Position numbers and translations under genes: made by a program | NCBI RefSeq assembly: GCF_011603255.1 | Contig: NZ_JAANCM010000002.1 | Coordinates: 248,001 to 312,000, forward strand | Direction: 5' to 3' | Source: Ferranicluibacter rubi | GTDB lineage: Bacteria; Pseudomonadota; Alphaproteobacteria; Rhizobiales; Rhizobiaceae | Length of the DNA stretch: 64,000 nt | Shown here: positions 1 to 64,000 of the stretch, piece by piece | Position numbering within the stretch: the first letter of the stretch is position 1 | Layout of the letters: each line of letters opens with the position of its first letter | Notes under the pieces: model-generated | Database searches by the model: none | The model's input: only the letters and a program-made list of their open reading frames with translations | Told to the model about the DNA's origin: nothing

Positions 1-32
1 CGGCCTGATGTGATTTGAAGAATGAAGGAAGG

Positions 33-59
33 GGGCCCGCAGCGATGCGGGCCCTTTTT
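33..59 (+). terminator. Rho-independent terminator of the gene left of the window
   Basis: An 8-bp perfect GC stem (GGGCCCGC / GCGGGCCC) with a 6-nt loop is followed by five T residues. It faces rightward and so ends a gene lying before base 1. In related genomes that gene would be clpX; this is inferred from the clpX-lon-hupB order and is not seen here. Confidence 0.85.
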
Positions 60-471
60 CGTTGGGTGGAGAGATATGGGCTGGGACTTGCGGCTACGGC
101 GGGCAAGATGACGTTCAAGCCCCATCTCAACTGCTGGCATTGGCAACAGGCCGGCAACCTGTCGAAATCGTTGAGCATGTCCACTCCCTCATTCCGCCAT
201 TGCTAAATCACCCCGGCAGCGCGATGATATGACGGTTTCGTGTCTTGGGCCGGTGGTTCGAATCATGAGGCTTGAGGTCGCGCGGCAAGGTCCGCGACAG
301 TCACGTAGCCTCTACTGTGCGATACGCTTCGATTGCCGTTGGGTCAGGCCGTCGAAGGGTTGAAAACGGGTCTCGCAACCTCCACTTCTGACAGTGGAAA
401 AAGTGATGACCGGAAGCACCCTTGACGTGCTTCGGGTAACGCTCCCGGAAACGGGACGGAAAGGAAATGAC
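60..471 (+). other. Intergenic leader region upstream of lon
   Basis: About 410 bases without a convincing gene. A weak heat-shock-like promoter can be proposed around 359-390 (TTGAAAA followed after 12 nt by CCTCCACTT), resembling the alphaproteobacterial RpoH pattern but with mismatches. A purine-rich ribosome binding site (GGACGGAAAGGAAA) lies directly before the lon start at 472. Nothing else is recognised. Confidence 0.4.
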
Positions 472-2892
<2,421 letters not shown>

Positions 2893-3011
2893 TAACGCCT
2901 TCCGGGAGGGCGGTAACACCGCTTTCCCGGAGACGCGTCAACAGGCGGCGGGACTGATTCTCAGGCCTGATGAGGGTGTCTTCGCACCGTTGTTCATCGC
3001 TTAAACAGTGG

Positions 3012-3039
3012 AAGACCGGCCCTTGAGCCGGTCTTTTTT
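3012..3039 (+). terminator. Rho-independent terminator after lon
   Basis: A 9-bp stem AAGACCGGC / GCCGGTCTT with a 6-nt loop is followed by a run of T residues. It lies 120 bases after the lon stop and 130 bases before hupB, so the two genes are probably separate transcription units. Confidence 0.9.
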
Positions 3040-3168
3040 CGTAAAATGCACCGCAAAGCCTTGCATTTCCGGGCATTCGGCGCGATTGGGTTGCCAAGGC
3101 GACCGCTGCGACGATGGCGCGGCCGCCCGAAAACAAGTCGTTTCGGACCAAGTTGAAAGGGTGGAAAC

Positions 3169-3444
3169 ATGAACAAGAATGAGCTCGTATCGGCTGTTGC
3201 CGAAAAGGCCGGCATCACGAACAAAGAGGCAGCTACGTCTGTCGAAGCATTGTTCGACGTGATCCAAGGTGAACTGAAGAACGGCGGCGACGTTCGCCTC
3301 GTCGGCTTCGGCAACTTCACCGTGAGCCGCCGCGAAGCCTCCAAGGGCCGCAACCCCTCCACCGGCGCGGAAGTCGATATCCCTGCTCGCAACGTTCCGA
3401 AGTTTGCGGCCGGCAAGGGCCTCAAGGACGCTGTGAACTCCTAA
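3169..3444 (+). CDS. hupB: DNA-binding protein HU-beta
   Basis: HU is the small dimeric histone-like protein that bends and compacts DNA without sequence specificity. The 91-residue product is full length for the DNABII family. It shows the helical dimerisation half (residues 1-40) and the beta-arm signature GFGNFTVSRREASKGRNP starting near residue 46. The start is the ATG after GAAAGGGTGGAAAC. It is a single gene downstream of lon, bracketed by terminators at 3012-3039 and 3593-3618, so it is probably a strong monocistronic transcript with a leader of more than 100 nt. Confidence 0.97.
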   Translation: MNKNELVSAVAEKAGITNKEAATSVEALFDVIQGELKNGGDVRLVGFGNFTVSRREASKGRNPSTGAEVDIPARNVPKFAAGKGLKDAVNS

Positions 3445-3592
3445 GGCATATCTGGACGAAGCGGCTCGCTTCGCCTTGCCATGGTCACAGCCGAGCGCCG
3501 CGCATCCCTTTTGGGGATGCCGTCTGGCTGCTCGATCACCATAAAGCGCTGCGGCGCAAGAGGGGACGGCTCACGCCGCGCTCCTCACCTTC

Positions 3593-3618
3593 AGGCCCGG
3601 GTTTTCCCGGGCCTTTTT
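3593..3618 (+). terminator. Rho-independent terminator after hupB
   Basis: A perfect 9-bp stem AGGCCCGGG / CCCGGGCCT with a TTTT loop and a following T run. A second 7-bp hairpin without a T run (CGAAGCG / CGCTTCG, 3457-3473) follows the hupB stop by 12 bases. The roughly 120 bases between the two hairpins hold no recognisable gene or tRNA. Confidence 0.9.
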
Positions 3619-3735
3619 CGTCTCTGTCATTCCTCTGTCATGCGGGCGCTTCACAAACTCCGGGATTGTGCCGCGCGCGTCGATGCAAGCGGCCACGCGG
3701 CTCGAACCGCCGTGTGAACGCCGAGGGGATGTCTC

Positions 3736-5928
3736 ATGAAAACCGTATCCGTCACCGCCGCACTCGCGGCCCTGCTTGCGACTTCTGTCGCCGGCAGTGC
3801 TTATGCCGAGCCCGTCTTCAACCGCATCTCGTCCTTCGCCGTCGCGGACAATCTGCCGGCAGCCATCGACCGCAAGACCGTAACCTCGGCGGAGATCGTC
3901 ACCGCGACGGAGGACGGCAACACGCTGATCTATTCCGACAGCCCGCTGAAGGCGATCGGCTTCATCGACATCACGGATGCCGCGGCGCCCAAGGCCGGCG
4001 GCATCGTTTCCTTCGACGGTGAGCCGACATCGGTCACGGTGGCCGGCACCAAGGCGCTCGTCGCCGTCAACACGAGCCCCGACCGCGCCAACCCGTCGGG
4101 CATGCTCGCCGCCGTCGATATTGCGGGCCGTACGGTCACGTCGAGCTGCGAACTCGGCGGCCAGCCCGATTCGGTCGCGGTCAACAAGGACCGGACGCTC
4201 GCAGTCATCGCCATCGAGAACGAGCGCGACGAGAAGGTGAACGATGGAGCGCTGCCGCAGATGCCGGCCGGCGACCTCGTCATCGTCAAGCTCAACGACG
4301 GCGTGCCGGACTGCGCCACGATCCGCCACGTCTCGCTGACGGGTCTCGCTGCTGTCGGGGGAGACGATCCGGAGCCGGAATTCGTCTCATTCAACGGCAA
4401 GGATCAGATCGCGCTGACCCTGCAGGAGAACAACCATATCGTCATTCTCGACGGCCGCTCGGGCGCAATCGTCTCGCATTTCTCGGCCGGAACGGTGGAT
4501 CTCGACAAGGTCGACACCAAGCGCGACGGCAAGCTCTCCTTCACCGGATCGCTGAAGGGCGTGCCCCGGGAACCGGACGCCGTGAAGTGGCTGGATGACG
4601 AGCGACTGGTCGTGGCGAACGAGGGCGACTGGAAGGGCGGTTCGCGCAGCTTCACCATCTTCGACACCAGCGGCAAGGTGCTCTACGAGGCCGGTGCAAG
4701 CTTCGAACATGCCGCCGCCGCCATCGGGCACTATCCCGAGAAGCGCTCTGCTGCCAAGGGCATCGAGCCGGAGGGTCTGGAAGCTGCGACGTTCGGGCAA
4801 GACCGGCTGTTCTTCGTGCTGGCCGAGCGCGCCTCGCTCGTCGGCGTCTACAAGGATACGGGTGCCGAGCCGCAACTGCTGCAGCTTCTGCCCTCGGGCA
4901 TCTCGCCGGAAGGCGGCGTCGCCATTCCCGGCCGCAATCTGCTGGTGACCGCTAACGAGGCCGATCTGGTCGAGGACGGTGCGGCGCGCTCGCATGTGAT
5001 GATCTACGAGCGCAAAGAGGGCAAGCCGGCCTATCCGCAGATCCGCTCCGTGGAGAAGGACGGCGTACCGATCGGCTTCGGCGCCCTGTCGGGCCTATCG
5101 GTTGTTCCAGGCCAGCCCGGCAAGCTCTATGCGGTCAGCGACTCGGTCTATGGCGCCGAACCGCGCATCTTCACCATCGACACCACCAAGAGCCCGGCCG
5201 AGATCACCGACGCCCTGACAGTCACCCGCGATGGCGCCCCGGCGCAGAAGCTCGATATCGAGGGCATCGTCGCGACAGGCGATGGCTTCTGGCTCGCCTC
5301 CGAAGGCAATTCCGACAAGCTGGTGCCGCACGCGCTTTATCAGGTGAATGCCAAGGGCCAAATCAAGAAGGAGATCGCCCTGCCGGAAGTTCTGCGCGCG
5401 GGCGAGACCCGATTCGGCTTCGAAGGCATCACGGTGACGGGTAAGGGCGACGACACGACGCTGTGGATGGCCGTGCAGCGCGAATGGAAGGACGACGAGA
5501 AGGGCTTCGTCAAGCTCGTCTCCTACAAGCCCAAGTCCGAGGAATGGGGCGCCGTGCGCTATCCGCTGGAAAAGAAGGGTGAGGGCTGGGTCGGCCTCTC
5601 CGAGATCACCGTTCACGGCGACTATGCCTATGTCATCGAGCGCGACAACCTCGTCGGCCAGGCGGCAAAGCTGAAGAAGATCTATCGCGTGGCGCTGACC
5701 GAGCTGAAGCCCGCCAAGCTCGGCGGCGCGCTGCCGGTCGTCGCCAAGGAAGAGTTCCGCGATCTGCTTCCGGACCTGAAGACGCTGAACGGCTATGTTC
5801 TCGACAAGGTCGAGGGCTTCGCGGTTGATGAAACCGGCACGGGCTTCGTCGTCACCGACAATGACGGCGTGGACGACAGCTCGGGCGAGACGATGTTCTG
5901 GAGCATCGGCAAGATCGACGCGATGTAA
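3736..5928 (+). CDS. Exported phytase-like / esterase-like beta-propeller protein
   Basis: The 730-residue protein begins with a typical Sec signal peptide (MKTVS, hydrophobic Ala/Leu core, likely cut after AYA near residue 25), so it should be periplasmic or secreted. The first half carries repeated beta-propeller style strands (SVAVNKDRTLAVIAIENE, GNTLIYSDSPLKAIGFIDI). The second half matches the 'esterase-like activity of phytase' domain: LSGLSVVPGQPGKLYAVSD, DIEGIVATGDGFWLASEGN, GFEGITV, and a C-terminal acidic VTDNDGVDDSSGET. The substrate cannot be told from sequence; phosphate-ester hydrolysis is a family-level guess. It stands alone, with a hairpin between it and the convergent marR gene. 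Confidence 0.85.
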   Translation: MKTVSVTAALAALLATSVAGSAYAEPVFNRISSFAVADNLPAAIDRKTVTSAEIVTATEDGNTLIYSDSPLKAIGFIDITDAAAPKAGGIVSFDGEPTSVTVAGTKALVAVNTSPDRANPSGMLAAVDIAGRTVTSSCELGGQPDSVAVNKDRTLAVIAIENERDEKVNDGALPQMPAGDLVIVKLNDGVPDCATIRHVSLTGLAAVGGDDPEPEFVSFNGKDQIALTLQENNHIVILDGRSGAIVSHFSAGTVDLDKVDTKRDGKLSFTGSLKGVPREPDAVKWLDDERLVVANEGDWKGGSRSFTIFDTSGKVLYEAGASFEHAAAAIGHYPEKRSAAKGIEPEGLEAATFGQDRLFFVLAERASLVGVYKDTGAEPQLLQLLPSGISPEGGVAIPGRNLLVTANEADLVEDGAARSHVMIYERKEGKPAYPQIRSVEKDGVPIGFGALSGLSVVPGQPGKLYAVSDSVYGAEPRIFTIDTTKSPAEITDALTVTRDGAPAQKLDIEGIVATGDGFWLASEGNSDKLVPHALYQVNAKGQIKKEIALPEVLRAGETRFGFEGITVTGKGDDTTLWMAVQREWKDDEKGFVKLVSYKPKSEEWGAVRYPLEKKGEGWVGLSEITVHGDYAYVIERDNLVGQAAKLKKIYRVALTELKPAKLGGALPVVAKEEFRDLLPDLKTLNGYVLDKVEGFAVDETGTGFVVTDNDGVDDSSGETMFWSIGKIDAM

Positions 5929-5962
5929 CGAGAAGCGTCCCGGTAACGCCGGGGTCTACGAC

Positions 5963-5989
5963 GTCGGGCCTGCGTGCAGCAGGTCCGAC
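5963..5989. terminator. Hairpin between convergent genes
   Basis: An 11-bp stem GTCGGGCCTGC / GCAGGTCCGAC (one G-T pair) with a 5-nt loop lies between the convergent phytase-like and marR genes. It has no flanking T run on either strand, so its role as a shared terminator is only likely, from position. Confidence 0.5.
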
Positions 5990-6028
5990 ATCCGAAGGTC
6001 GATGTTATAGGGTGTCAGTGTGCGGCCC

Positions 6029-6538
6029 TCAGGCTTCTGCGGCCGCTGCCGGCCTGACGGCCTCTTCCTGCTCGCGCCGCTCGCGGATCTCGTCGGTGCG
6101 GCGGACGAGCTTGCTGACGATCTCATGCAACTGGTCGAGCTGTTCGTCATCGAGCGCCGAGAAGATTTCCTCGATCAGCTGCTTGCGCGGGTGCTCGGCA
6201 GCCTCCAGCGCGATGCGCCCGACATCGGTGATCGAAACTATCTTCGCACGGCGATCCTCGGGGTCCGGCTGACGCGCCACCAGCTTGTCGCGCTCCAGCC
6301 CGTCGATCGCCTCGGTGACGGTGCGCGGTGCGAAATTGAGTGCACAGGCGATATCCGTCGAGCGGCAGGGGCCGAGCTTGTTCAGGAAGAATAGGAATTT
6401 GCTGCGGGCCAGCGACACGCCTTCTTCCGTCATCGACTGGTTGATGAGCCGATGAACGCGGTGATAGAGCTCGAACAGCTTGTCGGAGACGTCGAAGGTC
6501 GTTTTCATAGATTGGAGATGGACGTTCTGAGGGCCCAT
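6029..6538 (-). CDS. MarR-family transcriptional regulator
   Basis: A winged-helix regulator of about 169 residues with the MarR plan: N-terminal dimer helix (LFELYHRVHRLINQSM), recognition region (STDIACALNFAPRTVTEAIDGLERDKLVARQ) and a wing with the conserved D-x-R (PDPEDRRAKIVSITDVG), then C-terminal dimer helices. Its ligand and targets are unknown. Two other starts are possible (6553 and 6508); 6538 has a GGGA a few bases upstream, while 6508 gives the most family-like N-terminus. It is transcribed divergently from yhaO/yhaN about 200 bases away, so it could regulate that pair, but this is inference. Confidence 0.88.
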   Translation of the reverse strand: MGPQNVHLQSMKTTFDVSDKLFELYHRVHRLINQSMTEEGVSLARSKFLFFLNKLGPCRSTDIACALNFAPRTVTEAIDGLERDKLVARQPDPEDRRAKIVSITDVGRIALEAAEHPRKQLIEEIFSALDDEQLDQLHEIVSKLVRRTDEIRERREQEEAVRPAAAAEA

Positions 6539-6736
6539 GTCAAATCCCATCACGGGGATGTCAAGGCAGGTCGCGCGAAACCCGGCGGCGGTGTCGGAAG
6601 CGCCACAGACATTGGGACGGGGCTCGCTTGGTCAGTTCCGCGTTGATCTTGCCACAGCTGCACGACGCCGTGGAAAGACGGGGCCGCTCAGGCCGAAACG
6701 ATTGACGTTGATGCATCGGCGGGCCCATGGTCGGGC

Positions 6737-8011
6737 ATGGCTTTCCGCTTCGTTCACACCGCAGACCTTCACCTTGATTCTCCCCTCCGCAGTCTGGCGC
6801 TTCGCAACGGCGAACTTGCCGAGCATGTCCGCGGCGCGACCCGTGCGGCGCTGACGGCCATCGTCGATCTTTGTATCGCGGAGGCGGTCGATGCGCTTCT
6901 GATCGCGGGCGATCTCTATGACGGGTCGCAGACCTCGATGAACACAGCGCTGTTCCTGATGAGCGAGATGCGCCGGCTGGAGGTCGCCGGGGTGCGCGTC
7001 TTCGTCATTCGCGGCAATCACGACAACCAGTCCGCCATCCGCCGCGAGCTGACCTTTCCGGACAACGTGCATGTGTTCTCCAACCGCACGAAATCGGTAA
7101 AGGCGGCGACGCTACCGGATGGCCGCGCCGTCTACATTCACGGGATCGGCTTCGACCAGCCGCACGCGCCGGACAGTCTCCTGCCGTCCTTCCCGGGTCC
7201 GCAGGCAGACAGCATCAATATCGGCATGCTGCATACGAGCCTTGCCGGCGCGCCGGGGCACGATCTCTACGCGCCCTGTAGCGTCGCGGAGCTTGCCGCA
7301 CATGGCTTCGATTACTGGGCGCTTGGCCATGTCCATCATCGCCTCGTGCACAGCGAAGCGCCGCTGATCGTCATGCCCGGCATGCCGCAGGGCAGGGATA
7401 TCAACGAAGCGGGCGCGAAGAGCGTAACGCTGGTGACCATCGAGGCCGCCGGGGAGATCCACCATGCCGAGCGCCGGATCGGCGGCGCCGTGTTCGAGCG
7501 GGCGACGATCGACCTCACAGGCATCACGGAATGGCGCGAGCTTCTGGCCCGCATCAGCGACGATCTCGCGCGCCGCGTGGCAGCGGCCGGTGCCGAACAG
7601 CTGATCCTGCGGCTGCACCTGACAGGCGCCACGCCGCTTGCCTTCCGCCTGAAGCGCGATCCGGCCTTTCTGATGGATGAGGTGACGGGCCTTGCCAACG
7701 CCTTGCCGGGCTGCTGGGTGGAGAAGATCGAGATCGACTGCCATGCGCCGGAGATGGTTGGTGAGGCGGATCCCGGTCTCGACCCTGCAGCCGAACTCTC
7801 GGCGCTGATCCATAGCGATGTGCTCGCCTCGCACGGGTTCCGCCAGCAGGCGGCCGATCTCATGGCTGAGCTTCTGGGCCAGCTGCCGCGCGAGTTGCGG
7901 GAAACCTTCGGAACGGACGAGGCGACCGTTGCAGCGCTTCTGGCCGATATCGCCCGCGACGGCAGCGACGAGGTGCTGGCGCATGTGCGGGCCGGCGAGG
8001 GAGGTCACTGA
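6737..8011 (+). CDS. DNA repair exonuclease, SbcD/YhaO-like metallophosphoesterase
   Basis: The 424-residue protein has the Mre11/SbcD-type calcineurin phosphoesterase fold: DLHLDSP at residues 10-16, then GDLYDG, GNHDN and GHVHH, which together bind the two catalytic metals. The C-terminal half is a family-specific cap. Together with the next gene it should form an SbcCD/Rad50-Mre11-like complex that processes double-strand ends. The stop overlaps the next start by one base (TGATG), so the two are translationally coupled. Length and sequence fit the YhaO subgroup better than classic SbcD. Confidence 0.92.
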   Translation: MAFRFVHTADLHLDSPLRSLALRNGELAEHVRGATRAALTAIVDLCIAEAVDALLIAGDLYDGSQTSMNTALFLMSEMRRLEVAGVRVFVIRGNHDNQSAIRRELTFPDNVHVFSNRTKSVKAATLPDGRAVYIHGIGFDQPHAPDSLLPSFPGPQADSINIGMLHTSLAGAPGHDLYAPCSVAELAAHGFDYWALGHVHHRLVHSEAPLIVMPGMPQGRDINEAGAKSVTLVTIEAAGEIHHAERRIGGAVFERATIDLTGITEWRELLARISDDLARRVAAAGAEQLILRLHLTGATPLAFRLKRDPAFLMDEVTGLANALPGCWVEKIEIDCHAPEMVGEADPGLDPAAELSALIHSDVLASHGFRQQAADLMAELLGQLPRELRETFGTDEATVAALLADIARDGSDEVLAHVRAGEGGH

Positions 8012-11000
8012 TGCGTCTTTCCGCACTCGATCTCGTCCGCTACGGCAAATTCACCGGAAAGCAGCTCGATTTCGGCAAGGCCCGACCGGGCAAGCCGGAT
8101 CTGCATCTGGTCTACGGCCCGAACGAAGCGGGAAAATCGACGCTGTTTTCTGCCGTGCTCGACCTGTTCTTCGGTATCCCAGCAACGAGCCCATACGGAT
8201 TTTTGCATCCCTATCCGGCAATGCGTATTGGAGCTACGGTTGAGCTTGGAGGGCGCGAATACGCGTTGAACAGGGTTAAGCGGCTAAAGAACTCGCTTAT
8301 CGACAGTCATGATCAGCCGCTATCCGAAACGCTTTTCGCACAGGCTTTCGGGACCGTTGATCGGGCTACATACCAAGTGATGTTTTCGCTCGACGACATT
8401 AGCATCGAAAAGGGCGGCGAGAGCATCCTCCGGAGCGAAGGCGAGCTTGGGTCTCTGCTGTTCTCCGCCAGTTCGGGGCTGCCGGACCTGACCGGCGTCA
8501 TGGCCGACCTCAAGGGCCGCACGGATGCCTTCTATCGTCCGCAGGCGCGCAAGCACCGGCTGGCGGAGTTGAAGGCCGAGCTGGACGCGCTGAAGGACGA
8601 GCGCGCTGCCATCGATGTCAGCCAGCGCGAATACACGGCGCTGCGCAAGACGCGGGATCTGGCGACGGAGCGGCACGCAGCGGCGCTTGCCGCCCGCGCC
8701 GGGCTGCGCGTCCAGTGGGACGGGGCGAAGGCAAAGCTAGACGGCCTGCCGCTCCTTCTGCGGCTGCGGGCGCTGCGCAGCGAGCTGGCGACGCTGAGCG
8801 ACCTGCCGGACCCGCCTTCTGTCTGGCACCAGATGTTGCCCGAGTTGATGCGGGCGGAAACCGAGATCGGCACGCGTCTGACGCAGATCGCGGCGGACAT
8901 CGCCCGCCGCACGCAGGAGCGCGACCTGCTCGCGCGCGACGAGGCCGTGCTTGCGCTGCGCGCCGACCTGCACCATCTGGAAAGCTCGGGGCTGGAAGCC
9001 CGCTACCGCACGGCAGCGCAGGACATGCCCTCCCGCACGCAGGAGAGGGCGGCGGTTTCCGCCGATCTCGCCGCGCGGCTGCTGCAACTCGGCCGGACGA
9101 CAGACGAGGACCCCGCGGCGCTGCTCATTCCGGCAGCGACCATCGGCAAGCTGCGAGCGCTCGCCGAGACGCATGCACGCCTGACCGAGCGGCAGGAGGC
9201 GGCCCGTCGGGAGCGCGCATCGACCGAGGTCGCCCATCGCGAGGCGCTGGAGCGTGCCGAGACGCTTGGCGACAAGACGGCAGGGCAGGCGCCCACGATG
9301 CCGACGACGAGCGATCCGCAGGCGCTGTCCGACCTGCTGCGCGCTCTGCGGCGCGAGGACTTTCCGCTGCGGCAGAAGGCGGCGCGCGAGGAGCTGGCGC
9401 GGCTGGAGGACCTTCTGGCCGACCAGCTTGCAGCTCTGCCGGGTCGACACGATGCCGAGAGCCTCGCGCTCGCGCCTGTCCCGGTGGAGGGCGATCTGGC
9501 CGACTGGTCGTTCAAGACCGAGACGTCGAGCGAGCGCCTGCGCCGGCTCGACGAGCGCCGCGGGGAGATCGCGCTGCAAATGGCCACCGCGCAAGCCGAG
9601 CGCGATACGCTGCTGGTGCAGGCGGAGTTTGCCGATGATGCGCGGGTTGGGGCGCTGCGCCTTGCGCGCGATGCAGCCTGGCGAGCGCATCGGGATACGC
9701 TGACGCCGGACACGGCCGACCACTTCGCAAGCGCGCTCGACAAGGACGACCAGGCGAGCGCCCTGCGGCTGACCCAGACCGAACACATCGCCCGCAGCCG
9801 CGCTCTGGCGGTGACGATCGCCGACCTGAACGCGCGACAAACGGCGTACGACCAGCAACGCGCGGAACTGCTCGCGGAGCGCAGCACGCTCGATGCCGCC
9901 ATTGCCGCAGCGGCGGCGGCCTGCAATCTCCCGGCAGACCTGTCGCTGGCGCGGCTGGAGGACTGGCTGCAACGCCGGCTGAAGGTGCTGGAAACGCGCG
10001 CCGCCTTGCGTGCTATGCGCCAGAAACTCGCCCAGGCGGATGCCGACGAGGTGCGTGCCATGAGCCGGCTGGCCACAGCGTTCGGGGATGGGACCTCGCT
10101 GCCGCACGATTTCGAGACAGCGCTGGCCTTTGGCGAGCGCGTGTTGACGGCAGCACAGGCCGAGGCGGCCGAGGGGCGCACGCTTCTGGAAAACCTGAAG
10201 CGGATGGAAGCGGCGCTCGCATCGCGGCGTGTCGATGCGGATGCGGCCGATGCCGCGATGGCGGCATGGGCGGACAGTTGGAGGGAGTGCCTCGCTGGCC
10301 TCTGGCTTGCGCCTGACGGCGCAGTGCCGGGCCCGGCCGAAGTGATGCCGACGCTGGCGGTGCTTGCCGAGATCGATCGTCTCGTGCAGCGCCGCAGCGA
10401 TTTCGACCACCGTATCCAAGCTATGGGCCGCGATCAGACCGCGTTCGCAACCGTCATCGCCAGCTGCTGCGCGCAGCTGGATCTGACAATGGGCGACGAT
10501 CCGCTGGCGATCTTCACAGCCCTGCAACAGCGGGTCGCGAGCGCCGAACATGTGGAGACGTTGTTCGACCGTCTGTCGCAGGAGCTGGAGGAGCGCGAAC
10601 GCGAGGCGCAGGTACTGGCCGAGGCCGGAGAGCGGCACGAGGCCGGCAAGCGCGATATGCTCGCCTTCTTCGGCTGCACGGAACTCGGCGATGTCGCAGC
10701 CCACCTGGAAACGGCAAAGACCCGGACGCGGCTGCGCGAACGCATCGCGGAAACCGAGGCCGACCTTGCCGCACGCCTGCGCGTCGGCACAGCGGAGGAG
10801 GCCGAGATGGTTCTCGTCGCGCTGGACGAGGATGGACTTCGCCAAGAGGCTGCCGAACTCGCCGCGCGCCACGATGAGGCCGACCGGATGGTGCAGGATC
10901 GCCACGCCGAACTGCGCGACGCCGAACGCGGGCTTGAGAAGGCCGCAGGCGACGACGCGGCCGCCCATATCGAGGAGCGCCGGCGCACGGTGCTTGCCGA

Positions 11001-11490
11001 TATCGAGGAACAGGCGCTCGCCTATCTCCGGCTGCGCTCTGGCCTGCTCGCCGCCGACATGGCGCTGCGCCTCTACCGGGAGCGGCATCGCAGCGCGATG
11101 ATGCAGCGGGCCTCCACGGCCTTCGCCACCATCAGCGGCGGGGAATATGAGGGCCTTTCGACCGAGATGGAGAAGGGGGCGGAGTTCCTCCTGGTTCGCT
11201 CTGCCACCGGCGCGACGAAGCTTGCGAAGGACCTGTCGAAAGGCACGCGCTTTCAGCTCTATCTTGCACTGCGCATGGCCGGCTTCCACGAGATCAGCGC
11301 CCAGCGCGAGGCCTTGCCCTTCATCGCCGACGATATCATGGAGACCTTCGACGACGCCCGCGCCTTCCACGCCTTCCGTCTGATGGCGGATATGGCGGGT
11401 GTCGGCCAGGTCATCTACCTGACCCATCACGAACACCTCTGCGAGATCGCCCGCAAGGCCTGCCCGGATGTGGTGTTGCACCGGCTTTGA
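8011..11490 (+). CDS. SbcC/Rad50-like AAA ATPase (YhaN family)
   Basis: The 1159-residue product has a split ABC/SMC-type ATPase. The N-terminal half has Walker A GPNEAGKST near residues 37-45; the C-terminal half has the signature-like DLSKGTRFQLYLALRMA and the Walker B region LPFIADDIMETFDD near 1070-1115. Between them lie about 900 residues of Arg/Glu/Ala-rich coiled coil. Partner is the nuclease encoded immediately upstream, with one base of overlap. Codons from about 8173 to 8405 are clearly AT-richer at third positions (for example GGA, GCT, CTA, GTT, AGG) than the rest of this very GC3-rich gene, suggesting a recombined segment, although the protein sequence stays family-like. Confidence 0.92.
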   Translation: MRLSALDLVRYGKFTGKQLDFGKARPGKPDLHLVYGPNEAGKSTLFSAVLDLFFGIPATSPYGFLHPYPAMRIGATVELGGREYALNRVKRLKNSLIDSHDQPLSETLFAQAFGTVDRATYQVMFSLDDISIEKGGESILRSEGELGSLLFSASSGLPDLTGVMADLKGRTDAFYRPQARKHRLAELKAELDALKDERAAIDVSQREYTALRKTRDLATERHAAALAARAGLRVQWDGAKAKLDGLPLLLRLRALRSELATLSDLPDPPSVWHQMLPELMRAETEIGTRLTQIAADIARRTQERDLLARDEAVLALRADLHHLESSGLEARYRTAAQDMPSRTQERAAVSADLAARLLQLGRTTDEDPAALLIPAATIGKLRALAETHARLTERQEAARRERASTEVAHREALERAETLGDKTAGQAPTMPTTSDPQALSDLLRALRREDFPLRQKAAREELARLEDLLADQLAALPGRHDAESLALAPVPVEGDLADWSFKTETSSERLRRLDERRGEIALQMATAQAERDTLLVQAEFADDARVGALRLARDAAWRAHRDTLTPDTADHFASALDKDDQASALRLTQTEHIARSRALAVTIADLNARQTAYDQQRAELLAERSTLDAAIAAAAAACNLPADLSLARLEDWLQRRLKVLETRAALRAMRQKLAQADADEVRAMSRLATAFGDGTSLPHDFETALAFGERVLTAAQAEAAEGRTLLENLKRMEAALASRRVDADAADAAMAAWADSWRECLAGLWLAPDGAVPGPAEVMPTLAVLAEIDRLVQRRSDFDHRIQAMGRDQTAFATVIASCCAQLDLTMGDDPLAIFTALQQRVASAEHVETLFDRLSQELEEREREAQVLAEAGERHEAGKRDMLAFFGCTELGDVAAHLETAKTRTRLRERIAETEADLAARLRVGTAEEAEMVLVALDEDGLRQEAAELAARHDEADRMVQDRHAELRDAERGLEKAAGDDAAAHIEERRRTVLADIEEQALAYLRLRSGLLAADMALRLYRERHRSAMMQRASTAFATISGGEYEGLSTEMEKGAEFLLVRSATGATKLAKDLSKGTRFQLYLALRMAGFHEISAQREALPFIADDIMETFDDARAFHAFRLMADMAGVGQVIYLTHHEHLCEIARKACPDVVLHRL

Positions 11491-11730
11491 GAACATGCAG
11501 ACGCCGGCGGCCGGTCACGTCCCGCGCCGGACTTGCGGGCGGATGGCATCAGGCACTATAGGGATGCACCGTGCCGGCATTCATCTCCATGGCTGCCGTG
11601 GACGATAGTCCCGCTTCGACGCTATCGCTCACGGCATTGGCGACGAGGCGGAGACGGCAAAGGGGAAACCGGAGCACGCTTGCGTGGCGGGCTTTTCTCA
11701 TTCGAGTGGCCATTCGGGCCGGAGGCAGCG
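11491..11730 (+). other. Intergenic region after yhaN
   Basis: 240 bases without a supported gene. An in-frame extension of the following gene upstream to 11533 is possible but lacks a ribosome binding site and has poor codon use; I see no terminator. Confidence 0.3.
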
Positions 11731-12111
11731 ATGAACAATTTCCATGTCGGCCAGAAGGTCGTCTGTATCGACGACAAGTTCAAGAACGTCTCGATCGACC
11801 AGCTGATCCGCAAGGGCGAGATCTACACGATCCGCTGGGTCGGCCCGTATAGCCATTACATCGACGGCGAGTTCATTGGCGTGAAGCTGGAAGAAATCAA
11901 CCGTGGCAATGACGACGGCCCGGAAGGCTACGGCGCTGCCGACATGCCCTATCGCGCAACACGGTTCCGCCCGCTGCTGAAGGATCGCCTGTCGTCGCTG
12001 AAGAACCTGCTGGCTCCGACTCCGAAGGGCGAAACGCCGTATTCGCCGCCGGCTCCCGAAGAGCCGAAGCGCGCTGCGCCGAAGCGGGAAAAGGAAAAGG
12101 TCGATACCTGA
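11731..12111 (+). CDS. Conserved hypothetical protein, SH3-like N-terminus
   Basis: A 126-residue protein of unknown function. The first half (HVGQKVVCID, GEIYTIRWVGPY, DGEFIGVKLEEI) looks like a small beta barrel of the kind found in short alphaproteobacterial and phage hypothetical proteins. The last 45 residues are Pro/Lys/Glu-rich and probably disordered. The ATG at 11731 is chosen because GGAGG lies 6 bases before it. It stands alone; an 8-bp GC hairpin follows the stop. Confidence 0.75.
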   Translation: MNNFHVGQKVVCIDDKFKNVSIDQLIRKGEIYTIRWVGPYSHYIDGEFIGVKLEEINRGNDDGPEGYGAADMPYRATRFRPLLKDRLSSLKNLLAPTPKGETPYSPPAPEEPKRAAPKREKEKVDT

Positions 12112-12118
12112 GGAGCAC

Positions 12119-12144
12119 GCGGCCCGCGCCTATCGTCGGGCCGC
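12119..12144. terminator. GC-rich hairpin between convergent genes
   Basis: A perfect 8-bp stem GCGGCCCG / CGGGCCGC with a 10-nt loop directly after the stop at 12111. There is no T run, so it is a weak intrinsic terminator at best. Confidence 0.45.
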
Positions 12145-12152
12145 ATGTCATT

Positions 12153-12410
12153 TCATCGCTGCTGTTTGCGGCGGTCGCTATCCTGCAGGAGATCCTGCAG
12201 CGCGGCTTCGCTGATCATGCCGCACTGGAAGACGTGAATTCTGCGCGCCGCCGCGACGTCACCCGTTTCGGCGCCGGCCGTGCAATGGTCCTCGAAGACG
12301 CGCTCCAGCGCATGCCCGCCGCGAAGGGCATGCCGAGCGTCCGGGTGTCTGTCGGCACCAAGACCGAAATCCCTTGTGGGCATGATGATCTCCACGGGTT
12401 TGACTGGCAT
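12153..12410 (-). CDS. Possible small hypothetical protein (85 aa)
   Basis: I do not recognise this product. Support is codon pattern: on the minus strand third positions are strongly G/C over the last 65 codons, and the C-terminus (HVFQCGMISEAALQDLLQDSD) reads like a natural amphipathic helix. Against it, no ribosome binding site precedes the ATG at 12410, and open frames overlap on both strands. It lies downstream of, and in the same direction as, the sensor kinase/response regulator pair. A non-ATG or different start is possible. Confidence 0.4.
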   Translation of the reverse strand: MPVKPVEIIMPTRDFGLGADRHPDARHALRGGHALERVFEDHCTAGAETGDVAAARRIHVFQCGMISEAALQDLLQDSDRRKQQR

Positions 12411-12582
12411 GCGATTGTACAGGACAGATCGTCCTTGGCGATTCCCAGAACTGGCCTATCAATCATCATAGAGCCGATGAATTTTCCGAAGCGTTCTGAA
12501 AGATACTACGTGACGGCGATGACGCGGAAATGACCGTTTCGTGACATTGCAAGTGCGCCGGGAGCGTACCGCAGGAAGGGCG

Positions 12583-12939
12583 TCAGAGTGCCGCCGTCAG
12601 CAGACGCCTGACATCGCCGACATCGAACGGTTTTTGCAGGACCGGCGCCGAAATGCCGGAGCCATCAAGGCCTGCCGCGCCATAGCCGCTCGCAAAGACG
12701 AACGGTATGCCGCGCGCTTGCAATATTTCGGCGACGGGGAAGGACGGTTTTCCCGCAAGGTTGATGTCGAGGATGGCCACATCGATATCGATCGTGCGGG
12801 CAAGGTCGAGGGCCGGTTCCAGCCGCATGGCCATTCCCACGATCTCGCAGCCAAGCTGGAGAATGAAGTCCTCGATGAGGAGCGCGACCAGCATCTCGTC
12901 CTCCACGATCAGCACGCGTTTTCCGGCAAGCTTATCCAA
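12583..12939 (-). CDS. Single-domain response regulator
   Basis: A stand-alone CheY-like receiver of about 118 residues. Visible are the acidic pocket LIVEDE, the phosphoacceptor Asp in DVAILDINL, the switch region FASGYG and the conserved Lys in LQKPF. There is no output domain, so it should pass phosphate on or act by protein contact. The proposed start is a TTG at 12939 that overlaps the stop of the kinase gene (stop at 12932-12934) with GAAGG upstream; an ATG at 12996 would also work but lies deep inside the kinase gene. Partner is the HWE kinase immediately upstream. Confidence 0.85.
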   Translation of the reverse strand: MDKLAGKRVLIVEDEMLVALLIEDFILQLGCEIVGMAMRLEPALDLARTIDIDVAILDINLAGKPSFPVAEILQARGIPFVFASGYGAAGLDGSGISAPVLQKPFDVGDVRRLLTAAL

Positions 12940-14473
12940 GGCCGACGCCTTCGCGGATGGCGGAGAGCGGAGCGGCCAGTTCGAAGACGAGGCCATCCGG
13001 CCTATGGTGGATGCGCACCTGTCCGGAAAGCTCTGCAGGCAGGGCGCGCTCGAGGAGATGGGATCCGAAACCTCGCCGCTGCGGCGCGTGCACCGGCGGT
13101 CCGCCGATCTCGCGCCAGGTCATCCGAAAGACGTCCCGGTCGTCCACCACGACCGTCTCGCAAATGATCTCTACGCGACCCTCCGTGCGGGATAGGGCGC
13201 CGAACTTCGCCGCGTTGATGGCGAGCTCGTGGAGCGCCAGCGCCAGGGAAAGCGCTGCATGCGGCTCTAGCCGCAAGGGTGGGGAGGTTACGTCGAGCTG
13301 GGGACGGTCCGGATCGTCATGGGTCGAAAGCGCTGTCTCCAGCACCTCGTTGAGATCGGCACCGGTCCAGTTCTGCGCGGTCAGCATGTTGTGGGCGCGC
13401 GAGAGCGCGAGAATGCGGCCATTGATCGAATCGGACGCCTCCTTCAGCGACATGGCGCCGCGAAGCGTCTGCGACGTTATCGCCTGCACCGAGGCGAGCG
13501 TGTTCTTCACACGGTGGTTGAGTTCGTTGACCAGCAGACGCTGCCGATGCTCGGCAATCACCCGCTCGGTCACGTCGGATCCCTGCACGAAGATATGCGT
13601 AACCTCGCCGCTATCGGCCGTGATGGGTTGATAGACGAAATCCACGAAGCGCTCCTCCGGTCCCGTTGCCAGTGAGCGGACGAGAATGAGACGCTCGGAC
13701 CAGCGACTGACAGGCTCGCCTGAGCGATAGGCCTCATCGAGGAGATCGCCAAAACCCTGATCGGCAAGCTCCGGCAGCGCTTCGCTGACCGGCTTGCCGA
13801 TCACGTCCCGGTTGCCGATCAGCGCCTGGTAGTTCGGGTTGACCAACTCGAACACGTGGTTCTCGCCCCGCAGCATGGCCATGAAGGTCGGCGCCTGGGC
13901 GAAGAGCTGGAGCAGCCGCTCGTGCTCGCGGGCGATCCGCTGGCGCGCCAGAACCTCCCGCGTCGTTTCCACCACGATGGCGACGACGCCCGCAGGCGTG
14001 CCCGTCTCGTCGAGTACGGGGGAATAATCGAGGTTCATCCAGACCTGTTCCGGCACGCCCCGGCGATGCAGCGTCAGTTCCTGATCGCGATAGGCAAGCG
14101 TCCCCCCTGAAAGCCCGACCTTCATCACATTGTCGTTGAAGTCGGCGATCTCAGCCCAGCCTTCCCGAACCCGGGAGCCCAGAAGCTGCGGGTGGCGCTT
14201 GCCGGCAAAGCCGGAATAGGCATCGTTATAGATCATGATGCCATGCTCGCCCCAGAGCATGACGATCGGCACCGGGGACTGGAGAAGGAGGGCGGTCGCG
14301 GTGCGAAGACTGCCGGGCCACGTTTCAACGCGTCCGAGCGGCGTGGCACTCCAGTCGAAGTTGCGGATCAACTGCCGGATTTCACCGCCTTTTCCCAGGA
14401 AGGCGAATGCGTCTTGTGACGCGTCTGCAGCGCTTATGGCCCCAGCCCCTTCGGCCCGATTGTTCTCGGCCAT
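12932..14473 (-). CDS. HWE-family sensor histidine kinase with two PAS-like domains
   Basis: A soluble sensor kinase of about 513 residues. Two PAS-like sensor regions (about 25-165 and 170-300; note WMNLDYSPVLDETG and FVDFVYQPITADSGEV) precede the H-box LVNELNHRVKNTLASVQ near residue 317 and an ATPase lobe with the diagnostic W-x-E (TWREIGGPP). Those features define the HWE/HisKA_2 class common in rhizobia. No membrane span is seen, so the signal is cytosolic. Start 14473 is chosen because it gives MAENN with GGTGGG upstream; the frame stays open to 14824 but with poor coding quality. Several HWE kinases feed the PhyR/EcfG stress pathway; a link here is only suggested by the EcfG-like promoter next door. 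Confidence 0.9.
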   Translation of the reverse strand: MAENNRAEGAGAISAADASQDAFAFLGKGGEIRQLIRNFDWSATPLGRVETWPGSLRTATALLLQSPVPIVMLWGEHGIMIYNDAYSGFAGKRHPQLLGSRVREGWAEIADFNDNVMKVGLSGGTLAYRDQELTLHRRGVPEQVWMNLDYSPVLDETGTPAGVVAIVVETTREVLARQRIAREHERLLQLFAQAPTFMAMLRGENHVFELVNPNYQALIGNRDVIGKPVSEALPELADQGFGDLLDEAYRSGEPVSRWSERLILVRSLATGPEERFVDFVYQPITADSGEVTHIFVQGSDVTERVIAEHRQRLLVNELNHRVKNTLASVQAITSQTLRGAMSLKEASDSINGRILALSRAHNMLTAQNWTGADLNEVLETALSTHDDPDRPQLDVTSPPLRLEPHAALSLALALHELAINAAKFGALSRTEGRVEIICETVVVDDRDVFRMTWREIGGPPVHAPQRRGFGSHLLERALPAELSGQVRIHHRPDGLVFELAAPLSAIREGVGLG

Positions 14474-14615
14474 TCCCACCACCGTTTGTCCGTCCGTCTT
14501 TCGGTGAGACGGCGGCGGCACCGGCGCTCGTCTCATTGGTATGACGAAATAGCAATCCGGCGTCATCTGGCAAGATGCTGTCGTGACAACTCTTGGCGCC
14601 ATCCGGGTGCCATCC

Positions 14616-14641
14616 GGAACAATCGTGTCGATCCGCGTGTT
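14616..14641 (+). promoter_or_regulatory. Putative EcfG (general stress sigma factor) promoter
   Basis: GGAAC at 14616-14620 and TGTT at 14638-14641 are separated by 17 bases. The alphaproteobacterial EcfG consensus is GGAAC-N16/17-CGTT, so only one core position differs. It faces rightward and sits about 56 bases before the first of three closely spaced small genes. I found no comparable match in the other intergenic regions I scanned in the window. Confidence 0.6.
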
Positions 14642-14696
14642 GCTTACGTAACGCAGGCGCGCGAGGTGCGCCCATGCGCGCGGGAGGACGAACGTC

Positions 14697-14975
14697 ATGA
14701 GCAGCAATGTGGAACCGAGGACATTCGGGCACGGAACGATGGAGGGCAACAGGGACGTCGAGGCTTGCAAGGCAACACTTGGCGATGCCTTCCAAGCGGT
14801 GACGACGAGCGGCGAAGTAAGCATGGGTTCGGCCGCTGGTGCTGAAATCCCGAGCGAACTTCAGGAACTGATTAAACAAGCTGAGGCATCAGGCTGGCAC
14901 CGCGACGTTGCGGAGGAAGCGATCCGTCAGCTGGCGCGCGAACTGCTCGGCGCTCGCGGGGCTTCTTTCGACTGA
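14697..14975 (+). CDS. Small hypothetical protein (92 aa), first gene of putative stress operon
   Basis: An unrecognised 92-residue protein, with Ser/Gly-rich sequence to about residue 45 and a helical C-terminal half (ELQELIKQAEASGWHRDVAEEAIRQLARELL). The ATG is preceded by GGGAGG at good spacing. It is 24 bases ahead of the DUF4174 gene and behind the EcfG-like promoter. A shorter product from internal ATG codons (for example near residue 43) is conceivable because that part is the most protein-like. Confidence 0.6.
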   Translation: MSSNVEPRTFGHGTMEGNRDVEACKATLGDAFQAVTTSGEVSMGSAAGAEIPSELQELIKQAEASGWHRDVAEEAIRQLARELLGARGASFD

Positions 14976-14999
14976 AACGCGAACGCAAAGGAGACGACC

Positions 15000-15419
15000 A
15001 TGCTGAAATCCCTGATGACCGAGATCTTCGGCGTCGGCCCCCATCCAGAGGAGACGTCCGGCAATCTGCATGATCTGCAGTGGGAAAAGCGCGTGCTCGT
15101 GATCTTCTCCGACCCTGCCGGCACGAAGTCGGACAGTCAGCTTCATGGCCTAATGGGGGACAAGGATGCGCTTCGCCAGCGCGATCTGGCGGTCTTCACG
15201 GTGGATGGCAACGACGTTCGTCCCGAGTTCGGCTCGGACGTCGTGCCGCAGGCTCACACATTGCGCAAGGAACTGGGCTGCGCGCCCGGCACCTTTGCCG
15301 TCGTGCTGGTCGGTAAAGACGGCCATGTGAAAAGCCACTTCGATGATGTGGTCGATCCCGATGTACTTTTCGCCGAAATCGACAGCATGCCGATGCGGCA
15401 GGCCGAAATCCACCGATAG
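15000..15419 (+). CDS. DUF4174 domain protein
   Basis: A 139-residue protein matching the thioredoxin-fold-like DUF4174 family: core strand KRVLVIFSDPAG, a middle helix, FTVDGNDV, and GTFAVVLVGKDGHVKSHFDDVVDP, which resembles the C-terminal half of peroxiredoxin/thioredoxin folds without a CxxC pair. Members are often found among stress genes; the biochemical role is unknown. AAAGGAG lies directly before the ATG. No signal peptide is seen, so it is probably cytosolic. It is co-directional and tightly spaced with its two small neighbours. Confidence 0.82.
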   Translation: MLKSLMTEIFGVGPHPEETSGNLHDLQWEKRVLVIFSDPAGTKSDSQLHGLMGDKDALRQRDLAVFTVDGNDVRPEFGSDVVPQAHTLRKELGCAPGTFAVVLVGKDGHVKSHFDDVVDPDVLFAEIDSMPMRQAEIHR

Positions 15420-15462
15420 CCAGTCCAACCGGCTGTGAAACCCGTTTTTGACAGGAGACATC

Positions 15463-15621
15463 ATGTCCAACGTGCCCGACCCCATCTCGACGCCAAACCC
15501 CGGTAATCCGCCTATCCCTACACCTACGCCGCCGATTACCGAACCGGAACCGGACCGGCTGCCCGACGAAACGCCGAATCCCAATCCCGATGAAAACGAC
15601 GCACCGCCGCTATCGGTGTGA
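15463..15621 (+). CDS. Proline-rich 52-residue peptide
   Basis: A 52-codon gene starting at the ATG of ACAGGAGACATCATG, with AGGAG at good spacing. The product has 18 prolines, many Asp/Glu/Asn/Thr residues, no Cys, and repeated P-x-P spacing (NPPIPTPTPPITEPEPD), so it should be disordered and acidic. I know no function. It follows DUF4174 by 43 bases and probably shares its transcript. A hairpin at 15690-15723 may end the unit. Confidence 0.6.
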   Translation: MSNVPDPISTPNPGNPPIPTPTPPITEPEPDRLPDETPNPNPDENDAPPLSV

Positions 15622-16011
15622 GCATCGTCGGACGGCGTTTGCCCACAACGTCTTCAGCACGACCTTTCAAGGATGATGGAAGACCAGAAGAAATGCGGCA
15701 GTAACCACCAGCTGTCGCATTTCTGTCTTTGCACGAAGCGAGATCCGTTCGTCTTATCACGTGCTAGGTCAGAGATTGCCTTTGACGTAAGGTGCAGCGT
15801 GCCTTCGTGCGGCTCTACGCGCAGGGCATGGAGACGATGAGGGTATCTTTCATGAAGACGATCCTGCAACCGCTCGGACTGTAACCCGCAGATTTCGCTT
15901 CCCTCGTCCATGGGGATCGCGCGCCGGAAGAGGGTTGCCTTTATGCATTTTTTCGCCTTTGTTGTCGCTTTGGCGCCAGCCTGATGGCGCAAACGGGCAA
16001 GGAGATCACCG
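15622..16011 (+). other. Intergenic region before oppA, with hairpin
   Basis: 390 bases with no convincing gene. A hairpin at 15690-15723 (GAAATGCG...CAG / CTG...CGCATTTC with one bulge per side) followed by TGTCTTT could terminate the small-gene operon. The oppA promoter should be in the AT-richer 15920-15975 part. AAGGAG just before 16012 is the oppA ribosome binding site. Confidence 0.4.
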
Positions 16012-17622
16012 ATGACCGCACCCCTGACTGCCGTGACACGACACCTCCGACGCGCTGCCCTGATCGGCTCGCTGCTGCTCGGCGCAAGCCCTGCGCTTGC
16101 CGAGGCTGTGCTGAACCGTGGCAATGCCGGCGAACCGCAGACGCTCGACCAGGCCCATACGTCGATCAACATCGAGGCGTTCATTCTCAAGGACCTCTAC
16201 GAGGGCCTGACGACACATGATGCCAAGGGCGAGATCGTGCCGGGTGCGGCCGAAAGCTGGACGGTTTCGGACGACGGGACGGTTTATACCTTCAAGCTGC
16301 GTGAGAACGGCAAATGGTCGGACGGATCGCCGGTGACGGCGGAAGACTTCGTCTTCTCGCTGTCGCGCATCGAGGATCCGAAGACAGCGGCCGGCTATGC
16401 CAATATCCTCTACCCGATCAAGAATGCCGAGAAGATCAACAAGAGCGGCCTGGCGCTCGACCAGTTGGGCGTGAAAGCCATCGACGCGAAAACGCTGGAG
16501 ATCACGCTCGAACGCGCGACGCCTTATTTCCTGGAGCTCCTCGCCCACCAGACGGCGCTGCCGGTCTCCAAGGCAAGCTTCGAGAAGAACGGCACGGACT
16601 TCGTCAAGCCGGGGATCATGGTGTCGAACGGCGGCTTCAAGCTGACAGAGCACGTCGCCAACGACCACCTGACACTGACCAAGAACGAGCAACACTGGGA
16701 CGCCGCCAACATCAAACTCGACAAAGTCGTTTTCTACCCGCTCGAGGACCAGGCCGCTGCCGTGCGTCGCTACGAGGCCGGTGAACTGCATGTGAACTAC
16801 AATTTCTCCGCCGATCAGATCGAGCGGCTGAAGACCCTGGTCGGCGACGAGGTGCATATCTCGCCGGCGCTCGCCACCTATTACTATGTGTTCGACACAC
16901 GCACCGCGCCGATGGACGACGTCCGCGTGCGCCGCGCGCTCTCCATGGCCATCGATCGCGACTTCCTCGCCAAGGAAATCTACAGCGGCTCGCAGCAGCC
17001 GGCCTATGGTTTCGTTCCCCCGGGTCTGCCGGATTATGGTGCGCCGTCGGTTGCCGACTTCGCCACGAAAAGCCAGCTCGACCGCGAGGATGACGCCTTG
17101 GCGCTCCTGAAGGAGGCCGGTTACGGCGAGGGCGGCAAGCCGCTCGACATCGAGATCCGCTACAACACCAACCCCAACCACGAGCGCGTGGCGACCGCCG
17201 TCGCCGACATGTGGAAGACGGCCTTCAATGCCAAGGTGACGATGGTCAATCTCGACGTCTCCTCGCACTACGCCTACCTGCAGGAAGGCGGTAAGTTCTC
17301 CGTCGCCCGTGCCGGCTGGACGGCAGATTACGGCGATCCGGAAAACTTCCTTGCCATGAACACGACGAGCAACGTCACCTTCAACTATGCCAAGTGGAGC
17401 AATGCCGACTACGACGCGCTGATGGCGAAGTCCAACGACGAGAAGGATCCGGCAGCCCGCGCCAAGCTGCTGCACGAAGCCGAGACGATCCTCATGAAGG
17501 AGCAGCCCGTGGCGCCGCTCCTCTACCAGAACGAGCTGTGGCTCGTCTCCAAGAAGGTCAAGGGCTGGGTCGACAACGCCAATAACGAGCACCCGAGCCG
17601 CTTCCTCAGCATTGCTGAGTAA
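16012..17622 (+). CDS. oppA: Peptide ABC transporter substrate-binding protein (OppA family)
   Basis: A 536-residue periplasmic binding protein of the SBP_bac_5 family. An N-terminal Sec signal peptide (RRAALIGSLLLGASPALA, cut near residue 30) leads into the family core: LYEGLTTHDAKGEIVPGAAESW, YTFKLRENGKWSDGSPVTAEDFVFSLSR, and the C-terminal RVRRALSMAIDRDF and WTADYGDPENFL. It captures peptides for the membrane complex encoded downstream; the exact ligand is not readable from sequence. AAGGAGATCACC precedes the start. It is separated from oppB by a large palindrome that may reduce downstream expression, as is usual for binding-protein genes. Confidence 0.93.
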   Translation: MTAPLTAVTRHLRRAALIGSLLLGASPALAEAVLNRGNAGEPQTLDQAHTSINIEAFILKDLYEGLTTHDAKGEIVPGAAESWTVSDDGTVYTFKLRENGKWSDGSPVTAEDFVFSLSRIEDPKTAAGYANILYPIKNAEKINKSGLALDQLGVKAIDAKTLEITLERATPYFLELLAHQTALPVSKASFEKNGTDFVKPGIMVSNGGFKLTEHVANDHLTLTKNEQHWDAANIKLDKVVFYPLEDQAAAVRRYEAGELHVNYNFSADQIERLKTLVGDEVHISPALATYYYVFDTRTAPMDDVRVRRALSMAIDRDFLAKEIYSGSQQPAYGFVPPGLPDYGAPSVADFATKSQLDREDDALALLKEAGYGEGGKPLDIEIRYNTNPNHERVATAVADMWKTAFNAKVTMVNLDVSSHYAYLQEGGKFSVARAGWTADYGDPENFLAMNTTSNVTFNYAKWSNADYDALMAKSNDEKDPAARAKLLHEAETILMKEQPVAPLLYQNELWLVSKKVKGWVDNANNEHPSRFLSIAE

Positions 17623-17646
17623 TTGCGCGGCAGGCCGGAAGAAAAG

Positions 17647-17802
17647 ACCCTCTCTGGCCTGCCGGCCATCTCCCCCACAAGGGGGGAGAAGACTCGTGGT
17701 ACGCCCACCTCTTCACGATGGAACTTCTCTTGAGGGAAAGGGAGTTCAGCCCAGGATCTTCTCCCCCCTTGTGGGGGAGATGCCCGGCAGGGCAGAGAGG
17801 GT
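17647..17802. repeat. RIME-like intergenic palindromic repeat between oppA and oppB
   Basis: Two arms of about 45 bases in inverted orientation: 17647-17691 contains ACCCTCTCTGG, CATCTCCCCCACAAG and GGGGGAGAAG; 17758-17802 contains their complements CTTCTCCCCC, TTGTGGGGGAGATG and GCAGAGAGGGT. About 65 bases separate the arms. This arrangement and composition match the intergenic mosaic (RIME-type) repeats known in rhizobial genomes. Folded as RNA it would be a very stable stem directly after oppA. Confidence 0.8.
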
Positions 17803-17885
17803 GTGGCTCAGCGGAGAGCTTCACTAGAGGTGGCCCGTCGCGTGTTCGCCACCCATCACAACACCGCCTCCCATCGGAGAAGGCC

Positions 17886-18809
17886 ATGTTATCCTTCGTT
17901 TTTCGCCGCCTTGCGAGCGCCGTGCCGACCCTTTTCATCGTCGTCACGATCTCGTTCTTCCTTATGCGGTTTGCCCCAGGCGGCCCGTTCAATCTCGAAC
18001 GCCCGCTCTCGCCGCAGACCATGGCCAATCTCAACAAGGCCTATGGGCTGGATCTGCCGCTGTGGCAGCAATATCTGCGCTATCTCGGTAACGTCGTGCG
18101 CGGCGATTTCGGCCCGAGCTATATCTACCGCGACAACACGGTCGATCAGCTGATCGGCATGGGGCTGCCCTATTCGATCGAGCTCGGCCTCTGGGCGCTG
18201 GGCGTGGCGCTGGTGGGCGGTATTGCCGCTGGCACATTCGCGGCCCTGCGGCAGAATAGCTTTATTGACGTCGCCATCATGACGCTGTCAACGGTGGGTG
18301 TCACGGTGCCGAACTTCGTCGTCGGCCCCGTGCTGACACTGGTCTTCGCCGTCACCCTGTCCTGGCTGCCGGCCGGCGGCTGGGGCGATGGCTCGCTGCG
18401 GTTTCTCATCCTGCCGATGATCGCGCTCGCTCTGCCGCAGTTGGCCGTGTTCGCACGTCTGACGCGCGGCGCGATGATCGAGGCGCTCCACACCGATCAT
18501 ATCCGCACCGCACGCGCCTACGGCCTGCCGGCGCGAACGGTGGTGGTGACGCATGCAATGCGGGCCGCCATGCTGCCGGTCGTCTCCTACCTCGCGCCCT
18601 GCGCCGCAGCCCTTCTCACCGGATCGGCCGTCATCGAAACGCTGTTCACCATTCCCGGTGTCGGCCGCTTCTTCGTGCTTGGCGCCATCAACCGCGATTA
18701 CACGCTGGTCATGGGCACGGTCGTGCTGATCGCGGTCTTCGTCATCGTCTTCAACCTTGTGGTCGATATTCTCTACGGCCTGCTCGATCCGAGGGTTCGT
18801 CATGAGTGA
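17886..18809 (+). CDS. oppB: Peptide ABC transporter permease (OppB/DppB)
   Basis: A 307-residue inner-membrane permease with about six membrane spans. The N-terminus MLSFVFRRLASAVPTLFIVV is diagnostic for OppB/DppB permeases, and the EAA coupling loop is present as EALHTDHIRTARAYGLPARTV. The ATG at 17886 is chosen because it gives this standard N-terminus; the open frame continues upstream into the palindromic repeat. Its last 8 bases overlap the start of oppC, implying coupled translation. Confidence 0.93.
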   Translation: MLSFVFRRLASAVPTLFIVVTISFFLMRFAPGGPFNLERPLSPQTMANLNKAYGLDLPLWQQYLRYLGNVVRGDFGPSYIYRDNTVDQLIGMGLPYSIELGLWALGVALVGGIAAGTFAALRQNSFIDVAIMTLSTVGVTVPNFVVGPVLTLVFAVTLSWLPAGGWGDGSLRFLILPMIALALPQLAVFARLTRGAMIEALHTDHIRTARAYGLPARTVVVTHAMRAAMLPVVSYLAPCAAALLTGSAVIETLFTIPGVGRFFVLGAINRDYTLVMGTVVLIAVFVIVFNLVVDILYGLLDPRVRHE

Positions 18810-19932
18810 TCTTGCCCAAATGCCGGCGGTTCTGCCGGAAGCGGCCAGCCGCAGCCTGTTCCAGCTTGCCGCAATGCGCTTCCGGCGCAACCGTGCGGCC
18901 ATGGCCGGCAGCGTCGTGCTGGTACTGGTCGCGCTGTTCTCGTTCCTAGGGCCGCTGTTCATCAGCCACAGCTACGATCAGGTGTTTCCCTCCTACGTCT
19001 CCGTGCCGCCGAGCCTCGAACCGCGGCCCGGTGCCGACAGCCTGCAGGGCGCGATCTCATCAGCAGCGACGCGGGCGCGCGTCACGCTTCAGGCCTTCAA
19101 GGTCGAGGGGCAGACGTTCACGGCTACCTTCACCTCCGACGCGACCATCGATCCCCGCACAACCCGCTATATCGACCGCGCCAACGAGTTCGACGACACC
19201 AAGGTGACGGAAACGCGCGATGACGGCCGGACGATCGTGGTCGAGGGCCGCGTGTCACGCGAATATTTCCTGTTCGGCACCGATTCGAACGGCCGCGACC
19301 TTGTCGCGCGCGTCATGCTGGGCGGCCAGATCTCGCTTGCCGTCGGCCTGCTCGCCAGCCTCGTCTCGCTCGGCATCGGCGTCCTATACGGCGCGACCTC
19401 GGGTTATCTCGGCGGCCGGGTCGACAACATCATGATGCGGTTCGTCGAGATTCTCTATTCGTTGCCCTTCGTGTTTCTCGTCGTCGTGCTCGTGGTTTTC
19501 TTCGGTCGCTCCTTCATTCTCATCTTCCTCGTCATCGGGGCGGTGGAGTGGCTGGATATGGCGCGAATCGTGCGCGGCCAGACGCTGGCGCTGAAGCGCC
19601 GTGAGTTCGTGGCGGCCGCTCAGGCATTGGGGCTCACCGACTGGCAGATCATCCGCCGACACGTGGTGCCCAACACCATCGGCCCGGTCGTCGTCTTCGT
19701 TACCGTCGTCGTGCCCAAGGTGATCCTGCTCGAAAGCTTCCTCTCCTTCCTCGGCCTTGGTGTGCAGGCACCGCTGACGAGCTGGGGTGCGCTAATCTCG
19801 GAAGGGGCGAACAACATCCAGTCGGCGCCCTGGCTGCTCATCTTCCCCGCCATCTTCTTCGTCCTCACGCTGTTCTCGCTGAACTTCGTGGGCGATGGGC
19901 TGCGCGACGCACTCGATCCGAGGGACCGCTGA
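18802..19932 (+). CDS. oppC: Peptide ABC transporter permease (OppC/DppC)
   Basis: A 376-residue permease of the OppC type. After the first membrane span (MAGSVVLVLVALFSFLGPLF) comes an unusually long periplasmic loop of about 110 residues, then the usual five-span core starting near DSNGRDLVARVMLGGQISL, with the coupling loop KRREFVAAAQALGLTDWQII. The long loop accounts for the extra length over the typical 300 residues and is also seen in OppC proteins serving murein or long-peptide importers. The start overlaps the oppB stop. Confidence 0.92.
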   Translation: MSDLAQMPAVLPEAASRSLFQLAAMRFRRNRAAMAGSVVLVLVALFSFLGPLFISHSYDQVFPSYVSVPPSLEPRPGADSLQGAISSAATRARVTLQAFKVEGQTFTATFTSDATIDPRTTRYIDRANEFDDTKVTETRDDGRTIVVEGRVSREYFLFGTDSNGRDLVARVMLGGQISLAVGLLASLVSLGIGVLYGATSGYLGGRVDNIMMRFVEILYSLPFVFLVVVLVVFFGRSFILIFLVIGAVEWLDMARIVRGQTLALKRREFVAAAQALGLTDWQIIRRHVVPNTIGPVVVFVTVVVPKVILLESFLSFLGLGVQAPLTSWGALISEGANNIQSAPWLLIFPAIFFVLTLFSLNFVGDGLRDALDPRDR

Positions 19933-19933
19933 C

Positions 19934-21538
<1,605 letters not shown>

Positions 21539-21544
21539 CGCGAG

Positions 21545-21576
21545 AAGACCGGCGCGCACACGCGCGTCGGTCTTTC
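21545..21576. terminator. Bidirectional terminator after the opp operon
   Basis: An imperfect stem AAGACCGGCGCG / CGCGCGTCGGTCTT around a short loop; the A run on the left and T run on the right let it work in both directions. It would end the opp transcript rightward and the tRNA-Val transcript leftward. Confidence 0.75.
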
Positions 21577-21695
21577 CCTTGACGGGAACCACATAGAAGA
21601 GGGGATATGCCGTATGCTCGCGTTCGCGAGCCGTGCACCGATGCGGCGCACACGACGATACTACTAGGTGCGGTAAAATCCAGGCGGAGAGAGAA

Positions 21696-21771
21696 TGGTG
21701 GGCGATGACGGACTCGAACCGCCGACATCCTCGGTGTAAACGAGGCGCTCTACCAACTGAGCTAATCGCCC
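21696..21771 (-). tRNA. tRNA-Val (anticodon TAC)
   Basis: A 76-nt cloverleaf on the minus strand with an encoded CCA end. Acceptor GGGCGAT / ATCGCCC, D arm with AGCTCAGTTGGTAGAGC, anticodon stem CCTCG / CGAGG enclosing loop TTTACAC (anticodon TAC), and T arm GGCGGTTCGAGTCCGTC. It reads valine codon GTA and, by wobble, others. Confidence 0.97.
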
Positions 21772-22215
21772 GCCGTGTTGGTGGGCGTGATGTATTCGGA
21801 ACTGCTGGAAACCGCAAGGCCGCAGGTGCGGTTTTTCGAACTTTTTTGCCGGCTTGGTCACGATGCCTTTATTTTCAGGGATTCTGAGGGTTTTCATCAT
21901 GTTGAAGCGCCGGTTTTCGCGTCTCTCTACCGGTCTTTACGGAGACAGACCCACCTTGTGGAAAAGCCGCATCTTTTTCTAAGACTCGGAAAACGAGAGG
22001 TTTTTCGCCGCCAAGCCCTGATTTGCAGGGGGTTGGGAAGGGGAAGACGAGCGGACACCGGACGGCTGCCGACAATAAATTCAAGTTTGTCATGATTTTG
22101 TATTTGAACGCGCTTGACACTCCCCGAAACCCCCCGTAAACAGCCGCTCATCGAACGGCGCAACGCTGAACGGTCACGGAAGACGGACTGAAAAGAACGG
22201 TTTTCCAAACAATGC
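21772..22215. other. Intergenic region between the two tRNA genes
   Basis: About 440 bases, lower in GC than the surroundings, with no ORF I trust. A TTGACA at 22114-22119 fits a -35 box for the rightward tRNA-Asp. A weak hairpin (CTCG-GAAAA-CGAG, followed by AGGTTTTT, around 21984-22005) may be a terminator remnant. Confidence 0.35.
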
Positions 22216-22292
22216 GCGGGTGTAGCTCAGTTGGTTAGAGTGCCGGCCTGTCACGCCGGAGGTCGCGGGTTCGAGCCCCGTCACTCGCGCCA
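22216..22292 (+). tRNA. tRNA-Asp (anticodon GTC)
   Basis: A 77-nt cloverleaf with encoded CCA. Acceptor GCGGGTG / CACTCGC, D arm AGCTCAGTTGGTTAGAGT, anticodon stem CCGGC / GCCGG with loop CTGTCAC (anticodon GTC), and T arm GCGGGTTCGAGCCCCGT. Confidence 0.97.
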
Positions 22293-22356
22293 TTTTACTT
22301 TCACAGTAAAATGAAAATGTCGATCAGCGGTCCTCGAAAGAGGACCGCGACATTTT
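22291..22356 (+). terminator. Two tandem hairpins at the tRNA-Asp 3' end
   Basis: First hairpin: perfect 9-bp stem CATTTTACT / AGTAAAATG (22291-22313), using the last two bases of the tRNA. Second: AAAATGTCG ... CGACATTTT enclosing GCGGTCCTC-GAAA-GAGGACCGC (22314-22356), with a GNRA-type tetraloop and a TTTT end. The second is a good candidate terminator or processing signal. Confidence 0.7.
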
Positions 22357-22635
22357 GCCCTTCCACCCTTCGAGGGTTCTCCAAGACTGGTAATTTCCGC
22401 TGAAACGGCTATGTACGTTCCAACTTGGTATTGCTTCGGATGTGATCCGTACGGCTGGGTTGGAACCGCAGAATATGCAGACTCTTCATTCGCTTGAACG
22501 AGCGGATGAAAACAAGATGCGAGGCTTGCGCCATGGCGCGGGCTGCGCTAACGACTTTGGCGTTGCAACATTTTTCGGCCTGCAGGCAGACGCCAATCGC
22601 GCCTCACCGGCGCGGCCGCGGGCAGGGACAAAACA
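22357..22635 (+). other. Leader region upstream of nuoA
   Basis: 280 bases before nuoA without a supported gene; the complex I operon promoter must lie here. Short open frames exist but lack ribosome binding sites. A purine-rich GGGACAAAACA precedes the nuoA ATG. Confidence 0.35.
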
Positions 22636-23001
22636 ATGACAGACCTTCTCGGCTCTTATATCCCGATCGCCATCTTCATCGGCATCTCGCTGGTCATTGG
22701 CCTGGCGCTTCTTGCTGCGCCGTTCGCGGTCGCCTTCAAGGCGCCGGACGACGAAAAGCTTTCGGCCTACGAGTGCGGCTTCAATGCGTTCGACGATGCG
22801 CGCATGAAGTTCGACATTCGCTTCTATCTCGTGTCGATCCTGTTCATCATCTTCGACCTGGAAGTCGCCTTCCTGTTCCCCTGGGCCGTCGCGTTCAAGG
22901 GTATGGGCTGGTTCGGTTTCTGGTCCATGATGGCCTTCCTCGGCGTGCTAACCATCGGCTTCATCTATGAATGGAAGAAGGGAGCACTCGAATGGGAGTA
23001 G
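22636..23001 (+). CDS. nuoA: NADH-quinone oxidoreductase subunit A
   Basis: A small membrane subunit of proton-pumping complex I, 121 residues, three membrane spans. The conserved loop [32 protein letters not shown] is present, including the Cys that moves between active and deactive states in related enzymes. It is the first gene of the operon, and its stop overlaps the nuoB start by 10 bases. Confidence 0.97.
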
Positions 23002-23570
23002 CAACCACGAACACCATGGTGGCTGAGGCCCCCAAGGGCATTATCGATCCCTCGACCGGCAAGCCGGTCGGCGCGAACGATCCATTTTTCGGCGAAATCA
23101 ACAATGAGCTCGCCGACAAGGGTTTTCTCGTCACCTCGACCGACGAGTTGATCAACTGGGCCCGTACCGGTTCGCTGATGTGGATGACGTTCGGCCTGGC
23201 CTGTTGCGCCGTCGAAATGATGCAGATGTCGATGCCGCGCTACGACGCCGAGCGCTTCGGCTTTGCGCCGCGCGCCTCGCCGCGCCAGTCCGACGTGATG
23301 ATCGTCGCGGGCACGCTGACCAACAAGATGGCGCCGGCACTTCGCAAGGTCTATGACCAGATGCCGGAGCCGCGTTACGTCATCTCGATGGGCTCCTGCG
23401 CCAATGGCGGCGGCTACTATCATTATTCCTACTCGGTGGTGCGCGGATGCGATCGCGTCGTGCCTGTCGATATCTACGTGCCGGGCTGTCCTCCCACGGC
23501 AGAAGCACTGCTTTACGGCGTGCTCCTGCTGCAGAAGAAGATCCGCCGCACGGGCACGATCGAACGCTAG
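22992..23570 (+). CDS. nuoB: NADH-quinone oxidoreductase subunit B
   Basis: A 192-residue peripheral-arm subunit holding the terminal N2 [4Fe-4S] cluster next to the quinone site. The cluster ligands are visible as the tandem Cys in [11 protein letters not shown], the Cys of GSCANGGG, and the Cys of [11 protein letters not shown]. Start 22992 (MGVATTNTM) overlaps the end of nuoA and gives the usual alphaproteobacterial N-terminus. Confidence 0.97.
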
Positions 23571-23647
23571 GCCCTCGAGGTCTTCGATCAAAGGGTTCGT
23601 TGCCGCATGCGGCCTGGGCCCGATGGTCATCCGGATAAGGACACGCA

Positions 23648-24247
23648 ATGAGTGAAGCTCTGAACAGCCTCGCGACCTACCTTCGGGAAACCAAGGGCGC
23701 CCTGTTCGCCGAAGCGACGATCGCTTTCGGCGACCTGACGCTGACGACGACCGGCGAGAACATCGTCGAACTCCTGACCTTCCTGCGCGACGATGCCCGT
23801 TGCGGCTTCATCAACATCATCGACGTCTGCGGCGTGGATTACCCCGCGCGCGCGCAGCGTTTCGACGTGGTCTACCACTTCCTGTCGCCGAAGCAGAACC
23901 TGCGCATCCGCGTCAAGGTCGCAACGTCGGAAGAAGAGCCCGTTCCCTCGATCTGCAGCGTCTTCCCCGGCGCCGACTGGTTCGAGCGCGAAGCCTACGA
24001 CATGTACGGCATCCTCTTCACCGGCCACCCGGACCTCCGCCGCATCCTCACCGACTACGGTTTCGAGGGCTATCCGCTGCGCAAGGATTTCCCGCTGACG
24101 GGCTATGTCGAAGTGCGCTACAACGACGAAGCCAAGCGCGTGGTCTACGAGCCGGTCGAACTCAAGCAGGAATTCCGCAATTTCGATTTTCTGTCTCCCT
24201 GGGAGGGGACGGATTATGTGTTGCCGGGGGATGAGAAGGCGAAGTGA
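23648..24247 (+). CDS. nuoC: NADH-quinone oxidoreductase subunit C
   Basis: A 199-residue 30-kDa-type subunit. The family signature ERECYDMYGI-type motif appears as [38 protein letters not shown]. It is separate from NuoD, as in mitochondria and Rhizobiales, and unlike the fused E. coli NuoCD. Its stop is followed within 3 bases by the left repeat of an inserted cassette that separates it from nuoD. Confidence 0.96.
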
Positions 24248-24250
24248 TCA

Positions 24251-24280
24251 GCGAATAGTGAGTAGCGAATAGCTTTTCGA
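24251..24280 (+). repeat. Left inverted repeat of the cassette
   Basis: Sequence built from GCGAATAG-TGAGTA-GCGAATAG followed by CTTTTCGA. Its reverse complement matches 24690-24718 with a few differences, and similarity extends a little outward (CGAAG on both sides). Confidence 0.75.
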
Positions 24281-24305
24281 ATAACGAGAGACGGGGAGGG
24301 GATCG

Positions 24306-24668
24306 ATAGACTCCTACAAAGACCTGAAAGTCTGGCAGCAGGCGGTCGAGTTGGCCGTAAACTGCTATGAATGCACATCAGGTTTTCCCAAACAGGAGTT
24401 GTTTGGTCTCACGGGTCAGATAAGACGTTCGGCGACATCGATTGCGGCGAACATCGCGGAAGGTCATGGTCGAGAGAGTGCAGGAAGCTTCATTCAGTTC
24501 CTGCGGATTTCCCAAGGCTCTCTGAAGGAACTGGAAACGCATTTGTTGATTGCTCGACGCGTTGGGCTCTTGCCGGTTGGTGAGGCCGAACTTCTGGATG
24601 GACGATGCAATGACATTGGAAAAATGGTACGGGCTCTGATCAGGAGTCTGCAAGGATCCTCACGATGA
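24306..24668 (+). CDS. Four helix bundle protein (23S rRNA intervening-sequence / S23 family), start codon disrupted
   Basis: About 120 residues of the S23/TIGR02436 four-helix-bundle family: DSYKDLKVWQQAVELAV, FGLTGQIRRSATSIAANIAEGHGR and FLRISQGSLKELETHLLIARRVGLL. Relatives begin MIDSYKDLKVW. Here the codons I-D-S-Y are present (ATA at 24306) but the expected ATG just before reads ATCG (24302-24305): a single inserted C splits it. Remaining options are an ATA start, a CTG at 24324, or a TTG at 24351 that would remove helix 1. GGGGAGGGG upstream still looks like a ribosome binding site. Members occur inside 23S rRNA insertions or as stand-alone cassettes; their function is not established. 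Confidence 0.75.
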   Translation: MDSYKDLKVWQQAVELAVNCYECTSGFPKQELFGLTGQIRRSATSIAANIAEGHGRESAGSFIQFLRISQGSLKELETHLLIARRVGLLPVGEAELLDGRCNDIGKMVRALIRSLQGSSR

Positions 24669-24689
24669 AGACGGATAAGCCCGCGCGCC

Positions 24690-24718
24690 TCGAAAACTAT
24701 TCGCTATTCGCTATTCGC
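24690..24718 (-). repeat. Right inverted repeat of the cassette
   Basis: TCGAAAA followed by three CTATTCG(C) units; the reverse complement of the left repeat with small differences. It ends 20 bases before the nuoD start, so it replaces the normal nuoD upstream region and may change its translation. Confidence 0.75.
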
Positions 24719-24738
24719 TTCCGCTTCGGAGCACGCAC

Positions 24739-25929
24739 ATGAACGAACACAACATCCGCAACTTCAACATCAACTTCGGGCCGCAGCACCCGGCGGCGCA
24801 TGGCGTTTTGCGCTTAGTGCTGGAGCTTGACGGGGAAATCGTTGAGCGGGTCGATCCGCATATCGGTCTGCTGCACCGTGGCACCGAGAAGCTGATCGAG
24901 GCGAAGACCTATCTTCAGGCTCTGCCGTATTTCGACCGTCTCGACTACGTTGCTCCGATGAACCAGGAGCACGGGTTCTCGCTCGCCGTGGAGAAGCTGA
25001 CCGGCACAGAGGTGCCAATCCGCGGGCAGCTGATCCGCGTGCTCTATTCGGAAATCGGCCGCATCCTGTCGCATCTCCTCAACGTGACCACGCAGGCCAT
25101 GGACGTCGGCGCGTTGACGCCGCCGCTCTGGGGCTTCGAAGAGCGCGAAAAGCTGATGGTGTTCTACGAGCGCGCCTCCGGCTCGCGCATGCATGCAGCC
25201 TACATCCGTCCGGGCGGCGTGCATCAGGACCTGCCGCACGAGCTGGTCGAGGATATCGGCAAGTGGATCGATCCGTTCCTGAAGACCGTCGACGATATCG
25301 ATGAGCTTCTGACCGGAAACCGCATCTTCAAGCAGCGCAACGTCGATATCGGCGTCGTCAGCCTTGAGGACTGCTGGGCCTGGGGTTTCTCGGGCGTCAT
25401 GGTCCGTGGTTCGGGCGCTGCCTGGGACCTGCGCAAGTCGCAGCCCTACGAGTGCTATGCCGACATGGATTTCGACATTCCGATCGGCAAGAACGGCGAC
25501 TGTTACGATCGCTACCTCATCCGCATGATCGAGATGCGCGAGTCGGCCAAGATCATGCGCCAGTGCGTGGATCGCCTGCTCGGCGACGCGAAGGTCGGCC
25601 CGGTCTCCTCACTCGACGGCAAGGTCGTTCCGCCGAAGCGCGGCGAGATGAAGCGGTCGATGGAAGCGCTGATCCACCACTTCAAGCTCTATACCGAAGG
25701 CTATCACGTGCCGGCCGGCGAAGTTTACGCTTCGGTCGAAGCGCCGAAGGGCGAGTTCGGCGTCTATCTCGTGTCGGACGGCACCAACAAGCCGTATCGC
25801 TGCAAGATCCGGGCTCCCGGTTACGCGCACCTGCAGGCGATGGACTATATCTGTCGTGGCCACCAGCTTGCCGACGTTTCGGCCATTCTCGGCTCGCTGG
25901 ATATCGTGTTCGGGGAGGTCGATCGCTGA
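24739..25929 (+). CDS. nuoD: NADH-quinone oxidoreductase subunit D
   Basis: The 396-residue 49-kDa subunit that lines the quinone-binding cavity. It starts with the hallmark [26 protein letters not shown], including the His pair next to the quinone head group, and continues with [25 protein letters not shown]. Its C-terminus ([11 protein letters not shown]) is intact. The start lies just beyond the inserted cassette; the stop overlaps the next small ORF by one base. Confidence 0.97.
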
Positions 25930-26099
25930 TGCTGGACCGCTCCGTCGCCGCCCGCCGCTTCGTCATCCAGACGCTCGACCGTCTTCTGGCCCAGTCGGCC
26001 ACGAACGGGCAATCTTCCGCTGCGGCCGATCGCCGCGAACAAAATTCCTCCGGACCCGAGCCGCTGTTCAACAGCATGTTCGCCGGATCGAGAAACTGA
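25929..26099 (+). CDS. Small hypothetical protein overlapping the nuoD stop (56 aa)
   Basis: A 56-codon ORF starting on the last base of the nuoD stop (TGATG), a sign of translational coupling. The first 20 residues form a basic amphipathic helix (VAARRFVIQTLDRLLAQ); the rest is Ser/Asn/Gln-rich and ends LFNSMFAGSRN. Codon use matches the neighbours. It fills most of the gap between nuoD and nuoE. I do not recognise a family; an accessory or assembly role in complex I would be a guess from position. Confidence 0.6.
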   Translation: MLDRSVAARRFVIQTLDRLLAQSATNGQSSAAADRREQNSSGPEPLFNSMFAGSRN

Positions 26100-26116
26100 A
26101 ATAGGGTGCGGTAACA

Positions 26117-27004
26117 ATGTCCGTTCGTCGACTAGCCGATGTAGCCGTCCAGCCGCAGCAGTTCGCATTCAGCGATTCGAATGCTGCGTGGGCGCAGACC
26201 ACCATCCGGAAGTATCCGGAAGGCCGCCAGCAGTCCGCTGTCATCCCGCTTCTGATGCGGGCGCAGGAGCAGGACGGCTGGGTGACCAAGGCCGCAATCG
26301 AGAGCATCGCCGACATGCTCGACATGCCCTACATCCGCGTTCTCGAAGTCGCGACCTTCTACACCCAGTTCCAGCTGAAGCCGATCGGCACCCGGGCGCA
26401 TATCCAGGTGTGCGGCACGACGCCCTGCATGCTGCGCGGCTCGGAAGAGCTGATCGCGCTTTGCAAGCGTAAGATTCATGGCCAGCCGCTGACCCAGAAC
26501 GAGAGCGGCACGCTGTCGTGGGAAGAGGTCGAGTGTCAGGGCGCCTGCGTCAATGCGCCGATGGTGATGATTTTCAAGGACAGCTATGAAGACCTGACGG
26601 TCGAGCGCCTGGAAGAGATCATCGATACTTTCGAGGCCGGACGCGGTGCAGAGATCGTTCCGGGCCCGCAGATCGACCGCATCTTCTCCGCACCGATCGA
26701 CGGCCTGACGACGCTGACCGAAGAGCCGACGCCGCAGCGCAATCAGGTCACGGAGCCCCCGGCACCGGCGGCGCCGCAGGAGGGAGCCTCGGTTCCCCCG
26801 TCGGAAGCCGGCCGCCCGAAGAGCACGGATGCCGAAACAAACCCGACGATGAAGACGCCGGCCACCGCGAAGAGCGAGTCGGCCGCCAATGCCAAGAAGG
26901 AAGGCGGCGAGACCAAGGATGCTGCATCCGTGGACACGCCCGAGGGCGGCGAAAAGACCGACCTCACGGCAGGTGCCGGCAAACCAGCGCCTGAGGCAAA
27001 ATGA
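26117..27004 (+). CDS. nuoE: NADH-quinone oxidoreductase subunit E, C-terminally extended
   Basis: The 24-kDa subunit of the NADH-oxidising module with the N1a [2Fe-2S] cluster: Cys ligands in VCGTTPCMLRG and in ECQGACVNAPMV. The thioredoxin-like core ends near residue 200. A further 95 residues are low-complexity (Pro, Ala, Glu, Lys, Thr), a tail typical of rhizobial NuoE and absent from E. coli. About 200 bases without a supported gene separate it from nuoF. Confidence 0.95.
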   Translation: MSVRRLADVAVQPQQFAFSDSNAAWAQTTIRKYPEGRQQSAVIPLLMRAQEQDGWVTKAAIESIADMLDMPYIRVLEVATFYTQFQLKPIGTRAHIQVCGTTPCMLRGSEELIALCKRKIHGQPLTQNESGTLSWEEVECQGACVNAPMVMIFKDSYEDLTVERLEEIIDTFEAGRGAEIVPGPQIDRIFSAPIDGLTTLTEEPTPQRNQVTEPPAPAAPQEGASVPPSEAGRPKSTDAETNPTMKTPATAKSESAANAKKEGGETKDAASVDTPEGGEKTDLTAGAGKPAPEAK

Positions 27005-27204
27005 TATAACGGCGGGGCACCGTCGCGCCGGGTTCGGCGCACGGTGGCTCTGGCCACGGGCTGCGAAGCCTTGTACACCGGAAGGATCGGCAGCCGCCGA
27101 CGACCGGTGCCAAGAGGCGGACGACGGCAGCCCGACGAATGGACGCAAGGACTGACCCGCTTTGACGGCGGATCCACATTCTCGAAGAATCGGCGGACTG
27201 AGCC

Positions 27205-28509
27205 ATGCTTGACGATAAAGATCGCATCTTCACCAATCTCTACGGCCTTCACGACAAGTCGCTGAAGGGCGCGATGTCGCGCGGCCACTGGGACGGCACC
27301 AAGCAGATCCTGGAAAAAGGTCGCGACTGGATCATCAACGAGATGAAGGCCTCCGGTCTGCGCGGCCGCGGCGGCGCTGGCTTCCCGACAGGCCTCAAAT
27401 GGTCCTTCATGCCGAAGGAAAGCGACGGACGCCCGCACTACCTCGTCGTCAACGCCGACGAATCGGAGCCCGGCACCTGCAAGGACCGTGACATCATGCG
27501 TCACGATCCGCACACGCTGATCGAAGGCTGCGTCATCGCCAGCTTCGCCATGGGCGCGCATGCCGCCTACATCTATGTGCGCGGCGAATATATGCGCGAA
27601 CGCGAAGCGCTGCAGGCCGCGATCGACGAGTGCTACGATGCGGGTCTTCTCGGCGCCAACAACAAGCTCGGCTGGGACATGGAGATCTTCGTCCACCATG
27701 GCGCCGGCGCCTATATCTGCGGCGAGGAAACCGCGTTGCTCGAAAGCCTGGAAGGCAAGAAGGGCCAGCCGCGCCTGAAGCCGCCATTCCCGGCCAACAT
27801 GGGCCTCTACGGTTGCCCCACGACGGTCAACAACGTCGAGTCGATCGCGGTCGCACCGACGATCCTTCGTCGCGGCGCCGGCTGGTTCTCGTCTATTGGC
27901 CGTCCGAACAATGTCGGCACGAAGCTGTTCATGGTCTCCGGCCATGTCAACAAGCCGTGCACCTTCGAAGACGCGATGGGAACGCCGTTCCGCGAGATGA
28001 TCGAGCGCCATTGCGGCGGCGTTCGCGGCGGCTGGGACAATCTTCTGGCGGTTATTCCCGGTGGTTCGTCCTGTCCGGTGGTGAAAGCCGAACATATCAT
28101 CGATGCACCGATGGATTTCGACGGCATGCGTGACGTCAAGTCGTCATTCGGTACCGCGGCCATCATCGTGATGGATCGCTCCACCGACATCATCAAGGCC
28201 ATCTGGCGTCTGGCAGCCTTCTACAAGCATGAAAGCTGCGGCCAGTGCACGCCATGCCGTGAAGGCACGGGCTGGATGATGCGCGTCATGGAGCGCATGG
28301 TTCAGGGCCGCGCGCAGAAGCGCGAGATCGACATGCTGTTCGACGTGACGAAACAGGTCGAAGGTCATACGATCTGCGCGCTCGGCGACGCCGCCGCCTG
28401 GCCGATCCAGGGCCTGATCCGCAACTTCCGTCCCGAGATGGAAGCGCGGATCGATGAATACACCCGCAACGCCTCCTCGCATGGCGCTGTTCTGCAAGCC
28501 GCGGAGTAA
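27205..28509 (+). CDS. nuoF: NADH-quinone oxidoreductase subunit F
   Basis: The 434-residue 51-kDa flavoprotein that oxidises NADH. The glycine-rich NADH/FMN region [20 protein letters not shown] lies near residue 52, the second FMN region [19 protein letters not shown] near 170, and the N3 [4Fe-4S] ligands are [15 protein letters not shown] plus the later Cys in [12 protein letters not shown]. Full length. Confidence 0.97.
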
Positions 28510-28513
28510 CAGA

Positions 28514-29245
28514 ATGACAACGTCGCCGTATGACGATGAGCAGGCCGGTCCCGCAGACGCGCAGGGCTCTTCGTCGTCGTCAAAGGGCGATCCCGCGGGT
28601 TTTACCGGCTGGACGAAAGAGGGCGGGCCGCCCTTGCCGCCGCTGATGCAGCATCCCACGGCTTCGGTCGCGGCGGCAGCGGCGATCGGCTTCGGAATGG
28701 CAAGCCACTTCGCCGGTTTCATGCTCGGTGCGATGCAGGGGTTCATGGAGGCGGCACAGAAGGCGGCCGCTACGGCCGAAGCAGAGCGTCAGGCAGGGCA
28801 GGGGGCAGCATCTGCTGCAACCGAGGCGACGGAACCTGCCAGCGCCGATGAAGCGGCCAAGGTCGGTGCGCCGAAGGCGGATGCCGAAGCTGCAGAAAAG
28901 CCGATCGCCGATCTCGTGGCCGTCGCTGCGGAAGCAACGGCTGCCGCGGTCGCACGAGCCTCTGCCGCCGTTGCCAAGACTTCGCCGCGGGCCGCGAAGG
29001 GGGCAAGCCCGGCTGCAAAGCCTGCGCGCGCCCGCCGCGGCAAGGCTGCAGACGACCTGAAGAAGATTTCCGGCATCGGCCCGAAGCTGGAGCAGGTCCT
29101 GAAAAGCCTCGAGGTCACGCAGTTCAGCGAAATTGCGGCTTGGGACGAGAACGATATTGCCCGGTTCGACCGGGAGCTCAGCGCCAGCGGTCGCATCGTG
29201 AAGGATCGCTGGGTCGAACAGGCCAAGGTGCTCGCAAAGAGCTGA
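28514..29245 (+). CDS. Complex I operon accessory protein with helix-hairpin-helix C-terminus
   Basis: A 243-residue protein found at this site in rhizobial nuo operons and usually labelled NADH-ubiquinone dehydrogenase-like. The N-terminus is polar (Ser/Gly/Pro-rich); residues about 50-80 are a hydrophobic Ala/Gly-rich stretch (VAAAAAIGFGMASHFAGFMLG) that could contact membrane; a long Ala/Glu/Lys linker follows; the last 65 residues form a helix-hairpin-helix-like unit (DDLKKISGIGPKLEQVLKSL). Similar C-termini also occur on ribosomal L21-type and other proteins, so it does not prove DNA binding. Start 28514 follows the nuoF stop by 4 bases. Confidence 0.82.
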   Translation: MTTSPYDDEQAGPADAQGSSSSSKGDPAGFTGWTKEGGPPLPPLMQHPTASVAAAAAIGFGMASHFAGFMLGAMQGFMEAAQKAAATAEAERQAGQGAASAATEATEPASADEAAKVGAPKADAEAAEKPIADLVAVAAEATAAAVARASAAVAKTSPRAAKGASPAAKPARARRGKAADDLKKISGIGPKLEQVLKSLEVTQFSEIAAWDENDIARFDRELSASGRIVKDRWVEQAKVLAKS

Positions 29246-29416
29246 GAGCCGACGCCGAACCGATATGCTTCGGCTAAGGCTGCCAAAGCTTACGGGGCCG
29301 TGGCCCGCAGGGATGATCGAGGCCAATGGCCTCGGGACAGATTGGGCCGCTAAGGCCCTTTGACGATCGATCCGTCGCTTGAAGACCGGCGGAAGAGGAC
29401 AGGATTGAGTGCGAAG

Positions 29417-31498
29417 ATGGCAAAGCTGAAAGTCGACGGAAAAGAGATCGAAGTCCCGGATCATTTCACGCTGCTTCAGGCATGCGAGGAAGCCGGCGCC
29501 GAGGTTCCGCGCTTCTGTTTCCACGAGCGGCTGTCGGTTGCCGGCAATTGTCGCATGTGTCTGATCGAAGTGAAGGGTGGCCCGCCGAAGCCGGCGGCCT
29601 CCTGCGCCATGGGCGTGCGCGACCTGCGCCCGGGGCCAAACGGCGAGACGCCGGAAGTCTTCACGACCACGCCGATGGTCAAGAAGGCCCGCGAAGGCGT
29701 GATGGAATTCCTGCTGATCAACCATCCACTGGACTGCCCGATCTGCGACCAGGGCGGCGAGTGCGACCTGCAGGACCAGGCGATGGCCTTCGGCGTCGAC
29801 TCGACGCGGTACAACGAGAACAAGCGCGCCGTCGAAGACAAGTATATCGGCCCGCTGGTGAAGACGGTCATGAACCGCTGCATTCACTGCACGCGCTGCG
29901 TCCGCTTCACCACCGAAGTCGCCGGTATCGCCGAACTCGGCCTTATCGGCCGTGGCGAAGATGCTGAGATCACGACCTATCTCGAGCAGGCGATGACATC
30001 GGAGCTTCAGGGCAACGTGGTCGATCTCTGCCCGGTCGGCGCACTGACCTCGAAGCCCTATGCGTTCAACGCGCGTCCGTGGGAACTCGGCAAGACCGAA
30101 TCGATCGACGTCATGGACGCGGTGGGCTCTGCCATCCGCGTCGATACGCGCGGCCGCGAAGTCATGCGTGTCATGCCCCGCATCAATGAAGAGATCAACG
30201 AAGAGTGGATCTCCGACAAGACCCGCTTCATCTGGGATGGCCTGAAGACGCAGCGTCTGGATCGTCCCTATGTGAAGAAGGACGGTCGTCTGCAGCCCGC
30301 AAGCTGGGGCGAAGCCTTCGCCGCCATCAAGGGCGCCGTGGCCAAGACCAGCGGCGACCGCATCGGCGCGATTGCCGGCGACCTTGCATCCGTCGAGGAA
30401 ATGTACGCCCTGAAGGGACTGATGACGGCGCTCGGCTCCACGAGTATCGACTGCCGCCAGGACGGTGCAGCGCTCGATCCGTCCCTCGGCCGTTCAAGCT
30501 ATCTCTTCAATCCCACCATCCAGGGCATTGAAAACGCTGACGCCCTCCTGATCATCGGCGCCAACCCTCGCTTCGAAGCATCGGTGTTGAACGCTCGGAT
30601 CCGCAAGCGCTTCCGGATGAGCAAGTTCCCGATCGGCGTCATCGGTGAAGCCGCCGAACTGCGCTACACCTATGATTACCTTGGCGCCGGTACGGATACG
30701 CTGAGCGAATTGCTCGCCGGCCGCGGTAGCTTCTATGAGGTGCTGACGAAGGCCGAGCGTCCGATGATCATCATCGGGCAGGGCGCACTGATCGGTGACA
30801 GCGGCGCGTCGGTTCTGGCATCTGCTGCAAAGTTTGCCGGTGCGATCGGCGCGATCTCCGAAGGCTGGAACGGCTTTGCTGTGCTTCACACGGCGGCAGC
30901 CCGCGTCGGCGGTCTCGATCTCGGCTTCGTACCGGGCGCGAACGGCAAGAAGGCGCAGGAGATGGTGACGGGCACGGACGTGCTCTTCCTTCTCGGCGCC
31001 GACGAGATCGATCTCGACGCCCGCAAGAGCGGCTTCACGGTCTATATCGGCTCGCATGGCGACAACGGTGCCCATGGCGCGGACGTCATCCTTCCCGGTG
31101 CGACCTATACCGAGAAATCCGGCATCTGGGTCAACACCGAAGGCCGCGTCCAGATGGGCAATCGCGCCGGCTTCGCACCGGGCGAGGCACGTGAAGACTG
31201 GGCGATCCTGCGGGCTCTGTCCGACGTGCTGGGCAAGAAGCTACCCTTCGATTCGCTCACCGAGCTGCGTCGAAAACTGGTCGCGGAATTCCCGCATTTC
31301 GGCGAGGTCGATACGATCGCCGAGCCCGTTGACGGCGAAATTGCCGCACTTGCACAAAAAGCCGGTGAGATGACCAAATCCGCGTTTGCGTCTCCGGTGA
31401 AAGACTTCTATTTGACGAACCCGATAGCGCGCGCTTCCGCGGTCATGGCCGAATGTTCGGCGCTGGCTCGCAATAATTTCAAAGCGGCAGCGGAATGA
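29417..31498 (+). CDS. nuoG: NADH-quinone oxidoreductase subunit G
   Basis: The 693-residue 75-kDa subunit. The N-terminal ferredoxin region carries the N1b [2Fe-2S] ligands (RFCFHERLSVAGNCRMCLIEV) followed by N5/N4 ligands (HPLDCPICDQGGECDLQDQ, then CIHCTRCVRF and VVDLCPVGALTSKPY). The rest is the molybdopterin-oxidoreductase-like domain, which has no cofactor role here. Start 29417 (MAKLKVDGKEIEV) is preferred over 29360 because it gives the standard N-terminus and length. Confidence 0.96.
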   Translation: MAKLKVDGKEIEVPDHFTLLQACEEAGAEVPRFCFHERLSVAGNCRMCLIEVKGGPPKPAASCAMGVRDLRPGPNGETPEVFTTTPMVKKAREGVMEFLLINHPLDCPICDQGGECDLQDQAMAFGVDSTRYNENKRAVEDKYIGPLVKTVMNRCIHCTRCVRFTTEVAGIAELGLIGRGEDAEITTYLEQAMTSELQGNVVDLCPVGALTSKPYAFNARPWELGKTESIDVMDAVGSAIRVDTRGREVMRVMPRINEEINEEWISDKTRFIWDGLKTQRLDRPYVKKDGRLQPASWGEAFAAIKGAVAKTSGDRIGAIAGDLASVEEMYALKGLMTALGSTSIDCRQDGAALDPSLGRSSYLFNPTIQGIENADALLIIGANPRFEASVLNARIRKRFRMSKFPIGVIGEAAELRYTYDYLGAGTDTLSELLAGRGSFYEVLTKAERPMIIIGQGALIGDSGASVLASAAKFAGAIGAISEGWNGFAVLHTAAARVGGLDLGFVPGANGKKAQEMVTGTDVLFLLGADEIDLDARKSGFTVYIGSHGDNGAHGADVILPGATYTEKSGIWVNTEGRVQMGNRAGFAPGEAREDWAILRALSDVLGKKLPFDSLTELRRKLVAEFPHFGEVDTIAEPVDGEIAALAQKAGEMTKSAFASPVKDFYLTNPIARASAVMAECSALARNNFKAAAE

Positions 31499-31518
31499 GC
31501 GCGGGAGAATAAGGCACC

Positions 31519-32562
31519 ATGGACGGTTTTCTTTCGACCTACGTCTGGCCGGCGGCCATCATGATCGGCCAGTCGCTTCTGCTGCTGGTCGCTCTCCTGA
31601 TCTTCATCGCCTATATCCTGTTGGCCGACCGCAAGATCTGGGCAGCGGTGCAGCTGCGCCGTGGACCCAACGTGGTGGGTCCCTTCGGTCTTTTCCAGTC
31701 CTTCGCCGATCTTTTGAAGTTCGTCGTCAAGGAGCCGGTGATTCCCGCTGGTGCCAACAAGGTCCTCTTCCTGCTGGCGCCGCTGGTATCGGTGACGCTG
31801 GCGCTCGCCGCTTGGGCCGTCGTTCCCTTGAACGACAACTGGGTGATGGCGAACATCAATGTCGGCATCCTCTACGTTCTCGCCATCTCGTCGCTCGAAG
31901 TCTACGGCGTCATCATGGGCGGCTGGGCGTCGAACTCCAAGTACCCTTTCCTGTCGGCTCTTCGGTCTGCAGCGCAGATGGTGTCCTACGAAGTCTCGAT
32001 CGGTTTCGTCATCGTCACCGTGCTGCTTTGCGTCGGCTCGCTGAACCTGACGGACATCGTCAATTCGCAGCGCGACGGTCTGGGCACGATGATGGGCCTG
32101 CCGGGCTCCTTCCTCGACTGGTACTGGCTGCCGCTGTTCCCGATGTTCATCGTGTTCTTCATTTCGGCGCTGGCCGAGACGAACCGGCCGCCCTTCGATC
32201 TGGTGGAAGCGGAGTCCGAACTCGTCGCCGGCTTCATGGTCGAATACGGCTCCACCCCCTACATGATGTTCATGCTCGGCGAGTACGCTGCCATCTGCCT
32301 GATGTGCGCGCTCACCACGATCCTCTTCCTCGGTGGCTGGCTGCCTCCGGTGGACGTCTGGTTCCTCAACTGGGTTCCCGGCATCATCTGGTTCGTGCTG
32401 AAGGCCTCGCTAGTGTTCTTCATGTTCGCGATGGTCAAGGCGTTCGTGCCGCGCTACCGCTACGACCAGTTGATGCGTCTCGGCTGGAAGGTGTTCCTTC
32501 CCCTGTCGCTCGTCATGGTCTTTATCGTTGCAATCACGCTGAAGCTCGGTGGATGGGCCTGA
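31519..32562 (+). CDS. nuoH: NADH-quinone oxidoreductase subunit H
   Basis: The 347-residue ND1-type membrane subunit at the junction of the peripheral and membrane arms. It has about eight spans and the conserved loops [32 protein letters not shown] and [26 protein letters not shown], whose acidic residues belong to the quinone/proton pathway. Confidence 0.97.
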
Positions 32563-32623
32563 TGCCCGTCCGCAGCTTCGCGACAGTCGCTGGCGTCTCC
32601 CAGGCCAGCTCATTCGGAGGTAA

Positions 32624-33118
32624 ATGATGGCCGCTATTTCGCAAGCCGTCAGATCGCTGTTCCTCAAGGAGTTCGTCGGCGCGTTCTTCCTGTCAATGCG
32701 GTATTTCTTCGCGCCGAAGGCGACGCTGAACTATCCGTTCGAAAAAGGTCCGATCAGCCCGCGTTTCCGCGGGGAGCATGCGTTGCGTCGCTATCCGAAC
32801 GGCGAAGAGCGCTGCATCGCCTGCAAGCTGTGCGAGGCGATCTGTCCCGCCCAGGCTATCACCATCGAAGCCGGCCCGCGCCGCAATGACGGCACCCGCC
32901 GCACGGTGCGCTACGACATCGACATGGTGAAGTGCATCTATTGCGGCTTCTGCCAGGAAGCCTGCCCGGTCGACGCGATCGTTGAAGGGCCGAATTTCGA
33001 ATTCGCCACCGAGACGCGCGAAGAGCTGTACTACGACAAGGATCGCCTTCTTTCGAACGGCGACCGTTGGGAGCGCGAAATCGCCCGCAACATCGGCATC
33101 GACTCGCCGTACCGTTAA
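32624..33118 (+). CDS. nuoI: NADH-quinone oxidoreductase subunit I
   Basis: The 23-kDa subunit with two [4Fe-4S] clusters (N6a, N6b): [16 protein letters not shown] and [16 protein letters not shown]. The product is 164 residues from the first ATG, or 163 from a second at 32627; CGGAGGT lies 4-7 bases upstream of both. Length and sequence fit the alphaproteobacterial type. Confidence 0.97.
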
Positions 33119-33262
33119 GACGACGGCGCCATCTCGGCGCAGCGCCGCCCGCCCGGGCGGCGATACACTGGAAATTTGGGTGTCGACCGGACCTCTCCGG
33201 TCGGCCAGGAACGGTTTGCGCGAAGGCAGATCGCTCCGGGGAAGACGAAAAAGGCACCGGTC

Positions 33263-33877
33263 ATGGGTCTGCAGACTCTATTCTTCTATCTCTTCGCCTT
33301 CATCGCCGTCGCATCGGCGTTCATGGTGATTTCGGCCAGGAACCCGGTCTATTCGGTCCTGTTCCTCATCCTGTGCTTCTTCAACTCGGCGGGCCTGTTC
33401 CTGCTGACGGGGGCCGAGTTCCTCGCGATGATCCTGCTGGTCGTCTATATCGGCGCCGTCGCGGTTCTCTTCCTCTTCGTCGTGATGATGCTCGATATCG
33501 ACTTTAACCAACTGCGCTCGGGCGTGCTCGACTACGCACCGGTGGGTGCACTTGTCGGCTTGATCCTCGCGGCCGAGCTGATCATCGTCGTTGCTGGCAG
33601 CACCTTCTCACCGGAGATCGCCAAGACCGTGTCGATGCCGATCCCGGCCGTGACCGACCGCACCAACACCGCCGCCCTCGGCGACGTCATCTACACCCAC
33701 TACATCTACTACTTCCAGATTGCCGGCCTCGTGCTGTTCGTCGCCATGATCGGCGCGATCGTGCTCACGCTGCGCCATCGCCCCAACATCAAGCGCCAGA
33801 ACATTTCCCAGCAGGTCGCCCGCGTTCCCGCCACCGCCGTCGAGGTGGTGAAGGTCAAGCCGGGGCAGGGGCTCTGA
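33263..33877 (+). CDS. nuoJ: NADH-quinone oxidoreductase subunit J
   Basis: The 204-residue ND6-type membrane subunit with five spans, including NPVYSVLFLILCFFNSAGLFLLTGAEFLAMILLVVYIGAVAVLFLFVVMML, the helix region that carries the pi-bulge in structures. The start at 33263 gives the standard MGLQTLFFYLF; upstream in-frame sequence to 33176 is hydrophilic and not family-like. Confidence 0.96.
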   Translation: MGLQTLFFYLFAFIAVASAFMVISARNPVYSVLFLILCFFNSAGLFLLTGAEFLAMILLVVYIGAVAVLFLFVVMMLDIDFNQLRSGVLDYAPVGALVGLILAAELIIVVAGSTFSPEIAKTVSMPIPAVTDRTNTAALGDVIYTHYIYYFQIAGLVLFVAMIGAIVLTLRHRPNIKRQNISQQVARVPATAVEVVKVKPGQGL

Positions 33878-33907
33878 GCCGGTACTGAAGGTCAAGGACA
33901 AGACATC

Positions 33908-34216
33908 ATGGAAATCGGTATTTCCCACTATCTGACCGTCAGCGCCATCCTGTTCACGCTGGGCGTCTTCGGCATCTTCCTCAACCGCAAGAACATCATC
34001 GTCATCCTGATGTCGGTGGAGCTCATCCTGCTCGCGGTGAACATCAACATGGTCGCCTTCTCGTCGTTCCTCAACGACATCACCGGCCAGGTGTTCGCGC
34101 TGTTCATTCTGACAGTTGCCGCGGCGGAAGCCGCCATCGGTCTTGCAATTCTCGTCGTCTTCTATCGTAACCGCGGCTCTATCGCGGTCGAAGACGTCAA
34201 CATGATGAAGGGCTGA
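33908..34216 (+). CDS. nuoK: NADH-quinone oxidoreductase subunit K
   Basis: The 102-residue ND4L-type subunit with three membrane spans and the two conserved membrane glutamates, in [10 protein letters not shown] and [10 protein letters not shown]. It sits between nuoJ and nuoL with short spacers. Confidence 0.97.
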
Positions 34217-34222
34217 TCGGCC

Positions 34223-36220
34223 ATGGATACCATCATCAAAGCGGTCGTCTTCCTGCCGCTCATCGGCTTCCTGATCGCGGGCCTGTTCGGCTCGAAGATC
34301 GGCGCGAAGGCTTCGGAATACGTGACCACCGGTCTCATGGCCGTCGTTGCCGTCCTGTCCTGGGTCGTCTTCTTCCACGTCGGTCTCGGCGAGACGGAGA
34401 TGATCAAGGTCTTCGTCATGCGCTGGATCCAGACCGGCAGTTTCGACACCGAATGGGCCTTCCGCGTCGATACGCTGACGGCCGTCATGTTCGTGGTCGT
34501 CAACACCGTGTCGTTCCTGGTGCACCTGTACTCCATCGGCTACATGCACCACGATCCGCATCGCCCGCGGTTCTTCGCCTATCTCTCGCTCTTCACCTTC
34601 GCCATGCTGATGCTGGTGACCTCCGACAACCTGCTGCAGATGTTCTTCGGCTGGGAAGGCGTGGGTCTCGCGTCCTACCTGCTCATCGGCTTCTGGTACA
34701 AGAAGCCTTCGGCGAGTGCTGCGGCCATGAAGGCATTCATCGTCAACCGCGTCGGCGACTTCGGCTTCGCGCTCGGCATCTTCGGTGTCTTCGTCCTCTT
34801 CGGCTCGATCTCGTTCGAAACGATCTTCGCGACGGCTGCGACCTACCTGCCGGCCGAAGGTGCGGCCAACGCCACGGACACGGTCATCACGCTGTTCGGC
34901 ATGCATCTCGATCGCGCCGACGCCGTCACCGGCGTCGCATTGCTGCTCTTCATGGGCGCCATGGGTAAATCGGCGCAGTTCCTCCTGCACACCTGGCTGC
35001 CGGACGCGATGGAAGGCCCGACTCCGGTCTCGGCGCTCATTCATGCCGCGACCATGGTCACCGCGGGCGTCTTCCTCGTCGCCCGCATGTCGCCGGTGTT
35101 CGAGCTGTCGCCGACGGCCCTGACCGTTGTGACTCTGATCGGCGCTATCACCGCCTTCTTCGCAGCCACCGTCGGTCTCGTGCAGAACGACATCAAGCGC
35201 GTCATCGCCTATTCGACCTGTTCTCAGCTCGGCTATATGTTCGTGGCGCTGGGCGTCGGCGCCTATGGTGCCGCCGTGTTCCACCTCTTCACGCACGCCT
35301 TCTTCAAGGCGCTTCTGTTCCTCTGCGCCGGCTCGGTCATCCATGCCGTCGATGGTGAGCAGGACATGCGCCACATGGGCGGTCTGCGTCCGCACATCAA
35401 GATCACCTTCGCAATGATGCTGATCGGAACGCTCGCCATCACCGGCGTCGGCATTCCCTTCACGCCGGTCGGCTTTGCCGGCTTCTTCTCCAAGGACGTG
35501 ATCATCGAGGCAACGTACGCTTCGCACTCGCCGCTCTCGGGCTTCGCCTTCACGCTTCTGGTCATCGCCGCTCTGTTCACGAGCTTCTACTCGTGGCGCC
35601 TGATGTTCCTGACCTTCTTCGGCAAGCCGCGCGCGAGCCATGAGGTCATGCATCACGTGCACGAATCCCCGATGGTCATGCTCGTTCCGCTCTTCATCCT
35701 CGGTTTCGGCGCCATCGTCGCCGGCTTCCTCGGTGAAGGCTACTTCTACGGCCACGAATATGCGGAGTTCTGGCAGGGTGCGCTGTTCACCTCGGCCGAA
35801 AACGAACTGCTGGAAGAATTCCACCATGTTCCGGCTCTGGTTGCGCTCAGCCCGTTCATCGCCATGGTGCTCGGCTTTGTCACGGCCTGGTACTTCTACA
35901 TCAAGTCGCCGGAAACGCCGAAGGCGCTGGCCCGCCAGCATCGCGGCCTCTACCAGTTCCTTTTGAACAAATGGTACTTCGACGAGCTTTACGACTTCCT
36001 GTTCGTGCGTCCCGCCAAACGCCTTGGCACCTTCCTGTGGAAGGAGGGTGACGGTCGCGTCATCGACGGCTTCGGTCCGAACGGCGTCGCCGCCCGGGTC
36101 ATGGACGTCACGCGCGGCGTCGTGCGCCTGCAGACCGGTTACCTCTATCACTATGCGTTCGTGATGCTGATCGGCGTCGCCGCACTCGTTACCTGGATGA
36201 TGCTCGGGAGCTCCTTCTGA
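34223..36220 (+). CDS. nuoL: NADH-quinone oxidoreductase subunit L
   Basis: The 665-residue ND5-type antiporter-like proton channel subunit. The core motif [26 protein letters not shown] contains the conserved membrane Glu; [34 protein letters not shown] contains the Lys/His path. The C-terminal lateral helix region is present. Its stop overlaps the nuoM start by one base. Confidence 0.97.
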
Positions 36221-37731
36221 TGACCGATTGGCCCATTCTCTCGGCGGTCACCTTCCTGCCGCTGGTCGGCGTTGTGCTCCTGCTTCTGATGCGCGACGAC
36301 AGCGCCGCCGGTCGCCGCAACGTGCTCAACATCTCGCTCGCAACGACGGTCGTCACCTTCCTGCTGTCACTGTTCATCTGGGCCGGGTTCGACAATGCGA
36401 ACCCGGGTTTCCAGATGGTCGAGCGTCATGCTTGGCTTGGCACCGGTATCTCCTATCATCTGGGCGTCGATGGCATTTCGATGCTGTTCGTCATCCTCAC
36501 GACGTTCCTGATGCCTTTCTGCGTGCTGGCGAGCTGGCACTCGATCGAAAAGCGCATCAAGTCCTACATGATCGCCTTCCTGCTGCTGCAGGTCGTCATG
36601 ACGGGCGTGTTCGTCTCGCTCGATATCGTGCTCTTCTACGTGTTCTTCGAAGCGACCCTGATCCCGATGTTCGTCATCATCGGCGTCTGGGGTGGCAAGG
36701 AGCGCGTCTACGCCAGCTACAAGTTCTTCCTCTACACGCTGTTCGGCTCGGTCCTGATGATGCTCGCCATCATGGCGATGTACTGGCAGACAGGCACGAC
36801 CGATATGGTTGAACTCCTGAAGGCCGGCTTCCCCGCAAGCATGCAGACCTGGCTCTGGCTCGCCTGCTTTGCGGCCTTCGCCGTGAAGATGCCAATGTGG
36901 CCCGTCCACACCTGGCTGCCGGATGCGCACGTTCAGGCACCGACGGCCGGTTCTGTCATCCTTGCCGGCGTCATGCTGAAGCTCGGCGGCTATGGCATGG
37001 TCCGCATCTCGCTCGGCATGTTCCCGCTTGCATCCGAGCAGTTCGCGCCGCTTGTCTTCACGCTGTCCGTCGTCGCCATCATCTACACCTCGCTGGTCGC
37101 GATGATGCAGCAGGACATCAAGAAGCTGATCGCCTACTCCTCCGTCGCCCATATGGGCTACGTGACCATGGGCATCTTCGCCGCCAACGTGCAGGGCGTG
37201 CAGGGGGCCATCTTCCAGATGTTGTCGCACGGCATCGTGTCCTCGGCGCTCTTCCTCTGCGTCGGCGTGGTCTATGATCGGCTGCACACCCGCGAGATCT
37301 CGGCCTATGGTGGCCTTGTCAACAACATGCCGAAATACGCCGTGATCTTCATGATTTTCACCATGGCGAATGTCGGACTTCCCGGCACCTCCGGCTTCGT
37401 CGGGGAAATAACGACCCTGCTCGGCGCCTTCCAGGCGAACACCTGGGTCGCCTTCTTCGCCACGACGGGCGTCATCCTCTCGGCCTGCTACGCGCTGTGG
37501 CTCTATCGCCGCGTGATGTTCGGTGCGCTGGAGAAGGAGAAGCTGAAGGCTCTGCTCGACCTGTCGCCGCGCGAAAAGGTGATCCTCTACCCGCTCGCGG
37601 TGCTCACCATCTTCTTCGGCGTCTATCCGGCGCCGGTCTTCGATGCCACGGCGGCTTCCGTCGATGTGCTGATCAATAATTACACGACCGCCGTTCAGGC
37701 AGCGCAGTCCCTTGCGCTCTCGGCAAACTGA
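36220..37731 (+). CDS. nuoM: NADH-quinone oxidoreductase subunit M
   Basis: The 503-residue ND4-type antiporter-like subunit. Conserved elements are the membrane Glu in [21 protein letters not shown] and the Lys/His segment [39 protein letters not shown]. Full length, about 14 spans. Confidence 0.97.
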
Positions 37732-37749
37732 CGACGGGGCGAGAGAAAC

Positions 37750-39189
37750 ATGAACGCTGATATTCTGGTCGCTAGTCTCCATCTGTCGCTTCCCGAAGTG
37801 ACGCTCGCCATCGGTGCGCTCGCGCTCCTGATGATCGGTGTCTTCACGGGCGAACGGTCCTCCGGTCTCGTCACCTGGCTGGCGATTGCGCTCTTGGTGG
37901 TTGCGGGCGTTCTGCTGGCGAACACCGGCGACGGCGTCGCGTATAACGGGGCCTTCGTCGCCGACCCCTTCGCCCGCTTCATGAAGATGCTGACGCTGTT
38001 TGCATCCATCGTCGCGCTCTTCCTGTCGGCAGGGCAGGCGAAGATCTTCGGTCTTGACCGGTTCGAATATCCTGTCCTCGTGGTTCTCGCGACCCTCGGC
38101 ATGCTGTTGATGATCTCGGCCAACGACATGATGTCTCTCTACATGGCGCTGGAACTGCAGTCGCTCGCAGCCTATGTCGTCGCCGCCATGAACCGGGACG
38201 ATCTGCGTTCGACCGAAGCCGGCCTGAAATACTTCGTCCTCGGCGCGCTCTCCTCCGGCATGCTGCTCTACGGCATGTCGCTGGTCTACGGCTTCACTGG
38301 CCATACCGGCTTCGTGGAAATCGCAGCGGCACTCACCGCCGACGGTCGCTCGCTCGGGCTGGTCTTCGGTCTGGTCTTCGTCCTCGCCGGTGTCGCCTTC
38401 AAGATCTCGGCCGTGCCGTTCCACATGTGGACGCCGGACGTTTATGAAGGTGCGCCGACCCCGGTTACCGCCTTCTTTGCCGGCGCCCCGAAGATCGCCG
38501 CCATCGCCATGCTGGTCCGCGTTGTCATCACCGCCTTCGAGCCGATCCAGCTCGACTGGCAGCAGATCATCGTCTTCATCTCGATCGCCTCCATGGTGCT
38601 CGGCTCGTTTGCCGCCATCGGCCAGAAGAACCTGAAGCGCCTGATGGCTTATTCCTCCATTGGTCACATGGGCTATGCGCTGGTCGGCCTTTCCGCCGGT
38701 TCCATGGCCGGCGTGCGCGGCGTCGTTCTTTATATGCTGATCTACATGGTCATGACGCTTGGCACCTTCGCCTGCATCCTCGCGATGCGCCGCAAGGAAG
38801 GCCATCACGTCGAGCAGGTGGACGATCTCGCTGGCCTGTCGCAGACGAACCCCTTCATGGCGGTCGTTCTCACGATCCTGATGTTCTCGCTCGCCGGCAT
38901 CCCACCGCTGGCCGGTTTCTTTGCCAAATATTTCGTGTTCATGGCGGCGATCGAGGCCAAGCTCTATGCGCTTGCTGTCATCGGCGTTCTCGCCTCCGTC
39001 GTCGGTGCCTACTACTACCTGCGCGTCATCAAGCTGATGTGGTTCGATGAGCCGGCTGGCGAGTTCGCCCGCCCGTCCGGTTCGCTGAAGCTGGTCTACG
39101 GCCTCTCCGGGCTCTTCATCGTCGGCTACGTCATCGTCGGCGGCCCCATCGGTGCGGCGGCCGAGGCCGCTGCCCGGACATTCTTTTGA
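37750..39189 (+). CDS. nuoN: NADH-quinone oxidoreductase subunit N
   Basis: The 479-residue ND2-type antiporter-like subunit, the last gene of the complex I set. It carries [24 protein letters not shown] with the membrane Glu, and [32 protein letters not shown]. The birA frame begins at or just after its stop, so birA and rnj may be read through from the nuo promoter. Confidence 0.97.
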
Positions 39190-39212
39190 GCGGCCAGAGC
39201 CGGCTCACCCGC

Positions 39213-39953
39213 ATGTCCGTTGACGACTTCCGCCACGTCGCCCTGGACGAGGTGGGCTCCACCAACACCGAGTGCCTTGCGCGTGCGCGTGCGGGCGATC
39301 CGGGGAACCTCTGGATCACAGCCGGCCGGCAGACCGATGGTCGCGGCCGGCGTGGTCGTGCCTGGAGTTCGGAACCCGGCAATCTCTATTCCTCGCTGCT
39401 CCTGATCGACCCCGCGCCGCTGGAGATGATCCAGTCGCTGCCGCTTGCGGTCGCCCTTGCGGTTCGCGACGCCATGCAGGCCGTCCTGCCCGCGGGCGCA
39501 CGGGCTGCGGAGATCAAGTGGCCGAACGACATCCTGATCGGCGGGCAGAAGACCTGCGGCATTCTGCTCGAAGGCGAGCGTCTCACGGATGGGCGATATG
39601 CTCTGGTAATCGGCTGCGGCATCAACGTCGTCAGCGCGCCGGACCACGGTCTTTATCCGCTGACCCATCTGCGCAGCGAAGGGTCTTCCGCGTCACCGGA
39701 GGAACTCTTCGCACATCTTTTCATGACCATGGCCGAAACGCTCGGCATCTGGAATGGCGGTCTCGGGATCGGCGACATCATCGCGCGCTGGCGGCAGCAT
39801 GCCGTGGGCATCGGTCGCCCCATCACGGTCAACCTTCCGGATCGGTCCATCCATGGACGTTTTGACGACATCGACGGCTCCGGCCAATTAATTCTCACGG
39901 ATGAAAATGGCATGCGCCGGCACATAGCCGCCGGCGATGTCTTTTTCGGATGA
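39213..39953 (+). CDS. birA: Biotin--[acetyl-CoA-carboxylase] ligase
   Basis: A 246-residue biotin protein ligase that charges biotin carrier proteins. Visible are the substrate-recognition motif ITAGRQTDGRGRRGRAWSSEPGNLY and the catalytic Lys motif EIKWPNDILIGGQKTCGILLE. It lacks the N-terminal DNA-binding domain of E. coli BirA, so it is a ligase only. An upstream TTG at 39186 overlapping the nuoN stop is an alternative start adding nine residues. Confidence 0.93.
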   Translation: MSVDDFRHVALDEVGSTNTECLARARAGDPGNLWITAGRQTDGRGRRGRAWSSEPGNLYSSLLLIDPAPLEMIQSLPLAVALAVRDAMQAVLPAGARAAEIKWPNDILIGGQKTCGILLEGERLTDGRYALVIGCGINVVSAPDHGLYPLTHLRSEGSSASPEELFAHLFMTMAETLGIWNGGLGIGDIIARWRQHAVGIGRPITVNLPDRSIHGRFDDIDGSGQLILTDENGMRRHIAAGDVFFG

Positions 39954-39972
39954 AACAAGGCATAATTCTCTG

Positions 39973-41643
39973 ATGACTGAGAAAAACGAACTGGTTTTCC
40001 TGCCGCTCGGCGGCGTAGGCGAAATCGGCATGAACCTCGCACTCTATGGTTACGGCCCTGCGGCCAACCGCGAGTGGATCATGGTCGATTGCGGCGTGAC
40101 CTTCCCGGGGCCGGACCTTCCGGGTGTGGACCTCGTCCTCCCCGACATCCGCTTCCTTGCCGACAAGCTCAAGAGCCTCAAGGGCATCGTGATCACGCAT
40201 GCGCATGAGGATCACTACGGCGCGCTGTCCGACCTCTGGCCGGGCCTGAACGTTCCCGTCTATGCCTCGCCCTTCACGGCAGGCATGCTGGAGGCCAAGC
40301 GCCAGTACGAGCGCAGCCGCAACGAGGTGCCGATCACCATCTTCAAGCAGGGCGACCGCGTGCAGATCGGCCCGTTCGAGGTCGAGGCCGTCGGCGTCAA
40401 TCACTCGATCCCCGAGCCGATGGCGCTCGTCATCCGCACCCCGCTCGGCAATCTGGTCCACACGGGTGACTGGAAGATCGACCACGCGCCTTCGCTCGGA
40501 CCTTTGACGGATGGCGACCGGTTCACCGCCGTCGGCGACGAGGGCGTGCTGGCCCTGATGTGCGATTCGACCAATGCGCTGCGCGATGGCGTCTCGCCCT
40601 CCGAGGAGGAAGTGTCCGTAAGCCTTGAAAAGGTCATCCGCGCTGCGGAGGGCCGCGTTGCCATCACGACCTTCTCGTCGAATGTCGGTCGCATCCGTTC
40701 GATTGCCAAGGCCGCAGCAGGCGCCGGGCGCGAAGTTCTGCTTATGGGCTCGTCCATGAAGCGCGTGGTGCAGGTCGCCCGCGACGTCGGGCTGATGGAA
40801 GGCATTCCGCCGTTCATCAGCGAAGACGAATTCGGCTTCATCCCGCGCGACCGGGTCGTGGTCATCCTCACCGGCAGCCAGGGCGAGCCCCGCGCCGCGC
40901 TGGCCAAGATCGCCCGCGACGAGATGCGCAATGTGGCCTTCACCGCCGGCGACACCGTCGTGTTCTCCTCGCGCGCCATTCCCGGCAACGAGAAGGCCAT
41001 CAACGAGATCAAGAACGGCCTGATCGAACAGGGCATCCTGATCGTCACGGATAGCGATGCACTCGTGCACGTGTCGGGCCACCCCCGCCGCAACGAGCTG
41101 AAGCAGATGTACCAGTGGATCCGCCCGAAGCTGCTGGTGCCGGTCCATGGCGAAGCTGCACACCTCGTCGGGCAGATGGAGCTGGCACTCCAGTCCGGCA
41201 TCCCGAATGTGCCGCGTGTCCGTAACGGCGATATCCTGCGGCTCGCGCCCGGCATGGCGCAGGTCATCGGCGAAGCCCCGCACGGCCGCATCTTCAAGGA
41301 TGGTGGGCTGATCGGCGACTTCCAGGAGATGGGTATCGGCGATCGCCGCAAGCTGTCTTTTGCCGGCCACGTCTCTGTGAATGTCGTGCTCGATGCGCGC
41401 TACGATTTCGCCTCCGACCCGATCGTCGTGCCGATCGGGCTGCCCGAGTTTGACGACGAGGGCGAGGACATGAACGACACGCTCTACGACGCGGTTCTCG
41501 GCGCGGTCGAGAGCATTCCGCGCGCACGTCGCAAGGATCTCGCCATGGTTCAGGAAGCCGTGCGTCGCGCCATTCGCGGCACGGCCAACGATGTCTGGGG
41601 CAAGAAGCCGGTCGTCACCGTCTTCATCAACCGCATGTCCTGA
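39973..41643 (+). CDS. rnj: Ribonuclease J
   Basis: A 556-residue metallo-beta-lactamase/beta-CASP ribonuclease for mRNA decay and rRNA maturation. The zinc site is HAHEDHYGAL near residue 76; beta-CASP motifs follow as CDSTNALRDGVSPSE and SSMKRVVQVAR. It is the alphaproteobacterial single RNase J. The ATG at 39973 gives the standard MTEKNELVFLPLGGVGEIGMN start; an in-frame ATG at 39937 lies inside birA. A strong terminator begins about 25 bases after the stop. Confidence 0.95.
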   Translation: MTEKNELVFLPLGGVGEIGMNLALYGYGPAANREWIMVDCGVTFPGPDLPGVDLVLPDIRFLADKLKSLKGIVITHAHEDHYGALSDLWPGLNVPVYASPFTAGMLEAKRQYERSRNEVPITIFKQGDRVQIGPFEVEAVGVNHSIPEPMALVIRTPLGNLVHTGDWKIDHAPSLGPLTDGDRFTAVGDEGVLALMCDSTNALRDGVSPSEEEVSVSLEKVIRAAEGRVAITTFSSNVGRIRSIAKAAAGAGREVLLMGSSMKRVVQVARDVGLMEGIPPFISEDEFGFIPRDRVVVILTGSQGEPRAALAKIARDEMRNVAFTAGDTVVFSSRAIPGNEKAINEIKNGLIEQGILIVTDSDALVHVSGHPRRNELKQMYQWIRPKLLVPVHGEAAHLVGQMELALQSGIPNVPRVRNGDILRLAPGMAQVIGEAPHGRIFKDGGLIGDFQEMGIGDRRKLSFAGHVSVNVVLDARYDFASDPIVVPIGLPEFDDEGEDMNDTLYDAVLGAVESIPRARRKDLAMVQEAVRRAIRGTANDVWGKKPVVTVFINRMS

Positions 41644-41667
41644 CGTCACGCTTTTTTCAGCAAAGAG

Positions 41668-41703
41668 AAAAGGCCTCCGTCGCTGTCGCGCCGGAGGCCT
41701 TTT
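41668..41703 (+). terminator. Rho-independent terminator after rnj
   Basis: An 11-12 bp stem AAAAGGCCTCCG / CGGAGGCCTTTT with a 10-nt loop and flanking A and T runs. It probably closes the long nuo-birA-rnj unit. Confidence 0.9.
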
Positions 41704-41776
41704 CATGTGCGTCCGGCTTCCGGCCCGGCCCGGCCCGGCGTATAAGAGCGGTCAGCTCCTCAACCGGGATGTTGCC

Positions 41777-42046
41777 ATGCCGATCTTTTCCGTCTTCGCC
41801 ATCTACTTCATCATCTGGTGGATGACGCTCTTCATCGTTCTGCCGATCGGTCTGCGCACCCAGGCGGAGGAGAGCGATGTGGTGCCGGGAAGCGTGGAAA
41901 GCGCCCCAGCCCGGTTTCGGGCATTGCGCATCTTCGGACTGACGACGATCCTCGCGGCCGTGATCCATGTCGTCTGGTATGTCCTCTCCGTTCGCTACGG
42001 ATACGGGATCGACGCCATCCCGCAATTCGCACCGAAGTTCTATTGA
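41777..42046 (+). CDS. DUF1467 family membrane protein
   Basis: An 89-residue protein with two membrane spans (FSVFAIYFIIWWMTLFIVLPIGL and LRIFGLTTILAAVIHVVWYVLSV) joined by the conserved loop RTQAEESDVVPGSVESAP. This is the DUF1467 family, found in alphaproteobacteria between rnj and proS; function unknown. The start at 41777 gives MPIFSVF with a GGGATG-type upstream; the open frame to 41591 crosses the rnj terminator and is rejected. Confidence 0.88.
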   Translation: MPIFSVFAIYFIIWWMTLFIVLPIGLRTQAEESDVVPGSVESAPARFRALRIFGLTTILAAVIHVVWYVLSVRYGYGIDAIPQFAPKFY

Positions 42047-42230
42047 GGACGCGGACGACGGATGAGGGCGGAGTAACCTTATGCAGGTTAAACTATAGTT
42101 TTAGTCGATAAGCATTTGCTCAATAGTTTGGCAGATGCTCGGGCGAACACAAGGGTAGGGCCCCTGTATCGGCAGGAAGATGATGCTCGTTGCCCATCCT
42201 TATCCGGAACCCATGTCCAAAAGCCAAAAA
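42047..42230. other. Intergenic region after the DUF1467 gene
   Basis: No gene recognised. It contains the small palindromes AACCT-TATGC-AGGTT (near 42076-42092) and AACTATAGTT, which could be protein-binding sites, and ends at the leftward terminator. Confidence 0.3.
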
Positions 42231-42255
42231 AAAACAAGGCTAAAAGCCTTGTTTT
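42231..42255 (-). terminator. Strong leftward terminator
   Basis: A perfect 10-bp stem AAAACAAGGC / GCCTTGTTTT with a 5-nt loop. On the minus strand it is followed by a nine-T run, so it mainly ends a leftward transcript. No annotated-size gene on that strand leads into it, which points to a short transcript from about 42300-42480. Confidence 0.8.
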
Positions 42256-42281
42256 CTAAGCAATCGCGTGACCCGTAACCG

Positions 42282-42350
42282 TTACCGGTGGCTGCGTATG
42301 ACCGCGCCTAAGATCTGATCCTCCCAAGACTTTTTCCGCGACGTCGACAA
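42282..42350 (-). CDS. Candidate 22-residue microprotein
   Basis: On the minus strand AGGAAG (42365-42360) is followed after 9 bases by TTG and an ORF of 22 codons, ending TAA 26 bases before the strong terminator at 42255. The peptide (MSTSRKKSWEDQILGAVIR then SHR) is basic at the start and helix-like, and looks natural. I know no family. An overlapping frame with an ATT start (42354-42256) also exists, so the reading frame is uncertain; the transcript could instead be a non-coding RNA. Confidence 0.35.
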   Translation of the reverse strand: MSTSRKKSWEDQILGAVIRSHR

Positions 42351-42365
42351 GAATTTAATCTTCCT

Positions 42366-42750
42366 GCCTGTTTTGTGTGCTGAAACTAACCCAAAACAGC
42401 GCAGGTGTCATCAGGTTTTTTTGCATTTATGCTACAGTCCAGCAAAAAATATTCATTGACACGAAGAGGTCATTTGCCGTTACTCGCGCTCCCTTTTCCT
42501 GCTTCGATCTGTCGCAGAAAGCGGGCAGGTTGCCTATGCCACAGGCTCTGCGCGCCACTCGGCCCCACACGGGTTTTCATCCCGCCGCGAAGCGTTTAAG
42601 ACCTCCAGCGTGGATGTTGCGGGATTCGAAAGATCGGATCGCATCGTCCGCCGTTCGTCCATACGGCCCCGCACAAGGCACAGGCCGTAAGCAAACCTCA
42701 TTTCGCCCGAATCCGTGCTTAAACGGAAGGCGCCACTCCGGAACCCGTTC
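42366..42750. other. Intergenic region upstream of proS
   Basis: About 385 bases without a supported gene. It is AT-rich between 42400 and 42470 (TTTTTTTGCATTTATG, AAAAAATATTCATTGACA), where promoters for proS and for the leftward short transcript probably lie (TTGACA near 42456). Confidence 0.35.
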
Positions 42751-44079
42751 ATGCGTCTGTCCCGCTATTTCATGCCGATCCTGAAGGAAAACCCCAAGGA
42801 AGCGGAGATCGTCTCGCATCGCCTGATGCTGCGCGCCGGCATGATCCGCCAGCAGAGCCAGGGCATCTATTCCTGGCTGCCGCTCGGCAAGCGCGTGCTC
42901 GACAAGGTCAACGGCATCATCCGCCAGGAACAGAACCGCGCTGGCGCCATCGAGCTCTCCATGCCGACCCTTCAGTCGGCGGAGCTCTGGCAGGAAAGCG
43001 GGCGCTACGACGATTACGGCAAGGAGATGCTGCGCATCAAGGACCGCCAGGAGCGTCCGATGCTCTACGGCCCGACCAACGAGGAGATGATCACCGACAT
43101 CTTCCGCTCGTCGGTCAAGTCCTACAAGAACCTGCCGCTGAACCTCTACCACATCCAGCTGAAGTTTCGCGACGAGATCCGCCCGCGCTTCGGCACCATG
43201 CGCTCGCGCGAATTCGTTATGAAGGACGCCTACTCCTTCGACCTGACGAAGGAAGACGCCGAGCATTCCTATCGCAAGATGTTCACCGCCTACCTCCGGA
43301 CCTTCTCGCGGCTCGGCCTGCGCGCCATTCCGATGCGGGCCGATACCGGCCCGATCGGCGGCGACCTCAGCCATGAGTTCATCATTCTGGCCGACACCGG
43401 CGAGTCCGAAGTGTTCAGCCACCGCGATTTCGTGAACTTCGATATCCCCGCGGAAACGACGGATTTCGATGATGTCGCGGCCCTGCAGGCCGTGTTCGAC
43501 CAGTGGACGTCGGTCTATGCCGCAACGTCCGAGATGCACGACGAAGCAGCCTTCGATGCCCTTCCCGAAGGCGAGCGCCTTTCGGCCCGCGGCATCGAGG
43601 TTGGCCACATCTTCTATTTCGGCACCAAATATTCCGAGCCCATGGGCGCCAAGGTTCAGGGTCCCGATGGCAAGGAACACCTGGTCCATATGGGCTCTTA
43701 CGGCATCGGGCCGACGCGCCTCGTGCCGGCGATTATCGAGGCGTCGCATGACGAGAACGGCATCATCTGGCCGGCTTCCGTCGCGCCGTTCGATGCCGTC
43801 ATCATCAACATGAAGGCTGGCGATGCCGCCTGCGACGCGGCCTGCGAGAGGATCTACGCGGCCCTTTCCAAGGCCGGCATCGACACACTGTACGACGACA
43901 CCGACGACCGCGCGGGCACCAAGTTCGCAACCGCCGATCTCATCGGCGTGCCCACGCAGATCATCGCCGGACCCCGGGCGGTTGCGGCGGGCGAGGTCGA
44001 GCTGAAGGACCGCAAGACCGGTGCGCGCGAGACCATGACCATCGAAGCTGCGATCAACAAGCTGACCGCTGCGAAATAA
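42751..44079 (+). CDS. proS: Prolyl-tRNA synthetase
   Basis: A 442-residue class II synthetase. Motifs seen are [41 protein letters not shown] (motif 2) and [10 protein letters not shown] (motif 3), followed by the anticodon-binding domain. It lacks the large editing insertion of E. coli ProRS, as is normal for alphaproteobacteria. The ATG at 42751 is chosen to give [19 protein letters not shown]; the frame to 42715 adds only an unlikely leader. Confidence 0.96.
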
Positions 44080-44088
44080 GGACCAGGC

Positions 44089-45477
44089 ATGAGCGCCGCT
44101 TCCACGGACCCGAAACCGGCAAAGGCATCGGCAACGCCGCCCAAGGCCGGACTGAAGACAGCCTCGAAGGGCGCGCCGCCGAAGGAAACGCCGTCGGGCG
44201 ACAAGTCGGCGAAATCCGCATCCAGCCGCCCGTTCTCGACCTTCGAGCGGCTGGTCGCCTGGCGCTATCTGCGCTCGCGCCGCAAGGAAGCCTTCATCTC
44301 CGTCATCGCCGGCTTCTCCTTCATCGGCATCATGCTCGGCGTTGCCACGCTCATCATCGTCATGGCGGTGATGAACGGGTTTCGTACGGAGCTCATCTCC
44401 CGCATTCTCGGCATCAACGGTCACATGATCGTGCAGCCGCTGGATGGCCCGCTCGACAACTACGCCGATCTCGCCACGCGCTTCTCCGGTATCAAGGGCG
44501 TCACCATGGCAATCCCGATGATCGAGGGTCAGACGCTGGCTTCCGGTCCCGGCGGGGCGGGCACGGGCGCGCTGGTGCGCGGCGTGCGGGCCGACGATCT
44601 CCTGAAGATGAAGTCGGTCTCCGATCATCTGAAATCCGGCGACCTCACCGGCTATGCGGCCGGCGGCGGCGTGGCGATCGGCTCGCGCATGGCCGACCAG
44701 CTCGGCCTGCAGGCCGGCAGCACGATCACGCTCGTCGCACCCGAAGGCGATGTAACGCCGATGGGCGTCAATCCACGCGTGAAGTCCTATACCGTTTCGG
44801 CCATCTTTGAGATCGGCATGTCGGAATATGACGCGTCGATCATCTTTATGCCGCTCGAGGAAGCCCAGCTCTACTTCAACGCCGAAGGCATCGCCCAGTC
44901 CATCGAACTGTTCGTGGAGAATCCCGATCTCGTCGACAGCCTGCGCCAGCCGGTGGAAGACGCGGCCCAGAGGCAGGTGCTGATCAGCGACTGGCGCGAC
45001 CGCAACAAGACCTTCTTCTCCGCGCTTCAGGTCGAGCGCAATGTCATGTTCATGATCCTCACCCTGATCGTGCTGGTGGCGGCGCTCAATATCGTGTCCG
45101 GCCTGATCATGCTGGTGAAGGACAAGGGCAGCGACATCGCCATCCTGCGCACCATGGGGGCCTCGTCCGGCGCCGTCATGCGCATCTTCTTCATGACGGG
45201 CGCGGCCATCGGCATCGTCGGCACGCTGGCCGGCGTCGCGCTCGGCGTCGTCGTGTGTCTCAATATCGAATCGATCCGCCAGTTCTTCTCCTGGATCTCG
45301 GGCACGACGATCTTCAATCCGGAACTCTACTTCCTCAGCCAGCTACCGGCCGACATGAACCTCGGCGAAACCGTCGCGGTTGTCGGCATGGCCATCGGAC
45401 TGTCGTTCCTGGCAACCATCTTCCCCGCCTGGCGGGCCTCGCGACTGGATCCCGTCCAGGCGCTGCGTTACGAGTGA
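44089..45477 (+). CDS. lolC: Lipoprotein-releasing ABC transporter permease (LolC/LolE)
   Basis: A 462-residue inner-membrane permease with four spans, of the FtsX/MacB-type LolC/E family, which extracts lipoproteins for LolA. After a 45-residue Lys/Ala/Pro/Ser-rich cytosolic extension it shows [48 protein letters not shown], a periplasmic domain, and the C-terminal spans ending [18 protein letters not shown]. Alphaproteobacteria usually have one such subunit acting as a homodimer. It starts 9 bases after proS and is followed by lolD. Confidence 0.94.
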
Positions 45478-45487
45478 CAGGAACGAT

Positions 45488-46177
45488 ATGATGGCCCCTC
45501 GCGTGGCACTAGAGCTTTCCGGCGTCGAGCGCCATTACAGCCAGGGCGAACAGGCGCTCTCGATCCTGAAGGGTGCGGACTTCCGGCTGCTCGGTGGGCA
45601 GACGGTGGCGCTGGTCGCGCCGTCTGGCACTGGTAAATCGACGCTGCTGCATCTGGCCGGCCTTCTGGAGCGGCCCGATGCCGGCGAGGTCTCGATCAAT
45701 GGCCGGGCCTGCGGCTCGCTGAGCGATCCGGAGCGCACGGCTATCCGCCGCAACGAGATCGGCTTCGTCTACCAGTTCCATCACCTACTGCCGGAATTCA
45801 CGGCCGTCGAGAACATCATGATGCCGCAGCTGATCGCCGGCCTCTCCAAGAAGGAAGCGCGCGAACGCGCCTCCGCTTTGCTCGACTACATGCGCATCGG
45901 CCACCGTGCCGAACACCGGCCATCCGAACTGTCGGGCGGCGAGCAGCAGCGTGTGGCCATTGCCCGCGCCGTGGCGAACGCGCCCTTCGTGCTACTGGCG
46001 GACGAGCCCACCGGCAATCTCGACCCCGAGACGGCCGGCTATGTCTTCGAAGCGCTGAAGGCCCTGGTCAAGCAATCCGGCCTTGCCGCGATGATCGCCA
46101 CGCACAATTACGATCTGGCGTCCAAGATGGACCGCCGCATCACGCTCCAGGACGGCAAGGTCGTCGAACTCGCCTGA
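45488..46177 (+). CDS. lolD: Lipoprotein-releasing ABC transporter ATP-binding protein
   Basis: A 229-residue ABC ATPase with Walker [11 protein letters not shown]-loop [19 protein letters not shown] (diagnostic of LolD), signature [14 protein letters not shown] and Walker [12 protein letters not shown]. It powers the LolC permease. Start at 45488, or a second ATG at 45491; AGGA lies upstream. The open frame extends back into lolC but is not coding there. Confidence 0.96.
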
Positions 46178-46372
46178 CGCCTGGGGTCATCGCCTCTGAT
46201 CCTCGTCCTCAACGACTGGCGCGTACGGCCCCGGCGCGACTTGCTTGGGCGCGTCGCGGGAACCTTCGTCGCATCACCATGCAATCATCCAGGGCAGGTG
46301 TCGCGCAGCGGCAGTGCCCGGATGTTCCAACTCTCCCATCGAAAATTGTTAACCATCCATCAGATTCAGAGC
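46178..46372 (+). other. Intergenic region between lolD and the LexA-controlled promoter
   Basis: No gene recognised. A TTAACCAT at 46349-46356 matches the CtrA half-site sequence known in Caulobacter and rhizobia; with a single half-site this is weak evidence. Confidence 0.3.
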
Positions 46373-46407
46373 TTGAAACAGGAACGAAAATAGAACATAA
46401 AATGAAC
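46373..46407 (+). promoter_or_regulatory. Promoter with tandem LexA (SOS) boxes
   Basis: Three GAAC half-sites lie at 46382-46385, 46393-46396 and 46404-46407, each pair separated by exactly 7 bases. This makes two overlapping copies of the alphaproteobacterial LexA box GAAC-N7-GAAC. They overlap a plausible promoter: TTGAAA at 46373-46378 and a -10-like CATAAA/TAAAAT at 46396-46403. Repression by LexA and induction by DNA damage is the straightforward reading. Confidence 0.75.
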
Positions 46408-46427
46408 AGAACCAAAAGGAGCATGCC

Positions 46428-46514
46428 ATGTCCGACTTCCTTCGTGATCTCGCCGCACTGACCTCCATTGCCATGTTCATTGCCAGCTTCTCTATTCTTC
46501 TTCTCGGTCTCTGA
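46428..46514 (+). CDS. SOS-controlled single-span membrane microprotein (28 aa)
   Basis: A 28-codon ORF starting at ATG 46428, with AAAAGGAG 6 bases upstream. The product has a short polar N-terminus (MSDFLRDLAA) followed by one hydrophobic membrane span (SIAMFIASFSILLLGL) running to the C-terminus. It sits directly behind the LexA-box promoter and 110 bases before dnaE. Size, topology and regulation parallel Caulobacter SidA (29 residues, SOS-induced, blocks division), but no sequence homology is claimed. It could be translated alone or from a longer mRNA including dnaE. Confidence 0.65.
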   Translation: MSDFLRDLAALTSIAMFIASFSILLLGL

Positions 46515-46624
46515 GACGGCTCGGGTCTCTCTCGGCAAGTTCCGGGGGAGAAACGCGACGCCGTTGTCGCTTCGCCAGCGTGAAGAGCGTATGCTTTCAT
46601 CTCATGCGAGAGTCGGAGTGAGCT

Positions 46625-49600
46625 ATGGCGGATGCGGGCGCAAGCTTTGCGGGCGGGACAGGCAATGGCGACAAGCCGGCGCCGCAGTTCGTCCATCTGA
46701 GAACCCATTCGGCATTCTCGCTTCTCGAAGGCGCCCTGCCGATCAAGAAGATCATCGGCAAGGCCGTGTCCGACGCCCAACCTGCCATTGGCATCGCCGA
46801 CACGAACAATCTGTTCGCGGCGCTGGAATTCTCTCTAAAATGCATGGACGACGGCATCCAGCCGCTGATCGGCTGCCAGCTGTCGCTCGACATGGAGGAT
46901 GAGGTCGAGGGCGAGAAGCGGGGGCATGCCCAGCACCTCGCCAAGCTTCCCGCCATCGTGCTAATCGCCGCGACGGATGCGGGCTATGTCAATCTCGTCG
47001 ATCTCGTCAGTCGCGCCTATCTCGGCGGGGAGGCTAACCAGAGCGTTCGCATCTGCCTGTCCTGGCTGAAGGAAATCGGGACCGACGGCCTAATCGCTCT
47101 GACGGGGGCATCCGGTGGGCCGATCGACATCGCGATCCGCTCGGGTCAAATGGCGCTTGGCGAGGCCCGGGCGCGTTGCCTGATGGAGCTTTTCGGTGAT
47201 CGGCTCTATGTCGAACTGCAGCGCCACGGGCGCTACGACAAGCGGCACGAGAACCGGATGATCGATCTCGCCTACCGGCTGGAACTGCCGCTGGTCGCGA
47301 CCAACGAACCCTTCTTCCCGACGCCGGGCGACTATGATGCGCATGACGCCCTGATGGCGGTGGCGCACAATGCCATGGTGTCGGACGATACCCGCTTCCG
47401 CCTGACTCCGGACCATTACCTCAAGAGCCGGCAGGAAATGGCGAAGCTTTTCGCCGATCTGCCGGAGGCGCTCGACAACACGATCGAAGTCGCGCGGCGC
47501 TGCACCTTCGTGCTGAAGACGCGTGCTCCGATCCTGCCGCGTTTCACCGGCGCCTCCGACGATCCGGCGGAGGCAGAACGGGCGGAATCGCTCGAACTGC
47601 GCCGTCAGGCCATCGAAGGTCTGGACGAGCGGATGCATAAGCTCGGCCTGTCCCCCGGCTATAGCGAGACGGACTATCGCGAGCGGCTGGATTTCGAACT
47701 CGGCGTCATCGAGCGCATGAAGTTCCCAGGCTACTTCCTCATCGTTGCCGACTTCATTAAATGGGCGAAGCTGCAGGACATCCCGGTCGGTCCCGGCCGC
47801 GGTTCGGGCGCGGGCTCGCTCGTCGCCTATGCGCTGACGATCACCGACGTCGATCCCCTGCGCTTCTCGTTGCTGTTCGAACGCTTCCTCAACCCGGAAC
47901 GCGTGTCGATGCCCGACTTCGATATCGACTTCTGCCAGGACCGTCGCGAAGAGGTCATCCGCTACGTGCAGGCCAAGTACGGCCGCGAGCAGGTGGCGCA
48001 GATCATCACTTTCGGATCGCTGCAGGCACGCGCCGCGCTTCGCGACGTCGGCCGCGTGCTGGAAATGCCCTACGGTCAGGTCGACAAGATCTGCAAGATG
48101 GTGCCGAACAACCCGGCCAACCCGGTGACGCTCGCCAAGGCGATCGAGGACGAGCCACGCTTTCAGGAAGAGGTCGACAAGGAACCGGTGATCGGCCGCC
48201 TGCTCGACATCGCCCAGAAGATCGAGGGGCTTTACCGCCACGCATCGACCCATGCCGCCGGCATCGTCATCGGGGACCGACCGCTGTCGAAGCTGGTGCC
48301 GATGTATCGCGATCCACGCTCCGACATGCCGGTGACGCAGTTCAACATGAAATGGGTCGAGCAGGCCGGCCTCGTCAAGTTCGACTTTCTCGGCCTGAAG
48401 ACGCTCACCGTCCTGAAGACGGCCGTGGACTTCATCGCCAAGCGCGACATCCATGTGGCGCTGGAAGCGCTGCCGCTCGACGACGCCAAGACCTATGAGA
48501 TGCTCTCCAAGGGCGACACGGTCGGCGTATTCCAGGTGGAAAGTGCCGGCATGCGCAAGGCGCTGATCGGCATGCGGCCCGACTGCATCGAGGACATCAT
48601 CGCGCTCGTCGCGCTCTATCGCCCGGGCCCGATGGAGAACATCCCCGTCTACAATGCGCGAAAGCATGGCGAGGAGGAGATCGAATCGATCCATCCGACC
48701 ATCGACTACCTGCTGAAGGAAACGCAGGGCGTCATCGTCTACCAGGAACAGGTGATGCAGATCGCCCAGGTCCTCTCCGGCTACTCGCTCGGCGAGGCCG
48801 ATCTTCTGCGCCGCGCCATGGGCAAGAAGATCAAGGCGGAGATGGACATGCAGCGCGCGCGCTTCGTGGACGGCGCCGTCAAGAACGGCGTGTCGAAGCC
48901 GCAGGCCGACATGATCTTCGACCTGCTGGCCAAGTTCGCCAATTACGGCTTCAACAAGAGCCATGCGGCGGCCTATGCCATCGTCTCCTACCAGACGGCC
49001 TATCTGAAGGCGCATTATCCGGTCGAGTTCCTGGCAGCTTCCATGACGCTCGACATGGCGAATACCGAGAAGCTGGTCGATTTCCGCCAGGATGCCGGCC
49101 GGCTCGGCATCACCGTGGTTCCCCCCTCGGTGCAGACCTCGTTCCGCCGCTTCGAGACGGGCGACAATCGTATCTTTTATTCGCTCTCGGCGCTGAAAGG
49201 TGTCGGCGAGGCGGCCGTCGAGCATATCGTGGCGGTGCGGGGCGACACGCCCTTTGCGAGCCTCGAGGATTTCTGCCTGCGCATCGATCCGAAGCTATTG
49301 AACCGCCGCGTGTTCGAGAGCCTGATCTGCGCCGGCGCCTTCGATGGTTTCGGCTATGACCGGGCCGCGCTGGTCGCGGGTCTGGACCGGATCCTGGGGT
49401 TTGCCCAGTTCGCCAACGAGAACAGGCTCAAGGGGCAGCACGACATGTTCGGCGCGGGTGCCGCGACGGGTCCGGAAAAGATCGGCCTGCCGGATTTCAC
49501 GCCATGGCTGGCGTCGGAGAAGCTGCAGCGCGAGTTCCAGGTGCTCGGCTTCTACCTCTCGGCCCATCCGCTCGACACCTATAACGACCTGCTGGCGAAG

Positions 49601-50134
49601 ATCCGGTGCCAGACCTTCGCCGACTTCGCTCTGTCGGTGAAGAAGGGCAATACCGCCGGACGTCTCGCCGGCACCGTCACGTCCAAGCAGGAGCGCAAGA
49701 CGCGCACCGGCAACAAGATGGGCATCGTCACCTTCTCCGATTCGTCCGGCCAGTTCGAAGCCGTGCTGTTCTCGGAAATGCTGCAGCAATATCGCGATCT
49801 GCTGGAGCCCGGAAAGTCTCTGGTGCTGACCGTGCAGGCGGAGGAGCGCCCGGAAGGGATCGGCTTGCGGATCCAGACGCTGCAATCGTTGGAGGAGCGC
49901 TCGTTCCAGATGCAGAAGGCGTTGCGCGTCTATGTCCGCGACAGCGGCCCCTTGCGCTCCGTCGCCACGCATCTGAACACGAAGGGTGACGGGCAGGTGT
50001 CCTTCATCATCGTCAAGGACAATGGCCAGCGCGAGATCGAAGTGGAACTGGGCGATAAGTACCGCATCTCAGCCGAGATCGCGGCGGCCTTGAAGACGGC
50101 CCCCGGGGTGATCGATGTCGAGCTGATCTCGTAG
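46625..50134 (+). CDS. dnaE: DNA polymerase III alpha subunit
   Basis: The 1169-residue replicative polymerase, DnaE1 type. The N-terminal PHP domain starts with [18 protein letters not shown]; the polymerase active-site acidic motif is [13 protein letters not shown] near residue 432; [16 protein letters not shown] and [27 protein letters not shown] follow; a helix-hairpin-helix and OB fold lie in the C-terminal third. Length and motifs exclude the SOS-type DnaE2. CGGAG lies before the ATG. The upstream LexA boxes could also raise its transcription. Confidence 0.96.
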   Translation: [1169 protein letters not shown]

Positions 50135-50218
50135 GGTCTTATCGACCTGACGACGAGTTCGCTCGGGGAAGCAGGCCTGCCTCTACACCGTGTCGGGTAT
50201 CGGGAAGGGACGTTCGCT

Positions 50219-51478
50219 TCACCCCTTCGCGGGATGCGTGATCGTCACGAAGTCCGTGCCGCGGCCGGTTTCCGGGCCGAGGCCCATGTCGGAGACGGTG
50301 AGGGATGAGCCGGGCGCAAGGACGTCCTCGACCTGCTCGCGCAGTTCCACCGTCATCTGGATGCGATCGAGCACGCGCGTCGCCGCGTTATAGGCGAGCG
50401 CGTCATCGTCCAAGGTAATCCCGAGCCGGGTCTTCATGGATTTGGGGATGACGTTGTCGAGAGACAGCGAGAACCAGTTGCCCTTTCCCGTCGTCGCATC
50501 GACATCCTGGAACTGGTAGAAATGGGCGCCGAGCGCGATCTCCGGCTCCGTGATCGTCACCGGCGCTTCGAAGAGCGGCGTAAATTCGCGGCGAACCAGA
50601 AGTTGCCCGTTGGCAGGTGGGGGCAGATTGGCTTTCTTGAAGAGCGCGTCCACCAGCTCCGGCGTTACCCGCCCCTTGGGCTCGCGGCCTTCTGCCAGTT
50701 CGAATGCGCGGATGGCGGCGATGGATCGGCTGCCCAGCGCGCCATCCGGCACGCCGGCATCGTAGCCGAGACCGTTGAGTGCCGCCTGCACATCGAGGTT
50801 GAGCTCGCGCGCACCGCGGCGGGTGATCAGGATGCGAATCGGCTCACGATCGTCTTCGGCGCGGGCGACGGATGCCGTTGGGGTTGTGACGGCGGGTTCG
50901 CTCATCGCCACTTCCACGTTGCCGCTCGGGATCTGCGACATGGCGGGACGCAGCGTCGCATCCGAGAGCAGTTGCGGTTCCGGCTCGGAAGGCTGGAAGA
51001 GAAAGCTGTGCGACACCGGCTGTGGCGCGATCTGGCGATCGGAAATCACGACGTGCAATCCGCGCTCCGTCATCTTGTAGAGCGACTTTGCAAAGGCATT
51101 CGGCAGCCGCACGCAGCCATGGGACGCGGGGTAGGAGGGCACGCTGTTGGAGGCATGAAGCGCGATGCCGGACCATGTCAGCCGCTGCATGAACGGCATG
51201 GGTGCGTTCGAATAGATATTCGATTCGTGATAGCGGCGCTTTTCGAGAATGGAGAAGATACCCGTCGGCGTCTCATGGCCGCGCTTGCCGGAGGAGACCT
51301 TCGAGGTGGCGACCACCGTGTCGCCATCATAGACGACCAGAGACTGTTTGTCCTTGGACACCACGATCTGTAGCGGCGAGGTTCCATCGGCGGCGACCGC
51401 CGTCGTGCTGGCGAGAGCGAGCAACAGAAGCCCGAGTCCGAGAGTAGAACGCAAAACCATCGACACCATCCGGATCAT
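50219..51478 (-). CDS. L,D-transpeptidase with peptidoglycan-binding domain
   Basis: A 419-residue exported cell-wall enzyme. The signal peptide (STLGLGLLLLALASTTAVAA) is followed by the YkuD catalytic domain (about 35-150), with the active-site motif HASNSVPSYPASHGCVRL; the Cys is the nucleophile forming 3-3 cross-links or attaching proteins to peptidoglycan. A peptidoglycan-binding repeat (LDVQAALNGLGYDAGVPDGALGSRSIAAIRAFE) follows at about 225-270, then an uncharacterised 130-residue C-terminus. The catalytic-first order is the reverse of many family members. Start among ATGs at 51478, 51469 or 51460 is uncertain; GGATGG before the last favours it slightly. Confidence 0.9.
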   Translation of the reverse strand: MIRMVSMVLRSTLGLGLLLLALASTTAVAADGTSPLQIVVSKDKQSLVVYDGDTVVATSKVSSGKRGHETPTGIFSILEKRRYHESNIYSNAPMPFMQRLTWSGIALHASNSVPSYPASHGCVRLPNAFAKSLYKMTERGLHVVISDRQIAPQPVSHSFLFQPSEPEPQLLSDATLRPAMSQIPSGNVEVAMSEPAVTTPTASVARAEDDREPIRILITRRGARELNLDVQAALNGLGYDAGVPDGALGSRSIAAIRAFELAEGREPKGRVTPELVDALFKKANLPPPANGQLLVRREFTPLFEAPVTITEPEIALGAHFYQFQDVDATTGKGNWFSLSLDNVIPKSMKTRLGITLDDDALAYNAATRVLDRIQMTVELREQVEDVLAPGSSLTVSDMGLGPETGRGTDFVTITHPAKG

Positions 51479-51632
51479 TCGAACAGGGTGAAGGCTACGA
51501 AAAGAGATTTAAGGAAGCTTTGCCGGCTGGTGCGGAATGAAACATCGAAACCGGTATTCCGATCACCAAAACGTGAACCCTGTGGAAAACGTCCGAAGGC
51601 AAAGGGAGTGCTGTTTCAGCCGCGCGATGCCC

Positions 51633-52298
51633 TCAGCGTAGGAAATGTTGTCGGATGATCCGCGCGGCGTCGTCCCAGTTCTCGGCGCTCTCGATACCTT
51701 GGGTCGGTGCGGGTGCCATCGCCAGAAATTCCGCATTGGCCATCAGCCGGATCAACAGGCAATCCGGCGCGTGCTCGCGCACGGATTCCAGATTGCGCAG
51801 AATGTCGTCGATGAAGGCCACGGGGACATCGCGCGCGTCATGAAGCTGCTTGACGACGGGACCCTTGGGCGCCTCGGTCGCCAGCAGCGGATAGGCCGAG
51901 AGCCCATGCCGGTCGAGCAGCCGCCGGCGCACCTCCGTGTGGCGGGGCGGCATGGCCGTGAGGAAGACGATGTCGGCGTCGCTCGAGAGATCGGCGAGCG
52001 TCTCCGCCACCTGCGAAGCGGGCGTTTGCCACACATCCTGCGTCAGGAAGAAGTCCTCCAGCAACGTCGGCACCATCGCGTCCGGCACGGGTTCGCCGGT
52101 CTCCAGCTGCACGATGTTGCCGTGCAGGCGGAACGACCGGGGCAAAAGCTCCCGTCCGCCGGATTTCAGAAAATTCTGAAACGGTGTCACGAATTCGAGG
52201 ACCACCTCGTCGATATCGCAGACGATCAGCGGCCGGTCGGTCAGCTCTATGTGGTCGAAGCAGAGAGGGGTCTGCGGATCGATGGTCTTACTGGTCAT
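51633..52298 (-). CDS. HAD-like hydrolase family protein
   Basis: A 221-residue protein with HAD motif I VCDIDEVVLEF (DxD, near residue 27), motif II-like IVFLTAMPP, and a C-terminal VAFIDDILRNLE resembling the acidic motif IV, so a phosphatase fold is likely. The substrate is unknown. Its ATG overlaps the stop of the DUF3572 gene by 4 bases, showing an operon. It is conserved in rhizobia next to divK in the opposite direction, from memory of related genomes. Confidence 0.75.
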   Translation of the reverse strand: MTSKTIDPQTPLCFDHIELTDRPLIVCDIDEVVLEFVTPFQNFLKSGGRELLPRSFRLHGNIVQLETGEPVPDAMVPTLLEDFFLTQDVWQTPASQVAETLADLSSDADIVFLTAMPPRHTEVRRRLLDRHGLSAYPLLATEAPKGPVVKQLHDARDVPVAFIDDILRNLESVREHAPDCLLIRLMANAEFLAMAPAPTQGIESAENWDDAARIIRQHFLR

Positions 52299-52570
52299 GC
52301 GCTGCCCGTATCGCCGCGAAAGCCGGAGAGGGCCGCATGCGCGCGCGCCACCGTTTCCGGCTTGGTTCCCGTGGCTTCGCAGAACTGCATCAGCGTCGGC
52401 TCGTGATCCATGACGAAATCGAGCAGCCCGGCCATGAAGCCCGGATCGCCGACGGCGCCGCGCAGACCGGTCGGATCGGTGCCCGTCAGCGCCAGAAAGC
52501 GGCCGAGAAGCTCGGGCTCGCTCGCAAGCCAGCCGAGCACGGCAATGGCGGTCTCATCCGCTGTCGTCAC
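52295..52570 (-). CDS. DUF3572 domain protein
   Basis: A small helical protein of about 91 residues matching DUF3572 (ETAIAVLGWLASEPELLGRFLALTG ... DEPTLMQFCEATG type). Function unknown. The start is taken as the GTG at 52570 because AGGG precedes it at good spacing; in-frame alternatives are GTG at 52579 and GTG/TTG at 52594/52591. It is translationally coupled to the HAD-like gene and divergent from divK. Confidence 0.8.
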   Translation of the reverse strand: MTTADETAIAVLGWLASEPELLGRFLALTGTDPTGLRGAVGDPGFMAGLLDFVMDHEPTLMQFCEATGTKPETVARAHAALSGFRGDTGSA

Positions 52571-52729
52571 TGTTTTCACCCTATTCCGCAACACGTCGGC
52601 TTTTCTGGCCTATGATTACCTTTTTTTCAACCAAATAGGCCTAACTCTTCACCAGTCATGCGCGAATGCTCGTCTTGCAGCTGGCGGAATGACCCCCGGC
52701 CACGGCCGTACACGCGGGAAGGTTCTGAT

Positions 52730-53101
52730 ATGCCGAAACAGGTAATGATCGTCGAGGACAACGAGCTGAACATGAAGCTCTTCCGCGACCTGATCGAGGC
52801 ATCGGGCTACACGACCATCCAGACCCGAAACGGACTGGAGGCACTGGATCTTGCGCGCAAGCACCGGCCCGACCTGATCCTCATGGACATCCAGCTGCCG
52901 GAGGTCTCCGGCCTCGAGGTGACCAAATGGCTGAAGGAAGACGACGAACTCCACGTCATCCCCGTCATCGCCGTCACGGCCTTCGCCATGAAGGGCGACG
53001 AAGAGCGGATCCGGCAGGGTGGCTGCGAGGCCTATGTCTCCAAGCCGATTTCCGTGCCGAAATTCATCGAGACCATCAAGACCTATCTTGGCGATGGTTG
53101 A
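52730..53101 (+). CDS. divK: Cell-cycle response regulator DivK
   Basis: A 123-residue single-domain response regulator, essential for asymmetric division and CtrA control in alphaproteobacteria. Acidic pocket [15 protein letters not shown], phosphoacceptor Asp near residue 53 in [13 protein letters not shown], Thr in AVTAFAM and Lys in VSKPIS. A CGGGAAGG ribosome binding site precedes the start. It pairs with pleD, 120 bases downstream, in the conserved divK-pleD operon. Confidence 0.96.
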
Positions 53102-53222
53102 CCGACATTTGCGATTGCCGCGACGCAGCCGCCATGATGGTGCGCTCGAGTGATCATGTAACCCCTCGCACCGGGCGATTCGGGCCCAGCAGGGCGAAGG
53201 GCGATAGGACAGGACGGACCGC

Positions 53223-54590
53223 ATGACCGCACGCATTCTCGTCGTCGACGACATACCGGCAAACGTCAAACTGCTGGAGGCGAGGCTCGTGGCGGAATAT
53301 TTCGACGTCCTCACGGCCTCCGATGGCTATCAGGCGCTTGCCATCTGCGACAGCCGCCCGGTCGATATCATCCTCCTCGACATCATGATGCCCGGCATCG
53401 ATGGCTTCGAGGTCTGCGAGCGGTTAAAGGCAAACCCGAAGACGGCGCATATTCCGGTCGTCATGGTCACCGCGCTCGACCAGCCTTCCGACCGGGTGCG
53501 CGGCCTGAAGGCCGGCGCAGACGATTTCCTGACCAAGCCCGTCAACGATCTGCAGCTGATGTCGCGGGTCAAAAGCCTCGTCCGCCTGAAGAACGTCAGC
53601 GACGAACTGCGCCTGCGCGCCGAAACGGCAAAGAGCGTCGGCTTCGAGGATCTTTCGAACGCCGAACGCCCCGACGAGCCGGGCAACATCCTGCTCGTAG
53701 ATGCGCGTGCCAGCTCGCAGGACCGTATCGCCCGCGCCCTTAAGCCCGTGGCCGGCCTGACGATCATGAGCGACCCGCAGGCAGCCCTGTTCGAAGCGGC
53801 GGAGCAGCCCTTCGACCTCGTCATCGTCAATGCGAATTTCGACGACTACGACCCGCTGCGGCTCTGCTCGCAGCTGCGCTCGCTGGAACGGACGCGCTAT
53901 ATCCCGATTCTTCTGGTGGCCGAGCAGGGGGCCGAAGATCTCGTGGTGCGCGCGCTCGATCTCGGCGTGACCGACTACATCATGCGGCCGATCGATCCGA
54001 ACGAATTGATCGCGCGCTCGCTCACGCAGATCCGCCGCAAGCAGTGCAATGATCGCCTGCGCCTCAGCGTCCACCAGACCATCGAACTGGCCATCACCGA
54101 TGGCCTCACGGGGCTTCACAACCGCCGCTACCTCGACAATCACCTCAAGCTTCTGATCGAACGCGCCATGAAGCGCGGCCGCAGCCTGTCGATCTGCGTC
54201 ACCGATATCGACCGCTTCAAGATCGTCAACGACACGCATGGCCATGATGCGGGAGACGAGGTGCTGCGCGAATTTGCCCGACGTCTTCGCAGCACCGTCC
54301 GCGGCGCCGATCTCGCATGCCGATTCGGCGGCGAGGAGTTCGTGCTGGTCATGCCGGACACGGATGCAGCCACCGCAAGCACCATTGCCGAGCGCCTTCG
54401 CGCGAGCATCGAGACGACGCCCTTCCTGTTGCAGGATCGCAGCAAGGAGCTGACGATTACCGCGTCCATGGGGATTGCGATGCTCGACCCGGCCGGCGAA
54501 ACAGCCGACAGCTTCCTCAAACGTGCGGATACGGCGCTCTACCAGGCCAAGCGCAACGGGCGAAACCAGGTGGTGGGTGCCGCGGCCTGA
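53223..54590 (+). CDS. pleD: Response regulator diguanylate cyclase PleD
   Basis: A 455-residue REC-REC-GGDEF protein making cyclic di-GMP. The first receiver has Asp in DIILLDIMMPGIDG; the second (about 155-270) is degenerate and serves dimerisation. The cyclase signature is CRFGGEEFVLVMP near residue 370, with the inhibitory I-site R-G-A-D placed five residues before it, so product feedback control should be intact. It acts in the polar cell-cycle pathway with DivK. Confidence 0.96.
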   Translation: MTARILVVDDIPANVKLLEARLVAEYFDVLTASDGYQALAICDSRPVDIILLDIMMPGIDGFEVCERLKANPKTAHIPVVMVTALDQPSDRVRGLKAGADDFLTKPVNDLQLMSRVKSLVRLKNVSDELRLRAETAKSVGFEDLSNAERPDEPGNILLVDARASSQDRIARALKPVAGLTIMSDPQAALFEAAEQPFDLVIVNANFDDYDPLRLCSQLRSLERTRYIPILLVAEQGAEDLVVRALDLGVTDYIMRPIDPNELIARSLTQIRRKQCNDRLRLSVHQTIELAITDGLTGLHNRRYLDNHLKLLIERAMKRGRSLSICVTDIDRFKIVNDTHGHDAGDEVLREFARRLRSTVRGADLACRFGGEEFVLVMPDTDAATASTIAERLRASIETTPFLLQDRSKELTITASMGIAMLDPAGETADSFLKRADTALYQAKRNGRNQVVGAAA

Positions 54591-54802
54591 GTCCATTTGC
54601 CGGCGAATCGCAGATAGGGGACGTGGGCCGTCGCGGAATTGACATCAAGGCGTGTCACAGTGCTACGGCACGTCATCACGCGCTTGTGCGATCCTGCAGC
54701 GATATCTGGCAACTTACGGCAGAAAAGCGCCGCAATTTCTCCCGAATCGGGCTGCACTTCATGGATCTTGTTAACCATGACTGTATCAAAGCGAACCAAG
54801 CT
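54591..54802 (+). other. Intergenic region after pleD
   Basis: No gene recognised. TTAACCAT at 54771-54778 is a CtrA-type half-site just upstream of the sRNA promoter region. Confidence 0.3.
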
Positions 54803-54817
54803 TTAAGATTTCATTGA
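54803..54817 (+). promoter_or_regulatory. CtrA-like box at the sRNA promoter
   Basis: TTAA-N7-TTGA at 54803-54817, one mismatch from the CtrA consensus TTAA-N7-TTAA. The right half overlaps a -35-like TTGATT, the usual place for CtrA activation sites. A TTAACCAT half-site lies 25 bases upstream. No strong -10 box follows, so the assignment is tentative. Confidence 0.4.
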
Positions 54818-54846
54818 TTTTCTTCTGCATCTCGCCGATGTTCTTA

Positions 54847-55018
54847 TGCAGGGGAGGTCTTACGCTCCCAAGCCGATCAGTTACCCCATGATGTCAGGTC
54901 CGCCGCATCTCCTGGGTCGTGGGGTCGTCGGCCGGTACGTATCAGCGGTTCCTCGTGCCGCTCTGCGTGCCGGCCGGCATCCATTCAACGCCGCTTCTGT
55001 TTCAGAAGCGGCGTTTTT
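54847..55018 (+). ncRNA. ecpR1: EcpR1-like trans-acting small RNA
   Basis: EcpR1 is a stress-induced Rhizobiales sRNA encoded downstream of divK-pleD that represses cell-cycle genes (gcrA, dnaA in Sinorhizobium). This location fits, and so does the structure of two stem-loops. SL1 at 54930-54975 pairs GGCCGGTACG with CGTGCCGGCC around an inner AGCGG/CCGCT stem with loop TTCCTCGTG; the UUCCUC could pair with ribosome binding sites. SL2 at 54987-55014 (AACGCCGCTTCTG / CAGAAGCGGCGTT plus T run) is the terminator. The 5' end is estimated; a 100-nt form from about 54917 would hold both stem-loops. Sequence identity to known EcpR1 is not checked. Confidence 0.65.
54987..55018 (+). terminator. Terminator of the EcpR1-like sRNA
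   Basis: A perfect 13-bp stem AACGCCGCTTCTG / CAGAAGCGGCGTT with a 2-3 nt apex and a TTTTT tail, facing rightward. No gene of normal size on the plus strand ends here apart from the distant pleD. Confidence 0.9.
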
Positions 55019-55086
55019 CGTTTGCGTATGTCGATGTCGGCTGCTGCACAGGACGAGCGTCTTCCTGCCGCAAAGTCTGCAGACGC

Positions 55087-55123
55087 AAAAAAGGCGCCTG
55101 ACGAAGCCGTCGGCGCCCTTTTT
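55087..55123 (-). terminator. Terminator after rpmG (leftward)
   Basis: On the minus strand GGCGCC-GACG-GCTT-CGTC-A-GGCGCC is followed by a T run, starting 20 bases after the rpmG stop. A/T runs on both sides make it able to act in either direction. Confidence 0.9.
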
Positions 55124-55142
55124 CAAATGGAGAAACCAGATC

Positions 55143-55310
55143 TTACTTGATCTTGGTTTCCTTGAATTCGACATGCTTGCGTACGACCGGGTCGTACTTC
55201 GTCATGCTGAACTTGTCTGTCTTGGTGCGGCTGTTCTTCGAGGTCACGTAGAAGAAACCCGTGTCGGCCGTCGACAGCAGCTTGATCTTGATTTTTGCAG
55301 CTTTCGCCAT
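55143..55310 (-). CDS. rpmG: 50S ribosomal protein L33
   Basis: A 55-residue ribosomal protein, full length for L33: [20 protein letters not shown], then [20 protein letters not shown] and a C-terminal [11 protein letters not shown]. It lacks the four zinc-binding Cys of the other L33 type, so it is the zinc-independent form. The last gene of the leftward topA-rnr cluster; the order ending in rpmG next to pleD is conserved in rhizobia. Confidence 0.97.
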
Positions 55311-55400
55311 GGTCGTCCTGCCTTCTGAAATAACAAAGCCGGACTTCGTAAAAAAGGTCCCGGCGAGCTTGGCGCGAAACTACAAATCGCGCCCAAAAAG

Positions 55401-56585
55401 TCAACCCTGTTTCGGTTTATAAACCAGGCGAACCAGGGAAAGCACGATGTAAAGGCCGAAGAATCCGGCGATCGACCACGCAAAGCCATGATTGCCGAAG
55501 ACATCCATCGAGGCGCCGATGACCTGCGGCCCGGCCACGGTGCCCAGCGCATAGCAGAACACGAATGCGGCATTGGCGGCGGCCAGCTCCGGCCCATGCA
55601 GCCGCGAACCGAGATGGCTGAGCCCGATCGTATAGAGCCCAGAGATGATGCCACCCCAGAGCAGCAGGATGGCCGCCAAGGCGTACCAGTTGGTCGACAG
55701 GGCTGGCAGGCAGAGTGCGCCGGCAAAGCCGATCACGGTCAGCGCCACGAGCAGCTTGCGGCGGTCCTTCATGCGGTCCGACAAGAGGCCGAGCGGGATC
55801 TGGAAGATGAGGTTTCCCACACCCATGATGGTGAGCAAGAGAGCCGCCTGCGATTCGGAGAAGCCGACGCGCGTGCCGTAGACCGGAAAGAGCGAGAGGC
55901 CCCCATACTCTACGGCGCCGAACACGAAGACGGCGGCCGTGGCCATTGGCACCATGTAAACGTAGCGCAGGAAATGCATCTCCGGCATCTCGTCGATATC
56001 GGGACTTTCATTCCGGGCGATGATGATCGGGATCGCGCCGAGCAGGATGATGCCGGCACCGACCGCGAAGGGCAGGATGCCCTCGCTGCCGAGCAGGGAG
56101 AAGAGCAGGGGCCCCGCGGCGAACCCGAGCGAAAGAACGGTGCCGTAGATGCCGAACACGAGCCCACGACGGTGCGAGGGCGCCGTGGCGTTGATCCAGA
56201 ACTCCGAGAGGACGAAGAGAATGGTGATGCCGCTCTGGAAGACGATTCGCAGCGGGAACCACAGCCAGAAATTCTCGACGAAATAGAAGCCGAGCGCGGG
56301 CGCGGCGGCCAGCACCACGGCAGCCACCATGACCTGCGCCACGCCGAACTTGTGTGCCAGCCGTGTCGTGAAGGAGGCGGCGACCATGGAGGCAAGGCCC
56401 GCCACGGTGGAGTTGAGGCCGATCAACGTCGAGGAGACGCCGCGCCGTTCCATGATGAAGCTGAGGAGAGGCACGCCGAGGCCAATGGCGATGCCGACCG
56501 TGGTGACGGCAGCAAGGGCCGCGATCAGCGACAGCCAATGGATATCCTCAACCGGCCGAGACGAGCCAGGGGTCGTCTGAGACAT
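55401..56585 (-). CDS. MFS transporter
   Basis: A 394-residue major facilitator permease with 12 predicted spans. The A-like motif after span 2 is replaced by TTRLAHKFGVAQVM; the second-half cytoplasmic loop GLLSDRMKDRRKLLVAL is the classic MFS motif. It resembles the YcaD/quinolone-resistance-like subgroup; the substrate is unknown. It starts 10 bases after the Nudix gene stop in the same operon. Confidence 0.88.
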   Translation of the reverse strand: MSQTTPGSSRPVEDIHWLSLIAALAAVTTVGIAIGLGVPLLSFIMERRGVSSTLIGLNSTVAGLASMVAASFTTRLAHKFGVAQVMVAAVVLAAAPALGFYFVENFWLWFPLRIVFQSGITILFVLSEFWINATAPSHRRGLVFGIYGTVLSLGFAAGPLLFSLLGSEGILPFAVGAGIILLGAIPIIIARNESPDIDEMPEMHFLRYVYMVPMATAAVFVFGAVEYGGLSLFPVYGTRVGFSESQAALLLTIMGVGNLIFQIPLGLLSDRMKDRRKLLVALTVIGFAGALCLPALSTNWYALAAILLLWGGIISGLYTIGLSHLGSRLHGPELAAANAAFVFCYALGTVAGPQVIGASMDVFGNHGFAWSIAGFFGLYIVLSLVRLVYKPKQG

Positions 56586-56594
56586 TCGGTGTCC

Positions 56595-57311
56595 TCACAG
56601 AAGATCGCGGATGGGTCGTCCATTCCGGACGTGGAAATACGGCACGGTGCCGTCAAAGCCGAGCAGAGGGTCGGCGTCAAGCCTCGTGTGCAAGGCTTCG
56701 AGAATACGCGCGGTGATATCCGGGATGGAAACCGCGGAAGGATTGCCGACGGGAACCCAGCGCAGGTCTTCCAGCTCCCGGCTGTCCTGCAGTCCGTCGA
56801 GATCGAGTTCGACCTCGTCGGTGAAGAGGGCGAAGAAATGGGTGTCGAATCGCCGCACATGGCCGGGCGGCGTCAGTGCGCGGGCGACGTAGCGCAGGCG
56901 CTCGAGTTCGGGGCGGAAGGGAAGGCTGCCAGAACAGGACGGCCTACAGGACGGCCCCACGGCAAGGCTCGTCTCCTCATGCAGCTCCCGCAGGGCGGCA
57001 AGCGCGAGCGCGCGCACGGCGGAAACGGAGAGGCGTCCGCGATAGATGCCGACAAGGCGGTCGATGAGCGGTGCCGGGAGATCGCTCGCAAAGGCGATTC
57101 TGTGATCGCCTGGATCCCGTCGTCCGCCGGGGAAGACGTGAACGTCCGGCATGAACACATGTTGCTTGCTGCGTCGGCCGACCAGAACGCGCACGACGCC
57201 GTCGCTGCGGTCGAGAAGGAGAATGGAGGCCGCGAGGCGTGGGCGCAGAGCCCCTGCCGGTGTGGTCGCCGTATCGGATGTGCCGCCGGTCGCGGCATCA
57301 TCGATGCGCAT
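56595..57311 (-). CDS. Nudix hydrolase
   Basis: A 238-residue protein with a Nudix fold. The Nudix box is partly spread out: VFPGGRRDPGD followed by an insertion and then ALAALRELHEETSL, containing the core R-E-x-x-E-E. The insertion of about 30 residues places it in the CoA-diphosphatase-like/NUDT19-like subgroup rather than MutT. Substrate unknown. The ATG overlaps the stop of the DUF983 gene by one base (TGATG). Confidence 0.88.
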   Translation of the reverse strand: MRIDDAATGGTSDTATTPAGALRPRLAASILLLDRSDGVVRVLVGRRSKQHVFMPDVHVFPGGRRDPGDHRIAFASDLPAPLIDRLVGIYRGRLSVSAVRALALAALRELHEETSLAVGPSCRPSCSGSLPFRPELERLRYVARALTPPGHVRRFDTHFFALFTDEVELDLDGLQDSRELEDLRWVPVGNPSAVSIPDITARILEALHTRLDADPLLGFDGTVPYFHVRNGRPIRDLL

Positions 57312-57790
57312 CAGGTGCGGTCCTGCGATGGCAATTCGTCTTCCGGCCGATCCTCGTGCCCACCGAAGCCGTGCATGCGCAACGCCCATTGCAGGCCGAC
57401 GACGCCGCCCTTGACCGGCTGCATGAGCGCGATCGAGCCGGCAATCGTGATTGGCACCCAGATGGCAAGGTGCTGCCAGTTCGACAGCGCCACCAGCATT
57501 TCCGTCATCATGAAGCCTCCGAGCACCAGATGGCCGACAATCGTGACGACGATATACGGCGGAAAATCGTCGGCACGATGATGATGCAGCGCTTCTCCAC
57601 AGACGGAGCAGGTATCGTTGACCTTGAGGAACCGGCCGAACATACGCCCCTGGCCGCAGTTGGGGCACCGGTTGACAAGCCCGCGCCGGATCGAGCGCCC
57701 GACTGGGCGGTCGTTGATCTGCGCATCACCTAGGTGCAGCGTTTCTGCCCCCGGCCCTACGTCGCTCTTTCTCATGCCGTCACCATTCAT
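57311..57790 (-). CDS. DUF983 domain membrane protein
   Basis: A 159-residue protein with a zinc-ribbon-like RCPNCGQGRMF ... CSVCGEALHHHRADDFPPYIVV motif followed by two membrane spans. This is DUF983, frequently encoded beside rnr and the Nudix gene in alphaproteobacteria; function unknown. It starts six bases after the rnr stop. A second ATG at 57775 is also possible. Confidence 0.88.
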   Translation of the reverse strand: MNGDGMRKSDVGPGAETLHLGDAQINDRPVGRSIRRGLVNRCPNCGQGRMFGRFLKVNDTCSVCGEALHHHRADDFPPYIVVTIVGHLVLGGFMMTEMLVALSNWQHLAIWVPITIAGSIALMQPVKGGVVGLQWALRMHGFGGHEDRPEDELPSQDRT

Positions 57791-57795
57791 CGGAG

Positions 57796-60168
<2,373 letters not shown>

Positions 60169-60171
60169 GGT

Positions 60172-62883
60172 CTATCCCTTCTGTGCCTTGGCGGCGGCCG
60201 CAGTCTTGGGTTTTGCAGCAGCCTTCGTCTTTGTCGTCGTCTTCGCCGCAGGCTTGGCCTTGGCGGCGGCGCGCGGCTTGGCAACCTTTTCGTCGCCGTC
60301 CGCTGCAGCTTTGGCCTTGGCAGGCTTTGCAGCCTTCGCCTTGACGGCCTTGGCCTTCACGGGTTTCGCCTTGCCTGCACGCTCTGCAAGAAGCGGCAGT
60401 GCTTCTTCGAGCGTCACCGATGTCGGATCCTTGCCCTTGGGCAGGGTCGCGTTCACCTTGCCCCAGTTGACATAGGGTCCATAACGCCCATCGCGAACGG
60501 TAATCGCACCGCCATCGGGATGTTCACCGAGATCCTTCAGAGCGGCCACGGCCGCACCGCGACCGGCTGGGCCCTTGGATGCCTTGTCCGCCAGCACCGA
60601 GACGGCGCGGTTGAGGCCGATCGAGAACACGTCCTCGATGGTCTCGACATTCGCATATTTCCCGTCATGCAGGATAAACGGCCCGTAGCGGCCGAGGCCG
60701 GACGAGATCATCTTGCCGGATTCCGGATGCTGGCCGATGTCGCGCGGCAGCGACAGGAGGGCCAGGGCCTTCTCATGGTCGATGCTCGCCGGCGTCCAGC
60801 CCTTGGGCAGGCTGGAGCGCTTGGCCTCCTTGCCTTCGCCGCGCTGGACGTAAGGGCCGAACCGGCCGTTGCGCAGCGTGATCTCCTCGTCCGTGTGCGG
60901 GTCCTTGCCCAGTGCCTGCGGCTCGTTCGACGCCTGCGCTTCCGCATCGCCATCCGAGGACAGCTGGCGGGTGAAATTGCAATCGGGATAGTTCGAGCAG
61001 CCGACGAACGCGCCATACTTGCCGAGCTTCAGCGACAGCTTGCCGGTGCCGCAGACCTGACAGATCCGGGGATCGCTGCCATCCTCGCGCTTGGGGAAGA
61101 CGAGCGGTGCGAGTTCCTCGTTGAGCGCATCAAGGACGTTGGTGACCCGCAGCTCCTTGGTGTCTTCGATCTGCGCGAAAAAGTCTTTCCAGAAGTCGCG
61201 AAGCACATCCTTCCAATTTAGCTCGCCAGCGGAAATCCGGTCGAGCTTCTCTTCGAGCGATGCCGTGAAGTCGTACTCGACATAGCGGTGGAAGAAGCTT
61301 TCGAGGAACGCCGTGACGAGGCGGCCCTTGGCTTCCGGGATCAGCTTGCGCTTGTCGATGACGACGTATTCGCGGTCCCGCAGGGTGGCGAGCGTCGAAG
61401 CATAGGTCGAGGGACGGCCGATGCCGAGCTCTTCCATGCGCTTGATGAGGCTTGCTTCCGAGTAGCGCGGCGGCGGCTCGGTGAAATGTTGGCTCGCATT
61501 GATCTTCTGCTTGGCGACGGTCTCGCTTGCGCGGATCTCCGGCAGACGGCCTTCGTCCTCGCCATCATCGCTCTGCTCGCCGTCTTCCTTCTGGTCTGTA
61601 TAGGCGGCGATGAAGCCGTCGAAGCGGATGACGGAGCCGACGGCGCGCAGGCCGGCCTTGCGGTCGCCGTTTTCTGCGAGGATCTCGACGGTTGTCCGCT
61701 CGATCTCGGCCGACGCCATCTGGCTGGCGATACCGCGCTTCCAGATCAGGTCGTAGAGGCGCAGCTGGTCGGTATCGAGAAAGCGGCGCAGCTGGTCCGG
61801 CGTGCGGGTGAAGTCTGTCGGGCGGATCGCCTCGTGGGCTTCCTGCGCATTCTTCGCCTTGGTCGAATAGATTCGGGCCTTTTCAGGCACGTAGCGCGCG
61901 CCGAATTGGTCGCCGATGGCGCTGCGGGCAGCATCGATCGCTTCGCCGGCCATCTGCACGCCGTCGGTTCGCATATAGGTGATGAGACCGACGGTCTCGC
62001 CGCCGAGGTCGAGACCTTCATAAAGCCGCTGGGCGACCTGCATGGTGCGCGATGCGGAGAAGCCGAGCTTCGAGGATGCCGCCTGCTGCAGCGTCGAGGT
62101 GGTGAAGGGCGGCGAGGGGTTGCGCTTGACGGGCTTCGCCTCGACGGTATCCACGACGTAGGAGGCGCCTTCGAGCAGGGCCTTCAGGTCGGTTGCCTGT
62201 TCGCCATTGCCGACCGAGCGCGCCTGCAGGCGCTTGCCGTCTGCGGCCACGAGGCGGGCTTCGAAATCGTCGCCGCGCGGCGTCTTCAGGATGGCGGAGA
62301 GGTTCCAGTATTCTTCCGAGACGAACCGCTCGATCTCCGACTCTCGGTCGCAGACGAGGCGCAGCGCGACGGACTGCACGCGGCCGGCCGAACGGGCACC
62401 GGGCAGCTTGCGCCACAGGACCGGCGACAGGTTGAAGCCGACGAGATAGTCGAGCGCGCGGCGTGCGAGATAGGCATCCACCAAGGGAACGTCGATGTCG
62501 CGCGGATTGGCCATCGCGTCGAGCACGGCCTTCTTGGTGATGGCGTTGAAGACGACTCGGCTGACGGGCTTGTCGCCGATCAGCTTCTTCTTGCGCAGCA
62601 GATCGAGCACATGCCAGGAAATCGCTTCGCCTTCGCGATCCGGGTCGGTTGCGAGAATGAGGCCATCGGCGTTCTTCAAGGCAGCGCCGATGTCGTTCAT
62701 TCGCTTGGCGGACGCGCTGTCCACCTCCCAGATCATGGCGAAGTCTTCGTCGGGCTTGACCGAGCCGTCCTTGGCCGGAAGGTCGCGAACGTGACCGAAC
62801 GAGGCCAGAACCGTGTAGCCGGGGCCGAGATATTTGTTGATGGTCTTTGCTTTAGCCGGCGATTCAACGACGACGACATTCAT
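60172..62883 (-). CDS. topA: DNA topoisomerase I
   Basis: A 903-residue type IA topoisomerase relaxing negative supercoils. The Toprim start is MNVVVVESPAKAKTINKYLG; the active-site Tyr is in LITYMRTDGVQ near residue 318; one C4 zinc ribbon (CQVCGTGKLSLKLG ... GCSNYPDC) and several YGPYV-type repeats follow, ending in a long Lys/Ala tail. Two further in-frame ATGs at 62889 and 62901 are possible starts. It leads the leftward topA-rnr-DUF983-nudix-MFS set, with dprA upstream. Confidence 0.96.
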   Translation of the reverse strand: MNVVVVESPAKAKTINKYLGPGYTVLASFGHVRDLPAKDGSVKPDEDFAMIWEVDSASAKRMNDIGAALKNADGLILATDPDREGEAISWHVLDLLRKKKLIGDKPVSRVVFNAITKKAVLDAMANPRDIDVPLVDAYLARRALDYLVGFNLSPVLWRKLPGARSAGRVQSVALRLVCDRESEIERFVSEEYWNLSAILKTPRGDDFEARLVAADGKRLQARSVGNGEQATDLKALLEGASYVVDTVEAKPVKRNPSPPFTTSTLQQAASSKLGFSASRTMQVAQRLYEGLDLGGETVGLITYMRTDGVQMAGEAIDAARSAIGDQFGARYVPEKARIYSTKAKNAQEAHEAIRPTDFTRTPDQLRRFLDTDQLRLYDLIWKRGIASQMASAEIERTTVEILAENGDRKAGLRAVGSVIRFDGFIAAYTDQKEDGEQSDDGEDEGRLPEIRASETVAKQKINASQHFTEPPPRYSEASLIKRMEELGIGRPSTYASTLATLRDREYVVIDKRKLIPEAKGRLVTAFLESFFHRYVEYDFTASLEEKLDRISAGELNWKDVLRDFWKDFFAQIEDTKELRVTNVLDALNEELAPLVFPKREDGSDPRICQVCGTGKLSLKLGKYGAFVGCSNYPDCNFTRQLSSDGDAEAQASNEPQALGKDPHTDEEITLRNGRFGPYVQRGEGKEAKRSSLPKGWTPASIDHEKALALLSLPRDIGQHPESGKMISSGLGRYGPFILHDGKYANVETIEDVFSIGLNRAVSVLADKASKGPAGRGAAVAALKDLGEHPDGGAITVRDGRYGPYVNWGKVNATLPKGKDPTSVTLEEALPLLAERAGKAKPVKAKAVKAKAAKPAKAKAAADGDEKVAKPRAAAKAKPAAKTTTKTKAAAKPKTAAAAKAQKG

Positions 62884-63292
62884 GGTCATAGGATTCAGCA
62901 ACCATAGAGAGGGGTGACGGACTTCCCTCAGCCGTCACGCCGGGAACTTTTGAAGCCCCGACATGGAGGGGGATTTCGTCGCGGTCAAGTGGCGACCATG
63001 AAATTAGCCAGTTTGCATAGACGATCGACAGACCCGCAACCTGTTCATTTTCAGGCGTTTGACGATCTTTCGACAAGGTGTCGCGCCCGAAGGCTCGCCA
63101 GCCCGGAATACAACGCGCCACAACCTTTGAGGGATAATGTTATTATTGCAATTAGGAATATTTGCGTTATCGTCGGCGGAAGAGAAGAGAGTGCACCGAC
63201 GGACAGGCAGTGGTGATGGCCGCACAGGTTGTTGCCGCGTGTGCTGTCGGCTGCCCGCTCGGGATCGAGGCCAAGCCCAACAGGACGTATTC
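62884..63292. other. Intergenic region between topA and the small rightward gene
   Basis: About 400 bases, with no gene I can support. An AT-rich block at 63126-63170 (GATAATGTTATTATTGCAATT) is the likely promoter region for the rightward gene; topA may have its own promoter or be read from dprA. Confidence 0.35.
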
Positions 63293-63550
63293 ATGGTGCC
63301 CGTACACAAAGACGCTGCTGTTCCCGCGACACCTGACGACGAGAGCCTCGCCTATATTCGTCAGATGCTCGCAGAGCTGCGTGGTGTCGCGGACGAAAAG
63401 GGTGCCGACATGCTCTGCTACCTCCTGGAGATGGCCTATGTCGAGGCGGGCGACCTCATTTCCGGCCGCCGCGCCCTGTCAGCCAAGGGGCTCAAGAGAA
63501 ACGAGGCCGCCGGGGTGGCGGTGAAGCCGGCCGGCAAGATCAAGCTCTAG
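63293..63550 (+). CDS. Conserved small helical protein (85 aa)
   Basis: An 85-residue protein of unknown function. The central part ([21 protein letters not shown] and [21 protein letters not shown]) forms two amphipathic helices and resembles a short conserved rhizobial protein known only as hypothetical. AGGA lies about 9 bases before the ATG. Its last 24 codons overlap the dprA 3' end in antisense; the tail there (Lys/Ala/Gly-rich) is probably less conserved. Confidence 0.7.
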
Positions 63551-64000
63551 CAGCACGAGATAGACCGCCGAGGCGGCAAAGCCCGTATGGCGGATGATGT
63601 CGTCGGTCTCGACCGGCGTCGGCCCGAGCGCATCGATGATCGCCTCGCGCTCCCGGTCGCCGGGTAGCGCAGCTGCGGGCCGCCTTTCGGTGCCGATGTC
63701 CACGTCGTTCTCCGCTTCGCGCGCCTGAGGCTGGTCGAACAGGTCGATGCGGCTGAGCGGCGCCAGCGCCTCCAGAATGTCGCGCGCTTCCGTCGTCACC
63801 ACGGCGCCGTCCTTCAGGAGACCATTGGTGCCGTGGCACCGGGGATCGAGCGGCGACCCCGGCACGGCAAAGACGAGACGCCCGAAATCGGCGGCGTAGC
63901 GCGCCGTGATCAGCGATCCGGAGCGACTTGCAGCCTCCACGACGGCAAGCCCCAGCGCCACGCCGGCAATCAACCGGTTGCGGCGCGGGAAGTCGCGCGC
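63479..64000 (-). CDS. dprA: DNA-processing protein DprA (partial, cut by window edge)
   Basis: The C-terminal 173 residues of DprA/Smf, which loads RecA on incoming single-stranded DNA in natural transformation. Visible are [30 protein letters not shown] and [24 protein letters not shown] of the Rossmann-like core, and the C-terminal winged helix ([37 protein letters not shown]). The N-terminus lies beyond base 64000. Leftward, with topA downstream. Confidence 0.93.

Follow-up and report, generated by a model that had tools for sequence, protein, structure and literature searches.

According to the available portions of five articles, the SidA peptide halts Caulobacter division during DNA damage (PMC4211646, PMC12700426, PMC13396833, PMC13384398, PMC9578287), and one of these reports low-confidence models that place SidA on FtsW (PMC13396833). 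YneA, SosA, ChiZ and DidA, by their descriptions in the portions available, are small membrane proteins that are induced by damage and inhibit a late step of division (PMC13396833, PMC4211646), as is proposed here for the peptide considered in this study. Two of them also differ from it, as DidA has 71 residues and is SOS-independent (PMC4211646), and ChiZ carries a LysM domain (PMC13396833), again as far as the available text of these sources goes. No report of SidA outside Caulobacter was found in the open-access literature, as judged from titles and abstract openings.

TisB is another SOS-regulated membrane peptide with a single span. The same description, in the part of the source available, applies to DinQ (PMC3567139) and is predicted to apply to our peptide, whereas TisB and DinQ are both unlike it in being, by description, toxic peptides under antisense RNA control.

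Here, we report the analysis of a 28-codon open reading frame (ORF), easily missed because of its shortness, within a 64,000-nucleotide stretch of DNA, the whole of which is referred to as the window, from Ferranicluibacter rubi, a bacterium related to those of root nodules. The reading that we favor, at a probability of roughly 0.8, is that this ORF is a divergent sidA orthologue, encoding a LexA-repressed, damage-induced membrane peptide that would restrain division, most likely via FtsW; LexA binding, induction, membrane insertion, the division block and the FtsW contact are the parts of this reading that we infer.

Gene layout and promoter region

The order of genes on the + strand is lolC/E, lolD, a 250-nt gap, the 28-codon ORF, 110 nt, and dnaE1 (Table 1). 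The product of the ORF, MSDFLRDLAALTSIAMFIASFSILLLGL, is 28 aa long, and its Kyte-Doolittle 15-residue maximum of 2.5 corresponds to one predicted membrane span. By eye, GGAG/GGGAG-like stretches precede many of its homologues.

Table 1. Features of the locus around the 28-codon ORF, in window coordinates
Feature	Position	Strand	Evidence or remark
lolC/E-type lipoprotein-releasing permease gene	44089..45477	+	window ORF; also in the syntenic Sinorhizobium meliloti record
lolD-type ABC transporter ATPase gene, upstream neighbor	45488..46177	+	ORF and S. meliloti synteny
Likely -35 element TTGAAA	46373..46378	+	9 nt before the first GAAC
LexA-type box 1, GAACGAAAATAGAAC	46382..46396	+	sequence
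LexA-type box 2, GAACATAAAATGAAC	46393..46407	+	sequence; middle half-site common to both boxes
Likely -10 element CATAAA	46396..46401	+	by eye; 17-bp spacer from TTGAAA; overlaps boxes
Ribosome binding site AAAAGGAG	46414..46421	+	six nt 5' of ATG 46428
28-codon SidA-like membrane micropeptide gene	46428..46514	+	homologues, SidA profile, dN/dS 0.063 in seven congeners
dnaE1, DNA polymerase III alpha subunit	46625..50134	+	110 nt 3' of micropeptide ORF; dnaE annotated in the syntenic S. meliloti record

Three GAAC half-sites, starting at 46382, 46393 and 46404, make up two overlapping GAAC-N7-GAAC boxes. The initial annotation had described such half-sites at 11-bp intervals, followed by an ATG and a 28-codon ORF with one membrane span; the exact positions of the half-sites were re-found, and coordinates and hydrophobicity agree for the remainder. 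Its promoter was retained in part: TTGAAA is kept as the likely -35 element, and the -10 element proposed there, TAAAAT (46398-46403, 19-bp spacer from TTGAAA), is replaced by CATAAA, which with its 17 bp we prefer by eye, while a strict sigma-70 promoter scan over 46300-46700 found no promoter.

The window contains six matches to GAAC-N7-GAAC against 1.8 expected, a number reached by 0 of 100 shuffles, and the genome-wide counts are 88/87 against 41/38 for the reversed pattern; since single sites are this common in both window and genome, a lone GAAC-N7-GAAC is weak evidence. A lexA gene is present in the genome, with a GAAC-N7-GAAC 66 bp before the matched LexA domain. Even members of the genus do not all have the three half-sites intact, since the middle one is GTAC in five of seven congeneric species (L002, L004-L007), in which only the outer GAAC pair is intact. 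The sequence farther upstream of the peptide in these five species is also unlike that of the window.

Conservation of the peptide

Seven species of the genus, i.e. the genome under study and six others (G001-G006), were compared in 21 non-independent pairs. Among these congeners the ORF has undergone conservative changes only, with 30/0/134 differences at codon positions 1/2/3, and over the pairs pS is 0.291 and pN 0.023, for a dN/dS of 0.063. The 28-codon ORF looks like a real gene, with selection acting on the protein; the conservation among close relatives whose absence, according to the initial annotation, would have spoken against the ORF is thus present.

Across the Rhizobiaceae, represented by one genome per genus, the N-terminus of dnaE1 was used as bait, chosen blind to boxes and peptides, and was matched in 90 of 91 genomes. 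Stretches upstream of dnaE1 were taken for 80 of the 89 matches outside our own genome, leaving out the nine lowest-ranked by dnaE match, and peptides in the slot before dnaE1 were found by an iterated profile (homologues of 25-32 residues as scored). A homologous peptide was detected in 44 of the 80 regions, in each case on the same strand as dnaE; the match at L074 is the weakest, at E=0.006. An exact box lies within 120 nt upstream in 38 of these 44 slot copies, and four more have a box with one mismatch; of the last two, L070 is without a box and L075 is cut by a contig end. At the 36 loci lacking the peptide, the 900 nt that precede the dnaE match are free of exact boxes (L049 being a short contig end). 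A whole-genome profile search of those 36 genomes returned a match in 30 (E 1.8e-11 to 0.017), bringing the genera with a profile match to 74 of the 80 examined; the search for conservation in rhizobial genomes that had been proposed for this ORF thus came out in its favor. The six genera without a match are represented by two small genomes (G012, G074), by G011 and G112, by a genome that is 76% complete (G073), and by one in 770 contigs (G119). The core common to the homologues reads R/K/Q-D-x-x-A/S-L/F-x-S-I/V-x-x-F.

Relation to Caulobacter SidA

For comparison with SidA, likely Caulobacteraceae genomes were chosen by best match to a CtrA sequence, and their dnaE loci were taken. An exact box is present at 17 of the 30 loci, and at all 17 it is followed by a peptide of 29-31 residues, e.g. 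MVRLARESLAFASVASFVWMVCSVAGLVS. Four Caulobacteraceae peptides were scored against NF033228, the NCBIfam equivalog "cell division inhibitor SidA", which has a curated cut-off of 35 bits: three were above it (60.7-70.8 bits) and one below (20.5 bits). A scan of named genomes with a Phenylobacterium DnaE as query provided 80 loci, of which 64 carry the motif, a count that leans because the motif was written from the earlier peptides, and 55 have an exact box. In Caulobacter vibrioides T5M6 (L314), the 29-residue peptide just before dnaE matches NF033228 at 72.4 bits (E=2e-20), and therefore sidA occupies the same slot as the rhizobial peptide; a peptide gene directly before dnaE is common to the window, S. 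meliloti and this C. vibrioides locus, where near-matches to the box were found and no exact one.

The 80 rhizobial loci contain 3,707 small ORFs, against which we ran a SidA profile made solely from the 17 Caulobacteraceae peptides. Its first 56 matches (best E 3.7e-6) belong to 36 loci and are all slot peptides or alternative starts of these, the first non-slot ORF follows at E=0.63, and the slot peptide is the best match of its locus in 42 of the 44 peptide-holding loci. Profile-profile alignment with hhalign gave a probability of 92.8, P 3.9e-7 and a score of 27.2, with residues 1-19 aligned, as compared with a maximum of 15.9 among 300 column-shuffled SidA decoys, none of which reached the real score. 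The part alignable with SidA is confined to these 19 residues; the tryptophan that follows FV is not common to both, nor is the C-terminal half. The window peptide alone is a weak match to the Caulobacteraceae SidA profile (12 bits, E=0.026 for 3,707 sequences). The relation to SidA is carried by family, position and operator together.

Membership of the SidA equivalog itself was considered and rejected, as the window peptide has no match to NF033228 and 0 of 43 family members reach its 35-bit cut-off. Searched over our own genome, this model had its only match elsewhere, at 15.3 bits and below the cut-off, and the window peptide itself has no match among the NCBIfam and Pfam models.

Rhizobial peptide and SidA are alike in size (28-29 residues), in having one hydrophobic span, in a gene directly 5' of dnaE, and in LexA-type boxes in most relatives, and both have an N-terminal core of the form R-D/E-x-x-A-L/F-x-S-I/V-x-x-F; they are unlike in that the rhizobial gene lies away from dnaE in many genera. 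On this comparative evidence, the rhizobial peptide is best filed as a divergent SidA-like subfamily below the NCBIfam cut-off, and in our judgement it is very probably a homologue of SidA. The initial annotation had noted the likeness to SidA in size, single predicted span and boxes, which agrees with what we find, and had held that no homology could be shown; the latter statement is superseded by the family-level homology (hhalign score above all decoys) and the common gene position.

The peptide could instead damage the membrane upon SOS induction, in the manner of TisB and DinQ, and so act as a type I toxin or persistence factor and not as a divisome inhibitor. Its size, its one span and its LexA-type boxes would fit TisB as well. 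The tisB gene, however, has a long structured 5' leader and an antisense RNA, and the distance of about 12 nt from the likely -10 element to the ribosome site would leave no room for a leader of this type. The same three features also fit DinQ, by the available part of its description (PMC3567139), but homology and gene position tie the peptide to SidA, and we regard a toxin of this kind as very unlikely.

Position of the peptide gene and its box

The gene order of the window recurs in S. meliloti Ak57, where tblastn against plasmid records, some of them chromosome-sized, found proS-lolC-lolD-[28 codons]-dnaE. The peptide in this slot is MADFVRDLAAFASMSLFIVSISVIALGL, three GAAC at 11-bp steps lie upstream of it, as in the window, and no gene is listed for the 28 codons in the (incomplete) table of that collection. 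The same search also hit a record of Shinella and three of Sinorhizobium sp., two of which were examined. In the available part of a ribosome-profiling study, S. meliloti sORF25 is described as a translated, ribosome-profiled sORF that lies in the dnaE1 5'-UTR and that two earlier annotations lack (PMC10117765). Likened by position, sORF25 resembles the window peptide in being translated and in lying in the dnaE1 5'-UTR, and it is probably the corresponding gene.

That location raises the question whether the ORF is a uORF or encodes a leader peptide, adjusting dnaE1 through its own translation. The authors of the S. meliloti study suggest, in the text available, that some sORFs in 5'-UTRs, among which sORF25 is located, could be uORFs (PMC10117765). 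The ORF of the window lies close before dnaE1, and a terminator scan over 46300-46700 found none, including between peptide and dnaE1; given this, and the short gap between peptide and dnaE in C. vibrioides L314, dnaE1 itself may be damage-induced by read-through.

The copies of the peptide found elsewhere bear directly on this reading. Of the 32 whole-genome matches, 30 were fetched from 29 genomes (L325-L334, L336-L355), leaving out the weakest match (G024), and all 30 were located from protein sequence alone. An exact GAAC-N7-GAAC lies within 130 nt upstream of 28 of them, mostly 36-52 nt before the start, and the two boxless copies are one of two in G089 and one in G014. As a control, 3,167 small ORFs outside the family were drawn from the 80 dnaE loci, with alternative starts counted; only 8 of them are preceded by an exact box within 100 nt, and 89 by a box with no more than one mismatch. 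In the stretches taken for the 30 copies, which reach some 1.5 kb downstream, no dnaE was found. The coordinates place L347 (G115) some 1.4 kb before dnaE, so that this copy in fact belongs to the slot and lies at the edge of the stretch first taken there. Thus, 29 of the 30 do not adjoin dnaE, and linkage to dnaE1 is not obligate. Twenty of the 30 come after lolC-lolD, and among the dnaE slots a lolD homologue lies upstream in 26 of the 44 with the peptide versus 5 of the 36 without it. By eye, the genes 3' of the further copies vary by group, one being lipoyl transferase-like and one gamma-glutamyltransferase-like.

The simplest reading of these arrangements, in which rearrangement separated dnaE from lolCD-peptide and the box remained with the peptide, speaks against a pure dnaE1 leader. 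As selection furthermore acts on the amino acids, we consider the uORF or leader peptide very unlikely. That the ORF is a chance or non-functional one, beside a LexA site whose true target is dnaE1, is scarcely credible. In its favor, the box precedes dnaE1 and the genome has many single GAAC-N7-GAAC sites; against it, dN/dS is low (0.06), homologues extend across genera, and the 36 peptide-less dnaE1 loci are without an exact box in the stretch examined, yet copies elsewhere are nearly all boxed.

Counted over all family copies, 70 of 78 have an exact box within 110 nt upstream and 8 of 78 do not; 46 of these 70 copies have TTG[ACT] at an offset of exactly 9 nt ahead of the box. Anchored on the box, the majority sequence is TTGAC-N4-GAACAAAAATAGAACATAATAAGAACATAA, with the third half-site the least constant. 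Judged from these counts, the association of box and ORF across genera is not one of chance, and LexA control of the peptide is supported by an operator conserved with it, also away from dnaE. The earlier proposal of LexA control therefore gains from an operator kept with the peptide (28 of 30 elsewhere versus 8 of 3,167 controls), and loses its intact GAAC triplet as a general feature, five of seven congeners having GTAC.

One of the boxless copies (L343, in G089) has 30 residues and reaches 20 bits with the SidA profile, compared with 3.7 bits for the boxed copy of the same genome (L346). L343 is a possible paralogue under other control.

Discussion

In the mechanism that we propose, LexA bound to the overlapping GAAC-N7-GAAC sites would cover the promoter and keep the gene off, and upon DNA damage RecA and LexA cleavage would derepress the gene for the 28-residue peptide. 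The peptide would then enter the inner membrane as one helix, with its N-terminal R-D pair probably cytoplasmic, and its presence there would delay cytokinesis until repair is done. The most likely contact would be FtsW or its partners, as for SidA, and the genome contains one FtsW/RodA-family match (264 bits). Division inhibition and its target are both carried over from SidA by analogy; in our judgement it is probable that the peptide restrains division, and fairly likely that FtsW is what it contacts.

For rhizobia, which grow from the pole, the SidA-like peptide detected in most of the family's genera is a ready candidate for what arrests division upon DNA damage, in a genome with a single FtsW/RodA-family match. 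The present NCBIfam SidA model recognizes the C. vibrioides peptide and nothing in this genome, and our results suggest that the SidA checkpoint is older and wider than known. They also offer a new reading of a ribosome-profiled but, in the available part of its source, unexplained sORF of S. meliloti (PMC10117765), and illustrate how gene position and operator can recover micropeptide families that are lost to sequence search alone.

Outside the family, the rhizobial profile matched 8 of 289 alphaproteobacterial genomes at E<=0.05, namely our own and seven weak ones (E 0.01-0.05), and because those matches were weak the wider survey was moved to the dnaE slot, where an exact box had to be followed by a hydrophobic ORF of 25-50 aa. 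This arrangement is present at 38 of 80 loci of the family, at 15 of 30 in Caulobacteraceae, at 12 of 26 in other families of the order, and at 2 of 27 top-ranked and 11 of 59 hand-picked loci of the class (the latter mostly from large genomes of different families), as compared with 0 of 222 in a reverse-strand control over all groups. A core similar to that of the rhizobial peptide was seen in several of the wider loci, e.g. L166, L188 and L236. The wider boxed ORFs are probable, not proven, distant relatives, and some of the non-rhizobial picks (e.g. L205, L222, L223) may be due to chance.

We tentatively put forward, as a scenario that could well be wrong, an ancestral alphaproteobacterial sidA-dnaE SOS unit, in which one LexA promoter would have driven both a division-halting membrane peptide and, by read-through, an increase of the replicative polymerase. 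Its fast-evolving descendants, of 28 to 47 residues and mostly missed by the present SidA model, would still be present in many families; the dnaE link would later have been lost, and the switch kept, in several rhizobial lineages.

Boxed hydrophobic ORFs of about 32-47 codons were observed before dnaE in other alphaproteobacterial families (L205, L222, L223, L134, L236), and some of these show a faint likeness to SidA only.
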